Assembly (NCBI GenBank): GCA_900319525.1
Contig: ONOU01000004.1
Span: 1-64,000, forward strand
Direction: 5' to 3'
Origin: an uncultured Prevotellaceae bacterium
GTDB taxonomy: Bacteria > Bacteroidota > Bacteroidia > Bacteroidales > Muribaculaceae
DNA: 64,000 nt
The translations under genes and the position numbers were made by a program. The notes under the pieces are model-generated. The model was not told where the DNA came from. It worked only from the letters and a program-made list of their open reading frames with translations, and ran no database searches. This document shows positions 1 to 64,000 of the stretch, in pieces. Each line of letters opens with the position of its first letter. Positions within the stretch are counted from its first letter, which is position 1.

Positions 1-111
1 TTATCGGGATGGCCTGAGCCGCACGAAAAGAAAAACATAAGTGACAAAGGAAATGTTACGATAAGCGGTTTCATTTCTCTATACGCTAAATTCCGATTTC
101 TCTGTTTTTTA

Positions 112-801
112 TTAATCAGTTTTGAAGAGAATATGCATATAGTTCCCATTCTCATAGCCGAAGCGCTGTATGAGAGTGGAACCGTCATAGATAGCTTCCA
201 GTTGCAGAGCGATGCCGTTTTCAGCAAGTGAGCCGAATGCTTTCGGCTGTTTCAGTTCGTTCTCCGTAAACTTGTAAGTCTGACTGTTGTTATTAAACTC
301 TATGCGGATATGGTGATCGGTATCGCCGTAGTTTAAGTTCAGCAGCATGACATTGGGGATGAAAGCCCATATGATGTGCAAAAAGTCCGTGTCGTAGTCG
401 AAGCCATAGCGTGCAGTGATGGCCTGTGGGGAGGCTCCGGCGAGTGCATGGCTCAGCCCTTCGTCCGCATCCACGACCTTTGAAATCAGCGAAACGGGGA
501 AGTCTTGAAAGAATACATGCAGCATCTTATTGTCAGACACATCAACTTGCACGTCACCGAAGGCTTCACTATGGGCAACCGTTATAGGTCGACCCGCCTC
601 GTCTTTGCCTTCGATACAATCTTTGTTTTTGTATATAATGACGTACTGGCCAGGATATTCGCCCGAAATGTTCTGCGCATAGGTCTCCTTTTGTTTGTTC
701 GTCAACCGCTTCACAACATCGTCTTCGTTGCTGCAAGATGCAAGGGAGAACAATGAGAATAATAGTAGGATAAATCCTAAATACTTTAACTTACTTATCA
801 T
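112..801 (-). CDS. Putative lipoprotein, function unknown
   Basis: A 229-residue protein with a signal peptide and a lipobox (LASC, Cys at about residue 23), so probably an outer- or inner-membrane-anchored lipoprotein. The acidic residues just after the Cys (SNEDD) resemble the surface-export signals seen in Bacteroidetes lipoproteins, which would place it on the cell surface; that is inference. The mature part is beta-rich with no motif I recognise. It lies 26 bases downstream of the small remnant ORF ending at 828 and is probably transcribed from the promoter at 1123-1130. Its signal peptide is nearly the same as that of the lipoprotein at 6524-6961 (both contain LGFILL and LFSLASC), while the mature parts differ, so the two may share an origin for the leader only. 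Confidence 0.75.
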   Translation of the reverse strand: MISKLKYLGFILLLFSLFSLASCSNEDDVVKRLTNKQKETYAQNISGEYPGQYVIIYKNKDCIEGKDEAGRPITVAHSEAFGDVQVDVSDNKMLHVFFQDFPVSLISKVVDADEGLSHALAGASPQAITARYGFDYDTDFLHIIWAFIPNVMLLNLNYGDTDHHIRIEFNNNSQTYKFTENELKQPKAFGSLAENGIALQLEAIYDGSTLIQRFGYENGNYMHILFKTD

Positions 802-827
802 GGCTCTAATTTTAATATTACTACTAA

Positions 828-1097
828 TTAACGTTGGCCAAATGCAATTATTATGCTACCTGAACTTGTTTTTGAGCGATAGTCGCCTTTAAGTCCTCGC
901 TCTCCTGGACCGTCACCTACGGCTGGTTTTCGGGTGATCATGCCGAAGATGTCGAGGTTCTGGGGACAGTCGGCCAGGGGCAGTTCTATCTCCATGCTGT
1001 AGTCGTCGGCGTCGGTGAAGATGCGGTTCTCCGATACGTACTCTATCGAAGACCCCTTCTTCAGCGCTGCCTGCTTTCCGTTTATCGTCAGTATCAT
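828..1097 (-). pseudogene. Remnant of a repeated accessory gene (fused N- and C-terminal ends)
   Basis: An 89-residue ORF. Residues 1 to about 57 (MILTINGK..., then EYVSENR and DCPQNLDIFG) look like the start of a larger protein that I recall from Bacteroides prophage-like or tail-like gene clusters; this recollection is not verified. The last 19 residues (ending SSGSIIIAFGQR) match the end of another short ORF at 6997-7158 (ending SSSIIIAFILR). The simplest reading is an internally deleted copy that kept both ends. It starts directly behind a palindromic promoter (1103-1141). A second bare start of the same gene lies at 6426-6458. It may still be translated, but I consider it a decayed copy. 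Confidence 0.55.
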
Positions 1098-1102
1098 AAA
1101 AT

Positions 1103-1141
1103 AGCGGTTGATTTACTTAATGCAAAGGTAAATCAACCGCT
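1103..1141 (-). promoter_or_regulatory. Palindromic promoter of the remnant gene
   Basis: A perfect 14-bp inverted repeat (1103-1116 and 1128-1141, arm AGCGGTTGATTTAC) encloses and overlaps a minus-strand -7 element TACCTTTG (1130 to 1123). The ATG at 1097 would follow the predicted start of transcription by under 20 bases. A degenerate second copy is at 6466-6498. The arm overlapping the -7 element suggests an operator. Confidence 0.6.
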
Positions 1142-1203
1142 TTATGCTGAGAAAAGACGGAACCGTATTTTTTCCCTTTCGTGAAACTAGCTATATCTTC
1201 CCC

Positions 1204-3261
1204 TCATCGGGTTATGATTCCATTATCAGTATCACTTAGATTGATGGTTTTATCTGCCGACTGATGCTCCCGGCCTTTGCTCAATCGCCATGAAATGTTA
1301 AGTGACAGACTGTTGCCACCATCTCTACTGTAGTGCACCATGTGCTTGTAAAGATTGCGGTTCAGGATCTCGCTTTCTGTGGACTTGTAGCTATTGATGA
1401 AAGGATTAGACCATGTGAGTGAGAATTGCCAATCCCCATAGTTGTAGGAGCATTGTAAGATTGTATTAGCTCCGTTATATGCCTTTGTCTCTCCCTCTAA
1501 GAAGCGAAAGCCATTGTCCGCAAAAGCCAATAAAGTGAATTTTCCGAGATAGGCTGTGACACCTGCCGAATAGAACCACGATGTATAGCAATGCGTATAG
1601 TCAAAGCCATAGTTGAAGCAACGCATCATTCCTCCGTTTGCATAAATTTGTAGTTTCTCGGGTGTAATCCAATAACTTGCGTATGACATTGTATTCAATA
1701 CGTTAATAGCTTTCTGATTTATCTGTGTATAGATGAACTTGTCATCAGCGGTGCGCTCGTAGTGCGCCATGTTGGGTTTATTGCAATGGCGGTAGAACCC
1801 TTCGGCAAATGCACTCCAGCGTTCATCGTTATACGACAGACGCAATGTATGTTCTGTGTCACGGGACGGCTTGAGGCTGGGGTTACCCACAATATATTCC
1901 ATGCTGTTTGTCTGAATTGTTGCATCGCTGATCATGGCAATGCGCGAAGCACGGTCTTTCATCTCAAAGGTGTAGTTTAGTTGCATCCCATTCATGATAC
2001 CATAAGCCAGCGTCGCCTTGGGGCGGAATGTCCAGAAGTCATAGTTGTGCTCATTTTGATTGTAGTGGATGTAGCTTGTTCCCAAACCAAGAGAATAGCG
2101 TAAACCCTTGAGCCAACCTTTTATCTCGCTGAACGCATAGACACTATTCTGATTCAACTCTGTCAGGGCAAAGGCATCGCCCGTATAATCATTATTTGTG
2201 TATTTATAGCGATAGTTCACACCAGCAGATAACGTGAATGGGTTCAGTCGGTTTTCGTAGATTATTTCAGATAAAGCAGAGACGGTCTTGCCATTTACAT
2301 CATATTGATAAGGAGCTCCCTCATCGTAGTAATTGCTGCTCTTGGTGGCTATGTATGTGCCAACAGCATTTGCCGTGACTGACTGACGCGGAGTGAGTTG
2401 GCGGAAGAAGTACAAGTCGAGGACAGGTGAGTTGGACTTGCCGCTCTCTTTGTTGGTTGATCGATATCGGTTTGTGCCATCAATGATGTCTTTGACCGAA
2501 TAATTGCCTGGAGTTTTATTCAGACTCTCACTCAAGGATGCCTGAAAGACGTATGCTGTGGAATCTGCCAGATTGTAGGTCAGCTTCACGTCATGGCTGC
2601 GTGCTTTTCTGAGCGTCTTTACATCATCACGCTCTATAGCATAGATGTCATCATTATTCAGGGTATATTTTGCCAACTCAGTTGCCTTTGTTCCTTTCAA
2701 TTGATGACCGCTAAAATTGTAGGAAAGAGTAAACTCACTTTTCTTATGGTTCCATTTACCATACACCGTTCCATCACCTTGCCAAGAAGTGAGTGTGGGC
2801 GTGACGTCAGTGCCTAACGTATAACCGGAGTCATCGCGCTTGGTGATGATGTTGATTACGTAGGCCACGTCTTCCCCATAACGCACACCAGGATTATCAA
2901 CGAAGTCAATCTTGCTGATGAGTTTGGGGTCAAGTGCCAACATTTCCTCTTTGCCGACGATGATGCCATTGATTCTAAGTTGTACACCGCCTCTGCCATC
3001 AATTGCAGTTACAGAATGTGCCACATTATCAATACGGAGGTTGGGCAACGAGAGTTTCTGCAGGAGGCCAAAACCATTGTTTGAGGCATCCTTCTGGGCA
3101 TCTGTAGGATAAATCATCTGGCCGTCAGCCTTGCTTACAACCTTGGGAGCGTTGACAATGACTTCATCAAGAGCGACAGTCTTGTCCTCATTCTGAGTAA
3201 ACGCCTGGAAAGGACAAAGACAAAGGATAACGAAAAATAAAAATAATTGTTTCATTTGCAT
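1204..3261 (-). CDS. TonB-dependent-receptor-like outer membrane beta-barrel protein
   Basis: A 685-residue protein with a signal peptide (residues 1 to about 22), a short N-terminal segment, a plug-like domain (about 48-145, including LRINGIIVGKEEMLALDPK) and a long C-terminal region rich in alternating aromatic/polar strands typical of a 22-strand barrel. It lacks the usual N-terminal carboxypeptidase-regulatory-like domain, and I see no clear TonB box, so it could be a receptor with another energising partner. Substrate unknown. It starts at 3261 behind a -7 element (TACCTTTG, 3294 to 3287) with no good -33 element; three 11-bp direct repeats (3328-3360) lie upstream, and a membrane-bound winged-helix regulator is the next gene upstream. 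This context suggests regulated expression of an uptake protein. No SusD partner is adjacent. Confidence 0.8.
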   Translation of the reverse strand: MQMKQLFLFFVILCLCPFQAFTQNEDKTVALDEVIVNAPKVVSKADGQMIYPTDAQKDASNNGFGLLQKLSLPNLRIDNVAHSVTAIDGRGGVQLRINGIIVGKEEMLALDPKLISKIDFVDNPGVRYGEDVAYVINIITKRDDSGYTLGTDVTPTLTSWQGDGTVYGKWNHKKSEFTLSYNFSGHQLKGTKATELAKYTLNNDDIYAIERDDVKTLRKARSHDVKLTYNLADSTAYVFQASLSESLNKTPGNYSVKDIIDGTNRYRSTNKESGKSNSPVLDLYFFRQLTPRQSVTANAVGTYIATKSSNYYDEGAPYQYDVNGKTVSALSEIIYENRLNPFTLSAGVNYRYKYTNNDYTGDAFALTELNQNSVYAFSEIKGWLKGLRYSLGLGTSYIHYNQNEHNYDFWTFRPKATLAYGIMNGMQLNYTFEMKDRASRIAMISDATIQTNSMEYIVGNPSLKPSRDTEHTLRLSYNDERWSAFAEGFYRHCNKPNMAHYERTADDKFIYTQINQKAINVLNTMSYASYWITPEKLQIYANGGMMRCFNYGFDYTHCYTSWFYSAGVTAYLGKFTLLAFADNGFRFLEGETKAYNGANTILQCSYNYGDWQFSLTWSNPFINSYKSTESEILNRNLYKHMVHYSRDGGNSLSLNISWRLSKGREHQSADKTINLSDTDNGIITR

Positions 3262-3286
3262 CGAACATTTTTTTTGATTTTCGATG

Positions 3287-3360
3287 CAAAGGTATTACCG
3301 AATCAGAAGAGTGTCAGAAATTCTTACCTGACATTTGTCTGACATTTGCCTGACAACGAC
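3287..3360 (-). promoter_or_regulatory. Activator-type promoter with three 11-bp direct repeats
   Basis: On the minus strand: -7 element TACCTTTG at 3294-3287, no TTTG at -33, an isolated TGTCAG (plus-strand reading) at 3312-3317, then three head-to-tail 11-bp units beginning CTGACA at 3328, 3339 and 3350. Eleven-base direct repeats are the usual binding pattern of OmpR/PhoB-type winged-helix regulators, which is the fold of the product of the neighbouring gene. Confidence 0.6.
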
Positions 3361-3364
3361 CTAT

Positions 3365-4063
3365 CTATTTGAGTTTCAGTGCGTAGCTTCTACCTCTGTC
3401 CGACTCAATTTTCAGGTTACTATGGGCTTCTAAGATGGGTTTCACTCGTTTGATAAGCGTGTAAAGCGTATCGCTGGCATTGGGTTTCTTGGGCCACAGG
3501 CGGTCACAGATTTCTTGCTTGGAGAGTGAATGAGATTCTGTCATCATAAACATCTCCATAAGGCAGTGCTGCATCGGAGTAAAATGAATTGGTTCACCTT
3601 TTGTCGTAATGAATTTGTCGTTGGCAAATACAATGCCACCATAACTCAGTGCTTCTGCAATCATCTCAGGCTTAACCCTGCGCATATACCACAGGCTGCA
3701 CATCATCCATAGAAGGCCGGCAAACAACAATGCCCCGGATGCCCGCTGGTCAGAAAGCGCAAGTATGGTCAAAACGTCGCAATTAGCCTGTGCCACCATC
3801 TGAGTTTCCTGTCGGCCAGCCCTGCTCACGGATGTCATGGCAATGCTGGCAGTGTTTTTTAGTTCGGCGATGGTGAGATGACTACGATAGCAGCGGATAG
3901 TATCGGCATTGATCACGTCTGTCGGCATCTCGGCAAGAGTGAGCTTCAGTGCATTGTTTACATCTCGTGTTATCCCGTTTACGGTACTTTTATAGCTGCT
4001 TATGCTTGAACATAACGCACAAAGCATTATGAAAACGAATATGACGAAAGGAAGTTTCTTCAT
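3365..4063 (-). CDS. ToxR-like membrane-bound winged-helix regulator
   Basis: A 232-residue protein. Residues about 4-20 form a first membrane segment, about 25-105 are probably periplasmic, about 107-125 (ALLFAGLLWMMCSLWYMR) form a second membrane segment, and about 150-232 form an OmpR/PhoB-type C-terminal winged helix (LSKQEICDRLWPKK, then LIKRVKPILE and a final basic beta hairpin). There is no receiver domain, so it resembles one-component membrane regulators that sense on the periplasmic side and bind DNA from the membrane. The gene overlaps a 47-codon ORF upstream by ATGA and precedes the barrel protein gene, whose promoter carries 11-bp direct repeats. I infer that it controls that gene. 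The inducing signal cannot be told from sequence. Confidence 0.75.
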   Translation of the reverse strand: MKKLPFVIFVFIMLCALCSSISSYKSTVNGITRDVNNALKLTLAEMPTDVINADTIRCYRSHLTIAELKNTASIAMTSVSRAGRQETQMVAQANCDVLTILALSDQRASGALLFAGLLWMMCSLWYMRRVKPEMIAEALSYGGIVFANDKFITTKGEPIHFTPMQHCLMEMFMMTESHSLSKQEICDRLWPKKPNASDTLYTLIKRVKPILEAHSNLKIESDRGRSYALKLK

Positions 4064-4203
4064 CTGTCTGAATTCTTAATGGTATTCAACATTTCAATCA
4101 TTTTCTTTACATATGGCAATGCACAGCGGAAACCCTCTGGCATGTCATCATTCGCAACCCGTGAGAGACATATCGACAAGTATGATATAAGGAATACTCT
4201 CAT
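4060..4203 (-). CDS. Small ORF (47 aa) translationally coupled to the regulator
   Basis: A 47-residue ORF starting at the ATG 4203-4201 and ending with TGA at 4062-4060, overlapping the regulator's ATG by the four bases ATGA. A -7 element TACCTTTG (4233 to 4226) lies about 16 bases before its predicted mRNA start region, so it is the first ORF on the transcript. The peptide starts MRVFLISYLSICLS, which could be a membrane or leader segment, and ends in a charged amphipathic stretch (YVKKMIEMLNTIKN). I do not recognise it. It could be a small membrane partner or leader of the regulator; it could also be a relic. Confidence 0.5.
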   Translation of the reverse strand: MRVFLISYLSICLSRVANDDMPEGFRCALPYVKKMIEMLNTIKNSDR

Positions 4204-4432
4204 TGAATAAAGGTGTTTGATCTTGCAAAGGTAAACATAATTCTGCTATTTTCTCTTAGATTTCGGTGATTTATTGACTTCGTCTTCAATGCTGACGCTC
4301 GGCAATATTCATGCAAGCATGACATTGCGCTCGTTTACTCGCATTGGTGTTCATGAGGCGCTGGTGTTTGCTCAGACTTTTATAATTTTGGTATAAGTTG
4401 CTCAACCGCGTATGCCTTGAAAAGACAGGGGA
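4204..4432. other. Intergenic stretch with repeat remnants
   Basis: Contains the -7 element of the 47-aa ORF (4226-4233), a segment (4298-4337) resembling the palindrome-bearing repeat at 7072-7110, and a roughly 55-bp segment (4372-4424) closely resembling 5641-5712. Read on the minus strand, 4204-4340 encodes a degenerate version of the C-terminal tail of the repeated accessory gene (SAM-C--E-CRA, then HRNLRENSRIMFTFA). No intact gene seen apart from the small ORF. Confidence 0.5.
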
Positions 4433-4927
4433 TTATGGCATAACATTCAAAGGGCCGATGTTATCAGTCAGGATGACACCGCCATAAAAACAGTTATCAA
4501 ATCCTTTGTTCTCTCTCGTTAACAAATCAGTCCCTTTCTTGAATATGTTATTCTTTACTATCAGTTGCTTCTCAAAGATGCAGTCAAAAAAACTGAAGAA
4601 GCCATAAAAGATATTATCCGATATGACCATTTCTTCATTATTATGTCCTCCCATCTGGTAATCGATATCAGACATTACGATGTTTCCTGTGAACATAAGA
4701 CCAGCACCAAACACAGTAGAATGAATGCCCAATTTGTCAATAATACAGTTACAGATACTCACTTTTCCCGAAAATCTAACCGCCACTATATCAAGCTCAT
4801 GAATATGGCAATGTTCAAGAATCATGCCTTCACTATCACTATCATGACCATTAACAGTGAATTCATCAATACGTTCTATTATTTGATTCTTTATATCTAG
4901 CATAACCTGTTTTTCGCGAACATTCAA
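4433..4927 (-). CDS. Hypothetical protein, beta-helix-like
   Basis: A 164-residue cytoplasmic protein without signal peptide. After a helical N-terminus (residues 1-25) it shows regularly spaced short hydrophobic strands with Asn and Cys turns (CHIHELDIV, NCIIDKLGI, GNIVMSDIDY, DNIFYGFFSFFDC, NNIFKKG), a pattern compatible with a right-handed or pentapeptide-like beta helix. I do not recognise the family. Its 3' end is followed by a repeat copy (4372-4424), the same arrangement as at the gene 5721-6266. Start chosen at the first ATG (MNVREK); a Met at residue 9 is an alternative. Confidence 0.55.
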   Translation of the reverse strand: MNVREKQVMLDIKNQIIERIDEFTVNGHDSDSEGMILEHCHIHELDIVAVRFSGKVSICNCIIDKLGIHSTVFGAGLMFTGNIVMSDIDYQMGGHNNEEMVISDNIFYGFFSFFDCIFEKQLIVKNNIFKKGTDLLTRENKGFDNCFYGGVILTDNIGPLNVMP

Positions 4928-4982
4928 TTAGTTATTTGTAAAGATATGTCACTTGTGATACATCTTGATGAAATTCAACAAT

Positions 4983-5237
4983 CTAATTGAGTTGAACACC
5001 GCGTTCGTAAAGGTATTCAGGAGCAAATCCTATTTCATCGTTCCAGTCAATTGTGAATGGGTCAAGAGTGAACGCTTTGAAGTAGTCAATATCTTGCAAC
5101 TTCTTGCAGATTCCCTTTTGCATCAATGGTGTGAAATCCACAAGTCGAACTTCTCCATTGCTAAATGTGATACGCAGTGTATAGTCTCTATCATATTCAG
5201 CTTTTGTTACTGTCAGCAATAATGAATTAGCATCCAT
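4983..5237 (-). CDS. DUF2442 domain protein
   Basis: An 84-residue protein with the DUF2442 pattern: N-terminal strand (LLLTVTKAEYDRDYTLRITF), a central NGEVRLVDFTPL segment, and a C-terminal WNDEIGFAPEYLYERG. Members of this family are small and usually lie next to a DUF4160 gene, as here. The biochemical role is not established; a toxin-antitoxin-like or regulatory role has been suggested from gene pairing only. The gene begins 7 bases after the stop of the DUF4160 gene and is surely co-transcribed with it from the promoter at 5526-5533. Confidence 0.75.
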   Translation of the reverse strand: MDANSLLLTVTKAEYDRDYTLRITFSNGEVRLVDFTPLMQKGICKKLQDIDYFKAFTLDPFTIDWNDEIGFAPEYLYERGVQLN

Positions 5238-5244
5238 GATATAA

Positions 5245-5502
5245 TTATTTTAAGGGTTCTATCTTCTCGGGCTTCTCACTATTGGTAAGGCGTTCCCAGT
5301 TGCTCATCAACTCATCTTTATGAAGGTCCAGCCATTCATATACAAGCTTTAATGCCCTACGAGGAAAAGAACCTGTAACAATCCCGTCTTGTATAGTGAT
5401 AATCGCTTTATAATTCTCATACCACACATGAAAGTGGGGTGGATTATGGTCATCTATATACATATAGATAATAATTCCGTAAAATCTGCTAATCTCTAGC
5501 AT
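5245..5502 (-). CDS. DUF4160 domain protein
   Basis: An 85-residue protein with the DUF4160 signature: start MLEISRFYGIIIYMY, then DDHNPPHFHVWYENYKAII, and a C-terminal helix with EWLDLHKDELMSNWERL. The reading frame is open up to an ATG at 5538, but the -7 element TATATTTG (5533 to 5526) lies between that ATG and this one, and family members start with MPxISxFxG-like sequence, so I place the start at 5502. It pairs with DUF2442 downstream. Conserved histidines (PPHFH) could bind a metal or act catalytically, but no activity is known. Confidence 0.75.
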   Translation of the reverse strand: MLEISRFYGIIIYMYIDDHNPPHFHVWYENYKAIITIQDGIVTGSFPRRALKLVYEWLDLHKDELMSNWERLTNSEKPEKIEPLK

Positions 5503-5525
5503 AATCAAACATTTTTCTAAATTCG

Positions 5526-5559
5526 CAAATATAGACACTTTTCTTCAATTGGTGGCAAA
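5526..5559 (-). promoter_or_regulatory. Promoter of the DUF4160-DUF2442 pair
   Basis: Minus-strand -7 element TATATTTG (5533 to 5526) with TTTG (5559 to 5556) 22 bases upstream. It decides the DUF4160 start in favour of 5502. Confidence 0.55.
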
Positions 5560-5599
5560 ATTGAAAGGAATTTATTGAGAATCTCGCAAATCTAGTGCC

Positions 5600-5715
5600 A
5601 AACACTTCACTTTTCTTTATGATTTCGGTGATTCTAATAAGGTGTTTATGAGCGTTATTCGTCCAGACTTTTATGATTTTGGTATAAGTTCTTCAACCGC
5701 TTTTGCCTTAAATGC
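5600..5715. repeat. Dispersed repeat, second copy of 4372-4424
   Basis: The block 5641-5712 and the block 4372-4424 share GGTGTTT, CAGACTTTTAT, ATTTTGGTATAAGTT and TCAACCGC with few differences, and both end in a T-rich GCCTT motif that resembles the right arm of the palindromic promoter at 1128-1141. Each copy sits just downstream of a small minus-strand gene. Both are also adjacent to an ATTTCGGTGATT motif (5620s and 4260s). Confidence 0.6.
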
Positions 5716-5720
5716 CGGTG

Positions 5721-6266
5721 CTATTTCTTCTCAACAAGGTCTTCCAGTCGATCGATAATCTCCTCATCGCGGCGAGTCATAAGTTCCCCAACAATAATGC
5801 CATCGAAATAAGGAAGAATAAACACCGCAATAATTGCGACTACAAGTAGAACCCTAAACATCGTTACCGCAATTATCCAGCCCTTGTCCATATTGAAGAC
5901 ATCGAACCAGAACGATGGATCGCAAATAAGAAATCCCAACATAGCAAGGTATAAAGCATTGCGGTCATTTTTCAACCTCTTTTTATACCAGTACAATAGC
6001 TCTTTGGGGGTGTCAAGGATGTTCAGCCTCTTGAGATACCGAAGATTGTTCACCACTATCCAGACTGATGCAATACAACCTACCGATAAATTGCAGATGA
6101 GAACAGTTTTCTGCTCCAGATGTTGCCATAAAAGAATGTCAAATATGGAAATGAGCAAAACACCCACTGCAAGGCACAGTCCATTTTTTGCCTGTGACCG
6201 AGACTCGTCCTTGATTCTATCAAACCATTTGTCCCGGCTCAAGTTGTATGATTCTTCAAGTTTCAT
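5721..6266 (-). CDS. Hypothetical membrane protein, four predicted TM segments
   Basis: A 181-residue protein with hydrophobic stretches at about residues 30-47 (LCLAVGVLLISIFDILLW), 54-72, 104-123 and 130-155, connected by basic cytoplasmic-type loops (RYLKRL, YWYKKRLKND). The N- and C-termini are charged. I do not recognise the family. It is an orphan between the DUF4160 promoter and a lipoprotein gene, and its 3' end is followed by the dispersed repeat at 5641-5712. Start taken at MKLEESYN; no clear promoter is visible upstream. Confidence 0.6.
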   Translation of the reverse strand: MKLEESYNLSRDKWFDRIKDESRSQAKNGLCLAVGVLLISIFDILLWQHLEQKTVLICNLSVGCIASVWIVVNNLRYLKRLNILDTPKELLYWYKKRLKNDRNALYLAMLGFLICDPSFWFDVFNMDKGWIIAVTMFRVLLVVAIIAVFILPYFDGIIVGELMTRRDEEIIDRLEDLVEKK

Positions 6267-6425
6267 AACGTCTCGAATTTATGGATATTATTCTCACTTT
6301 TTAGACGCACAAAACACCAAAAAGTTTAGAAACATCATGATCTTTCTGCTAAACGCTTCTTCAAATAAAAAGGGATAAAATAGGTGGCCTCCCTCAACAA
6401 ATGAGCAAGCTCGATTGCATTCAAC

Positions 6426-6458
6426 TTACACACGTTTCCCGTTTATCGTCAACATCAT
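6426..6458 (-). pseudogene. Start of a second copy of the repeated gene, cut after 10 codons
   Basis: Reads MMLTINGK then two codons and a stop. This corresponds to MILTINGK at 1097 and is preceded by a degenerate copy of the same palindromic promoter (6466-6498, -7 element TACCTTTG at 6488-6481). The rest of the gene is missing here. Confidence 0.6.
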
Positions 6459-6465
6459 AATAAAC

Positions 6466-6498
6466 GCGGCTGATTTACCACAAAGGTAAACCAACCGC
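6466..6498 (-). promoter_or_regulatory. Degenerate copy of the palindromic promoter
   Basis: Arms 6466-6479 and 6485-6498 pair with a few mismatches and surround TACCTTTG (6488-6481). Sequence and geometry match 1103-1141. Confidence 0.55.
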
Positions 6499-6523
6499 TT
6501 TTGTCTTAAAAGACATTGTTATA

Positions 6524-6961
6524 TCAGTTATTGTCTATTTTGCTGTCTTTCTTGAAACGGGCCATTTCCTCATTGGAATCGGTCTTATACCAAACCATTT
6601 CGGACTTTGTGAGTTTGTGGATGTCACACTCGATATAAATCCTGGTTTGCCCATCATGTTCCTTGCCAGTGAAGATGTTCATATGTGCTGTTTCACCAAC
6701 TCGATAATGAAGGTCAGTAACCGTCCATCCTTCATCAGGCCAATTTGATTCATAAAGCTCAATTCGCCCAGAATAAGAAGTTTCGGGATAAAACACATAT
6801 TTAACGACACTCGCATCTTGTATTCTACTATCGAACACTTGAGTCCAAATGCCCTCAAGTTTACTTGTGTCGATACTCTTGACATCATCGTCACCGCATG
6901 ATGCCAAGGAGAACAATGTGAACGATAATAGGATAAAACCTAAAAGCTGTAATTTTCTCAT
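6524..6961 (-). CDS. Putative lipoprotein, function unknown
   Basis: A 145-residue protein with signal peptide and lipobox (LASC, followed by GDDD, an acidic stretch like the surface-export signal of Bacteroidetes lipoproteins). The mature part is short and may form a lipocalin-like beta barrel: it has W, alternating polar strands and a start TSKLEGIWTQVF resembling the GxW motif of lipocalin-type Bacteroidales lipoproteins. That is a guess from pattern. The signal peptide is almost the same as in the 112-801 gene. It lies between two fragments of the repeated accessory gene: a C-terminal piece upstream (6997-7158) and a start downstream (6426-6458). Confidence 0.7.
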   Translation of the reverse strand: MRKLQLLGFILLSFTLFSLASCGDDDVKSIDTSKLEGIWTQVFDSRIQDASVVKYVFYPETSYSGRIELYESNWPDEGWTVTDLHYRVGETAHMNIFTGKEHDGQTRIYIECDIHKLTKSEMVWYKTDSNEEMARFKKDSKIDNN

Positions 6962-6996
6962 ATCATTTCTCTTGTTTACACATTCAATACTACTGA

Positions 6997-7158
6997 TTAA
7001 CGTAGGATAAATGCGATTATTATGCTGCTACTTGCGTTTATTCTTCGGTAATTTGGATAAATCGTTCTCGCTCGGCAATGCTCATTCAGGCATGGCATTG
7101 CGCTCATCTCATCGCGCCTGCCACCTCGTCGGCACGACACTTGCGGGTGAAGCCGCAT
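6997..7158 (-). pseudogene. Small ORF (53 aa), C-terminal remnant of the repeated gene
   Basis: An open frame from ATG 7158 to TAA 6997. It contains DEMSAMPCLNEHCRART, encoded by the palindrome-bearing repeat 7072-7110, and ends YRRINASSSIIIAFILR. The end aligns with YRSKTSSGSIIIAFGQR at 828-1097. A degenerate third version of the same tail is readable at 4204-4340. I interpret it as a relic C-terminus and not as a functional gene. Confidence 0.45.
7072..7110. repeat. REP-like imperfect palindrome, copy 1 (copy 2 at 4298-4337)
   Basis: Both copies begin CGCTCGGCAAT, contain a short inverted repeat (CAATGCTCAT facing GCATGGCATTG in this copy; TCATGC facing GCATGA in the other) and end ATTGCGCTC. 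The distance between the copies is about 2.8 kb. Confidence 0.55.
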
Positions 7159-7196
7159 TTGATGCCAAGCAATTATTTTGAAAAACCAATAAGAAA

Positions 7197-7228
7197 ATTG
7201 GTGTTTTCTTAGAGTTTTATTATCTTTG
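7197..7228 (+). promoter_or_regulatory. Promoter of the acyltransferase gene
   Basis: ATTG at 7197-7200, 20-base spacer, TATCTTTG at 7221-7228. Transcription would start near 7235, about 60 bases before the ATG. The rest of 6962-7294 holds only repeat remnants. Confidence 0.6.
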
Positions 7229-7294
7229 CCAGTTAAAGATTAGAAATTAAACCTGAGGGGCGCATTGCGTCTCCACTAAATCACTCAAACCGCT

Positions 7295-8476
7295 ATGATA
7301 GAGAACGAGAACATACCCATTCCAGTGGAGTATCAGGACATCTGCCCGATTCCTGACAAGGATTTTCAAACCGCAATGACCATCCTGGTTCAAGAACCTG
7401 GTTTCCAAAAGATTGTGGCAAAGGCATTGCCCAACTACAAGTACTCTGAACTCAAACACTTGCTGCTGAGCTTGAACTCCAAGCATGAGTTCCAGGTCAA
7501 AGTGATGAAGCCCTTTATCGAGGGGCTGATGGCCAAGACGGGCACGACGCTGACCACCAGCGGTAACGAGAGTCTGGACAAGGAGTTGCCCTACACCTTT
7601 GTCACCAACCACCGCGACATCGTGCTCGACTCGGCACAGCTGAGCTACCTGCTCATCAAGGGTGGACGCGATGCCTGCGAAATCGCCATCGGCAACAACC
7701 TGCTCATCTATGACTGGATCACCAAGCTGGTGCGCATGAACAAGAGCTTTATCGTGAAGCGCAATCTGGGCCGCATCCAGACCCTGACGGCTGCCGTGCA
7801 GCTCTCGGGATACATGCACTTTGCCGTGCAACAGAAGCAAGCCTCGTTGTGGATCGCACAGCGCGAGGGCCGCTGCAAGGACAGCAACGACCGCACTCAG
7901 GAGAGCCTGGTCAAGATGCTGGCCTACGGCAACCGCGACAAGTCCTTCATCGAGAGCCTCAAGGAGCTGAACATCGCTCCCATCTCGATCAGCTATGAGT
8001 ATGATCCCAACGACTACCTCAAGGCCAAGGAATTCCTGTGCAAGAGCAAGAACCCCAACTGGCGCAAGGCCCCCGAGGATGACCTCATCAGCATGCAGAC
8101 GGGCATCACGGGCCACAAGGGAGAAGTGCACTATGCCTTCACACCCTGCATCAACGAGGAACTGGACAACATCCCCGAGGGTCTGGACAAATTCCTGGTG
8201 GTGGACCGCGTGTGCGCCATCATCGACCATGCCATCCATCAGAACTACAAGATCTTCAAGACCAACTACATCGCCCACGACATCCTGTTCGACGACAAGC
8301 ACTTTGCCGACAAATACACCCAAGAGGAACGTGAGGCGTTCGAGAAGTATTTGTCTAGTCAGATCGACAAGACCGAGGGCATGAAACTGAGCGAGGCCGA
8401 CCGCTTCTACATGTACAACAAGATGTTGCAGATGTACAGCAACCCGCTCTCCAACTACCTCGAGGCCACAAAATAG
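7295..8476 (+). CDS. PlsC/PlsB-type glycerolipid acyltransferase
   Basis: A 393-residue protein of the LPLAT superfamily. Block I is TNHRDIVLD (residues 104-112, with the NHxxD-type HxxxxD catalytic pair), block II SFIVKR (151-156), block III the IAQREGRCKD segment (187-196). It probably transfers an acyl group to glycerol-3-phosphate or lysophosphatidate, or another lipid acceptor, at the inner face of the cytoplasmic membrane. The protein is longer than standard PlsC (about 240 residues) because of N- and C-terminal helical extensions, so it belongs to a Bacteroidetes-type group. No membrane segment is obvious. It is followed by a 10-bp hairpin (8486-8511) and a metallophosphoesterase gene in the same direction. 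Confidence 0.8.
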   Translation: MIENENIPIPVEYQDICPIPDKDFQTAMTILVQEPGFQKIVAKALPNYKYSELKHLLLSLNSKHEFQVKVMKPFIEGLMAKTGTTLTTSGNESLDKELPYTFVTNHRDIVLDSAQLSYLLIKGGRDACEIAIGNNLLIYDWITKLVRMNKSFIVKRNLGRIQTLTAAVQLSGYMHFAVQQKQASLWIAQREGRCKDSNDRTQESLVKMLAYGNRDKSFIESLKELNIAPISISYEYDPNDYLKAKEFLCKSKNPNWRKAPEDDLISMQTGITGHKGEVHYAFTPCINEELDNIPEGLDKFLVVDRVCAIIDHAIHQNYKIFKTNYIAHDILFDDKHFADKYTQEEREAFEKYLSSQIDKTEGMKLSEADRFYMYNKMLQMYSNPLSNYLEATK

Positions 8477-8485
8477 ACTAGCATG

Positions 8486-8511
8486 TAGAGACGCAAGATT
8501 CTGCGTCTCTA
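8486..8511. repeat. Short perfect hairpin between two genes
   Basis: TAGAGACGCA (8486-8495) and its exact complement TGCGTCTCTA (8502-8511) with a 6-base loop. GTAGAGACGC/GCGTCTC hairpins recur as dispersed repeats in several bacterial groups. A related GCATTGCGTCTC lies at about 7262-7273. No T-run follows, so it is not a classic terminator. Confidence 0.5.
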
Positions 8512-8527
8512 TAACAACCACCTGACA

Positions 8528-9703
8528 ATGAAGATTCACTGGCTAGGACTCATCATCATGGCGGTGCTGTGCATCGCCATGGATGTTTACATCTGCCGCC
8601 GATTGAGCCGCAACGGCTACCGCATGGCTATGTGGTTCAACGCGTTGCTGGCAGCGTTGTCGGCAGGGCTGGTCATTGCCATCGGAGTGATGCCCATGTC
8701 GAGCGCAACGATGCCCAACAGCACATTTGCGGCCTGCCAGTATATGCTCTACACCTTCTTTTCCATCTTGGCACCCAAGACACTGGGCATGCTGGTCTAC
8801 GGCATCGGACGGTGGACAATACGGCGATGGGCTGCCTTGTGTTCCTTCATTGTTGCAGCCCTGGTGTTCGGCGTGATGTGGTGGGGCGCCATCGTAACCC
8901 CCGGCACGCTCGAGGTCAAGGAGGTGGAGCTGGAATTTGCCAACCTGCCCGACGCCTTCGACGGCTACCGCATCGTCCAGTGGAGTGATGCCCACCTGGG
9001 CACCTACAACGGGCGCACCGCTATCGTCGAGAAGCAAATCGATGCCATCAATGACTTGAAAGCCGACATGATCTGCTTCACGGGTGACCTGGTGAGCCGC
9101 GAGACCAACGAGGCCCTACCCTACCTTGACCTGCTCGCCCGATTACATGCCCCCGATGGCGTCTATTCGGTACTGGGCAACCACGACTATGACAACTATG
9201 TGCTGTGGGAGGACGAGAAGGATAAACTTGAAGACCGCAAGGCACTGTGTGACTTGCAAGCCGCTGCCGGCTGGCGCTTGCTCAACGATGAGTATGCCGT
9301 CATCAAGCGCGGTGACCAGCAGATCGTGCTCATCGGCACCGAGAACTATGGTGACCGCCCTGGCGAAAAACAAGGTAGCCTGGTCAAGGCCTATAGCGGC
9401 CTGAAAGACGGCAACTTCAAGATCCAGTTGCAGCACAACCCTTACGCCTGGCGAGCCAACACGCTCACCAACAGCAACATCGACCTGATGCTCGCTGGCC
9501 ATACCCACGCCTGGCAATTCATGGTCAAGCTGGGCAACTGGCGCTGGTCGCCGGCATCTATGCGCTACCCCGAGTGGGTCGGTGCCTACAACGAGGGCAA
9601 CCGCTGGCTCTACGTCAACATCGGCACGGGCATGGTGGGACCGCCCATGCGCATCGGAGCCACTCCCGAAATCACCCTCATCACCCTCAAGAAAAAGAAG
9701 TAA
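8528..9703 (+). CDS. Membrane-anchored metallophosphoesterase
   Basis: A 391-residue protein. The N-terminal 120 residues contain about four hydrophobic segments; the rest is a calcineurin-like phosphoesterase with all metal-binding motifs: DAH (154-156), GDL (186-188), GNHD (217-220) and GHTH (324-327). This arrangement matches the YkuE/YaeI type, some of which act on lipid substrates such as UDP-diacylglucosamine-like molecules; the substrate here is not known. It lies 51 bases after the acyltransferase gene and 34 bases before tex, so the three may form one transcript. The pairing with a lipid acyltransferase gives weak support for a role in lipid or lipid A metabolism. Confidence 0.8.
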   Translation: MKIHWLGLIIMAVLCIAMDVYICRRLSRNGYRMAMWFNALLAALSAGLVIAIGVMPMSSATMPNSTFAACQYMLYTFFSILAPKTLGMLVYGIGRWTIRRWAALCSFIVAALVFGVMWWGAIVTPGTLEVKEVELEFANLPDAFDGYRIVQWSDAHLGTYNGRTAIVEKQIDAINDLKADMICFTGDLVSRETNEALPYLDLLARLHAPDGVYSVLGNHDYDNYVLWEDEKDKLEDRKALCDLQAAAGWRLLNDEYAVIKRGDQQIVLIGTENYGDRPGEKQGSLVKAYSGLKDGNFKIQLQHNPYAWRANTLTNSNIDLMLAGHTHAWQFMVKLGNWRWSPASMRYPEWVGAYNEGNRWLYVNIGTGMVGPPMRIGATPEITLITLKKKK

Positions 9704-9737
9704 TCCACGCTTTCCAGTAAATCCATTAAATCCAGTT

Positions 9738-11876
9738 ATGGCAACTCAATTATCGACGCTCATCTCCCAGGAACTCAACATACCCATCAACCAGGTGGCC
9801 GGCACAGTCAGCCTGCTTGACGACGGCGCAACCATCCCCTTTATCAGCCGTTACCGCAAAGAACAGACCGGCGACCTTGATGAACTCTCCATCCAGTCCA
9901 TCGACCAGCGGTTGAGATATTACCGCGAGCTGGAGAAACGCCGTGCCACCATCCTCAAGACCATCGAGGCGCAGGATAAACTCACGCCCGAGCTGGCCGA
10001 CCGCATCAACAGTTGCTGGGATGCCAACACGCTAGAGGACATCTATCTGCCTTACAAGCCCAAACGCAAGACACGCGCCGAAGCCGCCCGCCAGTTGGGA
10101 CTGGAGCCGCTGGCCAAGATCATCATGTCGCAGTGTGGCGGCAACATCGAGGAGCGGGCACGCCAGTTTGTCGATGGCGACAAGGTGCCCGATACCGATG
10201 CGGCCATCGCCGGGGCTCAGGACATCATCGCCGAGTGGGTGAGCGAGAACGAGGCGGTGCGCAATGCAGTCCGCCGTGGCTTCAAGTATGACGCACGCCT
10301 GGTGTCCCACTTCGTCAAGGGCAAGGAAATTGAGGGCCGCAACTACGAGAACTACTATGAGTACTCGATGCCGCTCAAGCGCGTCTCGTCACACCAGTTA
10401 CTGGCCATACGCCGCGGCGAGAAGGAGGGCTACCTCAAGGTGGGCATCGAGATCAACGATGACCGCACGCTCGACAACATCGCCCGCATCGTGGTCAAGG
10501 GCAACGGCGAGGCCTCACAACTGGTCGAAGAGGCTGCCGAGGACAGCTTCAAGCGCCTGGTCAAGCCGTCGATCGAAACCGAATTTGCCTCGGCCGCCAA
10601 GGAGAAAGCCGATGACGAGGCCATCGAGACGTTTGCCCAGAATGTGCGTCAACTGCTGTTCGCACCGCCGCTGGGGCGCAAACGCGTGCTGGCCGTGGAT
10701 CCTGGATTCCGCACTGGATGCAAGGTGGTGTGCCTCGACGAGCAAGGCAATCTACTCTATAACGATGTGATTTATCCCACAGCCCCGCACAACGACATTG
10801 AGGGTGCAACCCAAAAAATCCACTCGCTCACCGAGGCCTACAAGATCGATGCCATCGCCCTGGGCAACGGCACGGCAAGCCGCGAGACCGAGCGGTTCCT
10901 CAAGCGCATCCGCTACCGCCGGCCCATCGACGTGTTTGTCGTGAGCGAGAACGGCGCGTCGATCTACAGCGCCAGCAAGATTGCCCGCGACGAGTTCCCC
11001 GACAAGGACGTTACCGTGCGCGGTGCCGTCTCCATCGGGCGCCGATTGCTCGACCCGCTGGCCGAACTGGTAAAGATTGACCCCAAGTCCATCGGAGTGG
11101 GACAGTACCAGCACGACGTTGATCAAACGAGGCTCAAGGAGGCTCTCGACTTCACTGTGCAGAGTTGCGTCAACAGCGTGGGTGTGAACGTCAACACTGC
11201 CTCCAAGGAACTCCTCACCTATATAGCAGGCCTCGGGCCCACACTTGCCCAAAATATCGTGGATTACCGCGCCGCCAACGGCCACTTCACTTCCCGCCAA
11301 CAGCTCTTGAAGGTGCCCAAACTGGGACCCAAGACGTTTGAACAGGCAGCTGGCTTCCTGCGTGTACCCGAGAGCGACAACCCGCTTGACAACAGCGCAG
11401 TTCACCCCGAGCGCTATGCCCTGGTGCAGCGCATGGCCAAGGATTGCGGTTGCAGCATCGCCGACCTGATCAAGGACAAGGCGCAGCGCAACAAGATTGA
11501 CCTGCGCCGCTACCTGTCACAGGACGTGGGCGAGCCCACCCTGCGCGACATCATGGCCGAATTGGAGAAGCCGGGCCGCGACCCGCGCTCGACGGTACAG
11601 GTGTGGGAATTTGACGACAGCGTCAACGACATCAAGGACCTGCGCGAGGGCATGGAACTCAACGGCATTGTGACCAACGTGACCCAGTTTGGCGCCTTCG
11701 TTGACCTGGGCATCCACAAGGACGGCCTCGTGCACGTCTCCCAGATGCCCCAACGCGGCCTGCCCCCCGCCCGCCAGGTCCACGTCCACCAGCACGTCCG
11801 CGTCGCCGTCACCGGCATCGACATGGAACGCGGCCGCATCGCCCTCACCATGCGCGGCATCGACCAACCAAAGTAA
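9738..11876 (+). CDS. tex: Tex, RNA-binding transcription accessory protein
   Basis: A 712-residue protein with the full Tex domain order: N-terminal helical Tex_N region, a YqgF/RNase-H-like domain (starting VLAVDPGFRTGC, about residue 322), a helix-hairpin-helix region (YIAGLGPTLAQNIVDYR and VPKLGPKTFEQAAGF), and a C-terminal S1 RNA-binding domain (GMELNGIVTNVTQFGAFVD, about residues 640-708). The frame is open further upstream to 9582, inside the previous gene, but the family starts with MATQLSTLI-like sequence, so the ATG at 9738 is chosen. Tex binds nucleic acids and affects transcription in several bacteria; the precise mechanism is unsettled. Unremarkable length and motifs. Confidence 0.93.
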   Translation: MATQLSTLISQELNIPINQVAGTVSLLDDGATIPFISRYRKEQTGDLDELSIQSIDQRLRYYRELEKRRATILKTIEAQDKLTPELADRINSCWDANTLEDIYLPYKPKRKTRAEAARQLGLEPLAKIIMSQCGGNIEERARQFVDGDKVPDTDAAIAGAQDIIAEWVSENEAVRNAVRRGFKYDARLVSHFVKGKEIEGRNYENYYEYSMPLKRVSSHQLLAIRRGEKEGYLKVGIEINDDRTLDNIARIVVKGNGEASQLVEEAAEDSFKRLVKPSIETEFASAAKEKADDEAIETFAQNVRQLLFAPPLGRKRVLAVDPGFRTGCKVVCLDEQGNLLYNDVIYPTAPHNDIEGATQKIHSLTEAYKIDAIALGNGTASRETERFLKRIRYRRPIDVFVVSENGASIYSASKIARDEFPDKDVTVRGAVSIGRRLLDPLAELVKIDPKSIGVGQYQHDVDQTRLKEALDFTVQSCVNSVGVNVNTASKELLTYIAGLGPTLAQNIVDYRAANGHFTSRQQLLKVPKLGPKTFEQAAGFLRVPESDNPLDNSAVHPERYALVQRMAKDCGCSIADLIKDKAQRNKIDLRRYLSQDVGEPTLRDIMAELEKPGRDPRSTVQVWEFDDSVNDIKDLREGMELNGIVTNVTQFGAFVDLGIHKDGLVHVSQMPQRGLPPARQVHVHQHVRVAVTGIDMERGRIALTMRGIDQPK

Positions 11877-11920
11877 ATTCTAACTACGAATTTCACGAAT
11901 TGCACTAAATAATCCATGAA

Positions 11921-11976
11921 AATGCGGAGTACTACTCCCGATTTTACGGAAAAATGCGGAGTACTACTCCCGATTT
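11921..11976. repeat. Tandem 24-bp repeat, each unit with a perfect 13-bp palindrome
   Basis: Identical units at 11921-11944 and 11953-11976 (period 32). Each contains GGAGTACTACTCC, palindromic around a single central base. They lie between tex and the small membrane protein gene. Confidence 0.7.
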
Positions 11977-12034
11977 CCATGGTTTCAATCGGGAATAAAA
12001 CCAGGATAAATGAACTAAAGACAACGATAGAATA

Positions 12035-12328
12035 ATGGAGAAGAAAGAGAAACAGGAATTGAGTGCTGCGGTGAAGGTGTGCCGCGTGATTGGCGTCGTG
12101 CTGGTGCTGGCAGCGATAGCTTATGTCATCTGGCCAGGCGATTTTGACAGCAAGGGTCTTGTGGGCTATGTGGACGATTTCATGGTGTTCATGGCGGCCT
12201 TCACGTTTGCCCACGGCAGTTTCCAGCGTCCTGAGCGGCGTTACATCCGCCGTCAGCTTTACATGCTCTCGTCACTGTTTGCCCTGCTGGGGCTGTGCTG
12301 GATCATCCTGCTCGCCTTCATCAAGTAG
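12035..12328 (+). CDS. Small membrane protein, function unknown
   Basis: A 97-residue protein with a charged N-terminus (MEKKEKQE), a first hydrophobic segment at about 15-35 (VCRVIGVVLVLAAIAYVIW), a short stretch with a possible re-entrant hydrophobic part (FMVFMAAFTFAHG) and a second membrane segment at about 75-95 (LYMLSSLFALLGLCWIILL). No family recognised. It follows a tandem palindromic repeat by 58 bases. Codon use is like that of its neighbours, which favours a real gene. Confidence 0.6.
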   Translation: MEKKEKQELSAAVKVCRVIGVVLVLAAIAYVIWPGDFDSKGLVGYVDDFMVFMAAFTFAHGSFQRPERRYIRRQLYMLSSLFALLGLCWIILLAFIK

Positions 12329-12356
12329 CGGTCTGTTATAGCCGGCCAATAAGCCA

Positions 12357-12632
12357 TCACTTGTCATCGTAGTGGCCTTCAACCGAAATGACCAGAACTG
12401 TAACCACATCATCGTAGATGTCATAGATGATGCGGTCTTGTCCTGACAGACGACGGGAGTAGGTAATCCCGTTTCCAGCCTTTAATGGCTCAGGGTGACC
12501 TGTTCCCGTCTTGGGATGCTCCTCAAGTTCGGGAAGTAGCCGATACAGCTTTTTGAATGAAGTGGGATTAGATTTCTTCCACTTCTTGATCACTTTTTGA
12601 GCTTCGTCAGAGAAGTGAATGCGGTAACTCAT
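12357..12632 (-). CDS. yoeB: YoeB-family toxin (mRNA interferase)
   Basis: A 91-residue protein of the RelE/YoeB fold. The Txe/YoeB catalytic residues can be placed: E48 in HPEPLK, R61 in YSRRLSGQDRIIY, and H87-Y88 in the final EGHYDDK. YoeB toxins bind the ribosome and cleave mRNA at the A site; the antitoxin neutralises the toxin by direct binding. The ATG overlaps the antitoxin's stop by four bases (12629-12632), the usual translational coupling. All key residues are present, so the toxin is probably active. Confidence 0.9.
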   Translation of the reverse strand: MSYRIHFSDEAQKVIKKWKKSNPTSFKKLYRLLPELEEHPKTGTGHPEPLKAGNGITYSRRLSGQDRIIYDIYDDVVTVLVISVEGHYDDK

Positions 12633-12889
12633 AGTTCATCCATCCATTGCTGGGCAGCAGCAGCATTTTCAAACTCCAATGTACTGCCAGCACGGTACTC
12701 TTGACGGGCTTTGTCAATTTTCTCAGCAAGTTGAGGGGTGATTTCCAACTCACCATCCTCTACAACCACAATAGTGTAGATTTTGCAACCACGACGCACT
12801 AAAACTCTCTCTCCCTGATCGACCCGGTCGAGTGATGCAGCCAAATTACTCCTAAAGTCCCTAATTGTTAACGTAGTCATATCTGCCAT
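12629..12889 (-). CDS. yefM: YefM/Phd-family antitoxin
   Basis: An 86-residue antitoxin: N-terminal DNA-binding fold (LTIRDFRSNLAASLDRVDQGERVLVRRG, a typical Phd/YefM pattern) and an acidic C-terminal toxin-binding helix (ENAAAAQQWMDEL). The frame is open to an ATG at 12922, but the -7 element TATCTTTG (12907 to 12900) lies inside that extension, so the start is the ATG at 12889. The transcript would then begin only about four bases before the start codon. It is expected to repress its own promoter with the toxin as co-repressor through the TGTACA sites at 12938-12955. Confidence 0.88.
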   Translation of the reverse strand: MADMTTLTIRDFRSNLAASLDRVDQGERVLVRRGCKIYTIVVVEDGELEITPQLAEKIDKARQEYRAGSTLEFENAAAAQQWMDEL

Positions 12890-12899
12890 TATTTTTTTG

Positions 12900-12955
12900 C
12901 AAAGATAGTATGAGTTGATCAATTATCCAAGAAAATGTGTACAAAAATGTGTACA
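12900..12955 (-). promoter_or_regulatory. yefM-yoeB promoter and operator
   Basis: Minus strand: TTGG (12930-12927), 19-base spacer, TATCTTTG (12907-12900). Two TGTACA hexamers at 12938-12943 and 12950-12955 have centres exactly 12 bp apart. The same core and the same spacing define the yefM-yoeB operator of Escherichia coli (paired palindromes with TGTACA cores). Confidence 0.75.
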
Positions 12956-12996
12956 CACTACTAAAAACACTTGCACAGACCGAAATAGAGTGACCA

Positions 12997-14100
12997 TTAG
13001 TGACTAGAGAGATAGCGGCGAAGGGGGCGGTCGTAGAAGCGCCAACAGAGCCAAGCCAGCAGTATGCAGACGGCAGGCAGTGCGATGGCTACGGGCCAGA
13101 CGTCATTCATTTTGGTGATGGGCACGAGGTTGCCGTCAAAGCCGATGTGGGCATAGAACAGGTACATCAATGGATAATGGACGGCATAGAGCGGATAACT
13201 CAACTCGCCCAACATGTGGCTAACACGTTGCGTCGCCTTGTCCATTGATAATTGTGAGGCCCCCAGCCACACCAGACAGGGGAACACCACGATAGCGCAT
13301 AGGGCATCATACAGGCCGTTAAGCCAGGGCTCCATCTCGCCAAGCAGCAGCGGCAGGCACCCTACAAGCACGATGACCGCTCCGCAAGTCCAAAAGGCTC
13401 CCTGCACCCCTTTCATGGGCCGGAACAAACGCGCCATGAGCATACCCATCGTGTAGGGGAACAACATGCGCACCAGTCCCGTCCACAGGCCGCCGTCAAC
13501 CATCGACCAGCCCACGCCCAGGTAGCCGTCATGAACAGCAATATAGGCGAGAATAACACCCGAGGCTGTTGCAACCGCCGCCAGCCAGCGCGTGGGCAGG
13601 CGCCGTAGCAGTAAGGCGTAGAGGATATTGCCGATGTACTCAAAGAACAGCGACCACGAGGGCCCGTTCAAGGGGAACAGTTCGCCATTGCCGCGCACAT
13701 CAGCCGCCGCACCGGGCCACAACGGCAGCATCAGCATCCCCATCAACATGGCTACCATCACCCAACCAGCCGAGACGTGCGTGCCGTCCCAGCGCACACT
13801 TCCTTGCAGGAAAAAGCATAGAGCGCCCACGATGGCCCCAATGATGACCATGGGATGCAGACGAATGAGGCGCCGCTTGAAAAAGCGCCCAACGGTGAGC
13901 CCTTCGGTCCAGCGGCTGTCATAGGCATAACCAATGACAAAACCGGACAAGACAAAGAAGAAGTCCACAGCCAGATAGCCGTGAGGCACAGGAGTCCAGT
14001 CAAAGCACTCAAACACATGATACACAATAACAAGCAGGGCTGCGACGCCGCGCAGCCCGTCTAATATATCATAATGTGGTTTGGCCTGGAATTGCTGCAT
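12997..14100 (-). CDS. Acyltransferase family 3 membrane protein (OafA/YrhL type)
   Basis: A 367-residue polytopic protein with about ten hydrophobic segments and the family start DGLRGVAALLVIVYHVFE (about residues 13-30), where the Arg and His are the conserved active-site residues, followed by FFFVLSGFVIGYAYD. Such proteins O-acylate sugars of surface polysaccharides, peptidoglycan or small molecules at the cytoplasmic membrane, using cytoplasmic acyl-CoA. The acceptor here is unknown. It starts 8 bases after the stop of the universal stress protein gene, so it is the last gene of that operon. Confidence 0.85.
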   Translation of the reverse strand: MQQFQAKPHYDILDGLRGVAALLVIVYHVFECFDWTPVPHGYLAVDFFFVLSGFVIGYAYDSRWTEGLTVGRFFKRRLIRLHPMVIIGAIVGALCFFLQGSVRWDGTHVSAGWVMVAMLMGMLMLPLWPGAAADVRGNGELFPLNGPSWSLFFEYIGNILYALLLRRLPTRWLAAVATASGVILAYIAVHDGYLGVGWSMVDGGLWTGLVRMLFPYTMGMLMARLFRPMKGVQGAFWTCGAVIVLVGCLPLLLGEMEPWLNGLYDALCAIVVFPCLVWLGASQLSMDKATQRVSHMLGELSYPLYAVHYPLMYLFYAHIGFDGNLVPITKMNDVWPVAIALPAVCILLAWLCWRFYDRPLRRYLSSH

Positions 14101-14108
14101 GGAAACGG

Positions 14109-15212
14109 TTACACGGGAACGACAAGCATCGGTGTGTCGGTCTGGAACAGCACGCGGTGGGCGATGCTGGGATTGAATAGGCGCGAGAAGATGCTCGACT
14201 TCTTGTTGGGGACGGCAATGAGCTGGATGCCCTCGTCCTTGGCATACTGGCCAAAGCTATCCACAAACGTCTTGGTGGCAATACGCTTGGTCTTGAACGT
14301 GCACTCGGGATAGTGTTCACGACAATACTGCACCAGCTGCTGTAAGGACTGATCGACAAGGCGTCGGTCCTTCTTATCGACAACAGGAATAATCGTGACC
14401 TCGACACCGCGCATGTTAAACATGCGGGCAAAACGGTCGAGCGAGATCATGTCCTGCTGGATAAGGTTGGAGAAGAAAGCCACGCGGGTGATGTCGGCAA
14501 GGCCGATGTCAGGCATGCCGATGGGAACGGTGAAGATGGGGAACTTGCAGGCATCCATCACCTCGCCCGCCACACTGCCAATCAGGTTTTGACGGCGACG
14601 GTTGGTGCCGCTGGTGCCCATCACGATGAGCGAGACGTCATACTTCTGGGCATAGTGCAGAATCTGCTCCTCGGGGATGCCTTCCTTGACCTTGGTCTCG
14701 ATTTTCACCTTGGGCAACTGGCCGGCGGCGATCATCTCAAACAGCACCTGGACAAACTCATCCATCTGCTGGCGTGCCGTCCTCTTGATGGCCTTGACGT
14801 CATCCTCGGGGCTGTCATAGCGGTCGCTGCCAAAGGGCAGTGACATCGTGTGGCGCTCGTTGGTATAGCAGTGCAGCAACAGCACCTTGCCACGCGTGCG
14901 GCGTGCATATTCCATACCCAACCTGACCGACTTGAGCGAGTACTTGCCAAAGTCAACGGGCAACAGCACGCATCGCTTGTTGCTCGTGGTGGCCTCGGGC
15001 GACTCGATAATCTGCAACGCCTGGGCCAGGTCTCGCTCGCGAATGCGCACACGCACACCCGAGGACAGGACTTTCTCGTCGAGGTTGACATTGTGCAATT
15101 TCACCTCGATGCCCTCTTCTTCAAGGGTATTTTTCAAGTCCACAGCGCGCTCAAACGTGTGGATGGCGACGGTAATCAGCCGATTAGGATCGTTGTTGCT
15201 CTTGTTGTCCAT
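14109..15212 (-). CDS. Tandem universal stress protein with N-terminal DUF2007-like domain
   Basis: A 367-residue protein. Residues about 10-70 resemble the small putative signal-transducing domain (LITVAIHTFERAVDLKNTLE, IRERDLAQALQIIES). Two Usp domains follow (about 78-215 and 225-367). The first carries an intact ATP-binding motif of the form GxxGx9GS (GTSG, then GS nine residues later). The second ends IAHRVLFQTDTPMLVVPV and lacks a clear version of the motif. Usp proteins help survival under stress, with mechanism varying by member. The operon order is small HTH-like protein, this gene, acyltransferase. Confidence 0.85.
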   Translation of the reverse strand: MDNKSNNDPNRLITVAIHTFERAVDLKNTLEEEGIEVKLHNVNLDEKVLSSGVRVRIRERDLAQALQIIESPEATTSNKRCVLLPVDFGKYSLKSVRLGMEYARRTRGKVLLLHCYTNERHTMSLPFGSDRYDSPEDDVKAIKRTARQQMDEFVQVLFEMIAAGQLPKVKIETKVKEGIPEEQILHYAQKYDVSLIVMGTSGTNRRRQNLIGSVAGEVMDACKFPIFTVPIGMPDIGLADITRVAFFSNLIQQDMISLDRFARMFNMRGVEVTIIPVVDKKDRRLVDQSLQQLVQYCREHYPECTFKTKRIATKTFVDSFGQYAKDEGIQLIAVPNKKSSIFSRLFNPSIAHRVLFQTDTPMLVVPV

Positions 15213-15233
15213 AAACTGTGGAGAGTTGAGTCA

Positions 15234-15485
15234 TCAGGAATTCTTTTCAAGAATTTCCAGAGCCATATCTAATATCTTGGGGTCGTCAAGCACTACCAGT
15301 CCACCATCGGGGCCTGGCTCCAGGTGGAAACCCATGTTGGTCCCGAACTCATAATTTGACCCGCCAAAGTAATTCCTCACCGACTGAACCGGCATGTTGA
15401 GTTTGTCGGCGATATCATGGATGGAGCCTTCGGGCAGACGATTCTTGATGCGCCGCAGCTCGTTGAATGTAATTGTCGTTGACAT
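15234..15485 (-). CDS. Small helix-turn-helix-like protein
   Basis: An 83-residue protein whose first half resembles a helix-turn-helix: FNELRRIKNRLPEG, IHDIADKLNMPVQSVRNYF (about residues 20-40). The second half has a Gly/Pro-rich turn (EPGPDGG) and a final helix (PKILDMALEILEK). It could be a DNA-binding regulator of the following universal stress protein gene, from which it is separated by 21 bases. No function is known to me, but I have a general memory of this small protein next to Usp genes in Bacteroidales. Confidence 0.65.
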   Translation of the reverse strand: MSTTITFNELRRIKNRLPEGSIHDIADKLNMPVQSVRNYFGGSNYEFGTNMGFHLEPGPDGGLVVLDDPKILDMALEILEKNS

Positions 15486-15636
15486 ATCAAAAATTGAATC
15501 TAATAAGCGGTATTAAGGTAATTTCCACAAAATTACGACATTTCAATCAATTTACAAAATAAATGGCCCACAAAAAATCGGACTCAGAGCAAAATCGTGA
15601 TAAAATGGTCCAGTGGGGCGACACAGGTATCTCACA

Positions 15637-16299
15637 TCACCAGGCTTGAATCAGGGAAGCGGTGAGTAGTCCTATCACCGTGACAGCCAAAGCCGAAGCC
15701 ATAACCGCGCTGTCATATTGCGTGTAGTGGCCCTTGGGGAGATGCCAGCGGCGCTCTATCCAGCGCATCAGCCGCCACACGATCCAGCCGACCACAACAC
15801 CAACGGCGATACCGCCAATAATGTCGCCAGGGTAATGCACTCCTAGATAGACACGGCTATAGCACTGCAACAATGCCCAGAGGAAAAGCGACAGCGCCAC
15901 CGCCTTGCGCCGCATGAGTAGCGCCACAAACGTTGACAGGGCAAAGGAATTGGCGGCATGGCTCGACACAAAGCCGTATAGGCCACCACGGTAACCGTTG
16001 ACGACATGGACCATCGACTCCAGCGACGGGTCATGGGTGGGACGCAGGCGCTCCACCAGATGCTTGATCAGGCCCGATGACACCTGGTCGGCCACAAGAA
16101 CGGTAAGAACAACCATCGCCAGCACCAGCAAGGCATGACGACGGTTTTGATGCAGCAGTATCCACACCAACGCCAGCGCCAGCAGCAACGACGACCACTT
16201 GGCTGTCACCAGCCACCAGAACGCATCCTGGAACATCGTGTGCAGGCCATTCACCGCCAGCAGCGCATCAGCATCTATGTCACTCAAATATTCTATCAT
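15637..16299 (-). CDS. PAP2-family phosphatase
   Basis: A 220-residue membrane protein with the three PAP2 motifs: KHLVERLRP (motif 1, KX6RP), SSHAANSF (motif 2, replacing PSGH) and SRVYLGVHYPGD (motif 3, SRX5HX3D). Five or six membrane segments. Likely dephosphorylates undecaprenyl pyrophosphate or another polyprenyl/lipid pyrophosphate on the outer face of the cytoplasmic membrane. It lies 190 bases downstream of batE, separated by a hairpin and heptamer array, so its link with the bat operon is uncertain. Confidence 0.85.
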   Translation of the reverse strand: MIEYLSDIDADALLAVNGLHTMFQDAFWWLVTAKWSSLLLALALVWILLHQNRRHALLVLAMVVLTVLVADQVSSGLIKHLVERLRPTHDPSLESMVHVVNGYRGGLYGFVSSHAANSFALSTFVALLMRRKAVALSLFLWALLQCYSRVYLGVHYPGDIIGGIAVGVVVGWIVWRLMRWIERRWHLPKGHYTQYDSAVMASALAVTVIGLLTASLIQAW

Positions 16300-16305
16300 T
16301 TGATT

Positions 16306-16460
16306 TAGTTGTAAGTTTTTAAGTTGTAAGTTGTAAGTTTTAAGTACAATTACTAACGCCTAGCTTCTAGCACCTACCTAACTTCTAGCACCTAAACTCT
16401 AAACTCTAGACTCTAAACCCTAAACTCTAGACCCCTCGCGAAGCGAGCCCTAAGCTGCTC
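16306..16460. repeat. Heptamer array with two hairpins, 3' of batE
   Basis: On the gene-coding (minus) strand: two hairpins (GCTCGCTGCGCGAGC and CTCGCTTCGCGAG), then repeated units of the form GTTTAGA/GCTTAGG/GGTGCTAG, then AACTTACA-type units up to about 16306. The same architecture recurs at several other gene ends in this window. Confidence 0.75.
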
Positions 16461-16490
16461 GCGCAGCGAGCATAATAACTAGCGCAATGG

Positions 16491-17261
16491 CTAAATCTCT
16501 TCCACGTCTTTGGCCTGGAGCCAAGCCTTGTGGCCACCAGCCGTGGACACTTGCAGCCACTTGCCGTTGGACTTCTCGGCAATGGAATCAATGATCTCGA
16601 CACGTGTACCCTGCTGCAACTGGAAGGCTTCTTCCTCCTTGTCGCGTGGCGCACGGGGTGCGGTGCTCAAGGTGACTTTCTCAGGCATGATGATGGCAGC
16701 ATTGCCGCTTGTAGCCTTGTGATAGACATGGAAAGTGGCCAGATTGGCGAGGACGCTCGCAACCAGCAGCAAAGCGCCGCCAAAGAAGCCAATCTTTCTC
16801 ATGAGCACATTATCCATGAACATATACACCGCAACTCCTGCCAGGAACAACAGGAACGTGATAATGGCCAGTATCGCCCAGGTGTTACTGGACAGCCGGC
16901 TCACGGTCTGGTCCACCCAATTGCTGAACCACGAGTCACCGGCATCATCGGGCAGCTGCATCTTGCCACGGACAAACTCCAGATTGAATCGCGCGTCGCC
17001 GTTCGACGGGTCAAGCAATAGGGCCCGCTCGTAATACAGCACGGCATGAACATTGTCCTTGAGACGGTAATAAGTGTCACCGATGTTACAGTACAGTGCC
17101 GATGACACACCCGTCTGCCGGGCCTCCTGCAAGTAGAGTTTCAACGCCTCGTTATAGAGTTCTTGCTTGTAGGCTTGGTTGGCACGGTCGATGTTGGCAT
17201 TATTGGCCACGAGGGGCAATGCCAGTACCGTTAATATGATTGTGATGATAATCTGCTTCAT
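16491..17261 (-). CDS. batE: BatE, TPR protein of the aerotolerance operon
   Basis: A 256-residue protein with signal peptide (to about residue 20), two to three TPR motifs (ANQAYKQELYNEALKLYLQEA, YCNIGDTYYRLKDNVHAVLYYERAL), two membrane segments (about 128-150 and 160-180), and a C-terminal bacterial SH3-like domain (QGTRVEIIDSIAEKSNGKWLQ). This is the typical BatE layout. Its ATG overlaps the batD stop by four bases. Bat proteins were linked to oxygen tolerance in Bacteroides fragilis; the molecular function is unresolved. Confidence 0.88.
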   Translation of the reverse strand: MKQIIITIILTVLALPLVANNANIDRANQAYKQELYNEALKLYLQEARQTGVSSALYCNIGDTYYRLKDNVHAVLYYERALLLDPSNGDARFNLEFVRGKMQLPDDAGDSWFSNWVDQTVSRLSSNTWAILAIITFLLFLAGVAVYMFMDNVLMRKIGFFGGALLLVASVLANLATFHVYHKATSGNAAIIMPEKVTLSTAPRAPRDKEEEAFQLQQGTRVEIIDSIAEKSNGKWLQVSTAGGHKAWLQAKDVEEI

Positions 17262-19084
17262 GACTCCACTGCGGTTGTTTTCTTGCGTTTAACACTTTCC
17301 AATCGGTCGATGATGCCTGCGGCCTCGTCAAGAACCGCATTCATGTCGTCCGATGCCAGTTCGGGGGCATACTGGGCGAACTCACACTTGTCGATAAGGT
17401 CCATCGATGACTTGCGCAGCTGCTCATCGATACCATACTGCTCAAGTTCGGCATTGATATTCTCCTTGCTCAGCTCGCTCACGGGGATAGACAGCTTGTC
17501 GCTCATGTATCCCCACAAGGCATTCAACATCTCGGCATAGAAGCCGCTGCGGTCGCCACGCGCGGCAAAGCCACGGGCAGCCTTGAGGCGGCGCTGAGCC
17601 ACCTTGCTGGCACGCTTGGAGCGCATGCGGCGCACGTCGGCACGCTCCTTGAGCTGCTTGCGGTAATACAGCAGCAATGCCACCAGAGCCAACAGCGGCA
17701 ACAGGAACCACAACCAGTATGTCCAGCTGTCAACAATGTATCCATGCGACTTCGTCAGTCCCAGGTCACCGCTCTTGATGGGACGGATGTCCATATTCTT
17801 CATGCGGTAGTGGTTACTGGGCTGGCCCTCGCCCTTAGCGACAGACAAGTGTCGACCGGGGACTGTGACGGTCACATACTTGCCCGCCTCGGGGTCAAAA
17901 TAAGAGAACTCGCCCTCTGGGATGTCAAACTCCCCGGCATATTGCGGAATGAACGTGTAGTCGATTACTACACGGCCACTCATGTCGCCGGCACCGTCAT
18001 TGACTTGGGCATCGGTCTTGGGATCATACACGTCAAACTGGTCGGGGAACTTCACCTCAGGCGCTTTGATGTACTTGATGTTACCCGTGCCGCTGATCAC
18101 ATAGCGGTAGATGGCGGCACTATAGGTCTTCAGGCCTGTGGCGGGTTTGACCTCGGCAGTGACGTTGAAGCGCCCTACAGCACCGGTAAACGATGCGGGC
18201 CGTGGCTCGGGCAACGGCAGGATGTTGACCGTAGCCTTGTTGCTGGTCACCTTCAGGTCTTTCTCGATAGGCTTGGAGATGGTGCCAAAGATGCTGCGGA
18301 AGGTGTCGAACTGCACCACACTCACGTCATAGTTTCCCGATGAGATGGTCAACTTGCCGCTCTGTTGCGGATACAGGATGCACTGCTTGAGGATAGCGGT
18401 CATGTAGCGTTCGCCGTTCAGCGTTTCCACCTTGTTCAAGCTGGGCTGCACGGGAATCTCTTCAATCAGGAAGCCGTCAAACGAGGGCTGTATCGTGGGA
18501 ATGAACTGCGAAATCTGATACTTGGTGTACAACTTGATGGTGCACACAACAGCCTGCTGCTCATAGACGCGCGGCTTGGACATCTCGATGCGGACAAACA
18601 GGTCCTTGCCGCTCACGGCCTTGTCGGCACTTTGCGTCATCGGGTCACTATAGGGTGTAGGCGCTCCAGGGGTCGTGCGTTGCTGCGGTTGGCTATTGGC
18701 ATGACTACCCGACGGCAACACCTCAATGGTAAATGGCTTGGTGGAATAGCGCTTGCCGCCCACCACGATCGATGCAGCCCCGATGTGGCATTTGCCCGTA
18801 TGGGTGGCTTTGTAAATCATCGTGTACTCCTCACTGGAGGAGTGGCTCGACTTGCCGTTGACCCATGATGAGCTGTAGCTCTGTGACACACTGGGACCGT
18901 AGATCAGCTTGGCGCCAGTCACCTCGGGCGCCGAGAAGCTGCTGCCCTCGCCATTGCTGAGCACAAACGTGACATTGAACTTGTTGCCCTCAATGACCTG
19001 ATGCGGCGCCTCGACGGTGAACGATGCTGCCTGAGCTACCATTGCGGTCAAGAGCAGAATTGCTATGTAGATGATGCGTTTCAT
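17258..19084 (-). CDS. batD: BatD, oxygen-tolerance protein
   Basis: A 608-residue protein with a signal peptide (about 1-19), an extracytoplasmic region of several beta-sandwich domains (about 20-440, including the BatD hallmark start FTVEAPHQVIEGNKFNVTFVLSN), one membrane segment (about 452-472, YWLWFLLPLLALVALLLYY), and a basic helical cytoplasmic tail (about 475-608). The big domain faces the periplasm. It sits in the middle of the bat operon between batC and batE, 41 bases after batC. Length and topology match the family. Confidence 0.9.
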   Translation of the reverse strand: MKRIIYIAILLLTAMVAQAASFTVEAPHQVIEGNKFNVTFVLSNGEGSSFSAPEVTGAKLIYGPSVSQSYSSSWVNGKSSHSSSEEYTMIYKATHTGKCHIGAASIVVGGKRYSTKPFTIEVLPSGSHANSQPQQRTTPGAPTPYSDPMTQSADKAVSGKDLFVRIEMSKPRVYEQQAVVCTIKLYTKYQISQFIPTIQPSFDGFLIEEIPVQPSLNKVETLNGERYMTAILKQCILYPQQSGKLTISSGNYDVSVVQFDTFRSIFGTISKPIEKDLKVTSNKATVNILPLPEPRPASFTGAVGRFNVTAEVKPATGLKTYSAAIYRYVISGTGNIKYIKAPEVKFPDQFDVYDPKTDAQVNDGAGDMSGRVVIDYTFIPQYAGEFDIPEGEFSYFDPEAGKYVTVTVPGRHLSVAKGEGQPSNHYRMKNMDIRPIKSGDLGLTKSHGYIVDSWTYWLWFLLPLLALVALLLYYRKQLKERADVRRMRSKRASKVAQRRLKAARGFAARGDRSGFYAEMLNALWGYMSDKLSIPVSELSKENINAELEQYGIDEQLRKSSMDLIDKCEFAQYAPELASDDMNAVLDEAAGIIDRLESVKRKKTTAVES

Positions 19085-19125
19085 TGATTATCTCAGTTTC
19101 CAATCCTAAAGCCTAAAACCTAAAA

Positions 19126-19971
19126 TCACCACTTCCTGTTCGTGCGCTGGCGCTCGTGACGCTGTTGCTGGGCCTGCTGCGCGTTGATGCGCTGCTGGGT
19201 GGCACGTTCACGGTCCTGCATGGCCTTGAGCACCTGTTCAGCATTTTGCTGGCTCATGCCGCCTTGCTGCTGTTTCTGTTGGTTTTGCTGATTCTGGTCT
19301 TGGTTCTGTTGGTTTTGATTCTGCTTATCTTTATTCTGGTCTTGATTGTCCTTGTTCTGGTCTTTATTCTGGTCCTTGTTCTGATCCTTATTCTGGTCTT
19401 TGTTTTGATCTTGATTGTCTTGGTTTTTATCCTGGTTTTTGTCCTTATTCTTGTCTTGCTGTTGCTTCTTGAGTTGGGCAAGACGCAGGTTGCGGCGGGC
19501 CTGCTCGTCATCAGGGTTGCAGCGCAGGGCTTGCTTGTAGCACTCTACAGCCTGATCATACTGCTGCCTGCCATAGGCGATATTGCCCAGGTCATAGCTG
19601 GCTTTGCCACGCACTTGCTTGTCTTGCGCGCCCTTGGCCAGGTTGGCAAGGAGCCCCTCGGCCTGCTTCATCGGGTTCTTGTCATCATCCTGCTGGCTGG
19701 TGACGCTGCCTTGACGCATCAGCGCTGTGGCCAGGTTGAATTGGGCTTTCTCGCTTGCGGGGTTGGCCTGCAGGGCCTTACGGTATTCGACCTCGGCCTC
19801 GGCATAGCGTTTTTTCTCATACAGCTTGTTGCCGTTGCGCAGGCACACGCGTTCCTGCTTGGTCATCTTGGGCGCCTTGTTCTGTGACATGGCAGGCGCC
19901 GTTGTGCTTAGGGCCATAACGGCTGCCAGCACGAGAGTGAGGATGCCATTATTTATCTTGTTGAGTCTCAT
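19126..19971 (-). CDS. batC: BatC, TPR protein with low-complexity linker
   Basis: A 281-residue protein: signal peptide (about 1-28), three TPR motifs (about 38-165: LRNGNKLYEKKRYAEAEVEY, YDLGNIAYGRQQYDQAVECY), then a long tract of near-perfect QNKD repeats with Gln, Asn, Lys and Asp only (about 170-235), and a Gln-rich tail (NAEQVLKAMQDRERATQQR). The repeat tract is longer and more regular than I would expect for the family and is encoded by a short DNA repeat (19300-19450). The start lies 23 bases inside batB. Probably periplasmic and a scaffold for the other Bat proteins. Confidence 0.88.
   Translation of the reverse strand: MRLNKINNGILTLVLAAVMALSTTAPAMSQNKAPKMTKQERVCLRNGNKLYEKKRYAEAEVEYRKALQANPASEKAQFNLATALMRQGSVTSQQDDDKNPMKQAEGLLANLAKGAQDKQVRGKASYDLGNIAYGRQQYDQAVECYKQALRCNPDDEQARRNLRLAQLKKQQQDKNKDKNQDKNQDNQDQNKDQNKDQNKDQNKDQNKDNQDQNKDKQNQNQQNQDQNQQNQQKQQQGGMSQQNAEQVLKAMQDRERATQQRINAQQAQQQRHERQRTNRKW
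19290..19460. repeat. Coding microsatellite-like repeat in batC
   Basis: Repeated 6- to 12-base units of CTTGTTCTG/GTCTTTATT type (minus strand encoding QNKD, QDQN, KNKD). Such tracts change length by slippage, so batC length may vary between strains. Confidence 0.7.
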
Positions 19972-21019
19972 TTTTTACAGTAGTCTCTTTCTTGTCTTTG
20001 GTAAAGAAATTATACTTCTTCAGCCACGGATTCTTGCGTTCGAGAAGCAGGAGCAATCCCAGCAGCAACAGCAGTGCAATGGTTGCAAACACGGGGAATT
20101 GCTCGTCATGCTGTGTGTAGGTCAATGTGGCCAGGTCGCTTTTGGCCAGCTTGTCCAGGGTCTCTTGCAGCGTCGATACGGCATCGGCTGCGGTACCCGA
20201 GATATAGACGCCCTTTCCTGCCTGCGCGATTTCCTGAGCCATCTTCTCGTTCAGGTAGGAGGTGACGGGATTACCGCTGTCATCGGTCAGGTAGCCGCCA
20301 TCCATGGGAATGGGGGCGCCCGTGGTGGAGCCCACGCCGATGACATCGACCTGGACGCCCATCCTGGCGGCATCGCGGGCGGCGCCCACGGCGTCGTCCT
20401 CAAAGTTCTCGCCGTCGGTAATGATGATGATGGCTTTTTGTGACTTCTTGCTCTGGGAGAAACCATTCATCGCCATGTTGATCGCAGCACCGATGGCTGT
20501 ACCCTGGGTGGGGGCCATATTGGTGCTGATGCCATTCAGGAACAATTTGGCCGAGGCGGCATCTCCTGTCATGGGCATCTGCATGTAGGCATTGCCGGCA
20601 AACACAATGAGGCCCACTTTATTGTTCTCGAGGCGGTCGATGAGTTTCTGCAGGATCATCTTGGATCGTTGCAGGCGGCTCACGTCCTGAGGGTTGTCGG
20701 TGCTGGATGCGTTCATCGAGTTAGACACGTCAACAGCGACCATCACCTCGATGCCGTGGACATTGGTGGTAGTCTTGCTAGAGCCGGCACGAGGACGGGC
20801 GAGCACCACGATAACCATCGCGAGCAGCAACAGTTCTATCGTAAGCCTGATCCAGGGCTTGTAGCGTGACACTTCGGGCATCAGCGGCTCGATGGATGTC
20901 TGCTTGCCGTAGCGGTCCAAACGGCGGCGGCGGTCCCGGCGGTTCCACAGGAACAGCAACACCAGCGCTGGCAGCAATAGCAGCAGGTAGAAATATTGCG
21001 GATGTGCAAAATTGATCAT
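19949..21019 (-). CDS. batB: BatB, VWA-domain membrane protein
   Basis: A 356-residue protein: N-terminal membrane segments (about 8-24 and 58-75), a von Willebrand A domain (about 88-290) with an intact MIDAS start DVSNSMNAS and ITDGENFEDDA, and a C-terminal membrane segment (about 318-335). The MIDAS metal site would bind a partner or substrate protein. Sequence and layout are those of BatB. It overlaps batC by 23 bases and is paired with its paralogue batA upstream. Confidence 0.9.
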   Translation of the reverse strand: MINFAHPQYFYLLLLLPALVLLFLWNRRDRRRRLDRYGKQTSIEPLMPEVSRYKPWIRLTIELLLLAMVIVVLARPRAGSSKTTTNVHGIEVMVAVDVSNSMNASSTDNPQDVSRLQRSKMILQKLIDRLENNKVGLIVFAGNAYMQMPMTGDAASAKLFLNGISTNMAPTQGTAIGAAINMAMNGFSQSKKSQKAIIIITDGENFEDDAVGAARDAARMGVQVDVIGVGSTTGAPIPMDGGYLTDDSGNPVTSYLNEKMAQEIAQAGKGVYISGTAADAVSTLQETLDKLAKSDLATLTYTQHDEQFPVFATIALLLLLGLLLLLERKNPWLKKYNFFTKDKKETTVKNETQQDK

Positions 21020-21060
21020 AGTTTCTTAATTCTCTAAACACTAAATTGTGCGCAGCACGT
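21020..21060. repeat. Hairpin and heptamer remnant between batA and batB
   Basis: The batA stop is followed (minus strand) by the small hairpin CGTGCTGCGCACAA and the units TTTAGTG/TTTAGAG, the same arrangement as at other gene ends but with only two units. Confidence 0.55.
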
Positions 21061-22056
21061 CTAGGGGATATGCCTTAATAAGGTGTAGTCGAGCAACAGG
21101 CTCAGCAACAGCAGGCCCAGCAACAGCATTGCCCAGGGTTCGTAGTGGTCCTCGGTGTGGGTAAAGCGCTGAACATCCATGTGGGTCTTCTCCAGCTGGT
21201 CAATTTCCTTGAAGATGTTGCGCAACACGCTGCTTGAGGTGGCACGGAAGTACTTGCCGCCCGTGGTAGCTGCAATATTCTTGAGCGTGGTCTCGTCGAT
21301 GACAACGGGCATGCGCTGGTACTGGACGTTTCCGGCATAGTCGATGGCCACAGGATAGTCGGCAGTGCCGTTACTACCCACGCCGATGGTGTAGATCTTG
21401 ATGCCATACTTGCGGGCAATGTCGGCTGCCGTGTTGGGAGCCACAACACCCGTATTGTTTGAGCCGTCGGTCAGCAGAATGATGCTCTTGCTCTTGGCCT
21501 TACCGTCGCGAATGCGGTTGATCGATGTGGCGATACCGTCGCCAATGGCGGTGCCGTCCTCAAGGGTGAACATCTCCGTTTGTCCGATGGCATTGACCAG
21601 CGTGGCGTTGTCCATGGTCATGGGCACTTGGGTAAAACTCTCACCGGCAAACAACACCAGGCCGATATTGTCGTGGTCACGGCCACTGACAAACTGGATG
21701 GCTACCTTCTTGGCGCTCTCAAAGCGGTTGGGCGAGAAATCGCGCGCCAGCATGCTGGTCGAGACGTCGAGCGCGATAACGATATCGGTACCCTCGACAT
21801 CGCTCGTGGACCAGCTGTCATGGGTCTGCGGGCGGCACAGGATTACAATCAGGCAGGCCAGTGCACACAATTTCAGGGCAAACGAGGCATGCTTGAGCCA
21901 CACCTTCCAGCTGGTGCCCATGCCGTCAAACGCACGCGTTGACGACACATTCATCTCGGGTTCGTTCTTGTCCTGGCTGTAGATATACCATGCAATGAGC
22001 GGTATCACCAGTACGGGCAACAGCCACAGCCAGCCTGGATGAGCAAGGTTCATCAT
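21061..22056 (-). CDS. batA: BatA, VWA-domain membrane protein
   Basis: A 331-residue protein with an N-terminal membrane segment (WLWLLPVLVIPLIAWYIY), a second at about 58-75, a VWA domain (about 90-290) with MIDAS residues DVSTSMLA and LTDGSNNTG, and a C-terminal membrane segment. Paralogue of BatB. The first ATG (22056) overlaps the stop of the upstream gene, and a second ATG is the next codon. Expected to expose the VWA domain on one face of the inner membrane as part of a Bat/MoxR complex. Confidence 0.9.
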   Translation of the reverse strand: MMNLAHPGWLWLLPVLVIPLIAWYIYSQDKNEPEMNVSSTRAFDGMGTSWKVWLKHASFALKLCALACLIVILCRPQTHDSWSTSDVEGTDIVIALDVSTSMLARDFSPNRFESAKKVAIQFVSGRDHDNIGLVLFAGESFTQVPMTMDNATLVNAIGQTEMFTLEDGTAIGDGIATSINRIRDGKAKSKSIILLTDGSNNTGVVAPNTAADIARKYGIKIYTIGVGSNGTADYPVAIDYAGNVQYQRMPVVIDETTLKNIAATTGGKYFRATSSSVLRNIFKEIDQLEKTHMDVQRFTHTEDHYEPWAMLLLGLLLLSLLLDYTLLRHIP

Positions 22057-23009
22057 TTCTTCACCTCCTCTTTCTTTTCAACTTGTTCAACTGGGCGCGT
22101 GGCCTCGACAAAGTTCACGGCGCGCTGATAAGCGACCTCGTTGTCATCGGCCAGCGGACGGGCGTTGGCAAACTTGACGATATCGGCAACCTCGAGAATC
22201 ATCTCGAGCTGCTCGTTCACGGCCTTGGTCTCGTCATTGCGCTTGAGCGTCTCAATAATCTGTGACGAGGTCATTTCCACGGCATTGATGTCAAAGCGGC
22301 GGTCGATATAGACGCGCAAGATGTCGGTCAACCCCGTGAAATAGTCCTTCTCCTGGCCCCGCTGCCACAGCTGTGCGGCTTTGAGGTTCTGCAGGTTAAT
22401 CATTGCTTCCTCATAGGGTGGCAAGCGCTTCTTATTGGGTTTCAATGGGTTGACACCCTTCTTGTAATACTTGTTGTAGGCCCACACGCCAGCTCCGATG
22501 AGCAACAGCGCCAGCAGCCATGCCCACCAGTAGTTGGGCAGCCAGTCCAGCAGATTGAAGGGCACTTCCTCGACGGGTTTGATGTCCTCGATATCCTTCA
22601 TCTGGCTCACGTCAACTGGCAGTACCTTGAGCATCAGCTTGTTGCTATAGGCCGTGTCGCCGTTCACGACATAGGGAATGGGCTTGATGGCCCACATGCC
22701 CGAGTCAAAGCTCTGGATAATCAGGTCACGGTTGATCTGGATGCGGTTGTTGCCCAAGTCGGTCGTGTCGGCAGCCGGGCGTCCGGCAATCTCGATCATG
22801 GAGCTGAGGGTGTCCAGTTGCTCACCAGGGAAGAAGCCTCGTGCATCCTTGTCCTGGGTTATCTCCAGGTGCAGCGTGGTGGTCTTGCCCATGAGCAGCG
22901 TGGCGCTGTCGAGCTTGGCCTTGAACATGACGTTACCGCCCCACGCAGCCGGCACGGTAGCCAGTAGCGCCACGGCGGTCATCACGATATGTCTCAATGT
23001 CTTTGACAT
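22053..23009 (-). CDS. BatX-like protein (DUF4381-type) of the bat operon
   Basis: A 318-residue protein with signal peptide (about 1-24), an extracytoplasmic beta-rich domain (to about 155), a single membrane segment (about 158-178, YWWAWLLALLLIGAGVWAYN) and a helical cytoplasmic domain (about 200-318) with DILRVYIDRRFDINAVEMTS. This pattern is shared by the hypothetical gene usually present between the DUF58 gene and batA. The frame is open to 23063, but the translated upstream part is encoded by a heptamer array; the ATG at 23009 (MSKTLRHI) gives a proper signal peptide. It overlaps batA by four bases. Confidence 0.85.
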   Translation of the reverse strand: MSKTLRHIVMTAVALLATVPAAWGGNVMFKAKLDSATLLMGKTTTLHLEITQDKDARGFFPGEQLDTLSSMIEIAGRPAADTTDLGNNRIQINRDLIIQSFDSGMWAIKPIPYVVNGDTAYSNKLMLKVLPVDVSQMKDIEDIKPVEEVPFNLLDWLPNYWWAWLLALLLIGAGVWAYNKYYKKGVNPLKPNKKRLPPYEEAMINLQNLKAAQLWQRGQEKDYFTGLTDILRVYIDRRFDINAVEMTSSQIIETLKRNDETKAVNEQLEMILEVADIVKFANARPLADDNEVAYQRAVNFVEATRPVEQVEKKEEVKK

Positions 23010-23080
23010 TTTATTTGTCAGTTTTAAGTCTCTAAACTTTAAACCATAAACTCTAAACTTCAAGTCGCGCCACGCGACTT
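23010..23080. repeat. Heptamer array and hairpin at the 3' end of the DUF58 gene
   Basis: Minus strand: hairpin AAGTCGCGTGGCGCGACTT (23062-23080), which encodes the last codons and stop of the DUF58 gene, then AGTTTAGAGTTTATGGTTTA units and a TTAAAACTGACA tail before the next ATG. Confidence 0.7.
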
Positions 23081-23935
23081 GAATAATCCCATCAGGGCTG
23101 TGACATAGTCCTCATCAGTCGCTACGCTGGCCATGTCCACGTTGCAGCGCTGCAGCGTGCTGTTGACGGCCTGCTGCTGGTTGTACCACCAGCGGCTGTA
23201 AGCGTCACGCACGCGCTTGCTGCTGGTATTGACCCACCGCGTCGTGCCACGCTCGGCGTCACGCATGCGCATCAGTCCCACGTCGGGCAGCTGTGCCTCG
23301 CGCTTGTCATAGACCTGCACCGCAATCACGTCATGCTTGTGGTTGGCGATAGATAATGACTTGCTGTAGTCATGTTCATCGATGAAGTCGCTCACCAGGA
23401 AGGTGGTGCACCGCTTCTTCAGGGCGCCGGTCATGTATTCCAGCACCATATTGATGTCGGTGCCGGTGCCGGTGGGCTGAAAATCGAGCAGCTCACGGAT
23501 GACCAGCAGGATGTGCTTGCGCCCCTTCTTGGGCGGGATGAATTTCTCCACCTTGTCGCTAAAGAAGATGACTCCCACCTTGTCGTTGTTCTGGATAGCC
23601 GAGAACGCGATGGTGGCGCCTACCTCGGCCATCATCTCACGCTTGGCGACGCCCACAGCACCAAAGTCCTTGCTGCCGCTCACGTCAACAAGCAGCATCA
23701 CGGTGAGCTCACGCTCCTCCTCATAGACCTTCACATACGGGCGGTTGTAGCGGGCGGTAACGTTCCAGTCGATGTCGCGCACGTCGTCACCATACTGGTA
23801 CTCGCGCACCTCGCTGAAGGTCATACCCCTGCCCTTGAAGGCCGAGTGGTATTCGCCGGCAAATATGTTTTGCGACAGGCCCTTGGTCTTGATTTCAATC
23901 TTGCGGACCTTGCGCAACAGTTCATTAGTATCCAT
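23060..23935 (-). CDS. DUF58 domain protein (MoxR-associated)
   Basis: A 291-residue protein of the DUF58 family: start LLRKVRKIEIKTKGLSQNIFAGEYHSAFKGRG, the hallmark FSEVREYQYGDDVRDIDWNVTAR (about residues 36-60), and a degenerate VWA-like core with LLVDVSGSKDFG. DUF58 proteins are nearly always coded between a MoxR ATPase and VWA proteins, as here. Cytoplasmic, role unknown, probably a client or adaptor of MoxR. The last six codons are part of a perfect hairpin that adjoins a heptamer array, so the C-terminus of this copy may be modified by the repeat. Confidence 0.9.
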   Translation of the reverse strand: MDTNELLRKVRKIEIKTKGLSQNIFAGEYHSAFKGRGMTFSEVREYQYGDDVRDIDWNVTARYNRPYVKVYEEERELTVMLLVDVSGSKDFGAVGVAKREMMAEVGATIAFSAIQNNDKVGVIFFSDKVEKFIPPKKGRKHILLVIRELLDFQPTGTGTDINMVLEYMTGALKKRCTTFLVSDFIDEHDYSKSLSIANHKHDVIAVQVYDKREAQLPDVGLMRMRDAERGTTRWVNTSSKRVRDAYSRWWYNQQQAVNSTLQRCNVDMASVATDEDYVTALMGLFKSRGAT

Positions 23936-24020
23936 TCTAGTCGTTAGTCCTTAGTCCCCAATATCCAGCTGAGACTCAGCCCTAAGCCCTAAGCTTTTCA
24001 AGCCGTTCTCGGCCTGAAAA
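23936..24020. repeat. Heptamer units and hairpin 3' of moxR
   Basis: Minus strand: after the moxR stop, a hairpin-like CAGGCCGAGAACGGCTTG, then GCTTAGGGCTTAGGGCTGAG and, further on, a few TAGT(C)CTTAG-like units before the DUF58 ATG. Confidence 0.6.
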
Positions 24021-25016
<996 letters not shown>

Positions 25017-25068
25017 AACAATATTGTTTTTTCCGTATAATTTCAAACGTAAGCTATTTTACAAGGTG

Positions 25069-25076
25069 CAAAAATA
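25069..25076 (-). promoter_or_regulatory. Possible moxR-bat operon promoter
   Basis: -7 element TATTTTTG with predicted start near 25062, 46 bases before the moxR ATG. No clear -33 element. The remaining bases up to 25330 hold nothing I can identify. Confidence 0.45.
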
Positions 25077-25336
25077 CATCATTACCCAACACCCCCGCGT
25101 GAAAATCACGTTAATTTAACAAATATATTGTTAAAAGATTAACACAAACTATATGCAAACTGAAGCCCGCCCTTTCTTGCTATGTGACGCTGCCTGCCGC
25201 ATCGGTCTGCTCATCCGCCCCTCAACCTTCAGTGAATTCTAGATAAGGGGACTCCTATAAAATAGCTTGGAATGGGTTTGGATTGATTTTCGAGCAGATT
25301 TTGACTTGCCTTCGCAGGAGCATAAAGCCGCATTTT

Positions 25337-25368
25337 TTTGCTCCTATCACGATTTTACATTACCTTTG
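25337..25368 (+). promoter_or_regulatory. Promoter of the FucI-like gene
   Basis: TTTG (25337-25340), spacer of exactly 20 bases, TACCTTTG (25361-25368). Predicted start near 25375, 32 bases before the ATG. Confidence 0.75.
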
Positions 25369-25406
25369 CATCAATCAACTAATCAACTTCTAATTTTAGA
25401 GATAAG

Positions 25407-26648
25407 ATGAAACTCAACCTGATCACCTTCGCTTCATCGCTCGCGAGCCGCGAGTCGATCTTCACCGACCACCATGAACTTCTCGACACCATCGCCGAGA
25501 AATATGACGTACAGTATATCTTCCCCGAGGATTTGGACAAGCCACGTCCCGATGGGGCCACCATGGTGCTCGTGGGCAGCGGTGGTGTTGAGGAGATGGT
25601 CAAGGGGGCTATCGATAGCCTGCCGCCCTATGTCGTTCTCATCGCCGACGGCCTGAAGAATTCACTGGCAGCCTCGCTCGAGATACTGTCATGGATGCGC
25701 CAGACGGGCCGTCAGGGCCGCGTGCTGCACGGCCCCACCAGCTTCATCGTGCAGGGCATCGGCAACTATGTGATGGCCCATGAGGCTGTCGCCCGCTTGA
25801 ATGGAATGCGCGTGGGCGTCATCGGCAGGCCTTCGGGATGGCTCATCGCCAGCGATGTGACTTATCAGGCCATGCGCGAGCGTTGGGGCATCGAGATGGT
25901 GGATGTGCCGCTCGACGAGGTGGTCAAGGGCTACGAGACGGTGACGTCCGACGAGGTGCAGGACATCACCGATGAGTTCATGAATCGCGCTTTCGGCATT
26001 CTGGAGCCCACACGCGACGAGGTGGTCAAGGCCATGCGCCTGTACCGTTCGGTAAAAAGCATCGTTGAGCGGTACAGCCTGAATGCCTTTACACTCAACT
26101 GCTTTGATCTGATACCCATCACCCACACTACCGGCTGTGTGGCACTGGCCTTGCTCAACCAGGAGGGTATTCCCGCTGGCTGCGAGGGCGACGAGCAGAC
26201 ACTGCTCACCATGCTGGCCGTGCAGGCAGCCACCGGCGAGATGACCTTCATGGCCAACCCGTCCAAGATTCTGGACAATGCAGCCCACGAGATGGTGTTT
26301 GCCCATTGCACCATCGCTCCCGCTATGGCCGACCGTTATATTATCCGCGACCACTATGAGTCGCTCAGCGGTGTAGCCGTCGAGGGCATCTTCGACCCGA
26401 TGGACATGACGGTGGTCAAGTGTGGCGGCAAAGGCATGGAGCACTACTTCCTGAGCAAGGCGCAGCTGATTGAGTGCACGACCAATCCCAACATGTGCCG
26501 CACCCAGCTACGATTGCGTTTGGACGAGCCGCTGGACTACTTCCTGGAGCGCAGCATCGGCAACCACCACGTCATCGTCCGCGGCGACCACACTCAGTGC
26601 ATCGAGGCCACCCTGCGCCTGCTTGGTGCCAAGGCCATTATCGAATAA
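25407..26648 (+). CDS. L-fucose/L-arabinose isomerase-like fold protein
   Basis: A 413-residue cytoplasmic protein. The N-terminal 200 residues form alternating strand-helix units; the C-terminal part has the FucI-like pattern CVALALLNQEGIPAGCEGDE (about residues 247-266), AHCTIAP, and the closing GNHHVIVRGDHTQCIE. In fucose isomerase the equivalent region carries the metal-binding Glu, Asp and His residues; E264/D265 and H in GNHH are candidates. Actual activity is unknown, and many members are annotated only by fold. It is followed after 3 bases by the kinase-like gene, so both form an operon and could act on the same sugar or on a cell-envelope sugar. Confidence 0.7.
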   Translation: MKLNLITFASSLASRESIFTDHHELLDTIAEKYDVQYIFPEDLDKPRPDGATMVLVGSGGVEEMVKGAIDSLPPYVVLIADGLKNSLAASLEILSWMRQTGRQGRVLHGPTSFIVQGIGNYVMAHEAVARLNGMRVGVIGRPSGWLIASDVTYQAMRERWGIEMVDVPLDEVVKGYETVTSDEVQDITDEFMNRAFGILEPTRDEVVKAMRLYRSVKSIVERYSLNAFTLNCFDLIPITHTTGCVALALLNQEGIPAGCEGDEQTLLTMLAVQAATGEMTFMANPSKILDNAAHEMVFAHCTIAPAMADRYIIRDHYESLSGVAVEGIFDPMDMTVVKCGGKGMEHYFLSKAQLIECTTNPNMCRTQLRLRLDEPLDYFLERSIGNHHVIVRGDHTQCIEATLRLLGAKAIIE

Positions 26649-26651
26649 CAC

Positions 26652-27398
26652 ATGCTACGCGTCAATCCCAAATACGAACCGCTGCGCGAGTGGCTGGAAC
26701 GGCTTCCCGAGGACTTTGAGCGGCTGGGCGAGGTCATCTATGACAAGCGCAACCAGTTGCGCGTCATCACCGCACCCGATGGCACTCTGGTCAACGTTAA
26801 GCGCTATTGCAAGACCCACATGGTCAATCGTGTGGTGTATTCGTTGGGAATCCGCCAGCCCAAGGGCCTGAGGGCCTATCGCTACCCCACCCGCCTGCTC
26901 GAACGCGGCATCGACACACCCGAACCCATCGCCTATATTGAACAGCGCTGCTGCGGTCTGTTGGGGCTGAGCTACTTCGTCAGCGTGCAATCACCACTGC
27001 GGCACACGCTCTATGAGCTGGGCGACGCACGCGAGGGCACCTACGAGGACATCGCCGATGCCCTGGGCCGCTACACCGCCGCAATGCACGAGGCCGAGGT
27101 GCTGCATCTAGACTATTCACCAGGCAATATACTATGGGACAAGGACGGGAAAGGCTATCGCTTTGCGGTGGTCGATATCAACCGCATGCGTTTCGGCAAG
27201 GTCGATATGGCAGACGGATGTGCCGCACTGCGCCGCCTGTGGGGCCCCAAACGCTTTATCGAGCTCATTGCCCGCAGCTACGCCGCGGCACGCGGTTTTG
27301 ACCCCGACGAGGCAGTCCGCCTCACCATGCAGGCCCGCACCGCCTTCTGGACCCGCTACAGCCGCCGCCACCCCGTCGAGTTCCCCCTGGAACTCTAG
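26652..27398 (+). CDS. LPS (Kdo/InaA-type) kinase-like protein
   Basis: A 248-residue protein with a small kinase fold: an N-terminal Lys-containing strand (TLVNVKRYCK), the catalytic loop HLDYSPGNIL (152-161, with D154 as base and N159), and the metal-binding D175 in VDINRMRF. This is the pattern of the lipopolysaccharide kinase family (WaaP/InaA/Kdo kinase) that phosphorylates core sugars such as heptose or Kdo. Substrate here is inferred. It belongs to the operon begun by the FucI-like gene and ends at a strong inverted repeat. Confidence 0.75.
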   Translation: MLRVNPKYEPLREWLERLPEDFERLGEVIYDKRNQLRVITAPDGTLVNVKRYCKTHMVNRVVYSLGIRQPKGLRAYRYPTRLLERGIDTPEPIAYIEQRCCGLLGLSYFVSVQSPLRHTLYELGDAREGTYEDIADALGRYTAAMHEAEVLHLDYSPGNILWDKDGKGYRFAVVDINRMRFGKVDMADGCAALRRLWGPKRFIELIARSYAAARGFDPDEAVRLTMQARTAFWTRYSRRHPVEFPLEL

Positions 27399-27421
27399 GG
27401 GCCTTCAGCCTGATTTTTTAT

Positions 27422-27492
27422 AAGACAAGAAAGGCAAGAACGACAATGCATCTATTCATCAAGAGAATTGTCGTTCTTGTCTTTCTCGTCTT
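27422..27492. terminator. Long inverted repeat, bidirectional terminator
   Basis: Arms 27422-27447 and 27467-27492 pair over 26 bp with two mismatches (both G-T in RNA). It lies between two convergent genes, so it can end both transcripts. The arm is purine-rich on one strand (AAGACAAGAAAGGCAAGAAC). Confidence 0.75.
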
Positions 27493-27513
27493 GCTGATCA
27501 GCGGCGACAGCCG

Positions 27514-28911
27514 TTACTTGTACAGGACGTAAGCCGTCATCGGGGCCAGCGTGGCCTTGAGAACGCCTTTCTTCACCGTGAAGCGCTGCTTGGTCACGGC
27601 GTCGCGGTATTTGCCGTTGCTCAGGGTCACGGGGATGGCCACCTGGGCAGGCTGCTCGTCGAGGTTGATGACCACGGCGGCTCTGGCGCCGCGCTCCACG
27701 ATGATCTGCTTGCCGTTCTCGCTATAGATGATGTTCTCGGGCTGACCCACGTTGCGGTGGCGGAACTCGTTGACGGCCTTCACCACGGGGTGCTTGAACT
27801 CGTCGTTGCCCACCTTGCCGATCTCGTTGTCGCCCCAATAGTTCTCGCGGGTGCTGCCGTGAGGGCGGCTGTAGAACAGCGGCGTGCCGTACTGGCGTGC
27901 GGTCAGGAAGACCCAACCCAGGCGGATGAGCTCGTCACTCATGCCGGCCGAGGCGTGGTCGTTGCAGTAGGTGTCGTGCGACTCGACCCAGGTCACCAGG
28001 TGGGCGGGATCCACCGAGTGGTGCCACGTCAACAGGTTGTCGGCACGGGCATCATGCTTATTGAGCACGTTGCGCAGCACCCAACCATAGTTGCTGGCCG
28101 TCAAGTCCATATACTCGGCATAGCCCTGCTCGGGCACATTGCGGTCCTGCAACACCTCGCCGTAGATAAAGAGTTGCTCACGCGGCACGGCCAGACGCAG
28201 GCCCTTCACGGCCTTGCGACCCATAGCCACGTCCCAGAAGTCATTCTCGGGCGACTTGGGGTCACGCATCTCGCCAGGCAGGCCGATGTGCTTGGCCGTG
28301 TCATAGCGGAAACCGCTAGCGCCACAAGCCAGCACGTCGTTGACATACTGCATGTAGTAGTACTGGAAATCAGGGTTCTCGGTGTTCACGTCGGGCAGCG
28401 TGCCCATCTCGCCCGTCGTGCACTGGTAGCGGTCGCTATAGTCCTTGATGGGCCACAGGCCGTTGGCATGGAACAGGTTCTCGCGGCCATTCACGGCGCT
28501 GTCGAGGCGGGCGTTGATCTGCGTGCGGTCAATCACCGTGTGGTTAGGCAACACATCCACGATCACGCGCAGGCCCAGGCGCTTGGCCTCGGCACACATC
28601 GCCTTGAACTCGTCACGCGTCCCCAGCTGATAGTTACCGATGGTCCAATCCGTCGGCTGGTAGTGGTAATACCACTTGCCGTGCCCGAACAGCTGGCGGC
28701 CGCCGCCCTCGCCCACGACACACTCGTTGATGGGCGACGTCTGCACAATCGTGTAACCCGCATCCTTAATCTCCGTCAGATGCTCCTTGATGGTATTAAA
28801 CGACCACGACCACGCGTGGAGAATAATCTCATTATTACCCTCAGCAGTCTGTGCCATGCCAGCCATCACACCCATAAGAGCAATCAATACGATAGAAATA
28901 AACTTTTTCAT
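27514..28911 (-). CDS. Secreted alpha-amylase, GH13
   Basis: A 465-residue enzyme with an N-terminal signal peptide (about 1-20, ending GMAQ) and the GH13 catalytic barrel: DVLPNHTV (region I), GFRYDTAKHI with nucleophile D204, IYGEVLQ with acid/base E252, and VESHDTY with D313. It is compact, with one C-terminal beta domain, and lacks a lipobox, so it is probably periplasmic or secreted. It cleaves alpha-1,4-glucans. The frame is open to 28935, but the ATG at 28911 (MKKFISIV) gives the proper signal peptide; a -7 element TATCTTTG lies at 28945-28938, just upstream. Confidence 0.88.
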   Translation of the reverse strand: MKKFISIVLIALMGVMAGMAQTAEGNNEIILHAWSWSFNTIKEHLTEIKDAGYTIVQTSPINECVVGEGGGRQLFGHGKWYYHYQPTDWTIGNYQLGTRDEFKAMCAEAKRLGLRVIVDVLPNHTVIDRTQINARLDSAVNGRENLFHANGLWPIKDYSDRYQCTTGEMGTLPDVNTENPDFQYYYMQYVNDVLACGASGFRYDTAKHIGLPGEMRDPKSPENDFWDVAMGRKAVKGLRLAVPREQLFIYGEVLQDRNVPEQGYAEYMDLTASNYGWVLRNVLNKHDARADNLLTWHHSVDPAHLVTWVESHDTYCNDHASAGMSDELIRLGWVFLTARQYGTPLFYSRPHGSTRENYWGDNEIGKVGNDEFKHPVVKAVNEFRHRNVGQPENIIYSENGKQIIVERGARAAVVINLDEQPAQVAIPVTLSNGKYRDAVTKQRFTVKKGVLKATLAPMTAYVLYK

Positions 28912-28935
28912 ATACACTAAAATCTTGTTTAACAT

Positions 28936-29711
28936 CGCAAAGATAGTAATCTTTTTAGTTTTTAGTTGTAAGTTTTCAGTTTTTAGTTGGCATCCGCACC
29001 CTTGGGGCTCACGCTAAGCGCCCCAAAAAGGAAAGACAATAAACACAACAAATACTAAGGGCATCTACACCCTTTTCTGTTGGCGCACCTTTAAAACTTA
29101 GCGAATTCGCGGCTTAGCGTGAGGGCATTAAATTTTGAAAACAAGAAAAACAAGAAACACAATCTTCTTGTTTCAAACAACAGGAACAACTCTTTTTAAA
29201 AAGCAACTGACTAATCATAATATCTTTGATAGCAGACACAAAGCCTAAACCTAACACCTATTTTTTACGTTTTCTAGATTTTCCACGTTTTCCACTATTA
29301 TATATATAATATGGAAAATATGTAAAATATAGAAAATATAGAATTTATGTCATCGCAAGTTTTGACAGGACATAAATTCATATATTTATATCATTACTCA
29401 ATTTTCACAAATTCTACATTTTCCACGTTTTCTACGTGCACACACTGCCAAAAACGAAAACAACAAACATCCCTATTTTCAAACAACAAGATTTCAAGAA
29501 AAGGAAAACAACAAACACAACAAATACAATAATTTAAATCAAACGCAAATTACGCTGATTTTCACAGATGATTATTTAATCAAATCTATAAAAATCGGCG
29601 TAATTCATGTTTTGCTAACAGTTACGCACGCACAAACAAAACACGCACGTATGGAAAACGTAGAAAACATGGAAGAATAAAAAACGAAACAGAAAATAAA
29701 AATCAAAATCC
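28936..29711. other. AT-rich intergenic region with several inverted repeats
   Basis: No credible gene. Contents: a TTTTTAGTTG-type repeat tract (28950-28990); an 11-bp inverted repeat CTCACGCTAAG (29008-29018 with 29113-29123) enclosing about 95 bases; an imperfect 35-bp inverted repeat with an AT-only centre (29268-29302 with 29305-29339); a direct-repeated CATTTTCCACGTTTTCTA motif (29270s and 29410s); and an imperfect palindrome ACGCTGATTTT...AAAATCGGCGT (29555-29605). The last type is a dispersed Bacteroidetes repeat. A-rich runs of AACAAGAAACAC type fill the rest. Confidence 0.6.
29268..29339. repeat. Imperfect 35-bp inverted repeat
   Basis: Arms 29268-29302 and 29305-29339 with a 2-base centre; the left arm carries TTTTCTAGATTTTCCACG and the right arm its near-complement. 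It could form a cruciform. Confidence 0.6.
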
Positions 29712-29742
29712 TTGCGCAATTCTTCAGAAACCACTATTTTTG
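29712..29742 (+). promoter_or_regulatory. Promoter of the candidate structured RNA / RM transcript
   Basis: TTGC (29712-29715) and TATTTTTG (29735-29742) with a 20-base gap between TTG and TA. Transcription would start near 29749-29751, at the 5' arm of the first hairpin (29751). Confidence 0.65.
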
Positions 29743-29748
29743 CACCAA

Positions 29749-30072
29749 CTCATTGACGGATCCAGTCGCATCGGCGACCACTACAACCAACCGTCAATGA
29801 AGACATATTAGATACAGGCGTTTACTGTAACGCTTTGGTTTTGACGTTTCAAGAATCTCGCAAATTCTAAAGAACAATCCGTCGAAGACAAAGCAACGTG
29901 AACGCTCCAATAGGTGTATTATATCCCTCACTCAGGTCAACACATTTGGCTTGAGAGTTTTGATATACACATCTTCGTGGAGCTTTCGACGTTGCTCACT
30001 CCTGACGGATTAGGCAATGCGAGAGCCTTTGAAACGTGGAACTGAGCAACAGACTTGGCTCCACGTTTTGTA
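29749..30072 (+). ncRNA. Candidate structured RNA (6S-like rod or leader of the RM gene)
   Basis: About 320 nt with many perfect complementary segments. Element 1: CATTGACGG (29751-29759) with CCGTCAATG (29791-29799), enclosing GTCGC/GCGAC (29765-29769, 29774-29778). Element 2: GCGTT/AACGC hairpin at 29818-29833. Element 3: a fully nested rod in which 29845-29852 pairs with 30029-30036, 29856-29862 with 30018-30024, 29876-29883 with 30004-30011, 29892-29899 with 29989-29996, 29904-29908 with 29979-29983, and 29912-29925 with 29962-29974. Element 4: AAACGTGGA (30032-30040) with TCCACGTTT (30060-30068) then TGTATTT, a terminator that overlaps and could compete with the rod's closing stem. A promoter fits exactly upstream. 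A rod with asymmetric internal loops is the shape of 6S RNA; a regulatory leader of the adjacent RM gene is the alternative. Confidence 0.6.
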
Positions 30073-30075
30073 TTT
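30032..30075 (+). terminator. Terminator of the candidate structured RNA
   Basis: Perfect 9-bp stem (30032-30040 with 30060-30068) followed by a U-rich stretch interrupted by G and A. It lies 90 bases before the RM start codon, so read-through or antitermination would be needed for joint transcription. Confidence 0.5.
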
Positions 30076-30160
30076 AATTGGCATTAACCTCTAATTATCA
30101 CACCCCTGGTTGCCGAGAGCCACAACCAAACAAATAATCGTGGCAATTATTTTTTAAATT

Positions 30161-32533
30161 ATGAATAAGTCTAAATACTCTATCAAGGAACCTCTTGAAG
30201 CATATACCAGATCTATAATTGAAGAGCGTTTGCGCTCTCTTGGATATAATATGGATGAAACAGATATCAACTGCAATATTTATAGAGAGCGTGCTAAATA
30301 TAAATTCCAAGATGATGCTTTAAATGGGAAAAACCCTGATTTTTTAGTTTATAAAGAGAACTCAACCCTTATACTTGCTGTTATTGAGGCAAAGAGGCCG
30401 GGTATTTCACTTGATACCGCAATTGATCAAGCAATTAAACTATATGCTAGTCCATTAGATATTCCCATTGTCTTTGTGTATAATGCCGGTTCTTTTTACG
30501 CTTGCACAAAGGACAGGAATTCTATTAAAATTGATGGAATTGAAATCAGTGATTTTGTCGATGAGGACACATTGCTAAAACTAATAGAAGGTGATTTTAA
30601 CATTGAAAGTGTTCCGTCTGGGTTTTCATTATCTCGTGCTGACTTGCTAACTAAATTCAAGAAAGCAAATGATTTATTGAGAAAGGCTGGTTTAAGAGAA
30701 GGATATGAGCGTTTTTCTGTATTCTCTGATTTAATGTTTTTAAAGCTGAAAAATGACTTTGGTGATATTGGTGAATTATCAGGAACCGATGGTCTGGATA
30801 AATCTTGTACTTGGAAAAAACTAATAGACAAAATACCATCTGATGACGAAGCTAATTTTGATATTGAAGATTCAGAGGTGAAATCTTATCTAGAGGATAC
30901 AATAAAGAAAAAATTGAAAGAGGCTTATGGAGATGTTTTTGAGTCATCATTAAATATTCAAGATGAGATAATATTGATAGATCTCATAAAATTAATTGAC
31001 AGTATACCATTAAAAGACGTTGATACAGATGTAAAAGGTGATGCTTTTGAGTATTTTCTCCGTAATGTCACAAATGGAAATAAAGATTTAGGAGAATACT
31101 ACACACCACGTCATATTGTTAAAATGATAGTTAAACTCTTAAATCCAATATATGGAGAGAAGATTTATGATCCCTGTTGTGGTACAGGTGGGTTTCTGCT
31201 AGAGTGTTTTAAACATTTAAGAAATAATACCGATGTAACAGAAAGCAAATCTGATTCCAATGATGTGAAAGAGGAAAAGAAAGAGAAACGCAGGATTATA
31301 AGAGAAGAAAGTGTTTATGGTCGAGAAATAACATCAACTGCTAGAATTGCTAAAATGAATATGATTCTATTTGGCGATGGCCATACTCATATCCGTCAAA
31401 TGGATTCTCTTTCAGAAGTCGTTAAAGAGGAATTTAATATTGTAGTTTCGAATATCCCATATTCTCAAAAAGTAGAAAATGGCGCTTTTTATGAATTCCC
31501 AACCGAAAAGGGTGACAGTTTGTTCATGCAACACATTTGGAAAGCTGTAAAAAAAGGAGGTCGAATAGCTGTTGTCGTACCAGATACTTTTTTATATGGT
31601 AAAGACACTTTTGATATAAGGAAGAAAATTATTGATGAGAGTTTAAGAATAATAATTGTTTCACTACCTAGGGGCGTCTTTAATCCTTACACACCAACAA
31701 AGACAAGCATATTATTTGCTTATAAAAAACAAAATCTAAGTCAATCAAGTAAACAAACTGATATTTCAATGTATATCATAAGAAACGATGGTTTTGAATT
31801 AGGAGCAAGAAGGCGTCCACTAAGAGGGCAGTCTGATTGTAATAAGTTCTTAAGGGATTATGATTTCGATAAAAATCTACGTATTGTTGAGGCTCCTAAC
31901 TCAATAAATGTTTCTTACGATGATATTCTAAAGAAAAAATATAATTTGTTCCCGTTCGAATACATGGAACATCTACCAAGTGTTGATAATTTAGAATCTC
32001 TAAAATCGATTGGTAGTTATATTGAAGAACGTAAAGAAAGATTTGATATTAACATTTTTGATGATATCTTAGAAGAGTGTGTTATTTTATCCGTTACCAA
32101 AAATGGCATTTATATTGGCGACGAATTAAGCGCCAAAGATATTAATGATCTTAAGCAGAAATATAAAAGAGTCTATGCTGGAGATTTTACTTATAACCCG
32201 CATCGTATTAATGTCGGAAGCGTTGGCGTAGTTCCTCAACTTTCTAAGTATATGTACGTTTCAGATATCTATCCTGTCTTCAAGATTAAGGATACTAATA
32301 CTATTCCAAACTATTATCTACAACGCTTGCTCAAAACAAACGAGTATAAAGTAATTATAAACGACTATTGTCAAGGTGGTGCAAGAGCAGATTTAAAATT
32401 AAAATGGTTATCACGCATAAAACTGGAATTACCATCAGAAGATGAGATTAAGAGAGTTTCTAATTTGTCACAAAAGATGGAAAAAGTATATAATCTCTAT
32501 AGAAAACTATTGAAAGAACTCATGGAGGAATAG
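30161..32533 (+). CDS. Single-chain restriction-modification enzyme (nuclease + N6-adenine methylase + specificity domain)
   Basis: A 790-residue protein. Residues about 10-135 form a type I HsdR-N-like nuclease: D60 (NPDFLVYKE), E76-A-K78 (IEAKRPG) and the QxxxY motif Q90-Y95 (DQAIKLYA), i.e. a PD-(D/E)xK core. Residues about 285-560 are an HsdM-type methylase: GEYYTPRHIVKMIVKL, SAM motif DPCCGTGGF, and motif IV SNIPYS (instead of the usual NPPY/F). Residues about 640-790 resemble one target-recognition half of HsdS (DFTYNPHRINVGSVGVVP, then a C-terminal coiled helix). There is no helicase domain and no separate hsdS/hsdR, so it is best viewed as a type IIG-like enzyme built from type I parts. 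Much richer in A+T than the neighbours, hence probably acquired. Confidence 0.85.
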   Translation: MNKSKYSIKEPLEAYTRSIIEERLRSLGYNMDETDINCNIYRERAKYKFQDDALNGKNPDFLVYKENSTLILAVIEAKRPGISLDTAIDQAIKLYASPLDIPIVFVYNAGSFYACTKDRNSIKIDGIEISDFVDEDTLLKLIEGDFNIESVPSGFSLSRADLLTKFKKANDLLRKAGLREGYERFSVFSDLMFLKLKNDFGDIGELSGTDGLDKSCTWKKLIDKIPSDDEANFDIEDSEVKSYLEDTIKKKLKEAYGDVFESSLNIQDEIILIDLIKLIDSIPLKDVDTDVKGDAFEYFLRNVTNGNKDLGEYYTPRHIVKMIVKLLNPIYGEKIYDPCCGTGGFLLECFKHLRNNTDVTESKSDSNDVKEEKKEKRRIIREESVYGREITSTARIAKMNMILFGDGHTHIRQMDSLSEVVKEEFNIVVSNIPYSQKVENGAFYEFPTEKGDSLFMQHIWKAVKKGGRIAVVVPDTFLYGKDTFDIRKKIIDESLRIIIVSLPRGVFNPYTPTKTSILFAYKKQNLSQSSKQTDISMYIIRNDGFELGARRRPLRGQSDCNKFLRDYDFDKNLRIVEAPNSINVSYDDILKKKYNLFPFEYMEHLPSVDNLESLKSIGSYIEERKERFDINIFDDILEECVILSVTKNGIYIGDELSAKDINDLKQKYKRVYAGDFTYNPHRINVGSVGVVPQLSKYMYVSDIYPVFKIKDTNTIPNYYLQRLLKTNEYKVIINDYCQGGARADLKLKWLSRIKLELPSEDEIKRVSNLSQKMEKVYNLYRKLLKELMEE

Positions 32534-32588
32534 AGGGGTCAACGATTAAACCAACGTAATGAAATAGAGGTGTGCTGGTCAGAAATAG

Positions 32589-32612
32589 CCATTAATGATA
32601 AATCATTGATGG
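32589..32612. repeat. Short hairpin 3' of the RM gene
   Basis: CCATTAATGAT and ATCATTGATGG (one mismatch) around AA. No T-run follows. It is followed (32637-32690) by ATTCATGTTACGC and GGAAAACGTGGAAAATG, which resemble 29605-29670 on the left side of the RM island. Confidence 0.45.
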
Positions 32613-32711
32613 TTAATTCGTGATCATTCGTGGGCATTCATGTTACGCGTGTGCGTGGAAAACGTGGAAAATGTAAAATAGGTTTTAGTGAGGCATACGC
32701 AGGCCTTCTAT

Positions 32712-32784
32712 CAACTGATTAGTCTGAATTCTCTGATGGCTGACGCAAAACCTCAGAAATGTTCAGATTAATCAGTTGTTTTTT
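32712..32784 (+). terminator. Terminator of the RM transcript
   Basis: Arms 32712-32729 (CAACTGATTAGTCTGAAT) and 32761-32778 pair with two mismatches; six T follow immediately. The loop is about 31 bases. Confidence 0.6.
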
Positions 32785-32871
32785 AAAGACCGCTGACGGA
32801 TGTCACAATAAAAAGTTGTCAAGGTTGTTTATTTGTGGTTCCTGTTGTTTGAGAAAATTCGTGGGCTGATG

Positions 32872-32903
32872 TTTGGGGGAATGATTTGAAATTCTTAAAT
32901 TTG
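32872..32903 (+). promoter_or_regulatory. Promoter in front of the pepD 5' fragment
   Basis: TTTG (32872-32875), 20-base spacer, TAAATTTG (32896-32903). It differs from the promoter of the intact pepD (34863-34894). Confidence 0.6.
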
Positions 32904-32927
32904 CGAAAAGGAACATTTTTATAATTT

Positions 32928-33081
32928 ATAACCTGTAATAAGACATTAACAAGAGACAATGAACGAAATTGAAAAATTGCAACCCACGTGCATCTGGCGC
33001 AGCTTCTATGCGCTGACACAGGTTCCCCATCCCATCAAGTCCATCCCGTCCATTACAGCGAGAAGCCGGATGCCCCTCTAA
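32928..33081 (+). pseudogene. Duplicated 5' end of pepD (truncated)
   Basis: 32928-33033 repeats the pepD leader and first 23 codons (34921-35028) with few differences: ATAACCTGTAATAAGACATT leader, then MNEIEKLQPTCIW and ALTQVP. One substitution gives RSFY for RNFY. The leader of this copy lacks about nine bases. After the Pro-23 region homology ends and an unrelated tail leads to a stop at 33079-33081; the ORF has 40 codons. The remainder of pepD is absent here. Confidence 0.85.
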
Positions 33082-33105
33082 GCTCTAACCCGCGAGCAAC
33101 GCTCG
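33066..33105. repeat. Heptamer/hairpin remnant
   Basis: CTCTAAGCTCTAACC followed by the hairpin GCGAGCAACGCTCGC; same two elements as the other heptamer arrays, here in the opposite orientation to the upstream ORF. Confidence 0.5.
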
Positions 33106-33123
33106 CAATTCTGCTTTTTGTCA

Positions 33124-33155
33124 TTGACCTCGGGTGATGGGGTGTGATACCTTTG
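33124..33155 (+). promoter_or_regulatory. Possible promoter
   Basis: ATTG (33123-33126), 21-base gap, TACCTTTG (33148-33155). The 250 bases downstream contain no gene that I can identify; they could be an extra leader for the protease gene or a small RNA. Confidence 0.4.
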
Positions 33156-33375
33156 CAATGAGGGGGGCGAGGATCGCTTTTAACCTTTCGTTAACATTTC
33201 CGCCCCACACTATCATTGATTTCTCATTTGGACAGACTGTTGTTAATCAGGCAGTTGCTCAACGGGCTATTCAAAACCTGATTCTGCTTTTTGACGGCAG
33301 CAGTCCATGACAGAGCTGCCTAGTGAAGCAGAAATAGAAAACTACTTGTCCACAAGAAAATTATTAGTATAACTA

Positions 33376-33407
33376 TTTGGAATTTCGCTCAACTTATTCT
33401 ATTTTTG
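33376..33407 (+). promoter_or_regulatory. Promoter of the C10 protease gene
   Basis: TTTG (33376-33379), 20-base spacer, TATTTTTG (33400-33407). Predicted start near 33414, giving a leader of about 97 bases. Confidence 0.65.
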
Positions 33408-33510
33408 TAGCTCTCAAATCAACAAGTGCCATCAATGTGGCTATGAATAGATGATATAGAATTTTCATGAGACCATTTACATTATACGTTATTTTAAGAT
33501 TTTAATCATT

Positions 33511-34794
33511 ATGATACTACCTAGAAGATGTTTATTGGCACTGGGGGCAGCGCTGTTGACTGCTGCCGCATGGGCCGGAATCCAGACCGACGCCCGAATG
33601 CATGCTGTGGCCAGGCGCGTCTTGGGCGCTGGTGGCCAGGTGAGCCGTGTGGCCGACTATCCTGGCATGGCCGTATATCAACAGGCCGGTGGCGGCTTTG
33701 CCATCGTTTCCAGCGACGGGAATGCGCCTGCCGTGATGGCCTACTCTCCCGATGGCCAGTTTGACCCGACGAGTGACAACCCTGGCTTCAACTGGTGGCT
33801 GAGCGCCATCAAGGGGGCTCCTCACCGCGATCCCATTAAGCCAGACCCGAGCCGGTTCGCCCCGTCGGTGGCACCGCTCATCACCACCCGGTGGGGGCAG
33901 AATGAGCCTTTCCGCTACATGTGTCCGTTTCTGGAGTATGAGCCCGACTTGAGCAAATATGGCATCTACCTGCCCGACACGACCCACAATGCCGTGGGAT
34001 GCGGGCCGGCGGCCATGGCACAGTTCATGAACTATTACAAGTTCCCCGATCATGGTCGGGGCAGCCGATCGGTTGTCGTCAAGTATGACCAGGCCAACGT
34101 GACGCTGACGGTGGATTTTGAGGCGGCGACCTACGATTGGGACAACATGCTGGACGATTACAGCGGCGGCTATACCGACGAGCAGGGCGAGGCCGTGGCA
34201 CAGCTGTGCTATCATGCCGCTGTAGCAGCCCAGGCCAATTGGACTAGGCTGGGCGGAGCCACATTTGACGACAATATCCTCAACGCCATGATTGAGCACT
34301 TCGGCTACAATGATTCGGCCCGCGTCCTCAATCGGCCATTGTATGACGACGTCACGTGGGTGGAAATGATCTATGAGTCGCTCTCTAATGGTCATCCCGT
34401 GCTCTACTCGGGCAAGGACATCAATTTTGAAGTGGGCATCCTGGTGGGACACAATTTCATCATCGACGGCTATGACGAGAATGGTCTGGTACATGTCAAC
34501 TGGGGCTGGCACGGCCAGCAAGACGGCTATTACGACATCGCCACGCTCACCGTGGGCAAGCTGTCGTTTGATGACTGGCAAGGCATGTACACGGGACTGT
34601 ATCCCAAGCGTGATCACCTGCGCGGCGACGTGGATGGCGACGGCAAGGTCAACATCACCGACGTCACCACGCTCATCGACATCCTGTTGACGGGTGATAC
34701 AAGCAATCATATGCCACAGGCTGACGTCAATAATGATGGCCGCATCACCATCGACGATGTGACAGAACTTATCGACCTACTGCTCACACATTGA
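33511..34794 (+). CDS. Secreted C10-family cysteine protease (streptopain-like) with dockerin-type C-terminus
   Basis: A 427-residue protein. Signal peptide about 1-22; propeptide-like domain to about 120 with a GGGFAIVSSDG motif of Spi-type inhibitors; mature peptidase about 120-365, with nucleophile C164 in AVGCGPAAMAQ, general base H314 in VGHNFIIDGYD, and the following VNWGWHG motif. The last 55 residues hold two Ca-binding dockerin/EF-hand-like loops (GDVDGDGKVNITDV and ADVNNDGRITIDDV). Family members are streptopain, interpain A and the B. fragilis Bfp proteases. The C-terminal repeats are common in Bacteroidales secreted proteins and probably act in structure or sorting; a cellulosome role is unlikely. 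It lies between the truncated and intact pepD. Confidence 0.88.
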   Translation: MILPRRCLLALGAALLTAAAWAGIQTDARMHAVARRVLGAGGQVSRVADYPGMAVYQQAGGGFAIVSSDGNAPAVMAYSPDGQFDPTSDNPGFNWWLSAIKGAPHRDPIKPDPSRFAPSVAPLITTRWGQNEPFRYMCPFLEYEPDLSKYGIYLPDTTHNAVGCGPAAMAQFMNYYKFPDHGRGSRSVVVKYDQANVTLTVDFEAATYDWDNMLDDYSGGYTDEQGEAVAQLCYHAAVAAQANWTRLGGATFDDNILNAMIEHFGYNDSARVLNRPLYDDVTWVEMIYESLSNGHPVLYSGKDINFEVGILVGHNFIIDGYDENGLVHVNWGWHGQQDGYYDIATLTVGKLSFDDWQGMYTGLYPKRDHLRGDVDGDGKVNITDVTTLIDILLTGDTSNHMPQADVNNDGRITIDDVTELIDLLLTH

Positions 34795-34840
34795 GCGATA
34801 CCAGCATCGAGCGGCGAAGACAGGCGGCGTCTCGGGATTG

Positions 34841-34866
34841 CAAACAAAAAAATGATTTTTTGTTTG
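34841..34866 (+). terminator. AT-rich hairpin overlapping the pepD promoter
   Basis: CAAACAAAAAA (34841-34851) pairs perfectly with TTTTTTGTTTG (34856-34866). The last four bases are the -33 TTTG of the pepD promoter. Could terminate the protease transcript. Confidence 0.5.
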
Positions 34867-34894
34867 GCACTCCGCTAGACTTGCACTATCTTTG
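34863..34894 (+). promoter_or_regulatory. pepD promoter
   Basis: TTTG (34863-34866), 20-base spacer, TATCTTTG (34887-34894). Start near 34901, leader about 57 bases. Confidence 0.75.
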
Positions 34895-34957
34895 CCACAT
34901 AGAAAAAAGACATCAATTTTATAACCTGTAATAAGACATTAACAGAGAATCAAGACT

Positions 34958-36418
34958 ATGAACGAAATTGAAAAATTGCAACCCACGTGCATCTGGCGCA
35001 ACTTCTATGCGCTGACACAGGTTCCCCGTCCCTCGGGACACGTTGAGAAAATCCAGCAATTCCTGCTCGACTTTGCCAAGAAGGTGGGCGTTGAGGCCTT
35101 CCAGGACCCCGCCGGCAACATCGTGATGCGCAAGCCTGCCACCCCCGGCATGGAAAACCGCAAGTGCATCACCATGCAGGCCCACATGGACATGGTGCCC
35201 CAAAAGACGCCCGAGTCCAAGCACAACTTCGAGACCGATCCCATCGAGCCCTACATCGACGGCGAGTGGATCAAGGCACGCGGCACCACGCTGGGTGCTG
35301 ACGACGGTCTGGGCGTGGCAGCCATCATGGCAGTCATGGAGGACAACACCCTCAAGCACGGTCCCATCGAGGGCCTGATCACCAAGGACGAGGAGACCGG
35401 CATGTATGGCGCCAACGATCTGCCCAAGGGACAGATGAAGGGCGACATCCTGTTCAACCTCGACAGCGAGACGTGGGGCAAGTTCGTCATCGGTAGCGCC
35501 GGTGGTATCGACGTTACCTGCACGCGCAAATACAATGAGGTAAAGACCGCCAGCGGCGACACCGCCGTGCGCATCACCCTCAAGGGCCTGAAGGGCGGCC
35601 ACAGCGGCCTCGAGATCCATGAGGGCCGTGCCAACGCCAACAAGCTGATGGCCCGCCTCGTGCAACTGGCTATCGTTGACCACAAGGCCCGCCTGGTGAG
35701 CTGGCATGGCGGCAACATGCGCAACGCCATCCCCTTCAAGGCCGAGACCGTCATGGTGCTGCCCGAGGATAACCTCAAGGGCATGAAGAAGCTCGTCAAG
35801 ACGATGAAGGCCCAGTTCGAGAGCGAGTTCAAGTTCATCGAGGACAACGTGGACCTGACCTTGAAGGCTATCGACCGTCCCAAGATGAAGATGGCCCTCG
35901 ACGACCAGACGACCATCCTGCGCGCCCTGTACGCCTGCCATGACGGCGTCGTTCGTTTCATCCCCGCCTATCCCAACGTGGTAGAGACCTCCAGCAACCT
36001 GGCCATCATCGACATCGAGGACGGCAAGGCAGCCGTGAAGATCCTCGCCCGCTCGGCACGTGAGGACATGAAGGAGTACATCGTGAAGATGCTCATGACC
36101 TGCTTCCACCTCGCCGACTTCAAGGTAGAGACCGGTGGCGACTACATCGGCTGGGATCCCAACCCCGACAGCGAGGCCCTGCACATGCTGCTTGACCTGT
36201 ACAAGCAACTCTTCAACGAGGAGGGCATCGTGCAAGTTGACCACGCCGGTCTGGAGTGCTCCATCATCCTGGGCAAGTACCCGCACATGGACGTAGTGAG
36301 CTTCGGTCCCACGCTGCGCAGCCCGCACACCACTATCGAGCGCGCCTACATCCCCGCAGCAGAACCCTTCTGGAAACTGCTCGTTAAGGCTCTCGAGGAG
36401 GCTCCCGTCAAGAAATAA
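34958..36418 (+). CDS. pepD: Aminoacyl-histidine dipeptidase (M20C)
   Basis: A 486-residue cytoplasmic metallopeptidase. Metal-binding motifs: HMDMVPQ (about residue 80), ADDGLGVAA (about 119), TKDEETGMYGA (about 149, catalytic/base Glu pair), and a C-terminal H in VDHAGLECSII. The internal dimerisation/lid domain (about 190-380) contains GGHSGLEIHEGRANANK. It hydrolyses dipeptides such as Xaa-His with two zinc ions. Length and motifs are standard. It starts behind its own promoter and ends at a good terminator. A truncated copy of its 5' end lies about 2 kb upstream. Confidence 0.93.
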   Translation: MNEIEKLQPTCIWRNFYALTQVPRPSGHVEKIQQFLLDFAKKVGVEAFQDPAGNIVMRKPATPGMENRKCITMQAHMDMVPQKTPESKHNFETDPIEPYIDGEWIKARGTTLGADDGLGVAAIMAVMEDNTLKHGPIEGLITKDEETGMYGANDLPKGQMKGDILFNLDSETWGKFVIGSAGGIDVTCTRKYNEVKTASGDTAVRITLKGLKGGHSGLEIHEGRANANKLMARLVQLAIVDHKARLVSWHGGNMRNAIPFKAETVMVLPEDNLKGMKKLVKTMKAQFESEFKFIEDNVDLTLKAIDRPKMKMALDDQTTILRALYACHDGVVRFIPAYPNVVETSSNLAIIDIEDGKAAVKILARSAREDMKEYIVKMLMTCFHLADFKVETGGDYIGWDPNPDSEALHMLLDLYKQLFNEEGIVQVDHAGLECSIILGKYPHMDVVSFGPTLRSPHTTIERAYIPAAEPFWKLLVKALEEAPVKK

Positions 36419-36443
36419 GGAGAAGTGTTTTTTTCATAATTGT

Positions 36444-36487
36444 CAATTACCGTAGGTCGCTACAATGCTCCTGCGGTAATTGTTTTT
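36444..36487 (+). terminator. pepD terminator
   Basis: CAATTACCGTAGG (36444-36456) pairs with CCTGCGGTAATTG (36470-36482) except at one position; TTTTT follows. Confidence 0.8.
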
Positions 36488-36512
36488 CTGTCACCAGATT
36501 AAAAAATATCCT

Positions 36513-36655
36513 CTAAACCCCTAAGCCCTAAGCTCTAAGCCTCTCGCGCAGCGAGAATCAAACCCCTAAGCCTCTCGCGCAGTGAGAATCTAAGCCCTAA
36601 GCTCTAAGCTCTAAGCCCTAAGCCCTAAGCTCTAAACCGCAAGCAAAGCTTGCAT
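36513..36655. repeat. Largest heptamer array, 3' of the dihydrouridine synthase gene
   Basis: On the minus strand: hairpin GCAAGCTTTGCTTGC (end of the Dus gene), then about ten GTTTAGA/GCTTAGG units interrupted by two hairpins CTCGCTGCGCGAG (one with a changed base). The Dus stop codon (TAG) is itself the TAG of the first heptamer. It lies between convergent pepD and Dus. Confidence 0.85.
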
Positions 36656-37570
36656 AAGAGCCGCCGCCGCAGCTGCCTGATATTGGTCGAGGGTGCGGGA
36701 CTTGCGTATGGCCTTGAACAATTTGTGGCCTGTTCCGGGCAGGAAGGTCTGCCAGATGTCCTGCAGGCGACGCACCAGTTGGGCCTCGCCACCGTTGAGC
36801 TGCTCGGTGTAGCCATCGACCAGCAGGTCGTGGAAACGGCGGTAATCGTCAGTAGTGGCATCGGGGGCAAACATGCCGGGATTGGCCGCCAGTCCGCTGC
36901 CCACCATCACGGCTGCCAGATTGGGATAGCGGCTCATGACAGCCTCGATGTCCTCGACCGTGCGCAAGCCACCATTATAGACGATGGGCCATGACGATGC
37001 GGCCAGCAATGCCTCAAATTGCCCGATATCCAAGTCACCCTTGTACTGCTGCTTGCCGATGCGAGGGTGCACCGCAATGTTGACGGGCCTGATGATCTCC
37101 ATCATGGGCAGCACGTCGCGCCACTGGTCGGGCTGGTCCCAGCCCAGACGCATCTTCACGCTGTACTCCACCCCATCGACAGCCGCCAGTGCCCTAAACA
37201 GGGCCTCGACCAGGTCGGGATAGGCCAACATGCCCGAGCCCTTGCGGTGCAGTGCGATGGGCGGGAACGGGCACCCCAGGTTGATGTCGATGCGGCTGTA
37301 GCCCCGCTGCTTCAAGGCATCGACCATCATCACGGCCTGCTCTGGTTGGCAGGCAAGTATCTGAGGTATCAGCGTGATGCCCGCATTGCGGTCGGGCTCC
37401 ACGTCACGCAGGTCCTTGCGCCTGACCTCGCCATGCTCCACACGCATGAAGGGGGAATAATAGGCATCCACACCGCCAAACACACTGTGTTGCGCCATGC
37501 GCCACACGTTATCGGTAACTCCTTGCAACGGTGCCGACAGCACCGGTATTTTCTTGTCGTTCATGTTCAT
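36632..37570 (-). CDS. tRNA-dihydrouridine synthase (Dus family)
   Basis: A 312-residue flavoenzyme. FMN-binding start SAPLQGVTDNVWR (about 14-26), catalytic Cys in INLGCPFPP (about residue 100), IRP...VHPRIGKQQYKG (about 188-205; the usual HGRT motif is here HPRIGKQQ), and NGGLRTVEDIE and GSGLAANPGMFA phosphate-binding loops. It reduces uridines in the tRNA D-loop. The substrate site (A, B or C type) cannot be fixed. Its ATG is 3 bases after the sialidase stop, so the two may share a transcript. The last residues and stop are formed by a hairpin/heptamer array. Confidence 0.88.
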   Translation of the reverse strand: MNMNDKKIPVLSAPLQGVTDNVWRMAQHSVFGGVDAYYSPFMRVEHGEVRRKDLRDVEPDRNAGITLIPQILACQPEQAVMMVDALKQRGYSRIDINLGCPFPPIALHRKGSGMLAYPDLVEALFRALAAVDGVEYSVKMRLGWDQPDQWRDVLPMMEIIRPVNIAVHPRIGKQQYKGDLDIGQFEALLAASSWPIVYNGGLRTVEDIEAVMSRYPNLAAVMVGSGLAANPGMFAPDATTDDYRRFHDLLVDGYTEQLNGGEAQLVRRLQDIWQTFLPGTGHKLFKAIRKSRTLDQYQAAAAAALMQALLAV

Positions 37571-37573
37571 GAA

Positions 37574-38938
37574 TTATTTCAGGGGAGCATATCGCCCGCC
37601 GGTGATTGTTTTGATGGAGAGTTTCTGGAAGAGCAGGTCATAGGCCGTGGTGCTCTGGTTGTCGTTGCAGTCCTCATGGAAGAAGGCGATGGCGCCGTCT
37701 TGCAGGGCAATCATCGTGGAATAGGCCGAATAGTTGTCGGTCACCTGATAACAGGTCCAGCCCATGGAGAAATCTGAGGGCTCGTCATAGTCACTGGAGT
37801 CAACCAGCGGTTTGTAATAGATGCTCACGCGCTGGCGCCCCTTGCCACGAGGCACCGACTGCAACGCGAGGTGCATCGAGCGTCCGTCACTCATGCGGAG
37901 CACTGGCACGATGAGCAACTCGCCATTACAGGAGCAGTCCTCGCTATAAGTGCCTGACTCGGGGTCGTTGCTGACAGCCATATCGCCCCAGGATGCCGTG
38001 TCATAGTTATAGATGTTGAACAGGCGGCCGCTGGTGCCCGTAACCTTGGAGCGGCAGCTGAGCAGGATGTTGCCGTCGGGCAGTTCCTCGATCTTAGACT
38101 CATCGCCCCACGGTTCTACAGTAGGCCTGGCAGCCGGGCCTCCCAGCGCATGCCACGACAGCCCAAAGTCGTCACTATAAAGGACCAGGCATCCCACACC
38201 ATTGGGAGCATCGATGGCCGAGTAGATGCGGTAATAGTCACCTCGCTTGATGTAACGGCTCTGGCAGATGCGACCACTGGAGAAGAACAGGCTGTTCACC
38301 TCGGGACAGTCGGCAAAGATGCCATAGATTTCGCTTGTCACGTCGGCCTCGCTCCACGTCAGGCCGCCATCATCGCTGATGTAACGCCCCACACGTATGG
38401 GATTGGCCAACGTCGAGTTGAGAAAACCCTGTGAGCCCGAGGCGCACATGACGAGGACGCGGCCTGTCTGGCGGTCGGCCACAGCGGCCGCGTCACCATG
38501 GCTATTGACAAAGCCCTCGCGGCGTGCGTTACCGTTGGCAATCATGATGGTTTCGCCCCAGGTCTTGCCGCGGTCACCGCTTATCCTGCCCACGACATCC
38601 AGTCCACGATTACCGCCGATGTCATAATCGCTGTTATGTCGGTCATCGGCGATGGCAAGCAAGTTGCCTGCAGGCAGTTGAACGATAGCGGGAATGCGAT
38701 AATAATGACGGGGTGACAACGTGGTGTCATAGATCGTCACCGGTATTGTATCGGCCTCTGAATCGTCAGGAGGCAGCATGGAATCATCTGTGCCAAAGAT
38801 CACATTGACGACCTCGTTCACGTCGACAATATTGACCTCACCGTCACCGTTCACATCGCCATAGAGACCCTGAGCATTAGCAGCCAGTGACAGCGACACT
38901 GCCAGCAATAATACACTTGATTGTAAACAGATCTTCAT
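37574..38938 (-). CDS. Secreted sialidase (BNR repeats) with N-terminal dockerin-type segment
   Basis: A 454-residue protein with signal peptide (about 1-22). Next is one dockerin-like calcium loop (YGDVNGDGEVNIVDVNEVV, about 26-44). The sialidase six-bladed propeller starts with the arginine motif YYRIPAIV (about 81-88) and carries Asp boxes (SGDRGKTW, SDDGGLTW, SDDFGLSW). It hydrolyses terminal sialic acids, probably from host glycans. The unusual point is the dockerin-like segment at the N-terminus, while the protease at 33511 has it at the C-terminus. A -7 element TATTTTTG (38977-38970) with CTTG at -33 lies upstream. Confidence 0.85.
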   Translation of the reverse strand: MKICLQSSVLLLAVSLSLAANAQGLYGDVNGDGEVNIVDVNEVVNVIFGTDDSMLPPDDSEADTIPVTIYDTTLSPRHYYRIPAIVQLPAGNLLAIADDRHNSDYDIGGNRGLDVVGRISGDRGKTWGETIMIANGNARREGFVNSHGDAAAVADRQTGRVLVMCASGSQGFLNSTLANPIRVGRYISDDGGLTWSEADVTSEIYGIFADCPEVNSLFFSSGRICQSRYIKRGDYYRIYSAIDAPNGVGCLVLYSDDFGLSWHALGGPAARPTVEPWGDESKIEELPDGNILLSCRSKVTGTSGRLFNIYNYDTASWGDMAVSNDPESGTYSEDCSCNGELLIVPVLRMSDGRSMHLALQSVPRGKGRQRVSIYYKPLVDSSDYDEPSDFSMGWTCYQVTDNYSAYSTMIALQDGAIAFFHEDCNDNQSTTAYDLLFQKLSIKTITGGRYAPLK

Positions 38939-38969
38939 ACCTTCTAATCATTTGAAATGACACATTGTA

Positions 38970-39001
38970 CAAAAATAGATGAAAGAATTGACCCATACAA
39001 G
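38970..39001 (-). promoter_or_regulatory. Promoter of the sialidase gene
   Basis: TATTTTTG (38977-38970), 20-base spacer, CTTG (39001-38998). Divergent from the tRNA promoter. Confidence 0.5.
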
Positions 39002-39036
39002 TTTTAATCGGCTGAAGTAACTTTTTTGGCAAAAAA

Positions 39037-39068
39037 TTTGGTGGGTTGGGAAAATGGTTGTACCTTTG
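39037..39068 (+). promoter_or_regulatory. tRNA promoter
   Basis: TTTG (39037-39040), 20-base spacer, TACCTTTG (39061-39068), start near 39075. Confidence 0.75.
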
Positions 39069-39086
39069 CAGTCGCTTTTAGCAATT

Positions 39087-39160
39087 GGCGGGATAGCTCA
39101 GTTGGTTAGAGCGTCGGATTCATAACCCGGAGGTCCTGAGTTCAATTCTCAGTCCCGCTA
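39087..39160 (+). tRNA. tRNA-Met (CAT)
   Basis: A 74-base cloverleaf: acceptor GGCGGGA/TCCCGCT, U8-A9, D-arm GCTC/GAGC, anticodon loop TTCATAA with CAT, T-arm CTGAG/CTCAG, A73. The CCA is not encoded. The base pair at the anticodon-loop side (A31 with C39) and the first acceptor pair (G-T) are imperfect. CAT could also be a tRNA-Ile with modified lysidine; the A73 and D-stem do not decide between these. Confidence 0.9.
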
Positions 39161-39163
39161 CTT

Positions 39164-39194
39164 ACAAGGGGTCGCACGATGTGCGGCCCCTTGT
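39164..39194 (+). terminator. Terminator after the tRNA
   Basis: ACAAGGGG (39164-39171) pairs with CCCCTTGT (39187-39194) and the inner CGCAC with GTGCG. Confidence 0.75.
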
Positions 39195-39235
39195 AGTTTA
39201 TCCCCTAGTTGATCTAGATACTCTAGAGTACCTAG

Positions 39236-41092
39236 TTACATATAGAGTTTCTGGTTCTCGAAGTCCACCTCGCGGTCGAGCAGGGTGACGAAATCGTCAA
39301 GGACCTCGCGGTCGATGTCGCCCAGGGTGAACTCGTTCTCAGCATCCTCACGGATGAGGGATATCCACTCGCGACGGGCAGTGACATAGTCTTGATGGAT
39401 GCGTTCCACGACCTCATCGGTCAACTCATCGATTCCGTAGTAATCCAGGATGATGCGATAGCTCCACGACCAGCGCAGTTCATTGTAATTGTTATGAATG
39501 GCCTTGAAGCACGCGTTTACCGCATCGATGCTATTTAAGCGGCCATCGATGATGTCGTTGATGATTTTGTCTTCGGCACTCTGCGGCATGAGCAGGCCCA
39601 TCAGGTCAATCCAGTTGCCCTCGCCCTCGGTCGAGACGGGAGGCACCGGGGCATGACGCTTGAGCACAGCGCCCATATAGATGCGCAACGCCATGTCATA
39701 GTACTTAATGCCCTTGTGCAACAGTGGCGCCTTGATGACATACTCATGGTAGTTATAGGTGCTCACATTGTCACCGCTGGCGGCGCGCAGGTTCTCCAGA
39801 ATCTTCTTGCCACGCAGCACCTCGCTGATGGTGAACGGGCTGAGCCAGTCGAAGTTGACCACGCTGCGGTGCTCGCCCTTGTAGCGCTTGTCGCGCTTGG
39901 GCCACTTGCGGATGTCGCGGTACAGGCCGACGGTGGCAAAGTTGCGTCCCGGCTTGAGGTACATCGTGTCGCCATAGGCAATCAGGTAAGAGAAGGGCAA
40001 GTCGCGCGTGTCGGGGTGGTACATCAGTTTGCCGAACAGCACACTGAACGAACCGATGTTGGCCGGCAGCAGCAGATAGGCTCCACTGGCAGTCTTGCAG
40101 CCGCGCTCCAGCGCGCCATAATGCATCGGACCCATCTTGTAAGCATGGTTGCTGAAGTTGGTTGCCGAACCTGCATTGTAGAACGAGAACATCGCACCAA
40201 TGAGCAGCGAGCTCTTGTGGTGGCTCACCGTGAACGGGCCGCAGAAGGCCGCACAGGCCTCACCATTGGACATATAGCTGTTGGCAAAGAAGACACTGCT
40301 GGCGGCAGTGAAACCATTCTCCAGATGGCAGGACTCGCCCACAAAGCAGTCGGTCAGCTTGACACTGCCATAGAGGTGAGATCCGCCGCCTATGATGGTA
40401 TTCTCACAGATGACGCCGGTGCGAATGATGACGGGGTTCTCCATCGTGCTGCTGATGGTGCAGTTGCTCAAACGCGACACACCGCATATCTGGCATCCGT
40501 CATCGATGATGCTGTTGATCACAACACCGGTGTTGATGATGCGCACGTGATTGCCGATGGTGCTGCACGATGGGCGGGATTCCTCGACCGACTGTTCCAC
40601 CATGCGCGTGATAGCCGCCATCAGGGGCTTGTTGTCACCATGCTTGACCATGAGTGCCGCCAGCTGGCTGTTGAGGTCCTTGAGCAGCAACAGGTTGCCG
40701 TCTCCCACCTCGTTAAGCACAGCAATTGTGTGCCCCTGGCCATAGTTGGGCTTGCCGATGGTGTCGATGGTACTCACATTAGAGATATAGCATCCGTCAC
40801 CAATCGACACATTATTCAGATAGTTGCCGATATTCTCAATGAGGCATCCGTCGCCGATGGTCACATTGCGCAATGTGGCATTGTAGATACCACAATTCTT
40901 CACAAAGCCTTCGGTAATTTCTACGGTGCCTTCGCTACTGCCCAGGCGCGCCCATCCATAAAACTGAACACGATGGCAGCGCTTCACGTCAAATGCCTCA
41001 GTTACTTGTATCTCATTCCAATCATTCGCCCAACAATCATTCTTTTTCAAGGTTTCGATTTGCTGGTTTGTAAGGTGTCTGTATTCTCTCAT
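39236..41092 (-). CDS. DUF4954 protein with left-handed beta-helix region
   Basis: A 618-residue protein of a Bacteroidetes-typical family. After a helical N-terminus (HLTNQQIETLKKNDCWANDW), residues about 60-350 show hexapeptide-like repeats (IGDGCLIENIG, IGDGCYISNVS, IGNHVRIINTG, IDDGCQICGVS), the mark of a left-handed beta helix as in acyl- and nucleotidyltransferases. The last 250 residues are helical with many aromatic residues. Function unknown; the helix suggests binding of a sugar nucleotide or acyl donor, but no catalytic motif is seen. -7 element TACCTTTG at 41138-41131 fits a leader of about 30 bases. Confidence 0.85.
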   Translation of the reverse strand: MREYRHLTNQQIETLKKNDCWANDWNEIQVTEAFDVKRCHRVQFYGWARLGSSEGTVEITEGFVKNCGIYNATLRNVTIGDGCLIENIGNYLNNVSIGDGCYISNVSTIDTIGKPNYGQGHTIAVLNEVGDGNLLLLKDLNSQLAALMVKHGDNKPLMAAITRMVEQSVEESRPSCSTIGNHVRIINTGVVINSIIDDGCQICGVSRLSNCTISSTMENPVIIRTGVICENTIIGGGSHLYGSVKLTDCFVGESCHLENGFTAASSVFFANSYMSNGEACAAFCGPFTVSHHKSSLLIGAMFSFYNAGSATNFSNHAYKMGPMHYGALERGCKTASGAYLLLPANIGSFSVLFGKLMYHPDTRDLPFSYLIAYGDTMYLKPGRNFATVGLYRDIRKWPKRDKRYKGEHRSVVNFDWLSPFTISEVLRGKKILENLRAASGDNVSTYNYHEYVIKAPLLHKGIKYYDMALRIYMGAVLKRHAPVPPVSTEGEGNWIDLMGLLMPQSAEDKIINDIIDGRLNSIDAVNACFKAIHNNYNELRWSWSYRIILDYYGIDELTDEVVERIHQDYVTARREWISLIREDAENEFTLGDIDREVLDDFVTLLDREVDFENQKLYM

Positions 41093-41161
41093 TGGTGTAG
41101 TTGAATTCTGATAGGTTTTCTAGTTGACGGCAAAGGTAGTGCATTTAGGCCCCATAAAACA

Positions 41162-41197
41162 ACAATCCCTATCATTTTAATATTTGATAGGGATTGT
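41162..41197 (-). terminator. Terminator of the GH125 gene
   Basis: Perfect 13-bp stem ACAATCCCTATCA (41162-41174) with its complement at 41185-41197; a T-rich tail follows on the minus strand. An A7 run on the other side also permits action in reverse. Confidence 0.7.
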
Positions 41198-41223
41198 AAA
41201 TGCTTTTTTTGAAAAATTCCTGC

Positions 41224-42684
41224 TCAATCCAGGCAGTGGACGAGTAGGTCGGTCTTGCCGTTCTCGATCAAGTGGATCACCAGTTCGCCGAACAGGGTGT
41301 TCTGCCAGGCGAACCAGGCGCGGGTGTAGTTGCTGGCATCGTCCTTATTGAATGACTCATGCATGAAGCCTGTGCCTGCGTCGGTGGTGAGCAGCTGGCG
41401 CATGCACCAGGCAATTTCCTCGTCGTTGTCGGCCGTGAAGGCCTTCATCATGATACTCATGGGCCAGATGAGGTTATAGGCCGTGTGGGCACCGCCGATG
41501 CCCTCACCGGCCTTGCCCCTGAAGAAACAAGGATTGTCCTCGCTCCAGACAAAGCGGCGCGTGTTGCGGTAGATGGGGTCGTCCATAGGGACGTCACCCA
41601 GATAGCCCATTGCCAGCAGGCTGGGCACGTTGGCATCGTCGGCCAGGACGCGACCGCCCCAACCGTCCACCTCGTAGGCGTAGATTTTGCCATACTTGGG
41701 ATGATCGACGATGGCATACTTGTGAAGGGCATCCTCCACCTCCTGGGCCAGGTCGAGGCACTGGCTGGCCAAATCGGTGTTGTGGTTCACCTTGTTGAGA
41801 ATTTCGCCCGCCTTGCGCAACGAGGATACCGCCATGAAATTGCTCGGCACCAGGAATGGCAGCACCGTCGCGTCGTCACTGGGACGGAAACACGACACAA
41901 TCAGTCCCACGGGATTGACAGGCGGCCCCCAGCCATACCACGTGAGCGATGACTTGGCGTCGATGTCGCGGCGCATGAACTTGTAGGGCCCCTTGTTGCC
42001 GCCCTTGCGCTGCTGCTCCTTGAAGGTGCGCAGCACGGCCTGCATGGCCTGCTGCCACAGGTCGCCAAAGATGCTGTCGTCACCCGTGACGAGCCAGTAC
42101 TCATAGGCCAGACGGATGGGGTAACACAGCGAGTCGATCTCATACTTGCGCTCATGCAGTTCGGGTTTCATGTCGGTCAGGTCGTTCTCCCACTGACTAC
42201 CTGTCGGACCGTCGTTAAAGGCGTTGGCATAGGGGTCCAGGATGATGCACTTCAACTGGCGCAAGATAACGCCGCGCAGCATGTGGCGCAATTTCGGATC
42301 CTGATTGGCAAACTGGACATAGGGCCACACCTGGGCACCGCTGTCGCGCAGCCACATCGCATGGATGTCGCCCGTATAGACAAAGGTGTCGTCCTCGCCA
42401 TTCTCGTCGAGGCGGTAATGCACCGTGCTGTCGAGCGTATTGGGGAAGCAGTTCACAAACATCCACGCCAGCCGCGGGTTGCCCTTGATCTGCTTAAACA
42501 CGTCGCGGATGCGTTGCTCGATAATCACGCTGGTGAACAAGCGCTCCTCCACAGGCGGGCGCTTGGTGACGTAGGCCGCAGTAGCGTCGCTCACCACGGT
42601 GGTGTAGCGGGGATGCACGTCGGCCGCGGCAGGCAACACGGCCACCATGGCTACGATAGCCGATAACAGTAGTCTCACTTTCAT
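41224..42684 (-). CDS. GH125 exo-alpha-1,6-mannosidase
   Basis: A 486-residue protein with a signal peptide (about 1-21, ending PAAAD). It has the GH125 pattern: [20 protein letters not shown], then [27 protein letters not shown] and [11 protein letters not shown], within an (alpha/alpha)6 barrel. Catalytic carboxylates in this family include an Asp in the DSGAQ region and a late Glu; [11 protein letters not shown] is a good candidate. The enzyme removes alpha-1,6-mannose from N-glycans of host or yeast. There is no lipobox, so it is periplasmic. Classical promoter at 42713-42744. Confidence 0.9.
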
Positions 42685-42712
42685 TGTCTTGTCTCGTTTA
42701 GGTTTCTACTTG

Positions 42713-42744
42713 CAAAGATAATCACTATCTCAAAAAAAGCCAAA
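42713..42744 (-). promoter_or_regulatory. GH125 promoter
   Basis: TATCTTTG (42720-42713), 20-base spacer, TTTG (42744-42741). Confidence 0.75.
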
Positions 42745-42780
42745 CCATCACCCTATTTTTCTTGCTCTACTCGCGGGGTA

Positions 42781-42885
42781 TTGAGTTTTGCAACACCCAC
42801 AGAGGCTGTTGCAAAACTATTACCTAGAAAATTTCCCGCCCACAGGACGGTTAAAACTCGAGCAGTTGAGTTATGCAACAGCCAC
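42781..42885. repeat. Three copies of an AGTTTTGCAACA motif, one pair as a perfect hairpin
   Basis: 42784-42795 and 42807-42818 form a perfect 12-bp inverted repeat (AGTTTTGCAACA). A third copy, TTGAGTTATGCAACAGCCAC, lies at 42866-42885, in direct orientation to the first. CTGTTGCAAAAC is a common end of Bacteroidetes insertion sequences, so this may be a MITE or IS relic. Together with two promoters it fills the 317-base gap between GH125 and the next gene. Confidence 0.55.
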
Positions 42886-42942
42886 TTAAAAAGCACGTCG
42901 TAGGGTTTTGATAGGTTGCGCCTTAACAAAATCACATTAAAA

Positions 42943-42974
42943 TTTGCGTTTGTGTGCAACTTGCACTATCTTTG
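42943..42974 (+). promoter_or_regulatory. Promoter of the 415-aa secreted protein
   Basis: TTTG (42943-42946), 20-base spacer, TATCTTTG (42967-42974); start near 42981, about 21 bases before the ATG. Confidence 0.75.
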
Positions 42975-43001
42975 CCTTCTTCAAATTGAATATTTGGACC
43001 T

Positions 43002-44249
43002 ATGGCAAAAACGTGCATCACATTGTGGATGCTGGTGTGGACCGCACTGGCGGTCTCATCCCAGCCCACACAACAGGCGACTGAATGGGAGTGGTACCTC
43101 GACGAGGTGGTGAACGACACCTTTGTGGGGCGCAACTACTTTGAATACTACTACACGCCCAGCGCTGCCGACATCAAGCAGCAGCGCGATAAGGGCGAAG
43201 TGAGCTATTTCCTGAACTCCCCCGAAGGCCTGAACAGCAAGAAGGTGCGCGACATGATCGACCGCCTGATGGCCAGCTATGACGACATCAAGGCCGTGAG
43301 CGACTGGCACATGACGACAAGCACCTACTGGAAAGAGTTCCGGTATGAGAAGAACAAATTCAAATTCAGCGTCAAGCGTAAGGCGCTGGACGACGGCACC
43401 TACTACGTGAGCATCACCGAGACGGCCGACTATTACAAGTCGCTGGGCAAGGGCAAACAATCCACGCAGTCCCGCGTCAAGGAGAAAAAAAGCAGGCAGC
43501 GCCCCGACAAGCGCTCTACCCGCCGCGACCGCCGACCTGTCACCAGCGACGTTGAAGAAGATGCAGCCACCGCAACTTCCCTCGACATCGATGATAACGA
43601 AATCACCGTTGAACCTGTCCTGAGCGAGAAGGAGCGGCGGCAGCAAGCCCGCGAGCAGAAGGAGGCTCAAGAGATGGCCGAGCGAGCCCGCCTGAGGCGA
43701 GCCCAAGAGAAACGCCGTGAAGAGGCCAAGGCACAAAAAGAAGCCGAAAAGCAAAAGAAAGCCGAGGAGAAACAGAAAAAAGAAGAAGAAAAACGCCTCA
43801 AGAAGCAGGAAGAGAAGCGGCAACGCGAGCTGGAAAAACAGCAACGTGAACAGGAACGCCGCGAACGGGCCGAAGCCCGCAAGCAGTCATCGGCACCCAA
43901 ACCTGTTGAGAGCAAATATCATTTTACCGATGTGGCCCTGTGGCTGAGTGAGAAATATGACTTCACCCAGACCAGTGGCGACGATAACTCGATAACCATG
44001 TTCTCCACAGCGGTCAAGGATGTCGAGATGGCCAAACTGGCTATCAAAAACGCTCTCAAGGGCAGCAATGCCCGCATGGCCGTGCCCTGGCGCGTGAACA
44101 GTGACACGCAGGCTGTCGAGACTGGATATACCGTTGACGGTCACGTGCTGGTTTTTGCCATCGCCAAGGATGCCGACGGCAACGTCACGCTCACTGTCAC
44201 TGAAGTCAGCGGCGAGGAGTTTGAATCCTTCAAGAGGAGCATCAATTAA
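43002..44249 (+). CDS. Secreted protein with two small domains and a charged coiled linker
   Basis: A 415-residue protein with signal peptide (about 1-22). Residues about 28-150 form a globular domain (MIDRLMASYDDIKAV, WKEFRYEKNKFKFSVKR, DDGTYYVSITET). Residues about 155-300 are a linker: first basic/acidic, then nearly pure Glu/Lys/Arg/Gln (about 205-300), predicted to be a long helix. Residues about 305-415 are a second domain with a similar strand order (VLVFAIAKDADGNVTLTVTE), so the two may be repeats of one fold. I do not recognise it. It would be periplasmic, and the helix could span the periplasm like a TolA rod. Confidence 0.7.
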   Translation: MAKTCITLWMLVWTALAVSSQPTQQATEWEWYLDEVVNDTFVGRNYFEYYYTPSAADIKQQRDKGEVSYFLNSPEGLNSKKVRDMIDRLMASYDDIKAVSDWHMTTSTYWKEFRYEKNKFKFSVKRKALDDGTYYVSITETADYYKSLGKGKQSTQSRVKEKKSRQRPDKRSTRRDRRPVTSDVEEDAATATSLDIDDNEITVEPVLSEKERRQQAREQKEAQEMAERARLRRAQEKRREEAKAQKEAEKQKKAEEKQKKEEEKRLKKQEEKRQRELEKQQREQERRERAEARKQSSAPKPVESKYHFTDVALWLSEKYDFTQTSGDDNSITMFSTAVKDVEMAKLAIKNALKGSNARMAVPWRVNSDTQAVETGYTVDGHVLVFAIAKDADGNVTLTVTEVSGEEFESFKRSIN

Positions 44250-44303
44250 TATTACAAGCTGAACACTCATCATTTAGAATAATAACTTAAAAAACATAAC
44301 GTG

Positions 44304-45662
44304 ATGAAAAAGGTATTTCTATTTTTGTTATTGACAGTGACAGTGATGACCATCGGCTGCAAGCCCAAGGATCATCACGCCACTCCTGTGGGAGACAGCT
44401 TTGTCGTTCCCGAACCCGCCGACGTTGTGCTCTACCAGGTTAATCCCCGCGTGTTTGCGGCATCCAACTCATTCCAGGCAATCATTAACTGCCTGGACTC
44501 GATCGAGGACCTGGGTGTGAACATGCTATGGATCATGCCCATTTATCCCATTGGTGAAGAGAAAAGCAAGAATTCACCATACTCGGTGCGGGACTACAAG
44601 GCCGTAGCTCCCGAGTACGGCACGATTGACGACCTGCGCATGCTGGTTGAATCCTGCCACGAGAGGGGCATGGGTGTCATCCTGGACTGGGTTGCCAACC
44701 ACACCGCCTGGGACAACGTGTGGCTCAAACAACACCCCGACTGGTACACCCACGACTCGACCGGCAACATCATCTTCCCGCCGGGTACCGACTGGACCGA
44801 TGTCGCCGACCTGAACTATGACAATAAGGACATGCGCGCAGCCATGATCGATGCGATGCGCTTCTGGGTGGACAGCGTGGGCGTTGACGGCTTCCGCTGC
44901 GACGTGGCCGACCAGGTGCCTGTGGACTTCTGGACCGAGTGCATCGACAACCTGCGTGCTGCCGCCAAGCCCCGCAATCTCATCATGCTGGCCGAGGGCG
45001 CCAACCCCGACAACTTCAAGGCAGGATTTGACCTGAACTATGCCTGGGAATTCATGGGCGCTATTGCCCAAGTCATGAAAAATGAAGCCAAGGTGGGCAA
45101 GCTGATCTCGGTGGACAAGCACGAGTATGAGAGCCTGGATCGCGGCAAATTCAAGTTGCGCTTCACCACCAACCATGACGAGGCCACCAAGGCGTCACCC
45201 GTCAAGCTGTATGGTGGCCCCAAAGCCTCGATGGCGGCCTTTGTGGCCACAACGATGCTCCATGGCGGCATGCTCGTGTATGGCTCGCAGGAGGTAGGTT
45301 ATCCCGAAACCATCAACTTCTTCCACTATGTTCCCGTGAACTGGAATGCCAACCCTGCCATGCGTGACGAGTACAAGAAACTGATTGCCATCTACAACGA
45401 GCATCCCGCTCTGCGCTCCAGCGGCAAGGTGGTCCCCTTTGACGACGACGAGAACAATGTGCTCATCGTGGACAGGGTCCTCAACAACGACAACGTGCTC
45501 GTGCTGGTCAATGTGCGCGACGCGGCACACAACGTCGAGCTCCCGGCAATGTGGGCAGGCAAGAGCGTCAAGAACCTCTTCAGCGGAACCGAGATGCAAC
45601 TGGGCAAGCACATCACCATGCAGCCCTACCAGTATCTGCTGTTGGGTAACGTAAACCAGTAA
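44304..45662 (+). CDS. GH13 alpha-glucan hydrolase, lipoprotein
   Basis: A 452-residue protein with lipobox MTIGC (Cys at residue 19), so membrane-anchored. GH13 regions: DWVANHTAWDN (region I), DGFRCDVADQ with nucleophile D200, MLAEGAN with acid/base E231, and TTNHDEAT with the third Asp. It resembles the cyclomaltodextrinase/neopullulanase-like enzymes of Bacteroidales rather than classical alpha-amylase, and lacks a separate starch-binding domain. The GTG just before (44301) is an alternative but less likely start. No susCD genes are near. It is followed by a strong hairpin terminator. Confidence 0.85.
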   Translation: MKKVFLFLLLTVTVMTIGCKPKDHHATPVGDSFVVPEPADVVLYQVNPRVFAASNSFQAIINCLDSIEDLGVNMLWIMPIYPIGEEKSKNSPYSVRDYKAVAPEYGTIDDLRMLVESCHERGMGVILDWVANHTAWDNVWLKQHPDWYTHDSTGNIIFPPGTDWTDVADLNYDNKDMRAAMIDAMRFWVDSVGVDGFRCDVADQVPVDFWTECIDNLRAAAKPRNLIMLAEGANPDNFKAGFDLNYAWEFMGAIAQVMKNEAKVGKLISVDKHEYESLDRGKFKLRFTTNHDEATKASPVKLYGGPKASMAAFVATTMLHGGMLVYGSQEVGYPETINFFHYVPVNWNANPAMRDEYKKLIAIYNEHPALRSSGKVVPFDDDENNVLIVDRVLNNDNVLVLVNVRDAAHNVELPAMWAGKSVKNLFSGTEMQLGKHITMQPYQYLLLGNVNQ

Positions 45663-45772
45663 CCGCTTTTTAAGGGGTAAGAAACGAATCAATCGTTAAG
45701 GCCTTGTTAAAGACTCATAATCAATCATTTAGCAGATAAATGCCTTAGTTTGATGTATTTCTGACTAGCCAC

Positions 45773-45819
45773 AAAAAACGTCGATAATTCTTAAAAAAAG
45801 TTAATTATCGACGTTTTTT
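45773..45819 (+). terminator. Strong terminator after the GH13 gene
   Basis: A perfect 17-bp stem (45773-45789 with 45803-45819) whose arms end in A6/T6, so it can work in both directions. It lies 110 bases after the stop codon. Confidence 0.85.
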
Positions 45820-45853
45820 GCTCAAAAATTATGTTTTATAACATATTTGTGCT

Positions 45854-46021
45854 TACCTTTGCATCGATTTTTCATCAAGGCAGATAATTGTTGCCGTGAG
45901 GCATGAGGTTTTTCTGTCATCTTTTAAAGGTTAAGATTTAGTTTTAAGGTTTATGTTAATGGTATTAGAGGTTAATTAGATTTTTCAAAATGATCCGCGG
46001 CGCGAGTCGGGGATTTTTTTT
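45854..46021 (+). ncRNA. Candidate small RNA between the GH13 and C_GCAxxG genes
   Basis: A -7 element TACCTTTG (45854-45861) has no following ORF. About 150 bases later a GC-rich element ATCCGCGGCGCGAGTCGGGGAT (length over the limit, at 45992-46013) precedes eight T (46014-46021), a likely terminator. Within lies the small hairpin TGCC-GTGA-GGCA (GNRA-type loop, about 45890-45905) and a repeated AAGGTTAAGATTTAG/TTTAAGGTTTA segment. The unit is bounded by a terminator before and a promoter after. No known RNA family recognised; no clear -33 box. Confidence 0.4.
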
Positions 46022-46051
46022 GCAATAGATGGTCATGTCGATGGAATGAGC

Positions 46052-46059
46052 TACCTTTG
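46052..46059 (+). promoter_or_regulatory. Promoter (-7) of the C_GCAxxG gene
   Basis: TACCTTTG, start near 46066, 39 bases before the ATG. No good -33 element at the usual place. Confidence 0.5.
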
Positions 46060-46104
46060 TGACATCACAGACTAAGACTGACTACATTTAACAAAAACAA
46101 AACG

Positions 46105-46503
46105 ATGGAACAGAACGAGATGATCAACGGGATGCCACGCCACGAGCGTGCCGTGCTTTACAAGCGTGAACATAATTGTTGCCAGGCTGTGCTGCTGGCA
46201 TTCGGACCCGAGCTGGGCATTCCAGAGGAGAGGTTGCTGGCCATGGGGGCCTGCTTCGGCAGCGGCATGGGCTGCATGGAGGAGACCTGCGGTGCCTTGT
46301 GTGGCGCTCAGATGGTGCAGGGCTTGCTGCGATTTGACGGTCGCCGCATGAATCCTCAAGCCAGCCAGCTGCAATCAGAATTTGCCAAACGCTGTGGCGC
46401 CACCCGCTGCCGTGACCTCAAGGGAGTGGGCAGCGGACGCGTGTTATGCTCTTGTGAGGATTGTGTGCGCAACGCCGTGTCAGCACTGGAGTGTTTTCTT
46501 TGA
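46105..46503 (+). CDS. C_GCAxxG_C_C family (putative redox) protein
   Basis: A 132-residue protein with a conserved set of cysteines: NCCQAV (about 25-26), GACFGSGMGCMEETCGALCGA (the GCAxxG-type core, in the region about 48-68), and late CGATRC, LCSCEDC pairs. Members probably bind metal or carry redox-active disulfides and often occur as single small proteins or fused to oxidoreductases. Actual function unknown. It stands alone between two promoters upstream of mreB and is not obviously linked to the cell-shape cluster. Confidence 0.85.
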   Translation: MEQNEMINGMPRHERAVLYKREHNCCQAVLLAFGPELGIPEERLLAMGACFGSGMGCMEETCGALCGAQMVQGLLRFDGRRMNPQASQLQSEFAKRCGATRCRDLKGVGSGRVLCSCEDCVRNAVSALECFL

Positions 46504-46603
46504 TTATTTCCACACACACGATGAACTCCACATCAAGTTCATCCCAGCACAAAAAATCCAAAAAACTACACCAAATCATAGTTCTAAATTGGCGAGAATT
46601 CAG

Positions 46604-46611
46604 TAATTTTG
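46604..46611 (+). promoter_or_regulatory. Possible mreB promoter
   Basis: TAATTTTG as -7 element; start near 46618, a leader of about 60 bases. No convincing -33 box. Confidence 0.45.
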
Positions 46612-46679
46612 CAGTCCAATAAATGAGAGTTTTTTATTATCAGATTCTTAACTAACTATCAAACATATAGATAACAATC

Positions 46680-47702
46680 ATGGGATGGTTTTCATTCACT
46701 CAAGAAATCGCTGTCGATTTAGGAACAGCCAATACCATTATCATCCATAACGACCGCATCGTCATCGATGAGCCTTCGGTCGTGGCTTTGGATTCCAAGA
46801 CCAACAAGCCCATTGCTGTGGGTGAGCGTGCACGTGAGATGCACGGCAAGGTGCATGAGGGTATCCGCACCGTGCGCCCCTTGAGCGATGGTGTGATTGC
46901 CGACTTCAATGCCGCCGAGCACATGATACGCGGCATGATCAAGAAGGTGAGTGCCAAGAATCACTGGTTCTCGCCCTCGCTGCGCATGGTAGTGTGTGTC
47001 CCCTCGGGCTCGACCGAGGTCGAGATACGTGCCGTGCGTGACTCGAGTGAGCATGCTGGCGGACGCGACGTCTACATGATCTATGAGCCCATGGCTGCCG
47101 CCCTGGGTATCGGCCTTGATGTGCTGGCGCCCGAGGGCAACATGATTGTTGACATCGGCGGTGGCACGACCGAGATCGCCGTGATCTCGCTGGGCGGTAT
47201 CGTGAGCAACAAGAGCATCCGCACCGCCGGTGATGACCTGACCGAGGACATCCAGGAGCACATGCGTCGTGCCCACAATGTGCGCGTGGGTGAGCGCACC
47301 GCCGAGGCCATCAAGATCAACGTGGGCTCTGCCCTGACCGACCTGGGCCCTGACGCCCCCGAGGACTTCATCATTCATGGCCCCAACCAGGTGAACTCGC
47401 TGCCCCTTGAGGTGCCCGTGACCTATCAGGAGGTGTGCCACTGCATCGAGAAGTCGATTTCCAAGATCGAGGCTGCTGTCCTGAGCGCACTGGAGCAGAC
47501 ACCTCCCGAGCTGTATCAGGATATCGTTCACAACGGCATCTTCCTGACCGGTGGCGGTGCCCTGCTGCGTGGTCTGGACCGTCGATTGACCGATAAGATT
47601 GGCATCGAGTTCCATGTCGCAGAGGATCCCCTGCACGCCGTGGCCAAGGGTACCGGCATTGCTCTGAAGAACATCAAGCACTTCAAGTTCCTCATGCGCT
47701 AA
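46680..47702 (+). CDS. mreB: MreB, actin-like rod-shape protein
   Basis: A 340-residue MreB: start EIAVDLGTANTIIIHND (phosphate-1 loop), PSVVALDSKTNKPIAVG, the MIVDIGGGTTEIAVISLGGIV (phosphate-2, split here by position about 157-177) and the C-terminal LTGGGALLRGLDRR adenosine loop. Filaments on the inner face of the membrane guide wall synthesis. First gene of the mreB-mreC-mreD-mrdA-rodA cluster. A heptamer array follows the stop. Length is standard. Confidence 0.97.
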   Translation: MGWFSFTQEIAVDLGTANTIIIHNDRIVIDEPSVVALDSKTNKPIAVGERAREMHGKVHEGIRTVRPLSDGVIADFNAAEHMIRGMIKKVSAKNHWFSPSLRMVVCVPSGSTEVEIRAVRDSSEHAGGRDVYMIYEPMAAALGIGLDVLAPEGNMIVDIGGGTTEIAVISLGGIVSNKSIRTAGDDLTEDIQEHMRRAHNVRVGERTAEAIKINVGSALTDLGPDAPEDFIIHGPNQVNSLPLEVPVTYQEVCHCIEKSISKIEAAVLSALEQTPPELYQDIVHNGIFLTGGGALLRGLDRRLTDKIGIEFHVAEDPLHAVAKGTGIALKNIKHFKFLMR

Positions 47703-47786
47703 TTTTTTAAGGCTTTAGGCTTTAGGTGTTAGTTAGGCTTTAGGTGTCAGTAATCATACTTAAAACTAACAACTCATAGACGCACG
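47703..47786. repeat. Heptamer array 3' of mreB
   Basis: Plus strand: T6 then GGCTTTAGGCTTTAGGTGTT and further GGCTTTAG/GTGTCAG units, leading to AAAACTAACAACT before the mreC ATG. Same orientation relative to the gene as at the other sites; here no GC hairpin precedes. Confidence 0.7.
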
Positions 47787-48809
47787 ATGAACAATCTGCT
47801 CAACTTTTTCATCAAACACAGTGCGTGGTTCATTTTCACAATCTATGTGATATTGAGCCTCGTGCTGCTGTTTAGGGATAACCCCTACCAGCAGAGCGTC
47901 TATTTGACGTCGGCCAACGCTGCCAGTGCCGCCGTCTATAAGGCGTTCAATAGCGTTACGTCCTATTTCCACCTGCGGGACATCAACGAGAGCCTGCAGC
48001 AACGCAACGCCGCACTGGAGATGGAACTGATTGAGCTGCGCAGCCAGTTAAATGACCTGGCCCTACTCACCCCCGACTCACTGCACCAGCCAGTGTTGAG
48101 CCAGTACAGCTTTGTGATGGCCCATGTGATCAGCAACAGTATCGCACAGCCCAACAACTACATCACGATCGACCGTGGCCACATGGACGGCGTGTCGCCC
48201 GAGATGGGCGTGATCGACCAGAATGGCGTGGTGGGCATCGTCAATGTTGTAGGCCCACACGCGTCGCGCGTGATCTCATTGCTCAATCCCCACATGAGGC
48301 TATCGTGCAAGCTGCGCGCCAGCGGTTTTTATGGCAGTCTGGTGTGGGACGGCAAGAGCCCGCAACACGCTGTGCTGGAGGAGCTGCCCAAGCACCTGAC
48401 GTGGCACAAGGGCGACACGATCGTCACGAGCGGCTACTCGGCCGTCTTCCCCGAGGGCATCATCGTGGGCACCGTCGAGGGGCTGGCCCGCGGCATGAGC
48501 GACAGTTTCGTATCGTTGCGCATCAAGCTGACGACCAACTTCAGCCAGCTGAGCAATGTACGCGTGATCACCAACAGCATGAAGGAACAGCTCGACGCCT
48601 TGCGTCGTGCCGAACAAGGCATTGATACCGTGGCCGGCGTACAGACCCGTCCCGAAATCAAGCCCGAGATTGTTGATGTCGTCTCCCAACCCAGCGCAGC
48701 CGACAAGCCCAAGCAGCAATCAGCATCTCGCCCCACCCCACCCGTGGTGGAGCCCGCCAAGGAGCCACTCCCGCAAGTTGAACCCACGCAATCCACCGAA
48801 CAGCCATGA
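47787..48809 (+). CDS. mreC: MreC, rod-shape protein
   Basis: A 340-residue protein: short cytoplasmic start, membrane segment (about 14-30, WFIFTIYVILSLVLLF), a coiled coil (about 65-95, LQQRNAALEMELIELRSQL), and the MreC beta-barrel domains (about 110-265), with typical GHMDGVSPEMGVIDQNGVVGIV. The C-terminal 70 residues are Pro-rich and unstructured (about 270-340). MreC links MreB and the PBP2-RodA synthase from the periplasmic side. It overlaps mreD by four bases. Confidence 0.95.
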   Translation: MNNLLNFFIKHSAWFIFTIYVILSLVLLFRDNPYQQSVYLTSANAASAAVYKAFNSVTSYFHLRDINESLQQRNAALEMELIELRSQLNDLALLTPDSLHQPVLSQYSFVMAHVISNSIAQPNNYITIDRGHMDGVSPEMGVIDQNGVVGIVNVVGPHASRVISLLNPHMRLSCKLRASGFYGSLVWDGKSPQHAVLEELPKHLTWHKGDTIVTSGYSAVFPEGIIVGTVEGLARGMSDSFVSLRIKLTTNFSQLSNVRVITNSMKEQLDALRRAEQGIDTVAGVQTRPEIKPEIVDVVSQPSAADKPKQQSASRPTPPVVEPAKEPLPQVEPTQSTEQP

Positions 48810-49324
48810 CCAAGACCGTAATCCAATTCATCGCCTTGTTCCTGTTGCTGCTGGTCCTGCAACTGGTATGCAACAAGATTGTGTTGTTCAACGTGGCCAT
48901 GCCCATCGTGTTCATCTACCTGATCCTGCGCCTTCCCGTGAACCTGCACAGCGGCTGGGTGCTGACGGTGGCATTCTTCGCTGGCTTGACGCTCGACATC
49001 TTTGACAACACGCCTGGCATGAATGCGCTGGCATGCACGATCATGGCGGCCATCAGGCGCCCGGTGTTCAATATGTTTGTCTCACGCGAGAACGACATGA
49101 ACGTACCCCTGCCGTCAATCGAATCGATGGGTGTGGGAGACTATTTCAAGTATATGGCTACCCTCGTGACGGTGTATTGCACACTCATCTTTGCCATACA
49201 AGCCTTCACGCTGCACAACTTCCTGCTCACGCTGGCCCGCATCGCCAGCAGCAGCGTGCTGTCCATTTTGATTATTTTCGGGTTGGAAAGTCTAGTCAGC
49301 ACGCGTCGTGAGAAAAGATTATAA
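48806..49324 (+). CDS. mreD: MreD, rod-shape membrane protein
   Basis: A 172-residue membrane protein with about five membrane segments (IQFIALFLLLLVLQLVC; PIVFIYLILRLP; VLTVAFFAGLTLDIFD; and two near the C-terminus). Sequence is variable across bacteria, and identification rests on size, topology, the GLTLDIF motif and position between mreC and mrdA. It overlaps mreC by 4 bases and mrdA by 17 bases, so the cluster is translated as one coupled unit. Confidence 0.93.
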   Translation: MTKTVIQFIALFLLLLVLQLVCNKIVLFNVAMPIVFIYLILRLPVNLHSGWVLTVAFFAGLTLDIFDNTPGMNALACTIMAAIRRPVFNMFVSRENDMNVPLPSIESMGVGDYFKYMATLVTVYCTLIFAIQAFTLHNFLLTLARIASSSVLSILIIFGLESLVSTRREKRL

Positions 49325-51239
49325 TCTGGAGAAGCGCAAGCTGGTCATTGGCGGCTTTATCGTGGCGATTGTAATCATCTACATCGTGCGGTTAGTGCAG
49401 CTGCAGGTACTCGACAGCACCTACAAGGCGCATGCCGACAGCAATGCCTTTATGGAAAAGGTCATATACCCCTCTCGCGGCCTTATCTATGACCGTAACG
49501 ACTCGCTGGTGGTATATAATGTGCCCGAATACGATCTGGTGATGATCCCCAAGGATGTGACGCCGTTTGATACCATCGACTTTTGCAACACGTTGCAGAT
49601 CAGCCGCGAGGAGTTTGACAGCCGATGGGAAGAAGTGAGAAAGGGACGGAGTTATTCGGCTTTTACCCAGCAGGTGTTCCTGAACCACCTCACTCCCGAG
49701 GACTACGGCCGCCTGCAAGAGAAGCTGTACCGTTTCCCGGGATTCTATGTCGTGCAGCGCATCCTGCGTCAATACAACTATCCCGTTGCCGCTAACGTGC
49801 TGGGCGACATTCGCGAAGTCAATGCCCGGGACATTGAGAACGATGCCTATTACCGGCCCGGTGACTACACGGGCGACCTGGGCATCGAGAAGAGCTACGA
49901 GCGGTGGCTGCGCGGCACCAAGGGCAAGGAAATCCTCATCCGTGACGCCACTGGCAAGATCAAGGGCCGCTACAACGACGGGGCCAATGACATCTCGCCC
50001 ATTGCCGGTAACAACCTGAAGCTGAGCATCGACATCGGTCTGCAAGCCTATGGCGAAATGCTCATGCAGGGCAAGGTGGGCGCCATTGTGTGTATCGAAC
50101 CCAAGACAGGCGAGATACTGGCACTGGTGTCCAGTCCCACCTACGATCCGTCGTTGCTCATGGGCAAGGAGCGCGGCAAGAACTACCGTGATCTGGTCAA
50201 CAACAGGCTCAAGCCGCTCTATGACCGCTCGATTATGGCGGCCTACCCGCCCGGCTCGACCTTCAAACCCACCCAGGGACTGATCTTCCTGGACGAGGGC
50301 ATCATCAACACGAGCACGATGTTTCCTTGCCGGCACGGCTATGTCAATGCGGGACTGCGCGTGGGCTGCCACGGGCATGGCTCGCCCATTGCCCTCAAGC
50401 CCGCCCTGCAGACGTCGTGCAACGCCTACTTTTGCTGGGGATTCAAGTATATGATGGACAAGCGCAGCAAGTATGGCTCGACAGGCAAGGCCTTTGAGGT
50501 GTGGAAAAACCACATGGTCTCGATGGGCTATGGCTACAAGCTGGGCATCGACATGCCGGGCGAAAGCCGCGGCTTTATCCCCAACACGACCTTCTATGAC
50601 AAAATTTACGGCGAAGGACGCTGGGTGGGCCAGACCATTATCAGCGACGCCATCGGACAGGGCGAAATCCTGGCCACCCCCTTACAGATCGCAAACCTGA
50701 GCGCTACCATCGCCAACCGTGGCTACTACATCACTCCCCACGTGGTGAAGAACATTGAGGGCGTGGGCGTGCTCAAGAAGAATCTGGAACGCCACGATAC
50801 CGACATCGACAAGCGCTACTACAGCGACATCGTCGAGGGCATGCGCATGGCAGTGCTGGGGGGTACCTGCACCGGAGCCAACATTCCGGGACTTGACGTG
50901 TGCGGCAAGACGGGCACGGCCCAGAATCCTCATGGCCGCGACCACTCGGTGTTTATGGGCTTTGCCCCGATGAACGACCCCAAGATCGCCGTGTGCGTCT
51001 ATGTCGAGAACGCCGGTTTCGGCGCCACCTATGGCGTACCCATTGGCGCACTGATGATTCAGCGCTACCTGCAGGGCAATTCGCCTGGCCTGCAGGCCCG
51101 TGGCCGCGCGATGGCCAGCCGCCACACCATCACCTATCCCAAAGTGAAAAAATCATCCACTCCCGGCACCAAGGCCGACAAGAATAAGACAACAACAGCA
51201 ACCAGTAAACCCGTTTCAAGCGATGGAAGCAAGGAATGA
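49308..51239 (+). CDS. mrdA: Penicillin-binding protein 2 (elongasome transpeptidase)
   Basis: A 643-residue class B PBP. N-terminal membrane segment (about 12-30), dimerisation/pedestal domain (about 50-220, starting IYPSRGLIYDRND), transpeptidase domain with SxxK active site S317-TFK (YPPGSTFKPTQ), SCN motif (QTSCNAYF) and KTG motif (CGKTGTAQNPHG). It cross-links peptidoglycan along the lateral wall with RodA. Active-site residues are all present. The C-terminal 50 residues are Lys/Thr/Ser-rich and disordered. It overlaps rodA by 17 bases. Confidence 0.96.
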   Translation: MRKDYNLEKRKLVIGGFIVAIVIIYIVRLVQLQVLDSTYKAHADSNAFMEKVIYPSRGLIYDRNDSLVVYNVPEYDLVMIPKDVTPFDTIDFCNTLQISREEFDSRWEEVRKGRSYSAFTQQVFLNHLTPEDYGRLQEKLYRFPGFYVVQRILRQYNYPVAANVLGDIREVNARDIENDAYYRPGDYTGDLGIEKSYERWLRGTKGKEILIRDATGKIKGRYNDGANDISPIAGNNLKLSIDIGLQAYGEMLMQGKVGAIVCIEPKTGEILALVSSPTYDPSLLMGKERGKNYRDLVNNRLKPLYDRSIMAAYPPGSTFKPTQGLIFLDEGIINTSTMFPCRHGYVNAGLRVGCHGHGSPIALKPALQTSCNAYFCWGFKYMMDKRSKYGSTGKAFEVWKNHMVSMGYGYKLGIDMPGESRGFIPNTTFYDKIYGEGRWVGQTIISDAIGQGEILATPLQIANLSATIANRGYYITPHVVKNIEGVGVLKKNLERHDTDIDKRYYSDIVEGMRMAVLGGTCTGANIPGLDVCGKTGTAQNPHGRDHSVFMGFAPMNDPKIAVCVYVENAGFGATYGVPIGALMIQRYLQGNSPGLQARGRAMASRHTITYPKVKKSSTPGTKADKNKTTTATSKPVSSDGSKE

Positions 51240-52695
51240 AGATGAGAATACCAACCTATTGAGGTCGGTGGACTGGTTTACCATCATCCTCTACCTCATC
51301 ATGGTTGTTGCCGGGGCGGTGAGCATCTATGCCGCCACCTACGACTATGACAAGGCCAGCATGTTTGACCTGAGCGAGTACTCGGGCAAGCAATTCCTGT
51401 GGGCCGGCCTCTCTTTCCTCATTGGCTTCTCGTTGCTGTTGATAGACAGGCGCATCTACGAGGCCTATGCCTATCCGTTATACGGGTTCATGATCCTGCT
51501 GCTGATTGTCACCATCTTTGTCGCGCCCGACATCAAGGGCTCACGCTCGTGGCTCGTGTTCGGCCCCGTGAGCCTGCAACCGGCCGAGTTTGCCAAGACG
51601 GCGACCGCGCTGGCCTTGGCCAAGCTGTTCAGCACCTACGGGTTCTCGCTCAACGGCTGGCGCAACTATGCCATCGCCATCGGCATCATCGTGCTGCCCA
51701 TCCTGTGCATCATCCTGGAGAAGGAGACAGGATCGGCGCTGGTTTACACCTCGCTCATCTTTGTCCTCTACCGTGAGGGCATGTCGGGTTTCGTGCTGTT
51801 TGCCGCACTGATGGCAGTGGTCTATTTTGTCGTGGTGCTCAAGTTTGCCGCGGTAACGTTTATGGGCATCCCGCTGGGTATGGTCATCACCTTTATCATG
51901 GTCATGGCCCTTATCGTGGCCATGCTGCTGTTATATTGCCGCTCATGGATCCTGGGGCGCAACGTGCTCATCGGTTATCTGGTGGCGGGCGCCATCGCGG
52001 GAGGCTTGGCGCTGGCCGGTGTCCATGTCAATGGCTACGCCTTCTTCCTGCCGGTCATCATCCTGTCCCTGCTCTATCTGCTCTACGGCATGCTGCATGA
52101 CATCAACCTCAAGAAGGTGCTCATCACCACATGCTTTGCCGCAGCGTCGCTGGTGTTCCTGTTCACGGTGAGCTTCGCATTCAATAACGTGCTGGAGCCG
52201 CACCAGCAGACGCGCATCAAGGTCACCCTGGGCATTGAGGAGGACCTGCGCGGAGCGGGCTACAACGTCAACCAGAGCAAAATCGCCATCGGCAGTGGCG
52301 GCATCACGGGAAAAGGCTTCCTGAACGGAACACAGACCAAGCTCAAGTATGTGCCCGAGCAGCACACCGACTTCATCTACTGCACCATAGGCGAGGAACA
52401 GGGCTTCATCGGCAGCGTGGCCGTACTGATACTGTTCCTGGCAATGATATTGCGCATCATCACACTGGCCGAGCGCAACCACTCCACATTTGCCCGGGTG
52501 TATGCCTACTGCGTCGCGTCCTACCTCATCTTCCACCTCGCCATCAACATCGGCATGGTCATCGGACTATGCCCCGTTATCGGCATCCCGCTGCCGTTCT
52601 TCAGCTACGGAGGTTCCTCGCTGTGGGGCTTCACCTTCCTGCTGTTCATCCTGCTGCGCATCGACGCCGACCGCGGCAACTACGGCACCTGGTAA
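51223..52695 (+). CDS. rodA: RodA, SEDS-family glycosyltransferase
   Basis: A 490-residue polytopic protein of the SEDS family: KGSRSWLVFGPVSLQPAEFAKTA (start of the conserved lipid-II-binding loop; split beyond 20 residues at about 105-127), the EEDLRGAGYNVNQSKIAIGSGGITGKGF region (extracellular loop with the catalytic Asp region) and the final GIPLPFFSYGGSS motif. Ten or more membrane segments. It polymerises glycan strands together with PBP2. It is longer than E. coli RodA (370 residues) because of an insertion in the middle (about 180-290), a length I associate with Bacteroidetes RodA. Confidence 0.95.
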   Translation: MEARNEDENTNLLRSVDWFTIILYLIMVVAGAVSIYAATYDYDKASMFDLSEYSGKQFLWAGLSFLIGFSLLLIDRRIYEAYAYPLYGFMILLLIVTIFVAPDIKGSRSWLVFGPVSLQPAEFAKTATALALAKLFSTYGFSLNGWRNYAIAIGIIVLPILCIILEKETGSALVYTSLIFVLYREGMSGFVLFAALMAVVYFVVVLKFAAVTFMGIPLGMVITFIMVMALIVAMLLLYCRSWILGRNVLIGYLVAGAIAGGLALAGVHVNGYAFFLPVIILSLLYLLYGMLHDINLKKVLITTCFAAASLVFLFTVSFAFNNVLEPHQQTRIKVTLGIEEDLRGAGYNVNQSKIAIGSGGITGKGFLNGTQTKLKYVPEQHTDFIYCTIGEEQGFIGSVAVLILFLAMILRIITLAERNHSTFARVYAYCVASYLIFHLAINIGMVIGLCPVIGIPLPFFSYGGSSLWGFTFLLFILLRIDADRGNYGTW

Positions 52696-52731
52696 CAGCC
52701 TGCTATTTCCTCAAAATCGGGATGAGATTCG

Positions 52732-54258
52732 TCATTCCTTGACGTGGAGCCTGTTGCAGATGAATCCGGCGATGAAGCCGCACAACAGGCCCGACACGTG
52801 ACCCGTCAGGCTAATGCCGCGGGAGAAACTCATGAGTATGGTGGGGACTATCAAGATGGCCAATGTCACTAGAGTGGTTTTATTTGTCTTGCCCCATAAG
52901 TTCCTGGAATCAATCGAGAAACCGAATGCGAATCCCAGCAGGCCCATGATAGCTCCTGATGACCCAACTGTGACACCATCGCTATAGATGGCACAACACA
53001 GCGAACTCACGATACCTGTCCCGAAGAACACCAGCACTCCTCGCCAGCCCTGATAAAGCGGAATGATCGCCCCAAAGAACAACAAGATGTAGGACAACAC
53101 CATAAGGTTACTGATGAGGTGGACGAGATTGGCATGCATGAGCATTGACGTGACTAGACGCCACCACTCGTTCTCCACAAACAGATTGTAGCCCGAGACG
53201 GCACCATAATCCAGCACTGACGACGAGACCTTATAGCCCATGAAAAGAGCAACAAGATAATAGATGATCAGCAGCACGAAGATAAAGATGCTAGGCCAAT
53301 TCTTGGGATTGCTGACGTAGTTGACAGCTCCTCTCTTCAGGTCAAAATCGGCATCAGTCTTTATCTTTCTTTTTACCTTCCTGGTACGCGCAAACAACAA
53401 TACAAGAGCAATGACTCCCAGGCCAGCCGCGAAGCAAATAATGTACCCTTTCTTGACACGGGCATCATCGATAAGAGGCTTGCCATAGATTGGCATGATG
53501 ATGGCCGGATGGTTGTCAATAGCGAAGGCAGTATCGTTACACATGCTGGAAGCATTCTCGACAGCCTTGAGGATGTAATCATAGTGCTCGTTGTTGGCGC
53601 TGATGCGTTGAAAAGTCGTACAGTTGGTATCGTAGCGATGATGCCGCAACGTGTCGCGCAAGCCGATATAGAACTCATGATAATAATCGTTCAGTTTCTC
53701 ATCGCTGGCAAAGGTATAATCACGTTCTTCACCACTCACTCGATAAATCAGGTAAACCCCTTTACTCTGCTTGACCGGAGCGGCCACATAGGCCTCAAAG
53801 GTGACGTCTGACGTTCCATGTTGGTAATGCTGATGTACCGTGGGGAAAATATAATAGCCCACCATGCTTGTATCCACTTCAGTCAACAGACTGCTGTGGA
53901 TGAATTCAGCATCCCCCAGGCTTTCCTTCACGATACTGCCACAGTCATGAAACGGAGAAAGGCGCCGATGCACATAATCTTCCGCACCGAGCAGGCCACT
54001 GGCAAGAGCGACAACCAAAGCAAAATGCACGACTCTTCTAGGAAAATCCTTTTGAACAATACGAATGTATCTGCTCAGTAACACTTCAGTCGTGATTATC
54101 CAGAAGATCTCCACGGCCACCTTCAACGAAAGTTGAAAAGTGTGCAGCGTCAAAGCCCAACACAGCAACCCGAAAAGGGCTACCGACAACATGGAGACTA
54201 ACGTAATCGTGCCGAGGCTCTTCCACACCTGCGGCCAGTCATGCTTCTTCCTTGCCAT
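52732..54258 (-). CDS. Rhomboid-family intramembrane serine protease with large extracytoplasmic insert
   Basis: A 508-residue protein. Three N-terminal membrane segments (about 15-95), then a soluble region of about 165 residues (about 96-265; VDTSMVGYYIFPTVHQHYQH, etc.), another membrane segment (about 272-292), and a rhomboid core (about 325-508): MLMHANLVHLISNLMVL, nucleophile motif VGSSGAIMG (GxSG) and partner His in TGHVSGLLCGF. These are the catalytic Ser-His pair and the oxyanion-helix residues. It is longer than a minimal rhomboid and may have a sensing or substrate-binding domain. It lies 20 bases after an ATPase gene. Substrate unknown. Confidence 0.82.
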   Translation of the reverse strand: MARKKHDWPQVWKSLGTITLVSMLSVALFGLLCWALTLHTFQLSLKVAVEIFWIITTEVLLSRYIRIVQKDFPRRVVHFALVVALASGLLGAEDYVHRRLSPFHDCGSIVKESLGDAEFIHSSLLTEVDTSMVGYYIFPTVHQHYQHGTSDVTFEAYVAAPVKQSKGVYLIYRVSGEERDYTFASDEKLNDYYHEFYIGLRDTLRHHRYDTNCTTFQRISANNEHYDYILKAVENASSMCNDTAFAIDNHPAIIMPIYGKPLIDDARVKKGYIICFAAGLGVIALVLLFARTRKVKRKIKTDADFDLKRGAVNYVSNPKNWPSIFIFVLLIIYYLVALFMGYKVSSSVLDYGAVSGYNLFVENEWWRLVTSMLMHANLVHLISNLMVLSYILLFFGAIIPLYQGWRGVLVFFGTGIVSSLCCAIYSDGVTVGSSGAIMGLLGFAFGFSIDSRNLWGKTNKTTLVTLAILIVPTILMSFSRGISLTGHVSGLLCGFIAGFICNRLHVKE

Positions 54259-54278
54259 GGTGCAAATGATTCAGTTGA

Positions 54279-55409
54279 TTACCTCTTTAGCCAAAGGGAG
54301 AAAAAGTGGTCATAAACCTGATAGGCTCCTTGGCAATCAAGAACCAATTCCTTTTCAACAAGCGCCTGGATTGCGGATCTGACGGTACTGGTTGCCCCCA
54401 ATTGATACTTGCTGATAAATGACGAACCTAATGCCTGTTGTACTGTACCTTCCTTAGCTATTGCCTTGAGCAGTCTGGCTTGAGCTGGGGTTATCAGCCT
54501 CATGAAGGTTTGGAATGTAGCCTCATTTTCATCAATTATTTCATTTAATACCTTGTTGACCAATGATTTTGTGATTTGTTTTTGACCACTCTCATACAAG
54601 CGGTTCAGCACCATTTGAATATACCAGGTGTGACCTGCAAGCAGTTGATACAAATCATTAAAAACATCTGCAGGCATTTGTTGGTGATGTGCCTCTAGTT
54701 TTTCGCTGGAAAACTGATAATAAGAGGACTCCTGTATCTCATACAGGTTCATGATTTGAGTGCTTTGGTAGAACGGGCGATTGGCAGAAGCAAACATATT
54801 TTCCAGTACATGGCGCTGGCTGCCGGAGAAAATGAATTGTACAGACGTCAGATGCTGAATGTGAGAACGCAACAGGGCTTCCACATTCTTTTCTCCATAA
54901 TCAACTATCGCCTGAAATTCATCCATGGCTATAACACAAAGTTGACCAGATTGTTCCATATAAGAGAAAATTTCGGCAAGTGAATGCTCGGCCAACTCAG
55001 GTTTGACATCAACCATGAAAGTTGGGACTCCTGTCAACGAATCAAAGCTTAGCAATGGGCGAAGAGATTTGAAAAATGTCGTTACCTGTTTGATGATCTT
55101 TGCCTCAGTGGTATCAAGTGATCCCAAGACTACACTAGCCAATTGTTTGACAAGCGAAGCTAAGCTATCAGTTTTATATAGGTCCACGTAATAGCATTTG
55201 GCTTGTTTCTCTGCTTCCATCTGATGGAAAATATGACGAATAAGCCCAGTCTTTCCCATGCGTCGAGGACTGATTAAGGTTACATTACGCCCATTTTGCA
55301 ATGCAGAAATCAGCTTCTGGGTCTCTTGCTCCCTGTCACAGAAGTAATCTGGCGATACATATCCAGTTAGCAGAAAGGGATTTATCGGTTGGGTTCTTTT
55401 TTTGGCCAT
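54279..55409 (-). CDS. AAA-type ATPase with C-terminal winged helix (archaeal-ATPase-like)
   Basis: A 376-residue STAND/AAA-like ATPase. The start NPFLLTGYVSPDYFCDREQE is typical for this class; Walker A SPRRMGKTGL (47-56, with atypical first residues), Walker B LCVIAMDEFQ (about 160-170), sensor FIFSGSQRHVLE. Residues about 290-376 form a winged helix (ARLLKAIAKEGTVQQALGSSFISKYQLG). Such proteins are common in Bacteroidales and archaea, often in many copies and with unknown partners. Leader contains three tandem 14-bp repeats. It forms an operon with the rhomboid gene. Confidence 0.82.
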   Translation of the reverse strand: MAKKRTQPINPFLLTGYVSPDYFCDREQETQKLISALQNGRNVTLISPRRMGKTGLIRHIFHQMEAEKQAKCYYVDLYKTDSLASLVKQLASVVLGSLDTTEAKIIKQVTTFFKSLRPLLSFDSLTGVPTFMVDVKPELAEHSLAEIFSYMEQSGQLCVIAMDEFQAIVDYGEKNVEALLRSHIQHLTSVQFIFSGSQRHVLENMFASANRPFYQSTQIMNLYEIQESSYYQFSSEKLEAHHQQMPADVFNDLYQLLAGHTWYIQMVLNRLYESGQKQITKSLVNKVLNEIIDENEATFQTFMRLITPAQARLLKAIAKEGTVQQALGSSFISKYQLGATSTVRSAIQALVEKELVLDCQGAYQVYDHFFSLWLKR

Positions 55410-55430
55410 AGTTCTATCAAATTTAAGTTA

Positions 55431-55472
55431 TTGCGAATTTTTCGTTGCGAACTTTTCGTTGCGAACTTTTCG
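55431..55472. repeat. Three tandem 14-bp repeats in the leader of the ATPase gene
   Basis: TTGCGAATTTTTCG, TTGCGAACTTTTCG, TTGCGAACTTTTCG, head to tail. They begin at the predicted transcription start and run toward the ATG. Confidence 0.8.
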
Positions 55473-55477
55473 CAATG

Positions 55478-55509
55478 CAAAAGTACAGTATTGTTTTTTA
55501 ATTGGCAAA
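55478..55509 (-). promoter_or_regulatory. Promoter of the ATPase-rhomboid operon
   Basis: TACTTTTG (55485-55478), 20-base spacer, TTTG (55509-55506); start near 55471, inside the first of the tandem repeats. Confidence 0.7.
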
Positions 55510-55565
55510 TATTTTAGAGAAAAACCATGGCCTATGGGACACTTGCCCTCCCCTTCGGATACTAA

Positions 55566-55599
55566 ATCAGGGCCGGAACGCGATTGCTCCGGCCCTGAT
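55566..55599 (-). terminator. nifJ terminator
   Basis: Perfect 12-bp GC-rich stem ATCAGGGCCGGA (55566-55577) with its complement at 55588-55599, 27 bases after the nifJ stop. Confidence 0.75.
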
Positions 55600-55625
55600 T
55601 GTGGTTTAGTGGTTGTTAGCGGCGA

Positions 55626-58600
55626 TTAAGCCTCGGGATCAACACCCCACTGCTGGCGAGCCAGACGGCGGTAGTTGTTGTAACGCCACTGGGCGTTCTC
55701 CTTGGCGGCAGCGAACAGCTCGGCAGCCTCATCGGGATACTGCTTGAGTACCGATGCATAGCGCACCTCGCCCTTGAGGAAGTCCTCAAAGCCGTCCCAG
55801 TTGGGAGCGGGGCTGTCGAGGGTGAAGGGGTTCTTGCCCTCGGCCTCGAGCTGCGGGTTGTAACGCCACAGGTGCCAGTAACCGCATGCTACAGCAGCCT
55901 GCTCCTCGGCCTGGGCCTTGCCCATACCCTTCTTGATACCGTGGTTGATACAGGGAGCGTAGGCGATGATGATCGAGGGGCCGTCATAGGCCTCGGCCTC
56001 GCGGATAGCCTTGAGGCACTGGGCATTGTCGGCGCCCATAGCGATCTGTGCGGCATAGACGTAGCCATAGGTGCTGGCAATCAGACCCAGGTCTTTCTTG
56101 CGGACGCGCTTGCCGGCAGCGGCAAACTTGGCGATAGCGCCGATGGGGGTAGCCTTAGAGGCCTGACCACCGGTGTTGGAGTAAACCTCGGTGTCGAGAA
56201 CGAGAATGTTGACGTTCTTGCCACTGGCAATCACGTGGTCCAGACCGCCAAAGCCGATATCGTAGCTGGCACCGTCACCACCGATGATCCATTGCGAACG
56301 CTTAACCAGGTACTGACCCAGCTCGCGAACCTTGACGTCGGCGGGGTTGTCGCTGTGCTCGATGGCCTCGAGGATCTTGTCACTCAACTCGCGGCTCTTG
56401 TCGCCGTCGTTGAAGTTCTCAAGCCACTCCTTGTAGAGGGCCTTGACGTCGGCAGCAACGGTAGCGTCGTCGATAGCCTCCTTGACGAAGCCGGCAACGC
56501 GGCAACGCATCTTCTCGTCGGCGATGGTCATACCCAGACCGAACTCGCAGAAGTCCTCAAACAGTGAGTTAGCCCAAGCGGGACCGTGACCCTTCTCGTT
56601 AACGGTGTAGGGAGTGGAGGGAACCGAAGCACTGTAGATCGACGAGCAACCGGTAGCGTTGGCGACGATCTGACGGTCACCGAACAACTGGCTGATCAGC
56701 TTCACATAGGGGGTCTCACCGCAACCCGAGCATGCGCCCGAGAACTCAAACAGCGGCTGAGCGAACTGCGAATTCTTGACGTTGGACTTGATGTCCACGA
56801 GGTGCTGCTTGCTCTTGACGTTGTTGATGGCATAGTCCCAGAGTTTCTGATCCTCTTCGTGGCCCTCCATGGGAACCATCTCGAGAGCCTTCTGGCCCTT
56901 CTTGCCTGGGCAGACGTCGGCGCAGTTGCCGCAAGCCAAGCAGTCCATCACGTCAACAACCTGTACGAAGCTCAAGCCCTCGAAGCCCTTGCCGATGGCC
57001 TTGAGCTTGTCGCTCTCCTTGAAGGGAGATGCGGCAGCCTCGGCCTCGTCCATGAGGAAGGGACGGATGGCAGCGTGCGGGCAGACGAGCGCGCACTTGT
57101 TGCACTGGATACAGTTCTCGGCCTTCCAGACGGGAACGAAGGCACCCACACCGCGCTTCTCATAGGCAGCGGTACCGGCATCCCACGTACCATCCTCGCG
57201 ACCCTTGAATGCGCTCACGGGCAGCAGGTCGCCGTTCTGGGCGTTGATGGGACGAACCACGTTGTGGACAAATGCGGGAGCATTGTCGGCAGCGGGTTCC
57301 TCGACGGTGAGGTTGCTCCATGCAGGATCAACAGCCAGCTCGGTGTACTCACCGCCACGGTCAACAGCCTGATAGTTCTTGTTCACCACGTCCTCACCCT
57401 TGCGGCCATAGGACTTAACGATGAACTTCTTCATCTGCTCGATGGCCAGGTCAACGGGGATCACCTCGGTGATGCGGAAGAATGCGCTCTGCAGGATGGT
57501 GTTGGTGCGGTTGCCCAGACCAATCTCCTGAGCGATCTTGGTGGCGTTGATATAGTAAACCTTGATGTTGTTGTCGGCGAAGTACTTCTTCACGTTGTTG
57601 GGCAGGTTCTCGGCCAGCTTGTCGGCGTCCCAAACGGTGTTGAGCAGGAAGGTACCACCCTTCTGCAGACCGCGGGTCACGTCATACATGTGCAGGTAGG
57701 CCTGAACGTGGCAAGCCACAAAGTTGGGCGTGGTCACCAGGTAGGTCGAGCGGATGGGCTCGTCGCCAAAGCGCAGGTGAGAGCAAGTGAAACCACCCGA
57801 CTTCTTGCTGTCGTAGGAGAAGTAGGCCTGGCAGTGCTTGTCGGTGTTGTCACCGATGATCTTCACACTGTTCTTGTTGGCACCCACGGTACCGTCGGCA
57901 CCCAGACCGTAGAACTTGGCCTGGAACATGCCGGCACCACCCATGGCAACCTCTTCCTTCATGGGCAGAGAGGCAAAGGTCACGTCGTCCTCGATACCGA
58001 TGGTGAACTGGTTCTTGGGCATCGGCAGGGCCAGGTTCTCATAAACGGCGAGAATCTGGGCAGGCGTGGTGTCCTTGCTGCCGAGGCCGTAGCGGCCACC
58101 CACGATTACGGGAGCGTTCTCGGTGCCATAGAAGCAGTCCTTCACGTCAAGATACAGGGGCTCGCCGTTGGCGCCGGGCTCCTTGGTGCGGTCGAGCACG
58201 GCAATGCGCTTGGCAGTGCTGGGCACGGCTGCGAGGAAGTGCTTGGCGCTGAAGGGGCGATACAGATGCACGGCAACGAGGCCGACCTTTTCACCCTTCT
58301 CGGTGAGGTAGTCGATGGTCTCGCGGATGGCCTCGGTCACACTGCCCATGGCGATGATGACGCGGTCGGCATCCTTGGCACCATAGTAGTCAAACAGACC
58401 ATACTTGCGGCCAGTGATTTCGCTGATCTTGTTCATGTAGTCCTCGACGATAGCGGGAACTGCGGTATAGTAATCGTTGCACGACTCGCGATGCTGGAAG
58501 AACACGTCGGGATTCTCGGCAGTACCACGGGTAACGGGCTTGTCGGGGTTCATAGCACCCTTGCGGAACTTGGCCAGCTCCTCCATGTCGATGAGGGGAC

Positions 58601-59180
58601 GCAGGTCTTCCTGATCCATGGCCTCAACCTTCTGGATCTCGTGCGAGGTGCGGAAACCGTCAAAGAAGTTGACAAAGGGGACATGAGCCTTGATGGCGCA
58701 CAGGTGAGCAACACCAGCGAGGTCCATCACCTCCTGCACACTGCCCTCGGCGAGCATGGCAAAGCCCGTCTGGCGGGTTGCCATCACGTCCTGATGGTCA
58801 CCAAAGATACACAGGGTGTGGCTAGCCAGCGTACGAGCCGAAACGTGGAACACGCCAGGGAGCAACTCACCGGCAATCTTGTACATGTTGGGGATCATCA
58901 GCAGCAGACCCTGTGACGCGGTATAGGTCGTGGTCAGGGCACCAGCCTGCAGCGAACCGTGAACGGCACCGGCAGCACCACCCTCGCTCTGCATCTCCTG
59001 GACCATAACGGTCTCGCCAAAGATGTTCTTGCGGCCAGCGGCGGCCCACTCGTCCACGTGCTCGGCCATGGTTGATGACGGAGTGATGGGGTAGATTGCG
59101 GCTACCTCAGTGAACATGTAACTGATGTGAGCAGCAGCCTGGTTGCCGTCACACGTCATGAATTTCTTTTCCTTACTCAT
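55626..59180 (-). CDS. nifJ: Pyruvate:ferredoxin (flavodoxin) oxidoreductase
   Basis: A 1184-residue single-chain PFOR. N-terminal TPP/pyruvate-binding domain (AHISYMFTEVAAIYPITPSS), then the CoA-binding and gamma domains (about 250-640), two 4Fe-4S motifs (CIQCNKCALVCPHAAIRP and CLACGNCADVCPG, about 685-760), and the C-terminal TPP domain (GDGASYDIGFGGLDHVIASG; TEVYSNTGGQ, about 960-1010). It decarboxylates pyruvate to acetyl-CoA and reduces ferredoxin, a core step in strict anaerobes. Very regular codon use, suggesting high expression. -7 element TACCTTTG at 59255-59248. Confidence 0.96.
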   Translation of the reverse strand: MSKEKKFMTCDGNQAAAHISYMFTEVAAIYPITPSSTMAEHVDEWAAAGRKNIFGETVMVQEMQSEGGAAGAVHGSLQAGALTTTYTASQGLLLMIPNMYKIAGELLPGVFHVSARTLASHTLCIFGDHQDVMATRQTGFAMLAEGSVQEVMDLAGVAHLCAIKAHVPFVNFFDGFRTSHEIQKVEAMDQEDLRPLIDMEELAKFRKGAMNPDKPVTRGTAENPDVFFQHRESCNDYYTAVPAIVEDYMNKISEITGRKYGLFDYYGAKDADRVIIAMGSVTEAIRETIDYLTEKGEKVGLVAVHLYRPFSAKHFLAAVPSTAKRIAVLDRTKEPGANGEPLYLDVKDCFYGTENAPVIVGGRYGLGSKDTTPAQILAVYENLALPMPKNQFTIGIEDDVTFASLPMKEEVAMGGAGMFQAKFYGLGADGTVGANKNSVKIIGDNTDKHCQAYFSYDSKKSGGFTCSHLRFGDEPIRSTYLVTTPNFVACHVQAYLHMYDVTRGLQKGGTFLLNTVWDADKLAENLPNNVKKYFADNNIKVYYINATKIAQEIGLGNRTNTILQSAFFRITEVIPVDLAIEQMKKFIVKSYGRKGEDVVNKNYQAVDRGGEYTELAVDPAWSNLTVEEPAADNAPAFVHNVVRPINAQNGDLLPVSAFKGREDGTWDAGTAAYEKRGVGAFVPVWKAENCIQCNKCALVCPHAAIRPFLMDEAEAAASPFKESDKLKAIGKGFEGLSFVQVVDVMDCLACGNCADVCPGKKGQKALEMVPMEGHEEDQKLWDYAINNVKSKQHLVDIKSNVKNSQFAQPLFEFSGACSGCGETPYVKLISQLFGDRQIVANATGCSSIYSASVPSTPYTVNEKGHGPAWANSLFEDFCEFGLGMTIADEKMRCRVAGFVKEAIDDATVAADVKALYKEWLENFNDGDKSRELSDKILEAIEHSDNPADVKVRELGQYLVKRSQWIIGGDGASYDIGFGGLDHVIASGKNVNILVLDTEVYSNTGGQASKATPIGAIAKFAAAGKRVRKKDLGLIASTYGYVYAAQIAMGADNAQCLKAIREAEAYDGPSIIIAYAPCINHGIKKGMGKAQAEEQAAVACGYWHLWRYNPQLEAEGKNPFTLDSPAPNWDGFEDFLKGEVRYASVLKQYPDEAAELFAAAKENAQWRYNNYRRLARQQWGVDPEA

Positions 59181-59247
59181 AAATTTTGTTTGAAAAACTG
59201 ATATGGTTAGTTATTAGTTATCAATCCATAAATGGTTTTACAGCGTG

Positions 59248-59255
59248 CAAAGGTA
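59248..59255 (-). promoter_or_regulatory. nifJ promoter (-7)
   Basis: TACCTTTG on the minus strand, start near 59241, 60 bases before the ATG. AT-rich at the -33 position but no TTTG. Confidence 0.5.
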
Positions 59256-59416
59256 AGCATTATTTTTATAATAATGTAATTATTATATGAAAAATAGCTC
59301 TCATGACCATGATGCAGGCCTGCGGCAATCAGGTGATAATAATGTCTTGCCGCGCAATAAGCAGGGCAACATTGACGTTATATATAATGTAATAAAAGAA
59401 AAATCAAGTGCGCACT

Positions 59417-60766
59417 ATGAACAAGAGAATGATTATGCTCATGGCGGCTGCGCTGGCTTTGTTGTCGGCGGTCGGCCAGGTGTCGTTTACGGGTTATGGA
59501 GAATATGCTCCTATCGTGGTCACACCCGACAAGAGCACAGGCTTGGAATCGATATTTGTGATCTTTGACACCCAGGGAGTGGGGATGTCCTTCGCTTCAT
59601 CATCTGGCGAGCCTGCAGTCTGGACGAGCTACAATTCAAATAATTGGAATTATCCCGAGACGATTTCAGGCATCAGGTGGGACGGATCATCGACCACGCT
59701 CAGTCAAGTCATTCCCAATATGGGTTACATCATCCAGGAAGGCACAAGGCCCCATTACTACTGGGTTGTGAACTATGCCGACTACATGCTGGAGTTGAAT
59801 GACATGTCGATCAACAACGAGTCGCCGTGTAACCTGCTCACGTTCAACATCGATGGCCATGGAAATGCCATCCCTTATTATACCATCAACGGGCACCGCC
59901 AGGTGCTGGACCGCGATATCAAACTGACCTACAACACGCTGGTGTGGGACGACAGCACCCACTGGCAGGAGCAGGAGGTTGTCGAGCGCTTTGCCGCTCT
60001 GGACCAGGGTGTCGAGATCACACCGCCGCTTTGCAACACCGAGTTTTCACTCAGGGGCGATTATTTCTTGAACCAATGGGGGATGGAACAGGGGATCGAT
60101 GAAGTGTACTTCCAGACCCAGGCCGTGAGCTGCGGCTCCAGCGCCGAGCAAGAACTGCGAGACAACAGTAACGAGAAAGGCCTGGACAGCGGATTGGGCG
60201 GCTCGGCGCCTGTACACATCGTGTTCACGGGCTATCCTACCGATGCTGTCGTGTATCGCGAGTGGGAAATGGCCACCGACCCCGACTTTGAGAACGTCAT
60301 CCTGCAATATAACCAGGACGAGGTGGACTACACCTTTAACGAAACAGGTACCTACTATATGCGCTACATGGTCGCCAATGCCGCGGGCACGTGTGAGTAC
60401 TATGGCGACACCTACACCATTAACGTCAGCGAGAGCGAGCTGGTGTGCCCCAACGTGTTCTCTCCGGGTTCGACCGAGGGTGTCAATGACGTGTGGAAGG
60501 TATACTACAAGTCGCTTGTCGAGTTCCACTGCTGGATTTTCAACCGCTGGGGCACCTGTGTGTGTGAGTTCACTGATCCCGGCCAAGGCTGGGACGGCAC
60601 CTACAAGGGCCGTCTGGTGGACACCGGCGTGTACTACTATGTAGTGAAAGCGACAGGTAGTGACGGCACTAAATACAATAAACGCGGCGACATCACCATC
60701 CTGCGCTACAAGAAGGGTGCAAGCGGCACCTCGGGCGGCATGGGTGGCGACACCGGCGGTTATTAA
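59417..60766 (+). CDS. Secreted protein with T9SS-type (gliding-associated) C-terminal domain
   Basis: A 449-residue protein. Signal peptide about 1-20; beta-rich domain of unknown type (about 20-250); an Ig-like domain (about 265-345, VHIVFTGYPTDAVVYREWEM, GTYYMRYMVANAAG); and a C-terminal domain of the gliding-motility-associated type (about 350-440: VCPNVFSPGSTEGVNDVW, FHCWIFNRWGTCV, WDGTYKGRLVDTGVYYYVV). In Bacteroidetes that domain marks substrates of the type IX secretion system. A Ser/Gly-rich tail follows. GTG at 59408 is possible, but ATG 59417 gives the cleaner signal peptide. No T9SS machinery is in this window. Confidence 0.8.
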   Translation: MNKRMIMLMAAALALLSAVGQVSFTGYGEYAPIVVTPDKSTGLESIFVIFDTQGVGMSFASSSGEPAVWTSYNSNNWNYPETISGIRWDGSSTTLSQVIPNMGYIIQEGTRPHYYWVVNYADYMLELNDMSINNESPCNLLTFNIDGHGNAIPYYTINGHRQVLDRDIKLTYNTLVWDDSTHWQEQEVVERFAALDQGVEITPPLCNTEFSLRGDYFLNQWGMEQGIDEVYFQTQAVSCGSSAEQELRDNSNEKGLDSGLGGSAPVHIVFTGYPTDAVVYREWEMATDPDFENVILQYNQDEVDYTFNETGTYYMRYMVANAAGTCEYYGDTYTINVSESELVCPNVFSPGSTEGVNDVWKVYYKSLVEFHCWIFNRWGTCVCEFTDPGQGWDGTYKGRLVDTGVYYYVVKATGSDGTKYNKRGDITILRYKKGASGTSGGMGGDTGGY

Positions 60767-60798
60767 GCCTTCACCAAATACACAATTATTCCCTAGTC

Positions 60799-61761
60799 AT
60801 GAACAAGACCATACTGATGGCGGCGTTGCTGATATTGACATCGGCAACCATGAACGCCCAGCTCAAGAGAGAATACAGCAAGCCCAGCAACACAGCATCA
60901 CCCGTGTTCAGCACCACGGCAAGCCCCGATATCCCGACGAGTGTCACCTTTGCCGGCGAGAAAGTGAGCTTTGACCGTCTGGACATGGCCGAGCGCCTGG
61001 ACCGCGAGTTGACAGGCATCATCTACGGCCAGACGACCACCGAGTTGTGTTTCAAGCGCGCTAACCGCTATTTTCCCTCGCTGGCCAAGATATTAAAAGA
61101 GCAGGGGGTCCCTCTGGACTTCCTCTACCTTGCCGTGACCGAGAGTTCGATGGACTACAACGCCTACTCCAGCGCCAAGGCTGCCGGCATGTGGCAGCTG
61201 CTGGCCGGCACAGCGCGCGACTATGGGCTGGAGGTGAGCGACGAGGTGGACGAACGGTATGACCCCGAGAAAGCCACTGTCGCGGCCTGCAAGTATCTCA
61301 AGGCCGCCTACAAGAAATATGGCCACTGGCCCACCGTCGCCGCCAGCTACAATGCCGGCATGCAGCGGCTTTCTAACGAGCTCTCGAAGCAGAAGGTGGA
61401 CAACTCGTTTGACCTGTACCTGGTGCAGGAGACGTCACGATATGTATTCCGTATCATTGCCTACAAACTGGTCATGGAGGCTCCCAAGCGCTATGGCTAC
61501 CGCTTCTCCCGCAAGCATTTGTACCAACCCGTATCCTATACTACCGTTGACGTTACCGGCCCGGTTGCCAGCTGGATAGACTGGGCCCTGGGCAAAGGCA
61601 TCACCTATGCCCAGTTGCGCGAGGCCAATCCCTGGATACGCTCCACCAAGCTGACCAACTCTGCCGGCAAGACCTACAAGGTGCGCGTGCCCAAGCAGAG
61701 CGACCTGTACCGCAGCAAACGCACCTTTACCGTTTACAACAAGGATTGGGTGGTGGATTGA
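60799..61761 (+). CDS. Lytic transglycosylase (SLT domain)
   Basis: A 320-residue protein with signal peptide (about 1-20) and an SLT domain (about 100-230): catalytic Glu in AVTESSMDYNAYSSAKAAGMW (E in TESS, about residue 115), then QLLAGTARDYGL, YDPEKATVAACKYLKAAY and ASYNAGMQRL. These are the motifs of family 1/MltD-like enzymes. The last 90 residues resemble a LysM-like/connector region (YAQLREANPWIRS). It cleaves peptidoglycan glycan strands, making 1,6-anhydro ends. Genes before and after lie within about 30 bases, so it is in a transcript with the secreted protein and glmS. Confidence 0.88.
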   Translation: MNKTILMAALLILTSATMNAQLKREYSKPSNTASPVFSTTASPDIPTSVTFAGEKVSFDRLDMAERLDRELTGIIYGQTTTELCFKRANRYFPSLAKILKEQGVPLDFLYLAVTESSMDYNAYSSAKAAGMWQLLAGTARDYGLEVSDEVDERYDPEKATVAACKYLKAAYKKYGHWPTVAASYNAGMQRLSNELSKQKVDNSFDLYLVQETSRYVFRIIAYKLVMEAPKRYGYRFSRKHLYQPVSYTTVDVTGPVASWIDWALGKGITYAQLREANPWIRSTKLTNSAGKTYKVRVPKQSDLYRSKRTFTVYNKDWVVD

Positions 61762-61791
61762 TATAAATATAAAACTTAATACTATAAAATC

Positions 61792-63642
61792 ATGTGTGGA
61801 ATTGTTGGATACATCGGAACGGAACAAGCCTACCCAATACTGATTGGAGGCTTGCATCGCTTGGAATACCGCGGTTATGACAGCGCGGGCATTGCGATGA
61901 TTGCTAATGATGGCAAATTAAATATTTATAAGGCTAAGGGCAAGGTTTCAGAACTGGAAAACCAAAGTGAAGACAAGGACCGCTCGGGGACAATCGGAAT
62001 TGCTCACACACGATGGGCAACGCATGGTGGCCCGACGACGGCAAACGCCCATCCACATGTTTCAGAGAGCGGCAATCTTACTCTTGTTCACAACGGCATC
62101 ATCGAGAACTATGCCGTGCTGCGAAATCAGTTGATGGAGCGTGGCATGCATTTCCAAAGTGAGACAGATACCGAGGTGCTGGTTCAGTTCATTGAATACG
62201 TGCAGCAAAGTCTGGGTGTGAATCTTGAGGTTGCTGTACAAACCGTGTTGAAACGTGTCATCGGCGCCTATGCCATTGTCGTGCTTGACCGTTCCAACCC
62301 CGATTGCCTGGTGGCAGCCCGCAAGAGCAGTCCGCTGGTAGTAGGCATCGGTGATGACCGTCAGGAGTACTTCATCGCCAGTGACGCTTCGCCTATTGTG
62401 GAGTACACCACTCGCATGGTTTACCTGAACGATGAGGAGGTGGTCGTGTGCCGACGCGGCGAGGACCTGCGCGTCCACACCCTCACCGGCGAAGATGTTC
62501 CTGTCGAGGTCAAGAACGTGAAACTGGACTTGGCGATGCTTGATAAGGGCGGATTCCCTCATTTTATGCTTAAGGAAATCTTTGACCAGCCTAATGTGCT
62601 GAAAGATTGCATGCGTGGCCGGCTCTTGCCTGAACACCACAGGGTAGTGCTCAGCGCTGTTACTGAGCACCACGAGCGTCTTATCCAGGCAAGACGTTTC
62701 ATCATTGTCAGTTGCGGCACATCATGGCATGCCGGGCTCATCGGCAAGCAGCTCATCGAGCACTTCTGCAAAATTCCTGTCGATGTGGAGTATGCCAGTG
62801 AGTTCCGCTACCGCGACCCCGTCATTTATCCCGATGATGTTGTGATCGCGATATCGCAAAGTGGAGAAACTGCCGACACATTGGCAGCGGTATCGCTGGC
62901 GAAAGAGGCTGGAGCCTTTGTGTTCGGAGTGGTGAATGCCGTGGGCAGCAGTATCGCACGCAACACCGACACGGGAACCTATACTCATGTGGGGCCCGAA
63001 ATCGGTGTCGCTTCAACTAAAGCATTTACCGGGCAAGTGTGTGTGCTGACCATGCTGGCGCTGGCTATCGGTGACGCGAAAGGTTCCATAAGCCACGAAG
63101 AATATCAGAAGGTCATTGATGAATTGCAGGTAATTCCCGATAAAATAGCACGCATTTTGGCCCAAAACAGTCAAATCGAGACACTTTCCAAGATATTCAC
63201 CTATGCTCACAATTTTCTTTATTTGGGACGTAAGTGGAACTTTCCTGTAGCCCTCGAGGGTGCTCTCAAACTAAAAGAAATCAGTTATATCCATGCCGAG
63301 GGTTATCCTGCGGCCGAGATGAAACATGGCCCCATTGCTCTGATCGACAAAGAAATGCCTGTTGTCTTTATTGCGACACATCACCAATTGCTCGAGAAAA
63401 TCATTTCCAATATGCAGGAGGTGAAGAGCCGCAACGGACGCATCATAGCCATCATCACCGAGGGGGACGAGGTCGTCAAGAAAATCGTCTCGGAATACAT
63501 CGAGGTGCCCGACACGATAGCGTGTCTAGCGCCATTGTTGAGCGTTATCCCGCTGCAACTGCTGGCCTATCACATTGCCGTGCAGAAAGGTCTTGATGTG
63601 GACCAGCCGCGCAATTTGGCCAAGAGTGTTACTGTTGAGTAG
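61792..63642 (+). CDS. glmS: Glucosamine-6-phosphate synthase (isomerizing)
   Basis: A 616-residue enzyme. Class II amidotransferase domain with Cys-2 nucleophile (MCGIVGYIG), then HTRWATHGGP and a second half with two SIS domains (CGTSWHAGL, SQSGETADT, about residues 300-390 and 470-600) and the conserved end NLAKSVTVE. It makes glucosamine-6-phosphate from fructose-6-phosphate and glutamine, the first step to UDP-GlcNAc for peptidoglycan and LPS. No glmS ribozyme is visible in the 30 bases upstream, which is expected outside Firmicutes. Codon use is less GC-biased than in nifJ. Confidence 0.96.
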   Translation: MCGIVGYIGTEQAYPILIGGLHRLEYRGYDSAGIAMIANDGKLNIYKAKGKVSELENQSEDKDRSGTIGIAHTRWATHGGPTTANAHPHVSESGNLTLVHNGIIENYAVLRNQLMERGMHFQSETDTEVLVQFIEYVQQSLGVNLEVAVQTVLKRVIGAYAIVVLDRSNPDCLVAARKSSPLVVGIGDDRQEYFIASDASPIVEYTTRMVYLNDEEVVVCRRGEDLRVHTLTGEDVPVEVKNVKLDLAMLDKGGFPHFMLKEIFDQPNVLKDCMRGRLLPEHHRVVLSAVTEHHERLIQARRFIIVSCGTSWHAGLIGKQLIEHFCKIPVDVEYASEFRYRDPVIYPDDVVIAISQSGETADTLAAVSLAKEAGAFVFGVVNAVGSSIARNTDTGTYTHVGPEIGVASTKAFTGQVCVLTMLALAIGDAKGSISHEEYQKVIDELQVIPDKIARILAQNSQIETLSKIFTYAHNFLYLGRKWNFPVALEGALKLKEISYIHAEGYPAAEMKHGPIALIDKEMPVVFIATHHQLLEKIISNMQEVKSRNGRIIAIITEGDEVVKKIVSEYIEVPDTIACLAPLLSVIPLQLLAYHIAVQKGLDVDQPRNLAKSVTVE

Positions 63643-63685
63643 CCAAATAAAGAGGACATAATATATATCAAAAGACACGAGTTAA

Positions 63686-64000
63686 ATGAAACTGAACGGG
63701 CAGGAAATCGACTGTGTTGAGGTGCTGGGAGCGAGAGTCCATAACCTCAAGAACATTGATGTGGAGATACCGCATGACAAACTCACCGTGATAACGGGAC
63801 TGAGCGGTAGCGGCAAGTCTTCACTCGCCTTTGACACGGTGTTTGCCGAGGGGCAGCGCCGCTATCTGGAGACGTTTTCCTCCTATGCCCGCAACATGTT
63901 GGGAATGCTCGAACGGCCCAATGTGGACAAGATTTCCGGCCTGTGCCCCGTCATCTCGATAGGGCAGAAGACCGTCAACCGCAACCCGCGCAGCACCGTG
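63686..64000 (+). CDS. uvrA: UvrA, excinuclease subunit A (5' part, cut by window edge)
   Basis: The first 105 codons. Start [20 protein letters not shown], Walker [16 protein letters not shown], then [17 protein letters not shown] and [15 protein letters not shown]; these are diagnostic of UvrA. Together with UvrB and UvrC it detects and removes bulky DNA lesions. It begins 43 bases after the glmS stop. The remainder, about 830 residues in this family, lies outside the window. Confidence 0.95.

Follow-up and report, generated by a model that had tools for sequence, protein, structure and literature searches.

Large structured leaders such as the T-box, SAM and c-di-GMP RNAs revealed major signals once deciphered; to our knowledge, it is uncommon to find such a leader that both covaries strongly and occurs many times in a genome. 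The put and epsC/EAR RNAs, structured RNAs near the promoters of accessory operons, modify RNA polymerase so that it passes distant terminators, and 6S RNA (RF00013, RF01685), a rod with internal loops, acts in trans. Multi-copy RNAs with a terminator are described in Bacteroides as FopS and GibS; in the sections of PMC11697453 that entered our comparison, FopS consists of a single-stranded 5' stretch and a terminator hairpin, acts in trans and is stated to be deposited in Rfam.

Here we analyzed an RNA that precedes a restriction-modification (RM) gene in a 64,000-nucleotide stretch of contig ONOU01000004.1 from an uncultured Prevotellaceae bacterium (the window). Its sequence and those of its homologs suggest that it is probably an exchangeable 5' leader, likely a transcription attenuator, and that it belongs to a conserved family whose members in our samples are nearly all from Bacteroidales. 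The window copy and its gene comprise the following features:

29712..29742, + strand: predicted promoter, TTG (29712-29714) and TATTTTTG (29735-29742), the latter a Bacteroidetes -7 box (TAnnTTTG)
29750..29800, + strand: 5' hairpin found by folding, arms 29750-29759 and 29791-29800, at the predicted transcription start
29816..29835, + strand: small conserved hairpin GGCGTT/AACGCT, arms 29817-29822 and 29829-29834 (helix 1 of alignment A3)
29834..29840, + strand: TTTGGTT strand, predicted antiterminator partner of 30040-30046 (register B pairing)
about 29841..30038, + strand: rod of covarying helices (helices 4-8 of A3), its internal loops conserved and its tip variable
30035..30076, + strand: terminator-like hairpin CGTGGA (30035-30040)/TCCACG (30060-30065) followed by the T-rich tract TTTTGTATTT, from sequence and covariation
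30108..30127, + strand: post-terminator hairpin GGTTG/CAACC, with a loop (GAGCCA, 30117-30122) that complements TGGCTC (30056-30061), part of the terminator 3' arm
29704..30144, + strand: conserved unit shared with locus L026, 93.9% identical over 441 bp by blastn of the syntenic loci
30161..32533, + strand: single-protein RM enzyme with HSDR_N, N6_Mtase and a specificity-like C-terminal part (Pfam, PADLOC)

A preliminary description of this DNA had read from its letters a promoter, a chain of stems, a rod of about 190 nt and a terminator-like hairpin after it; box, TTG, hairpins and rod lie where it placed them, and the terminator stem is present in the window and covaries in the family. Folded on its own, the rod (29835-30040) reaches -81.2 kcal/mol, whereas its shuffled versions average -47.2 (z -9.3; equaled by 0 of 200 shuffles), and folding from 29749 onward, the check suggested at the time, yields z -9.1 for 29749-30075. 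Across the 101 of 123 copies aligned in A3, some of them from related genomes, 95.1% of pair cells are paired, compared with 77.3% after shuffling (reached by 0 of 500 shuffles) and 35-44% in slid controls, a figure that leans towards the model because A3 was fitted to the model's structure. Both sides have changed in 31 of 43 pairs, with 801 double-change cells against 222.7 in shuffles. Within the rod, helices 4-8 are 85.0-99.4% paired, with both-side changes in 26 of 30 pairs; the small hairpin is paired in 93.9% of cells, and the 5' hairpin stretch beats its own mononucleotide-shuffled fold mean in 96 of the 97 copies tested. The 22 copies outside A3 are L038, L074, L075, L112, L117, L133, L134 (both), L135, L137-L140, L144 (both), L145-L150 and L152; L068 was removed as a duplicate of L144. 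The stems of the window are thus beyond chance by both folding and evolutionary evidence, and the conserved, covarying domain may resemble a riboswitch aptamer.

One of two earlier readings took the RNA for a 6S RNA located here by coincidence, in line with its similar length and about 190-nt rod with asymmetric internal loops. However, Rfam 15 at the gathering threshold has no match in the window or at 10 loci carrying copies, a search of the window at E<=5 returned just two weak, unrelated matches, and RF00013 matches nothing in the window or in the available sequence of the whole genome. Together with the multiple copies and the leader placement, this led us to reject 6S RNA, to which we give a negligible chance. 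Among publications surveyed by abstract, and in the compared portions of PMC8040213, PMC10861873, PMC10994844, PMC11697453 and PMC2864571, the last of which lists the epsC motif and includes motifs without an Rfam number, we recognized nothing as this RNA; it could figure among the thousands of candidates reported in PMC8040213.

The RNA has a core of about 260 nt and belongs to a large structured family. A covariance model built on 21 of 24 blastn matches (leaving out L013 and L017, which are partial, and L025, part of the L016 copy) detects the family in 37 genomes among 295 sampled from the order, a lower bound because six candidates per genome were scored under strict filters. None of 344 other genomes of the phylum sample gave a match with five candidates scored per genome; that sample also held at least two match-less genomes of the window's order. 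Carriers are gut bacteria that probably fall in the order Bacteroidales, and the family, which lacks an Rfam 15 match, extends to named strains (Prevotella denticola, Parabacteroides distasonis, Hallella mizrahii and Xylanibacter rodentium); four confirmed copies lie on contigs labeled clostridial or eubacterial. Copies per genome were counted in 20 genomes, 16 picked for a known match and 4 for blastn without one: one genome (G005) has 12 strong copies, all at E 8e-15 or better, and another (G187) has 15 matches, 10 of them weaker than E 1e-8 to 1e-10.

Position, orientation, promoter box, terminator and covariation support the other earlier reading, that of a leader RNA. Of 123 copies, 104 have TAnnTTTG no more than 130 nt upstream of the core, whereas three control stretches show it in 18, 9 and 6 of 121. 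The first gene downstream runs in the direction of the RNA in 107 of 120 copies (opposing in 13), the upstream gene in 65 of 116. In this count the RM gene at L028, known from blastp, was passed over, its longest ORF overlapping the RNA, in favor of a gene further on. An RNA with its own promoter box and terminator, present in 12 strong copies in one genome, might also be a stand-alone, trans-acting small RNA with its 3' end at the terminator, its neighbors being read mainly by leak-through or from other promoters; Bacteroides has such multi-copy families, FopS among them in the compared sections of PMC11697453. We regard this as unlikely, since co-directionality is strong and 50 of the 107 co-directional genes lie at 30-75 nt, a conserved loop beyond the terminator, within the mRNA, pairs back to it, and of 121 stretches immediately after the RNA only 6 contain TAnnTTTG. 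In the window, no such box was seen by eye between terminator and RM start codon, in agreement with the earlier remark that no separate promoter is seen there. The core ahead of a gene also sets the RNA apart from FopS as described in those sections, whose structure it does not share. A long structured RNA directly after a promoter box, with accessory genes downstream, would also suit a processive-antitermination leader of the put or epsC kind that modifies RNA polymerase, but the 3' end of the RNA has a terminator-like hairpin of its own and the described elements have no Rfam relation to it, making this highly improbable.

The terminator stem is 89.5% paired (83.1% when shuffled) with both-side changes in five of six pairs, although two of five covariation measures show no clear excess: 60 of 500 shuffles match the observed double-change pairs and 367 of 500 the pair types. 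In 94 of 123 copies the stem is followed by at least five T in a row; the window's own tract (TTTTGTATTT) is short and weaker, and a simple terminator scan of the window does not list the hairpin. The minimum-energy fold contains the terminator in only 15 of 101 copies. This rarity would fit a translation-level switch, in which ribosome access is gated by the post-terminator hairpin as it pairs with the 3' arm, and the stem hardly terminates transcription, as would the position of the loop, often about 15-50 nt before the start codon by eye, and the co-variation of its partner. For such a switch the T runs would be superfluous, and we consider it distinctly unlikely. The attenuator reading instead takes the covarying stem and T tract before the start codon as a putative terminator.

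A rod/terminator pair may act as a switch, and the two had been described as mutually exclusive. This holds for the window copy, where core folds with and without the terminator 3' arm differ by 2 kcal/mol, but not family-wide, where the rod closing helix and the terminator stem have only two alignment columns in common; across copies, the median gap between folds forced to form the terminator and folds with its 3' arm blocked is 0.7 kcal/mol. A 7-bp antiterminator helix appears to be a better candidate for the competing state than the rod base, and is modestly supported: in register B, picked after the sequences were seen, it is 88.3% paired, against a shuffled mean of 83.3% and a maximum of 85.5% in 300 shuffles. 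In 3'-arm-blocked energy folds its strands pair in 94 of 101 copies, compared with 241 of 303 strand-letter-shuffled controls, a weakly specific result. RNAalifold's own register was rejected: it is 89.0% paired, while shuffles average 88.1% and reach 89.6%.

An unusual part of the RNA is the post-terminator loop, whose partner is the terminator. In 114 non-redundant copies its mean pairing score with the 3' arm is 14.93, against 12.51 for permuted partners, topping all 2000 permutations (maximum 13.23); the own downstream stretch ranks within the best 10% of partners in only 32% of copies. Four of the 123 copies (L033, L035, L037 and L038) had no terminator by pattern, five more were dropped as redundant, and about 10 (e.g., L032, L130 and L131) were kept with the arm misplaced. 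The minimum-energy fold of 30028-30160 in the window does not contain the small post-terminator hairpin.

Rod, terminator stem with T tract, promoter box, co-directional gene and loop complementarity all support, at the level of sequence, a model in which transcription would begin at the 5' hairpin and the rod, as a sensing domain, would decide whether the terminator just before the gene is formed or bypassed. Without its signal, the terminator would halt RNA polymerase; with it, the TTTGGTT strand would capture the terminator 5' arm; or the reverse could apply. In read-through transcripts, the post-terminator loop might then sequester the 3' arm so that the leader stays open. Known attenuation leaders and riboswitches share with this RNA the promoter box, the large 5'-UTR structure with covariation, the terminator-like hairpin before the start codon and the association with many genes; unlike these, the RNA has no Rfam match, carries a hairpin that pairs with the terminator 3' arm, and precedes genes without an evident common pathway, from RM and conflict genes to BspA-type surface proteins. 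The signal-peptide rule used in the analysis is a crude one.

The special partnership with the RM gene once suspected did not hold up. Most of 99 scanned downstream proteins are not RM proteins and include BspA-type repeats, kinases, vWA, dynamin and AbiGi, and the closest RM homolog found elsewhere, 74% identical, has no such RNA in the stretch examined around it; diverse genes and leaderless homolog rule out an RNA that partners RM genes only. The homologs do nevertheless contain an RM-linked subclade: the window leader groups in a single clade with its six closest relatives, and each of the seven precedes a DNA methyltransferase or RM gene, these genes being of several kinds.

Plasmid or phage mobility was rejected, the window copy having no match among 72,556 plasmid and 50,697 phage records; in IMG/VR the core pattern occurs in two contigs, of which the covariance model confirmed L271 and not L270. 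That the copies are mobile or recombination hairpin elements landing ahead of genes without regulating them would agree with their number and with the flanks of the 441-bp unit, which have no blastn match between the window and L026. Such an element would not predict orientation bias, promoter box or long-range covariation, nor was the window copy found in those records, and the idea is barely credible.

As a long shot, the family could be an undescribed riboswitch-like class of Bacteroidales with specialized clades, one sensing infection or foreign DNA and releasing immune or conflict systems (RM, kinase, vWA, dynamin, AbiGi and helicases), another releasing surface proteins, with the leader as a fixed socket for RM genes exchanged over evolutionary time.

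The leader offers a testable route by which restriction systems could be replaced in place while expression control is kept. In the window the conserved unit stops 16 bp 5' of the RM start codon, and at one syntenic locus the RM gene has been replaced and the leader kept, as if the unit were an exchangeable module behind which the gene was swapped.

Sequence inspection located a promoter-like box, a 5′ hairpin, a rod and a terminator-like hairpin ahead of the single-protein restriction-modification (RM) gene, each where the preliminary description had placed it. The parts discussed here are:

29834-29840, forward strand: TTTGGTT strand
~29841-30038, forward strand: rod
30035-30076, forward strand: terminator-like hairpin
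30108-30127, forward strand: post-terminator hairpin
30161, forward strand: start codon of the RM gene

The rod folds with a z of −9.3 (energy versus shuffles) and the stretch from the predicted start through the terminator with a z of −9.1; together with family-wide covariation and a leader position, these values establish the structured leader as real. The rod base is conserved among copies, and the tip (window ~29925-29970) varies strongly in length and sequence. This RNA had been suggested to be either 6S RNA or a leader. The 6S identity fell away, as the window leader had no Rfam 15 match at the gathering threshold and nothing related up to E 5, and 6S models had no match in the window genome sequence; the leader alternative was rightly proposed. 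The family as a whole has no Rfam 15 match and was not found in searches of published literature.

Blastn with the leader gave matches in 16 of 61 genomes, including the window's own, several with more than one place. Using 21 of the 24 matched places, we built a covariance model, R1, with 43 pairs, 21 of which show compensatory double changes. R1 matched 19 of 20 genomes in a chosen set. In a sample of the window's order, probably Bacteroidales, 37 of 295 genomes carried a match (34 of 244 when restricted to good-quality genomes; 25 of the 184 genera sampled), and the 344 other genomes of a phylum-wide sample gave 0 matches. One genome (G005) has 12 matches, all at E 8e-15 or better, and another (G187) has 15, 10 of them weak; shorter, low-scoring matches of ~165-190 nt in G187 and G310 are possibly a compact sub-type. 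The window genome has two, the second (L083, G000:C32:70422-70666) lying 311 nt from the nearest called downstream gene, whose product is a dynamin-like GTPase. When titled genome records were scanned with a pattern, at least 80 loci emerged, and R1 confirmed 75 of the 80 listed plus one of two viral contigs. Among the matches listed, those confirmed include records of Prevotella, Bacteroides, Phocaeicola, Parabacteroides, Alistipes and Odoribacter. Four confirmed contigs (L163, L212, L214, L227) bear the labels of clostridial or eubacterial bins from metagenomes, possibly through misbinning or transfer. On an IMG/VR contig, the copy at L271:394-637 is followed by genes whose translations, read by eye, resemble a GTPase of the EF-Tu kind, an actin/Hsp70-like protein and an ATPase like HerA; this contig may be bacterial.

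In an alignment of 101 of the 123 copies, which had been fitted to the structure under test, 95.1% of 4204 pair cells hold standard pairs versus 77.3% when shuffled and 35-44% in a slid-partner control, and double changes occur in 31 of the 43 pairs. The terminator stem lay outside the model structure; 89.5% of its cells are paired versus 83.1% shuffled, with 64 double-change cells versus 27.1, although by two weaker measures the stem is not clearly above the shuffles. A run of at least five Ts follows this stem in 94 of 123 copies.

The nearest ORF (≥100 aa) runs in the RNA's direction in 107 of 120 copies on the downstream side, compared with 65 of 116 on the upstream side. Fifty of the 107 downstream ORFs start 30-75 nt past the RNA, and the first in-frame ATG follows at a median gap of 70 nt (n = 96 within 500 nt). 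The Bacteroidetes −7 box, TAnnTTTG, is present in the 130 nt ahead of the RNA in 104 of 123 copies, versus 18 antisense, 9 farther-upstream and 6 downstream controls (each of 121). The 99 downstream proteins include LRR_5 (BspA type; 13), N6_Mtase (5), Dockerin (5) and Big_2 (4), rarer families (C5 methylase, protein kinase and SNF2, 2 each) and single proteins such as vWA, DUF2971, AbiGi, dynamin, PLD-helicase and N4/N6 methylases. On the upstream side (112 proteins, 155 listed families), the 25 commonest families include neither LRR_5 nor any DNA methylase family; they do include Dockerin (4 of 112), which is therefore not special to the downstream side. By a crude rule, signal-peptide-like N termini mark 48 of 99 downstream versus 18 of 112 upstream proteins (Fisher p = 6e-7). 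Two copies (L148, L150) precede short genes whose peptides are rich in Cys, have a twin-arginine-like N terminus and are perhaps modified-peptide precursors.

The simplest reading is that the RNA acts by conditional termination. TTTGGTT pairing with the terminator 5′ arm over 7 bp would form the antiterminator, for which support is modest. Energy folding pairs the two in 94 of 101 copies versus 241 of 303 shuffled controls, a weakly specific result. Between the terminator and antiterminator states the median difference in predicted energy is 0.7 kcal/mol. Many copies carry a second hairpin 3′ of the terminator, whose loop is complementary to the terminator 3′ arm and covaries with it (for example, GACTCCC with GGGAGTC in L094, GATTCCC with GGGAATC in L095, GGTTCC with GGAACC in L150). 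This pairing was first spotted by eye, and in a later test on a larger set that included those first copies its mean score was 14.93 versus 12.51 for permuted partners, exceeding all 2000 permutations; the copy's own downstream stretch ranked among the best 10% of partners in only 32% of copies. The minimum-energy fold of the window's 3′ part keeps the terminator and omits the small post-terminator hairpin. The loop would be usable only once polymerase is beyond the T tract, and would then hold the 3′ arm of transcripts that have read through, or influence translation.

The proposed tie to RM genes holds for one branch of leaders within a much larger family. On a midpoint-rooted tree of 101 RNAs, the seven leaders linked to RM genes (window, L026-L031) group as a single clade with support 0.86; in a larger clade around them, its limits set by eye, signal-peptide-like downstream genes number 4 of 24 versus 44 of 75 outside. 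Downstream of the window and L026 leaders are N6-methylase/HSDR_N fusions; L029 and L030 precede N6-methylase/Eco57I-type proteins, L027 a IIG enzyme and L031 a C5 methylase. The window RM protein is 83% identical to that of L028 over the part seen and 25-35% identical to the remaining N6-type proteins in partial blastp alignments. The window, L026, L027 and L028 loci are syntenic, with an amylase side and an M20-peptidase side at 87-93% DNA identity, and the block conserved between window and L026 (29704-30144) ends 16 bp short of the start codon. Because this syntenic locus holds three different RM lineages, and R1 found nothing in the fetched stretch, reaching 1.5 kb upstream, at the gene for a 74% identical RM protein from another genus (G678), leader and RM gene are, judged from these comparisons, separate modules that have been combined. 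Between the amylase and M20-peptidase genes (window 27514-36418), RM and C10-peptidase/dockerin genes differ from relative to relative in type and in their order, and the interval looks like an exchange hotspot.
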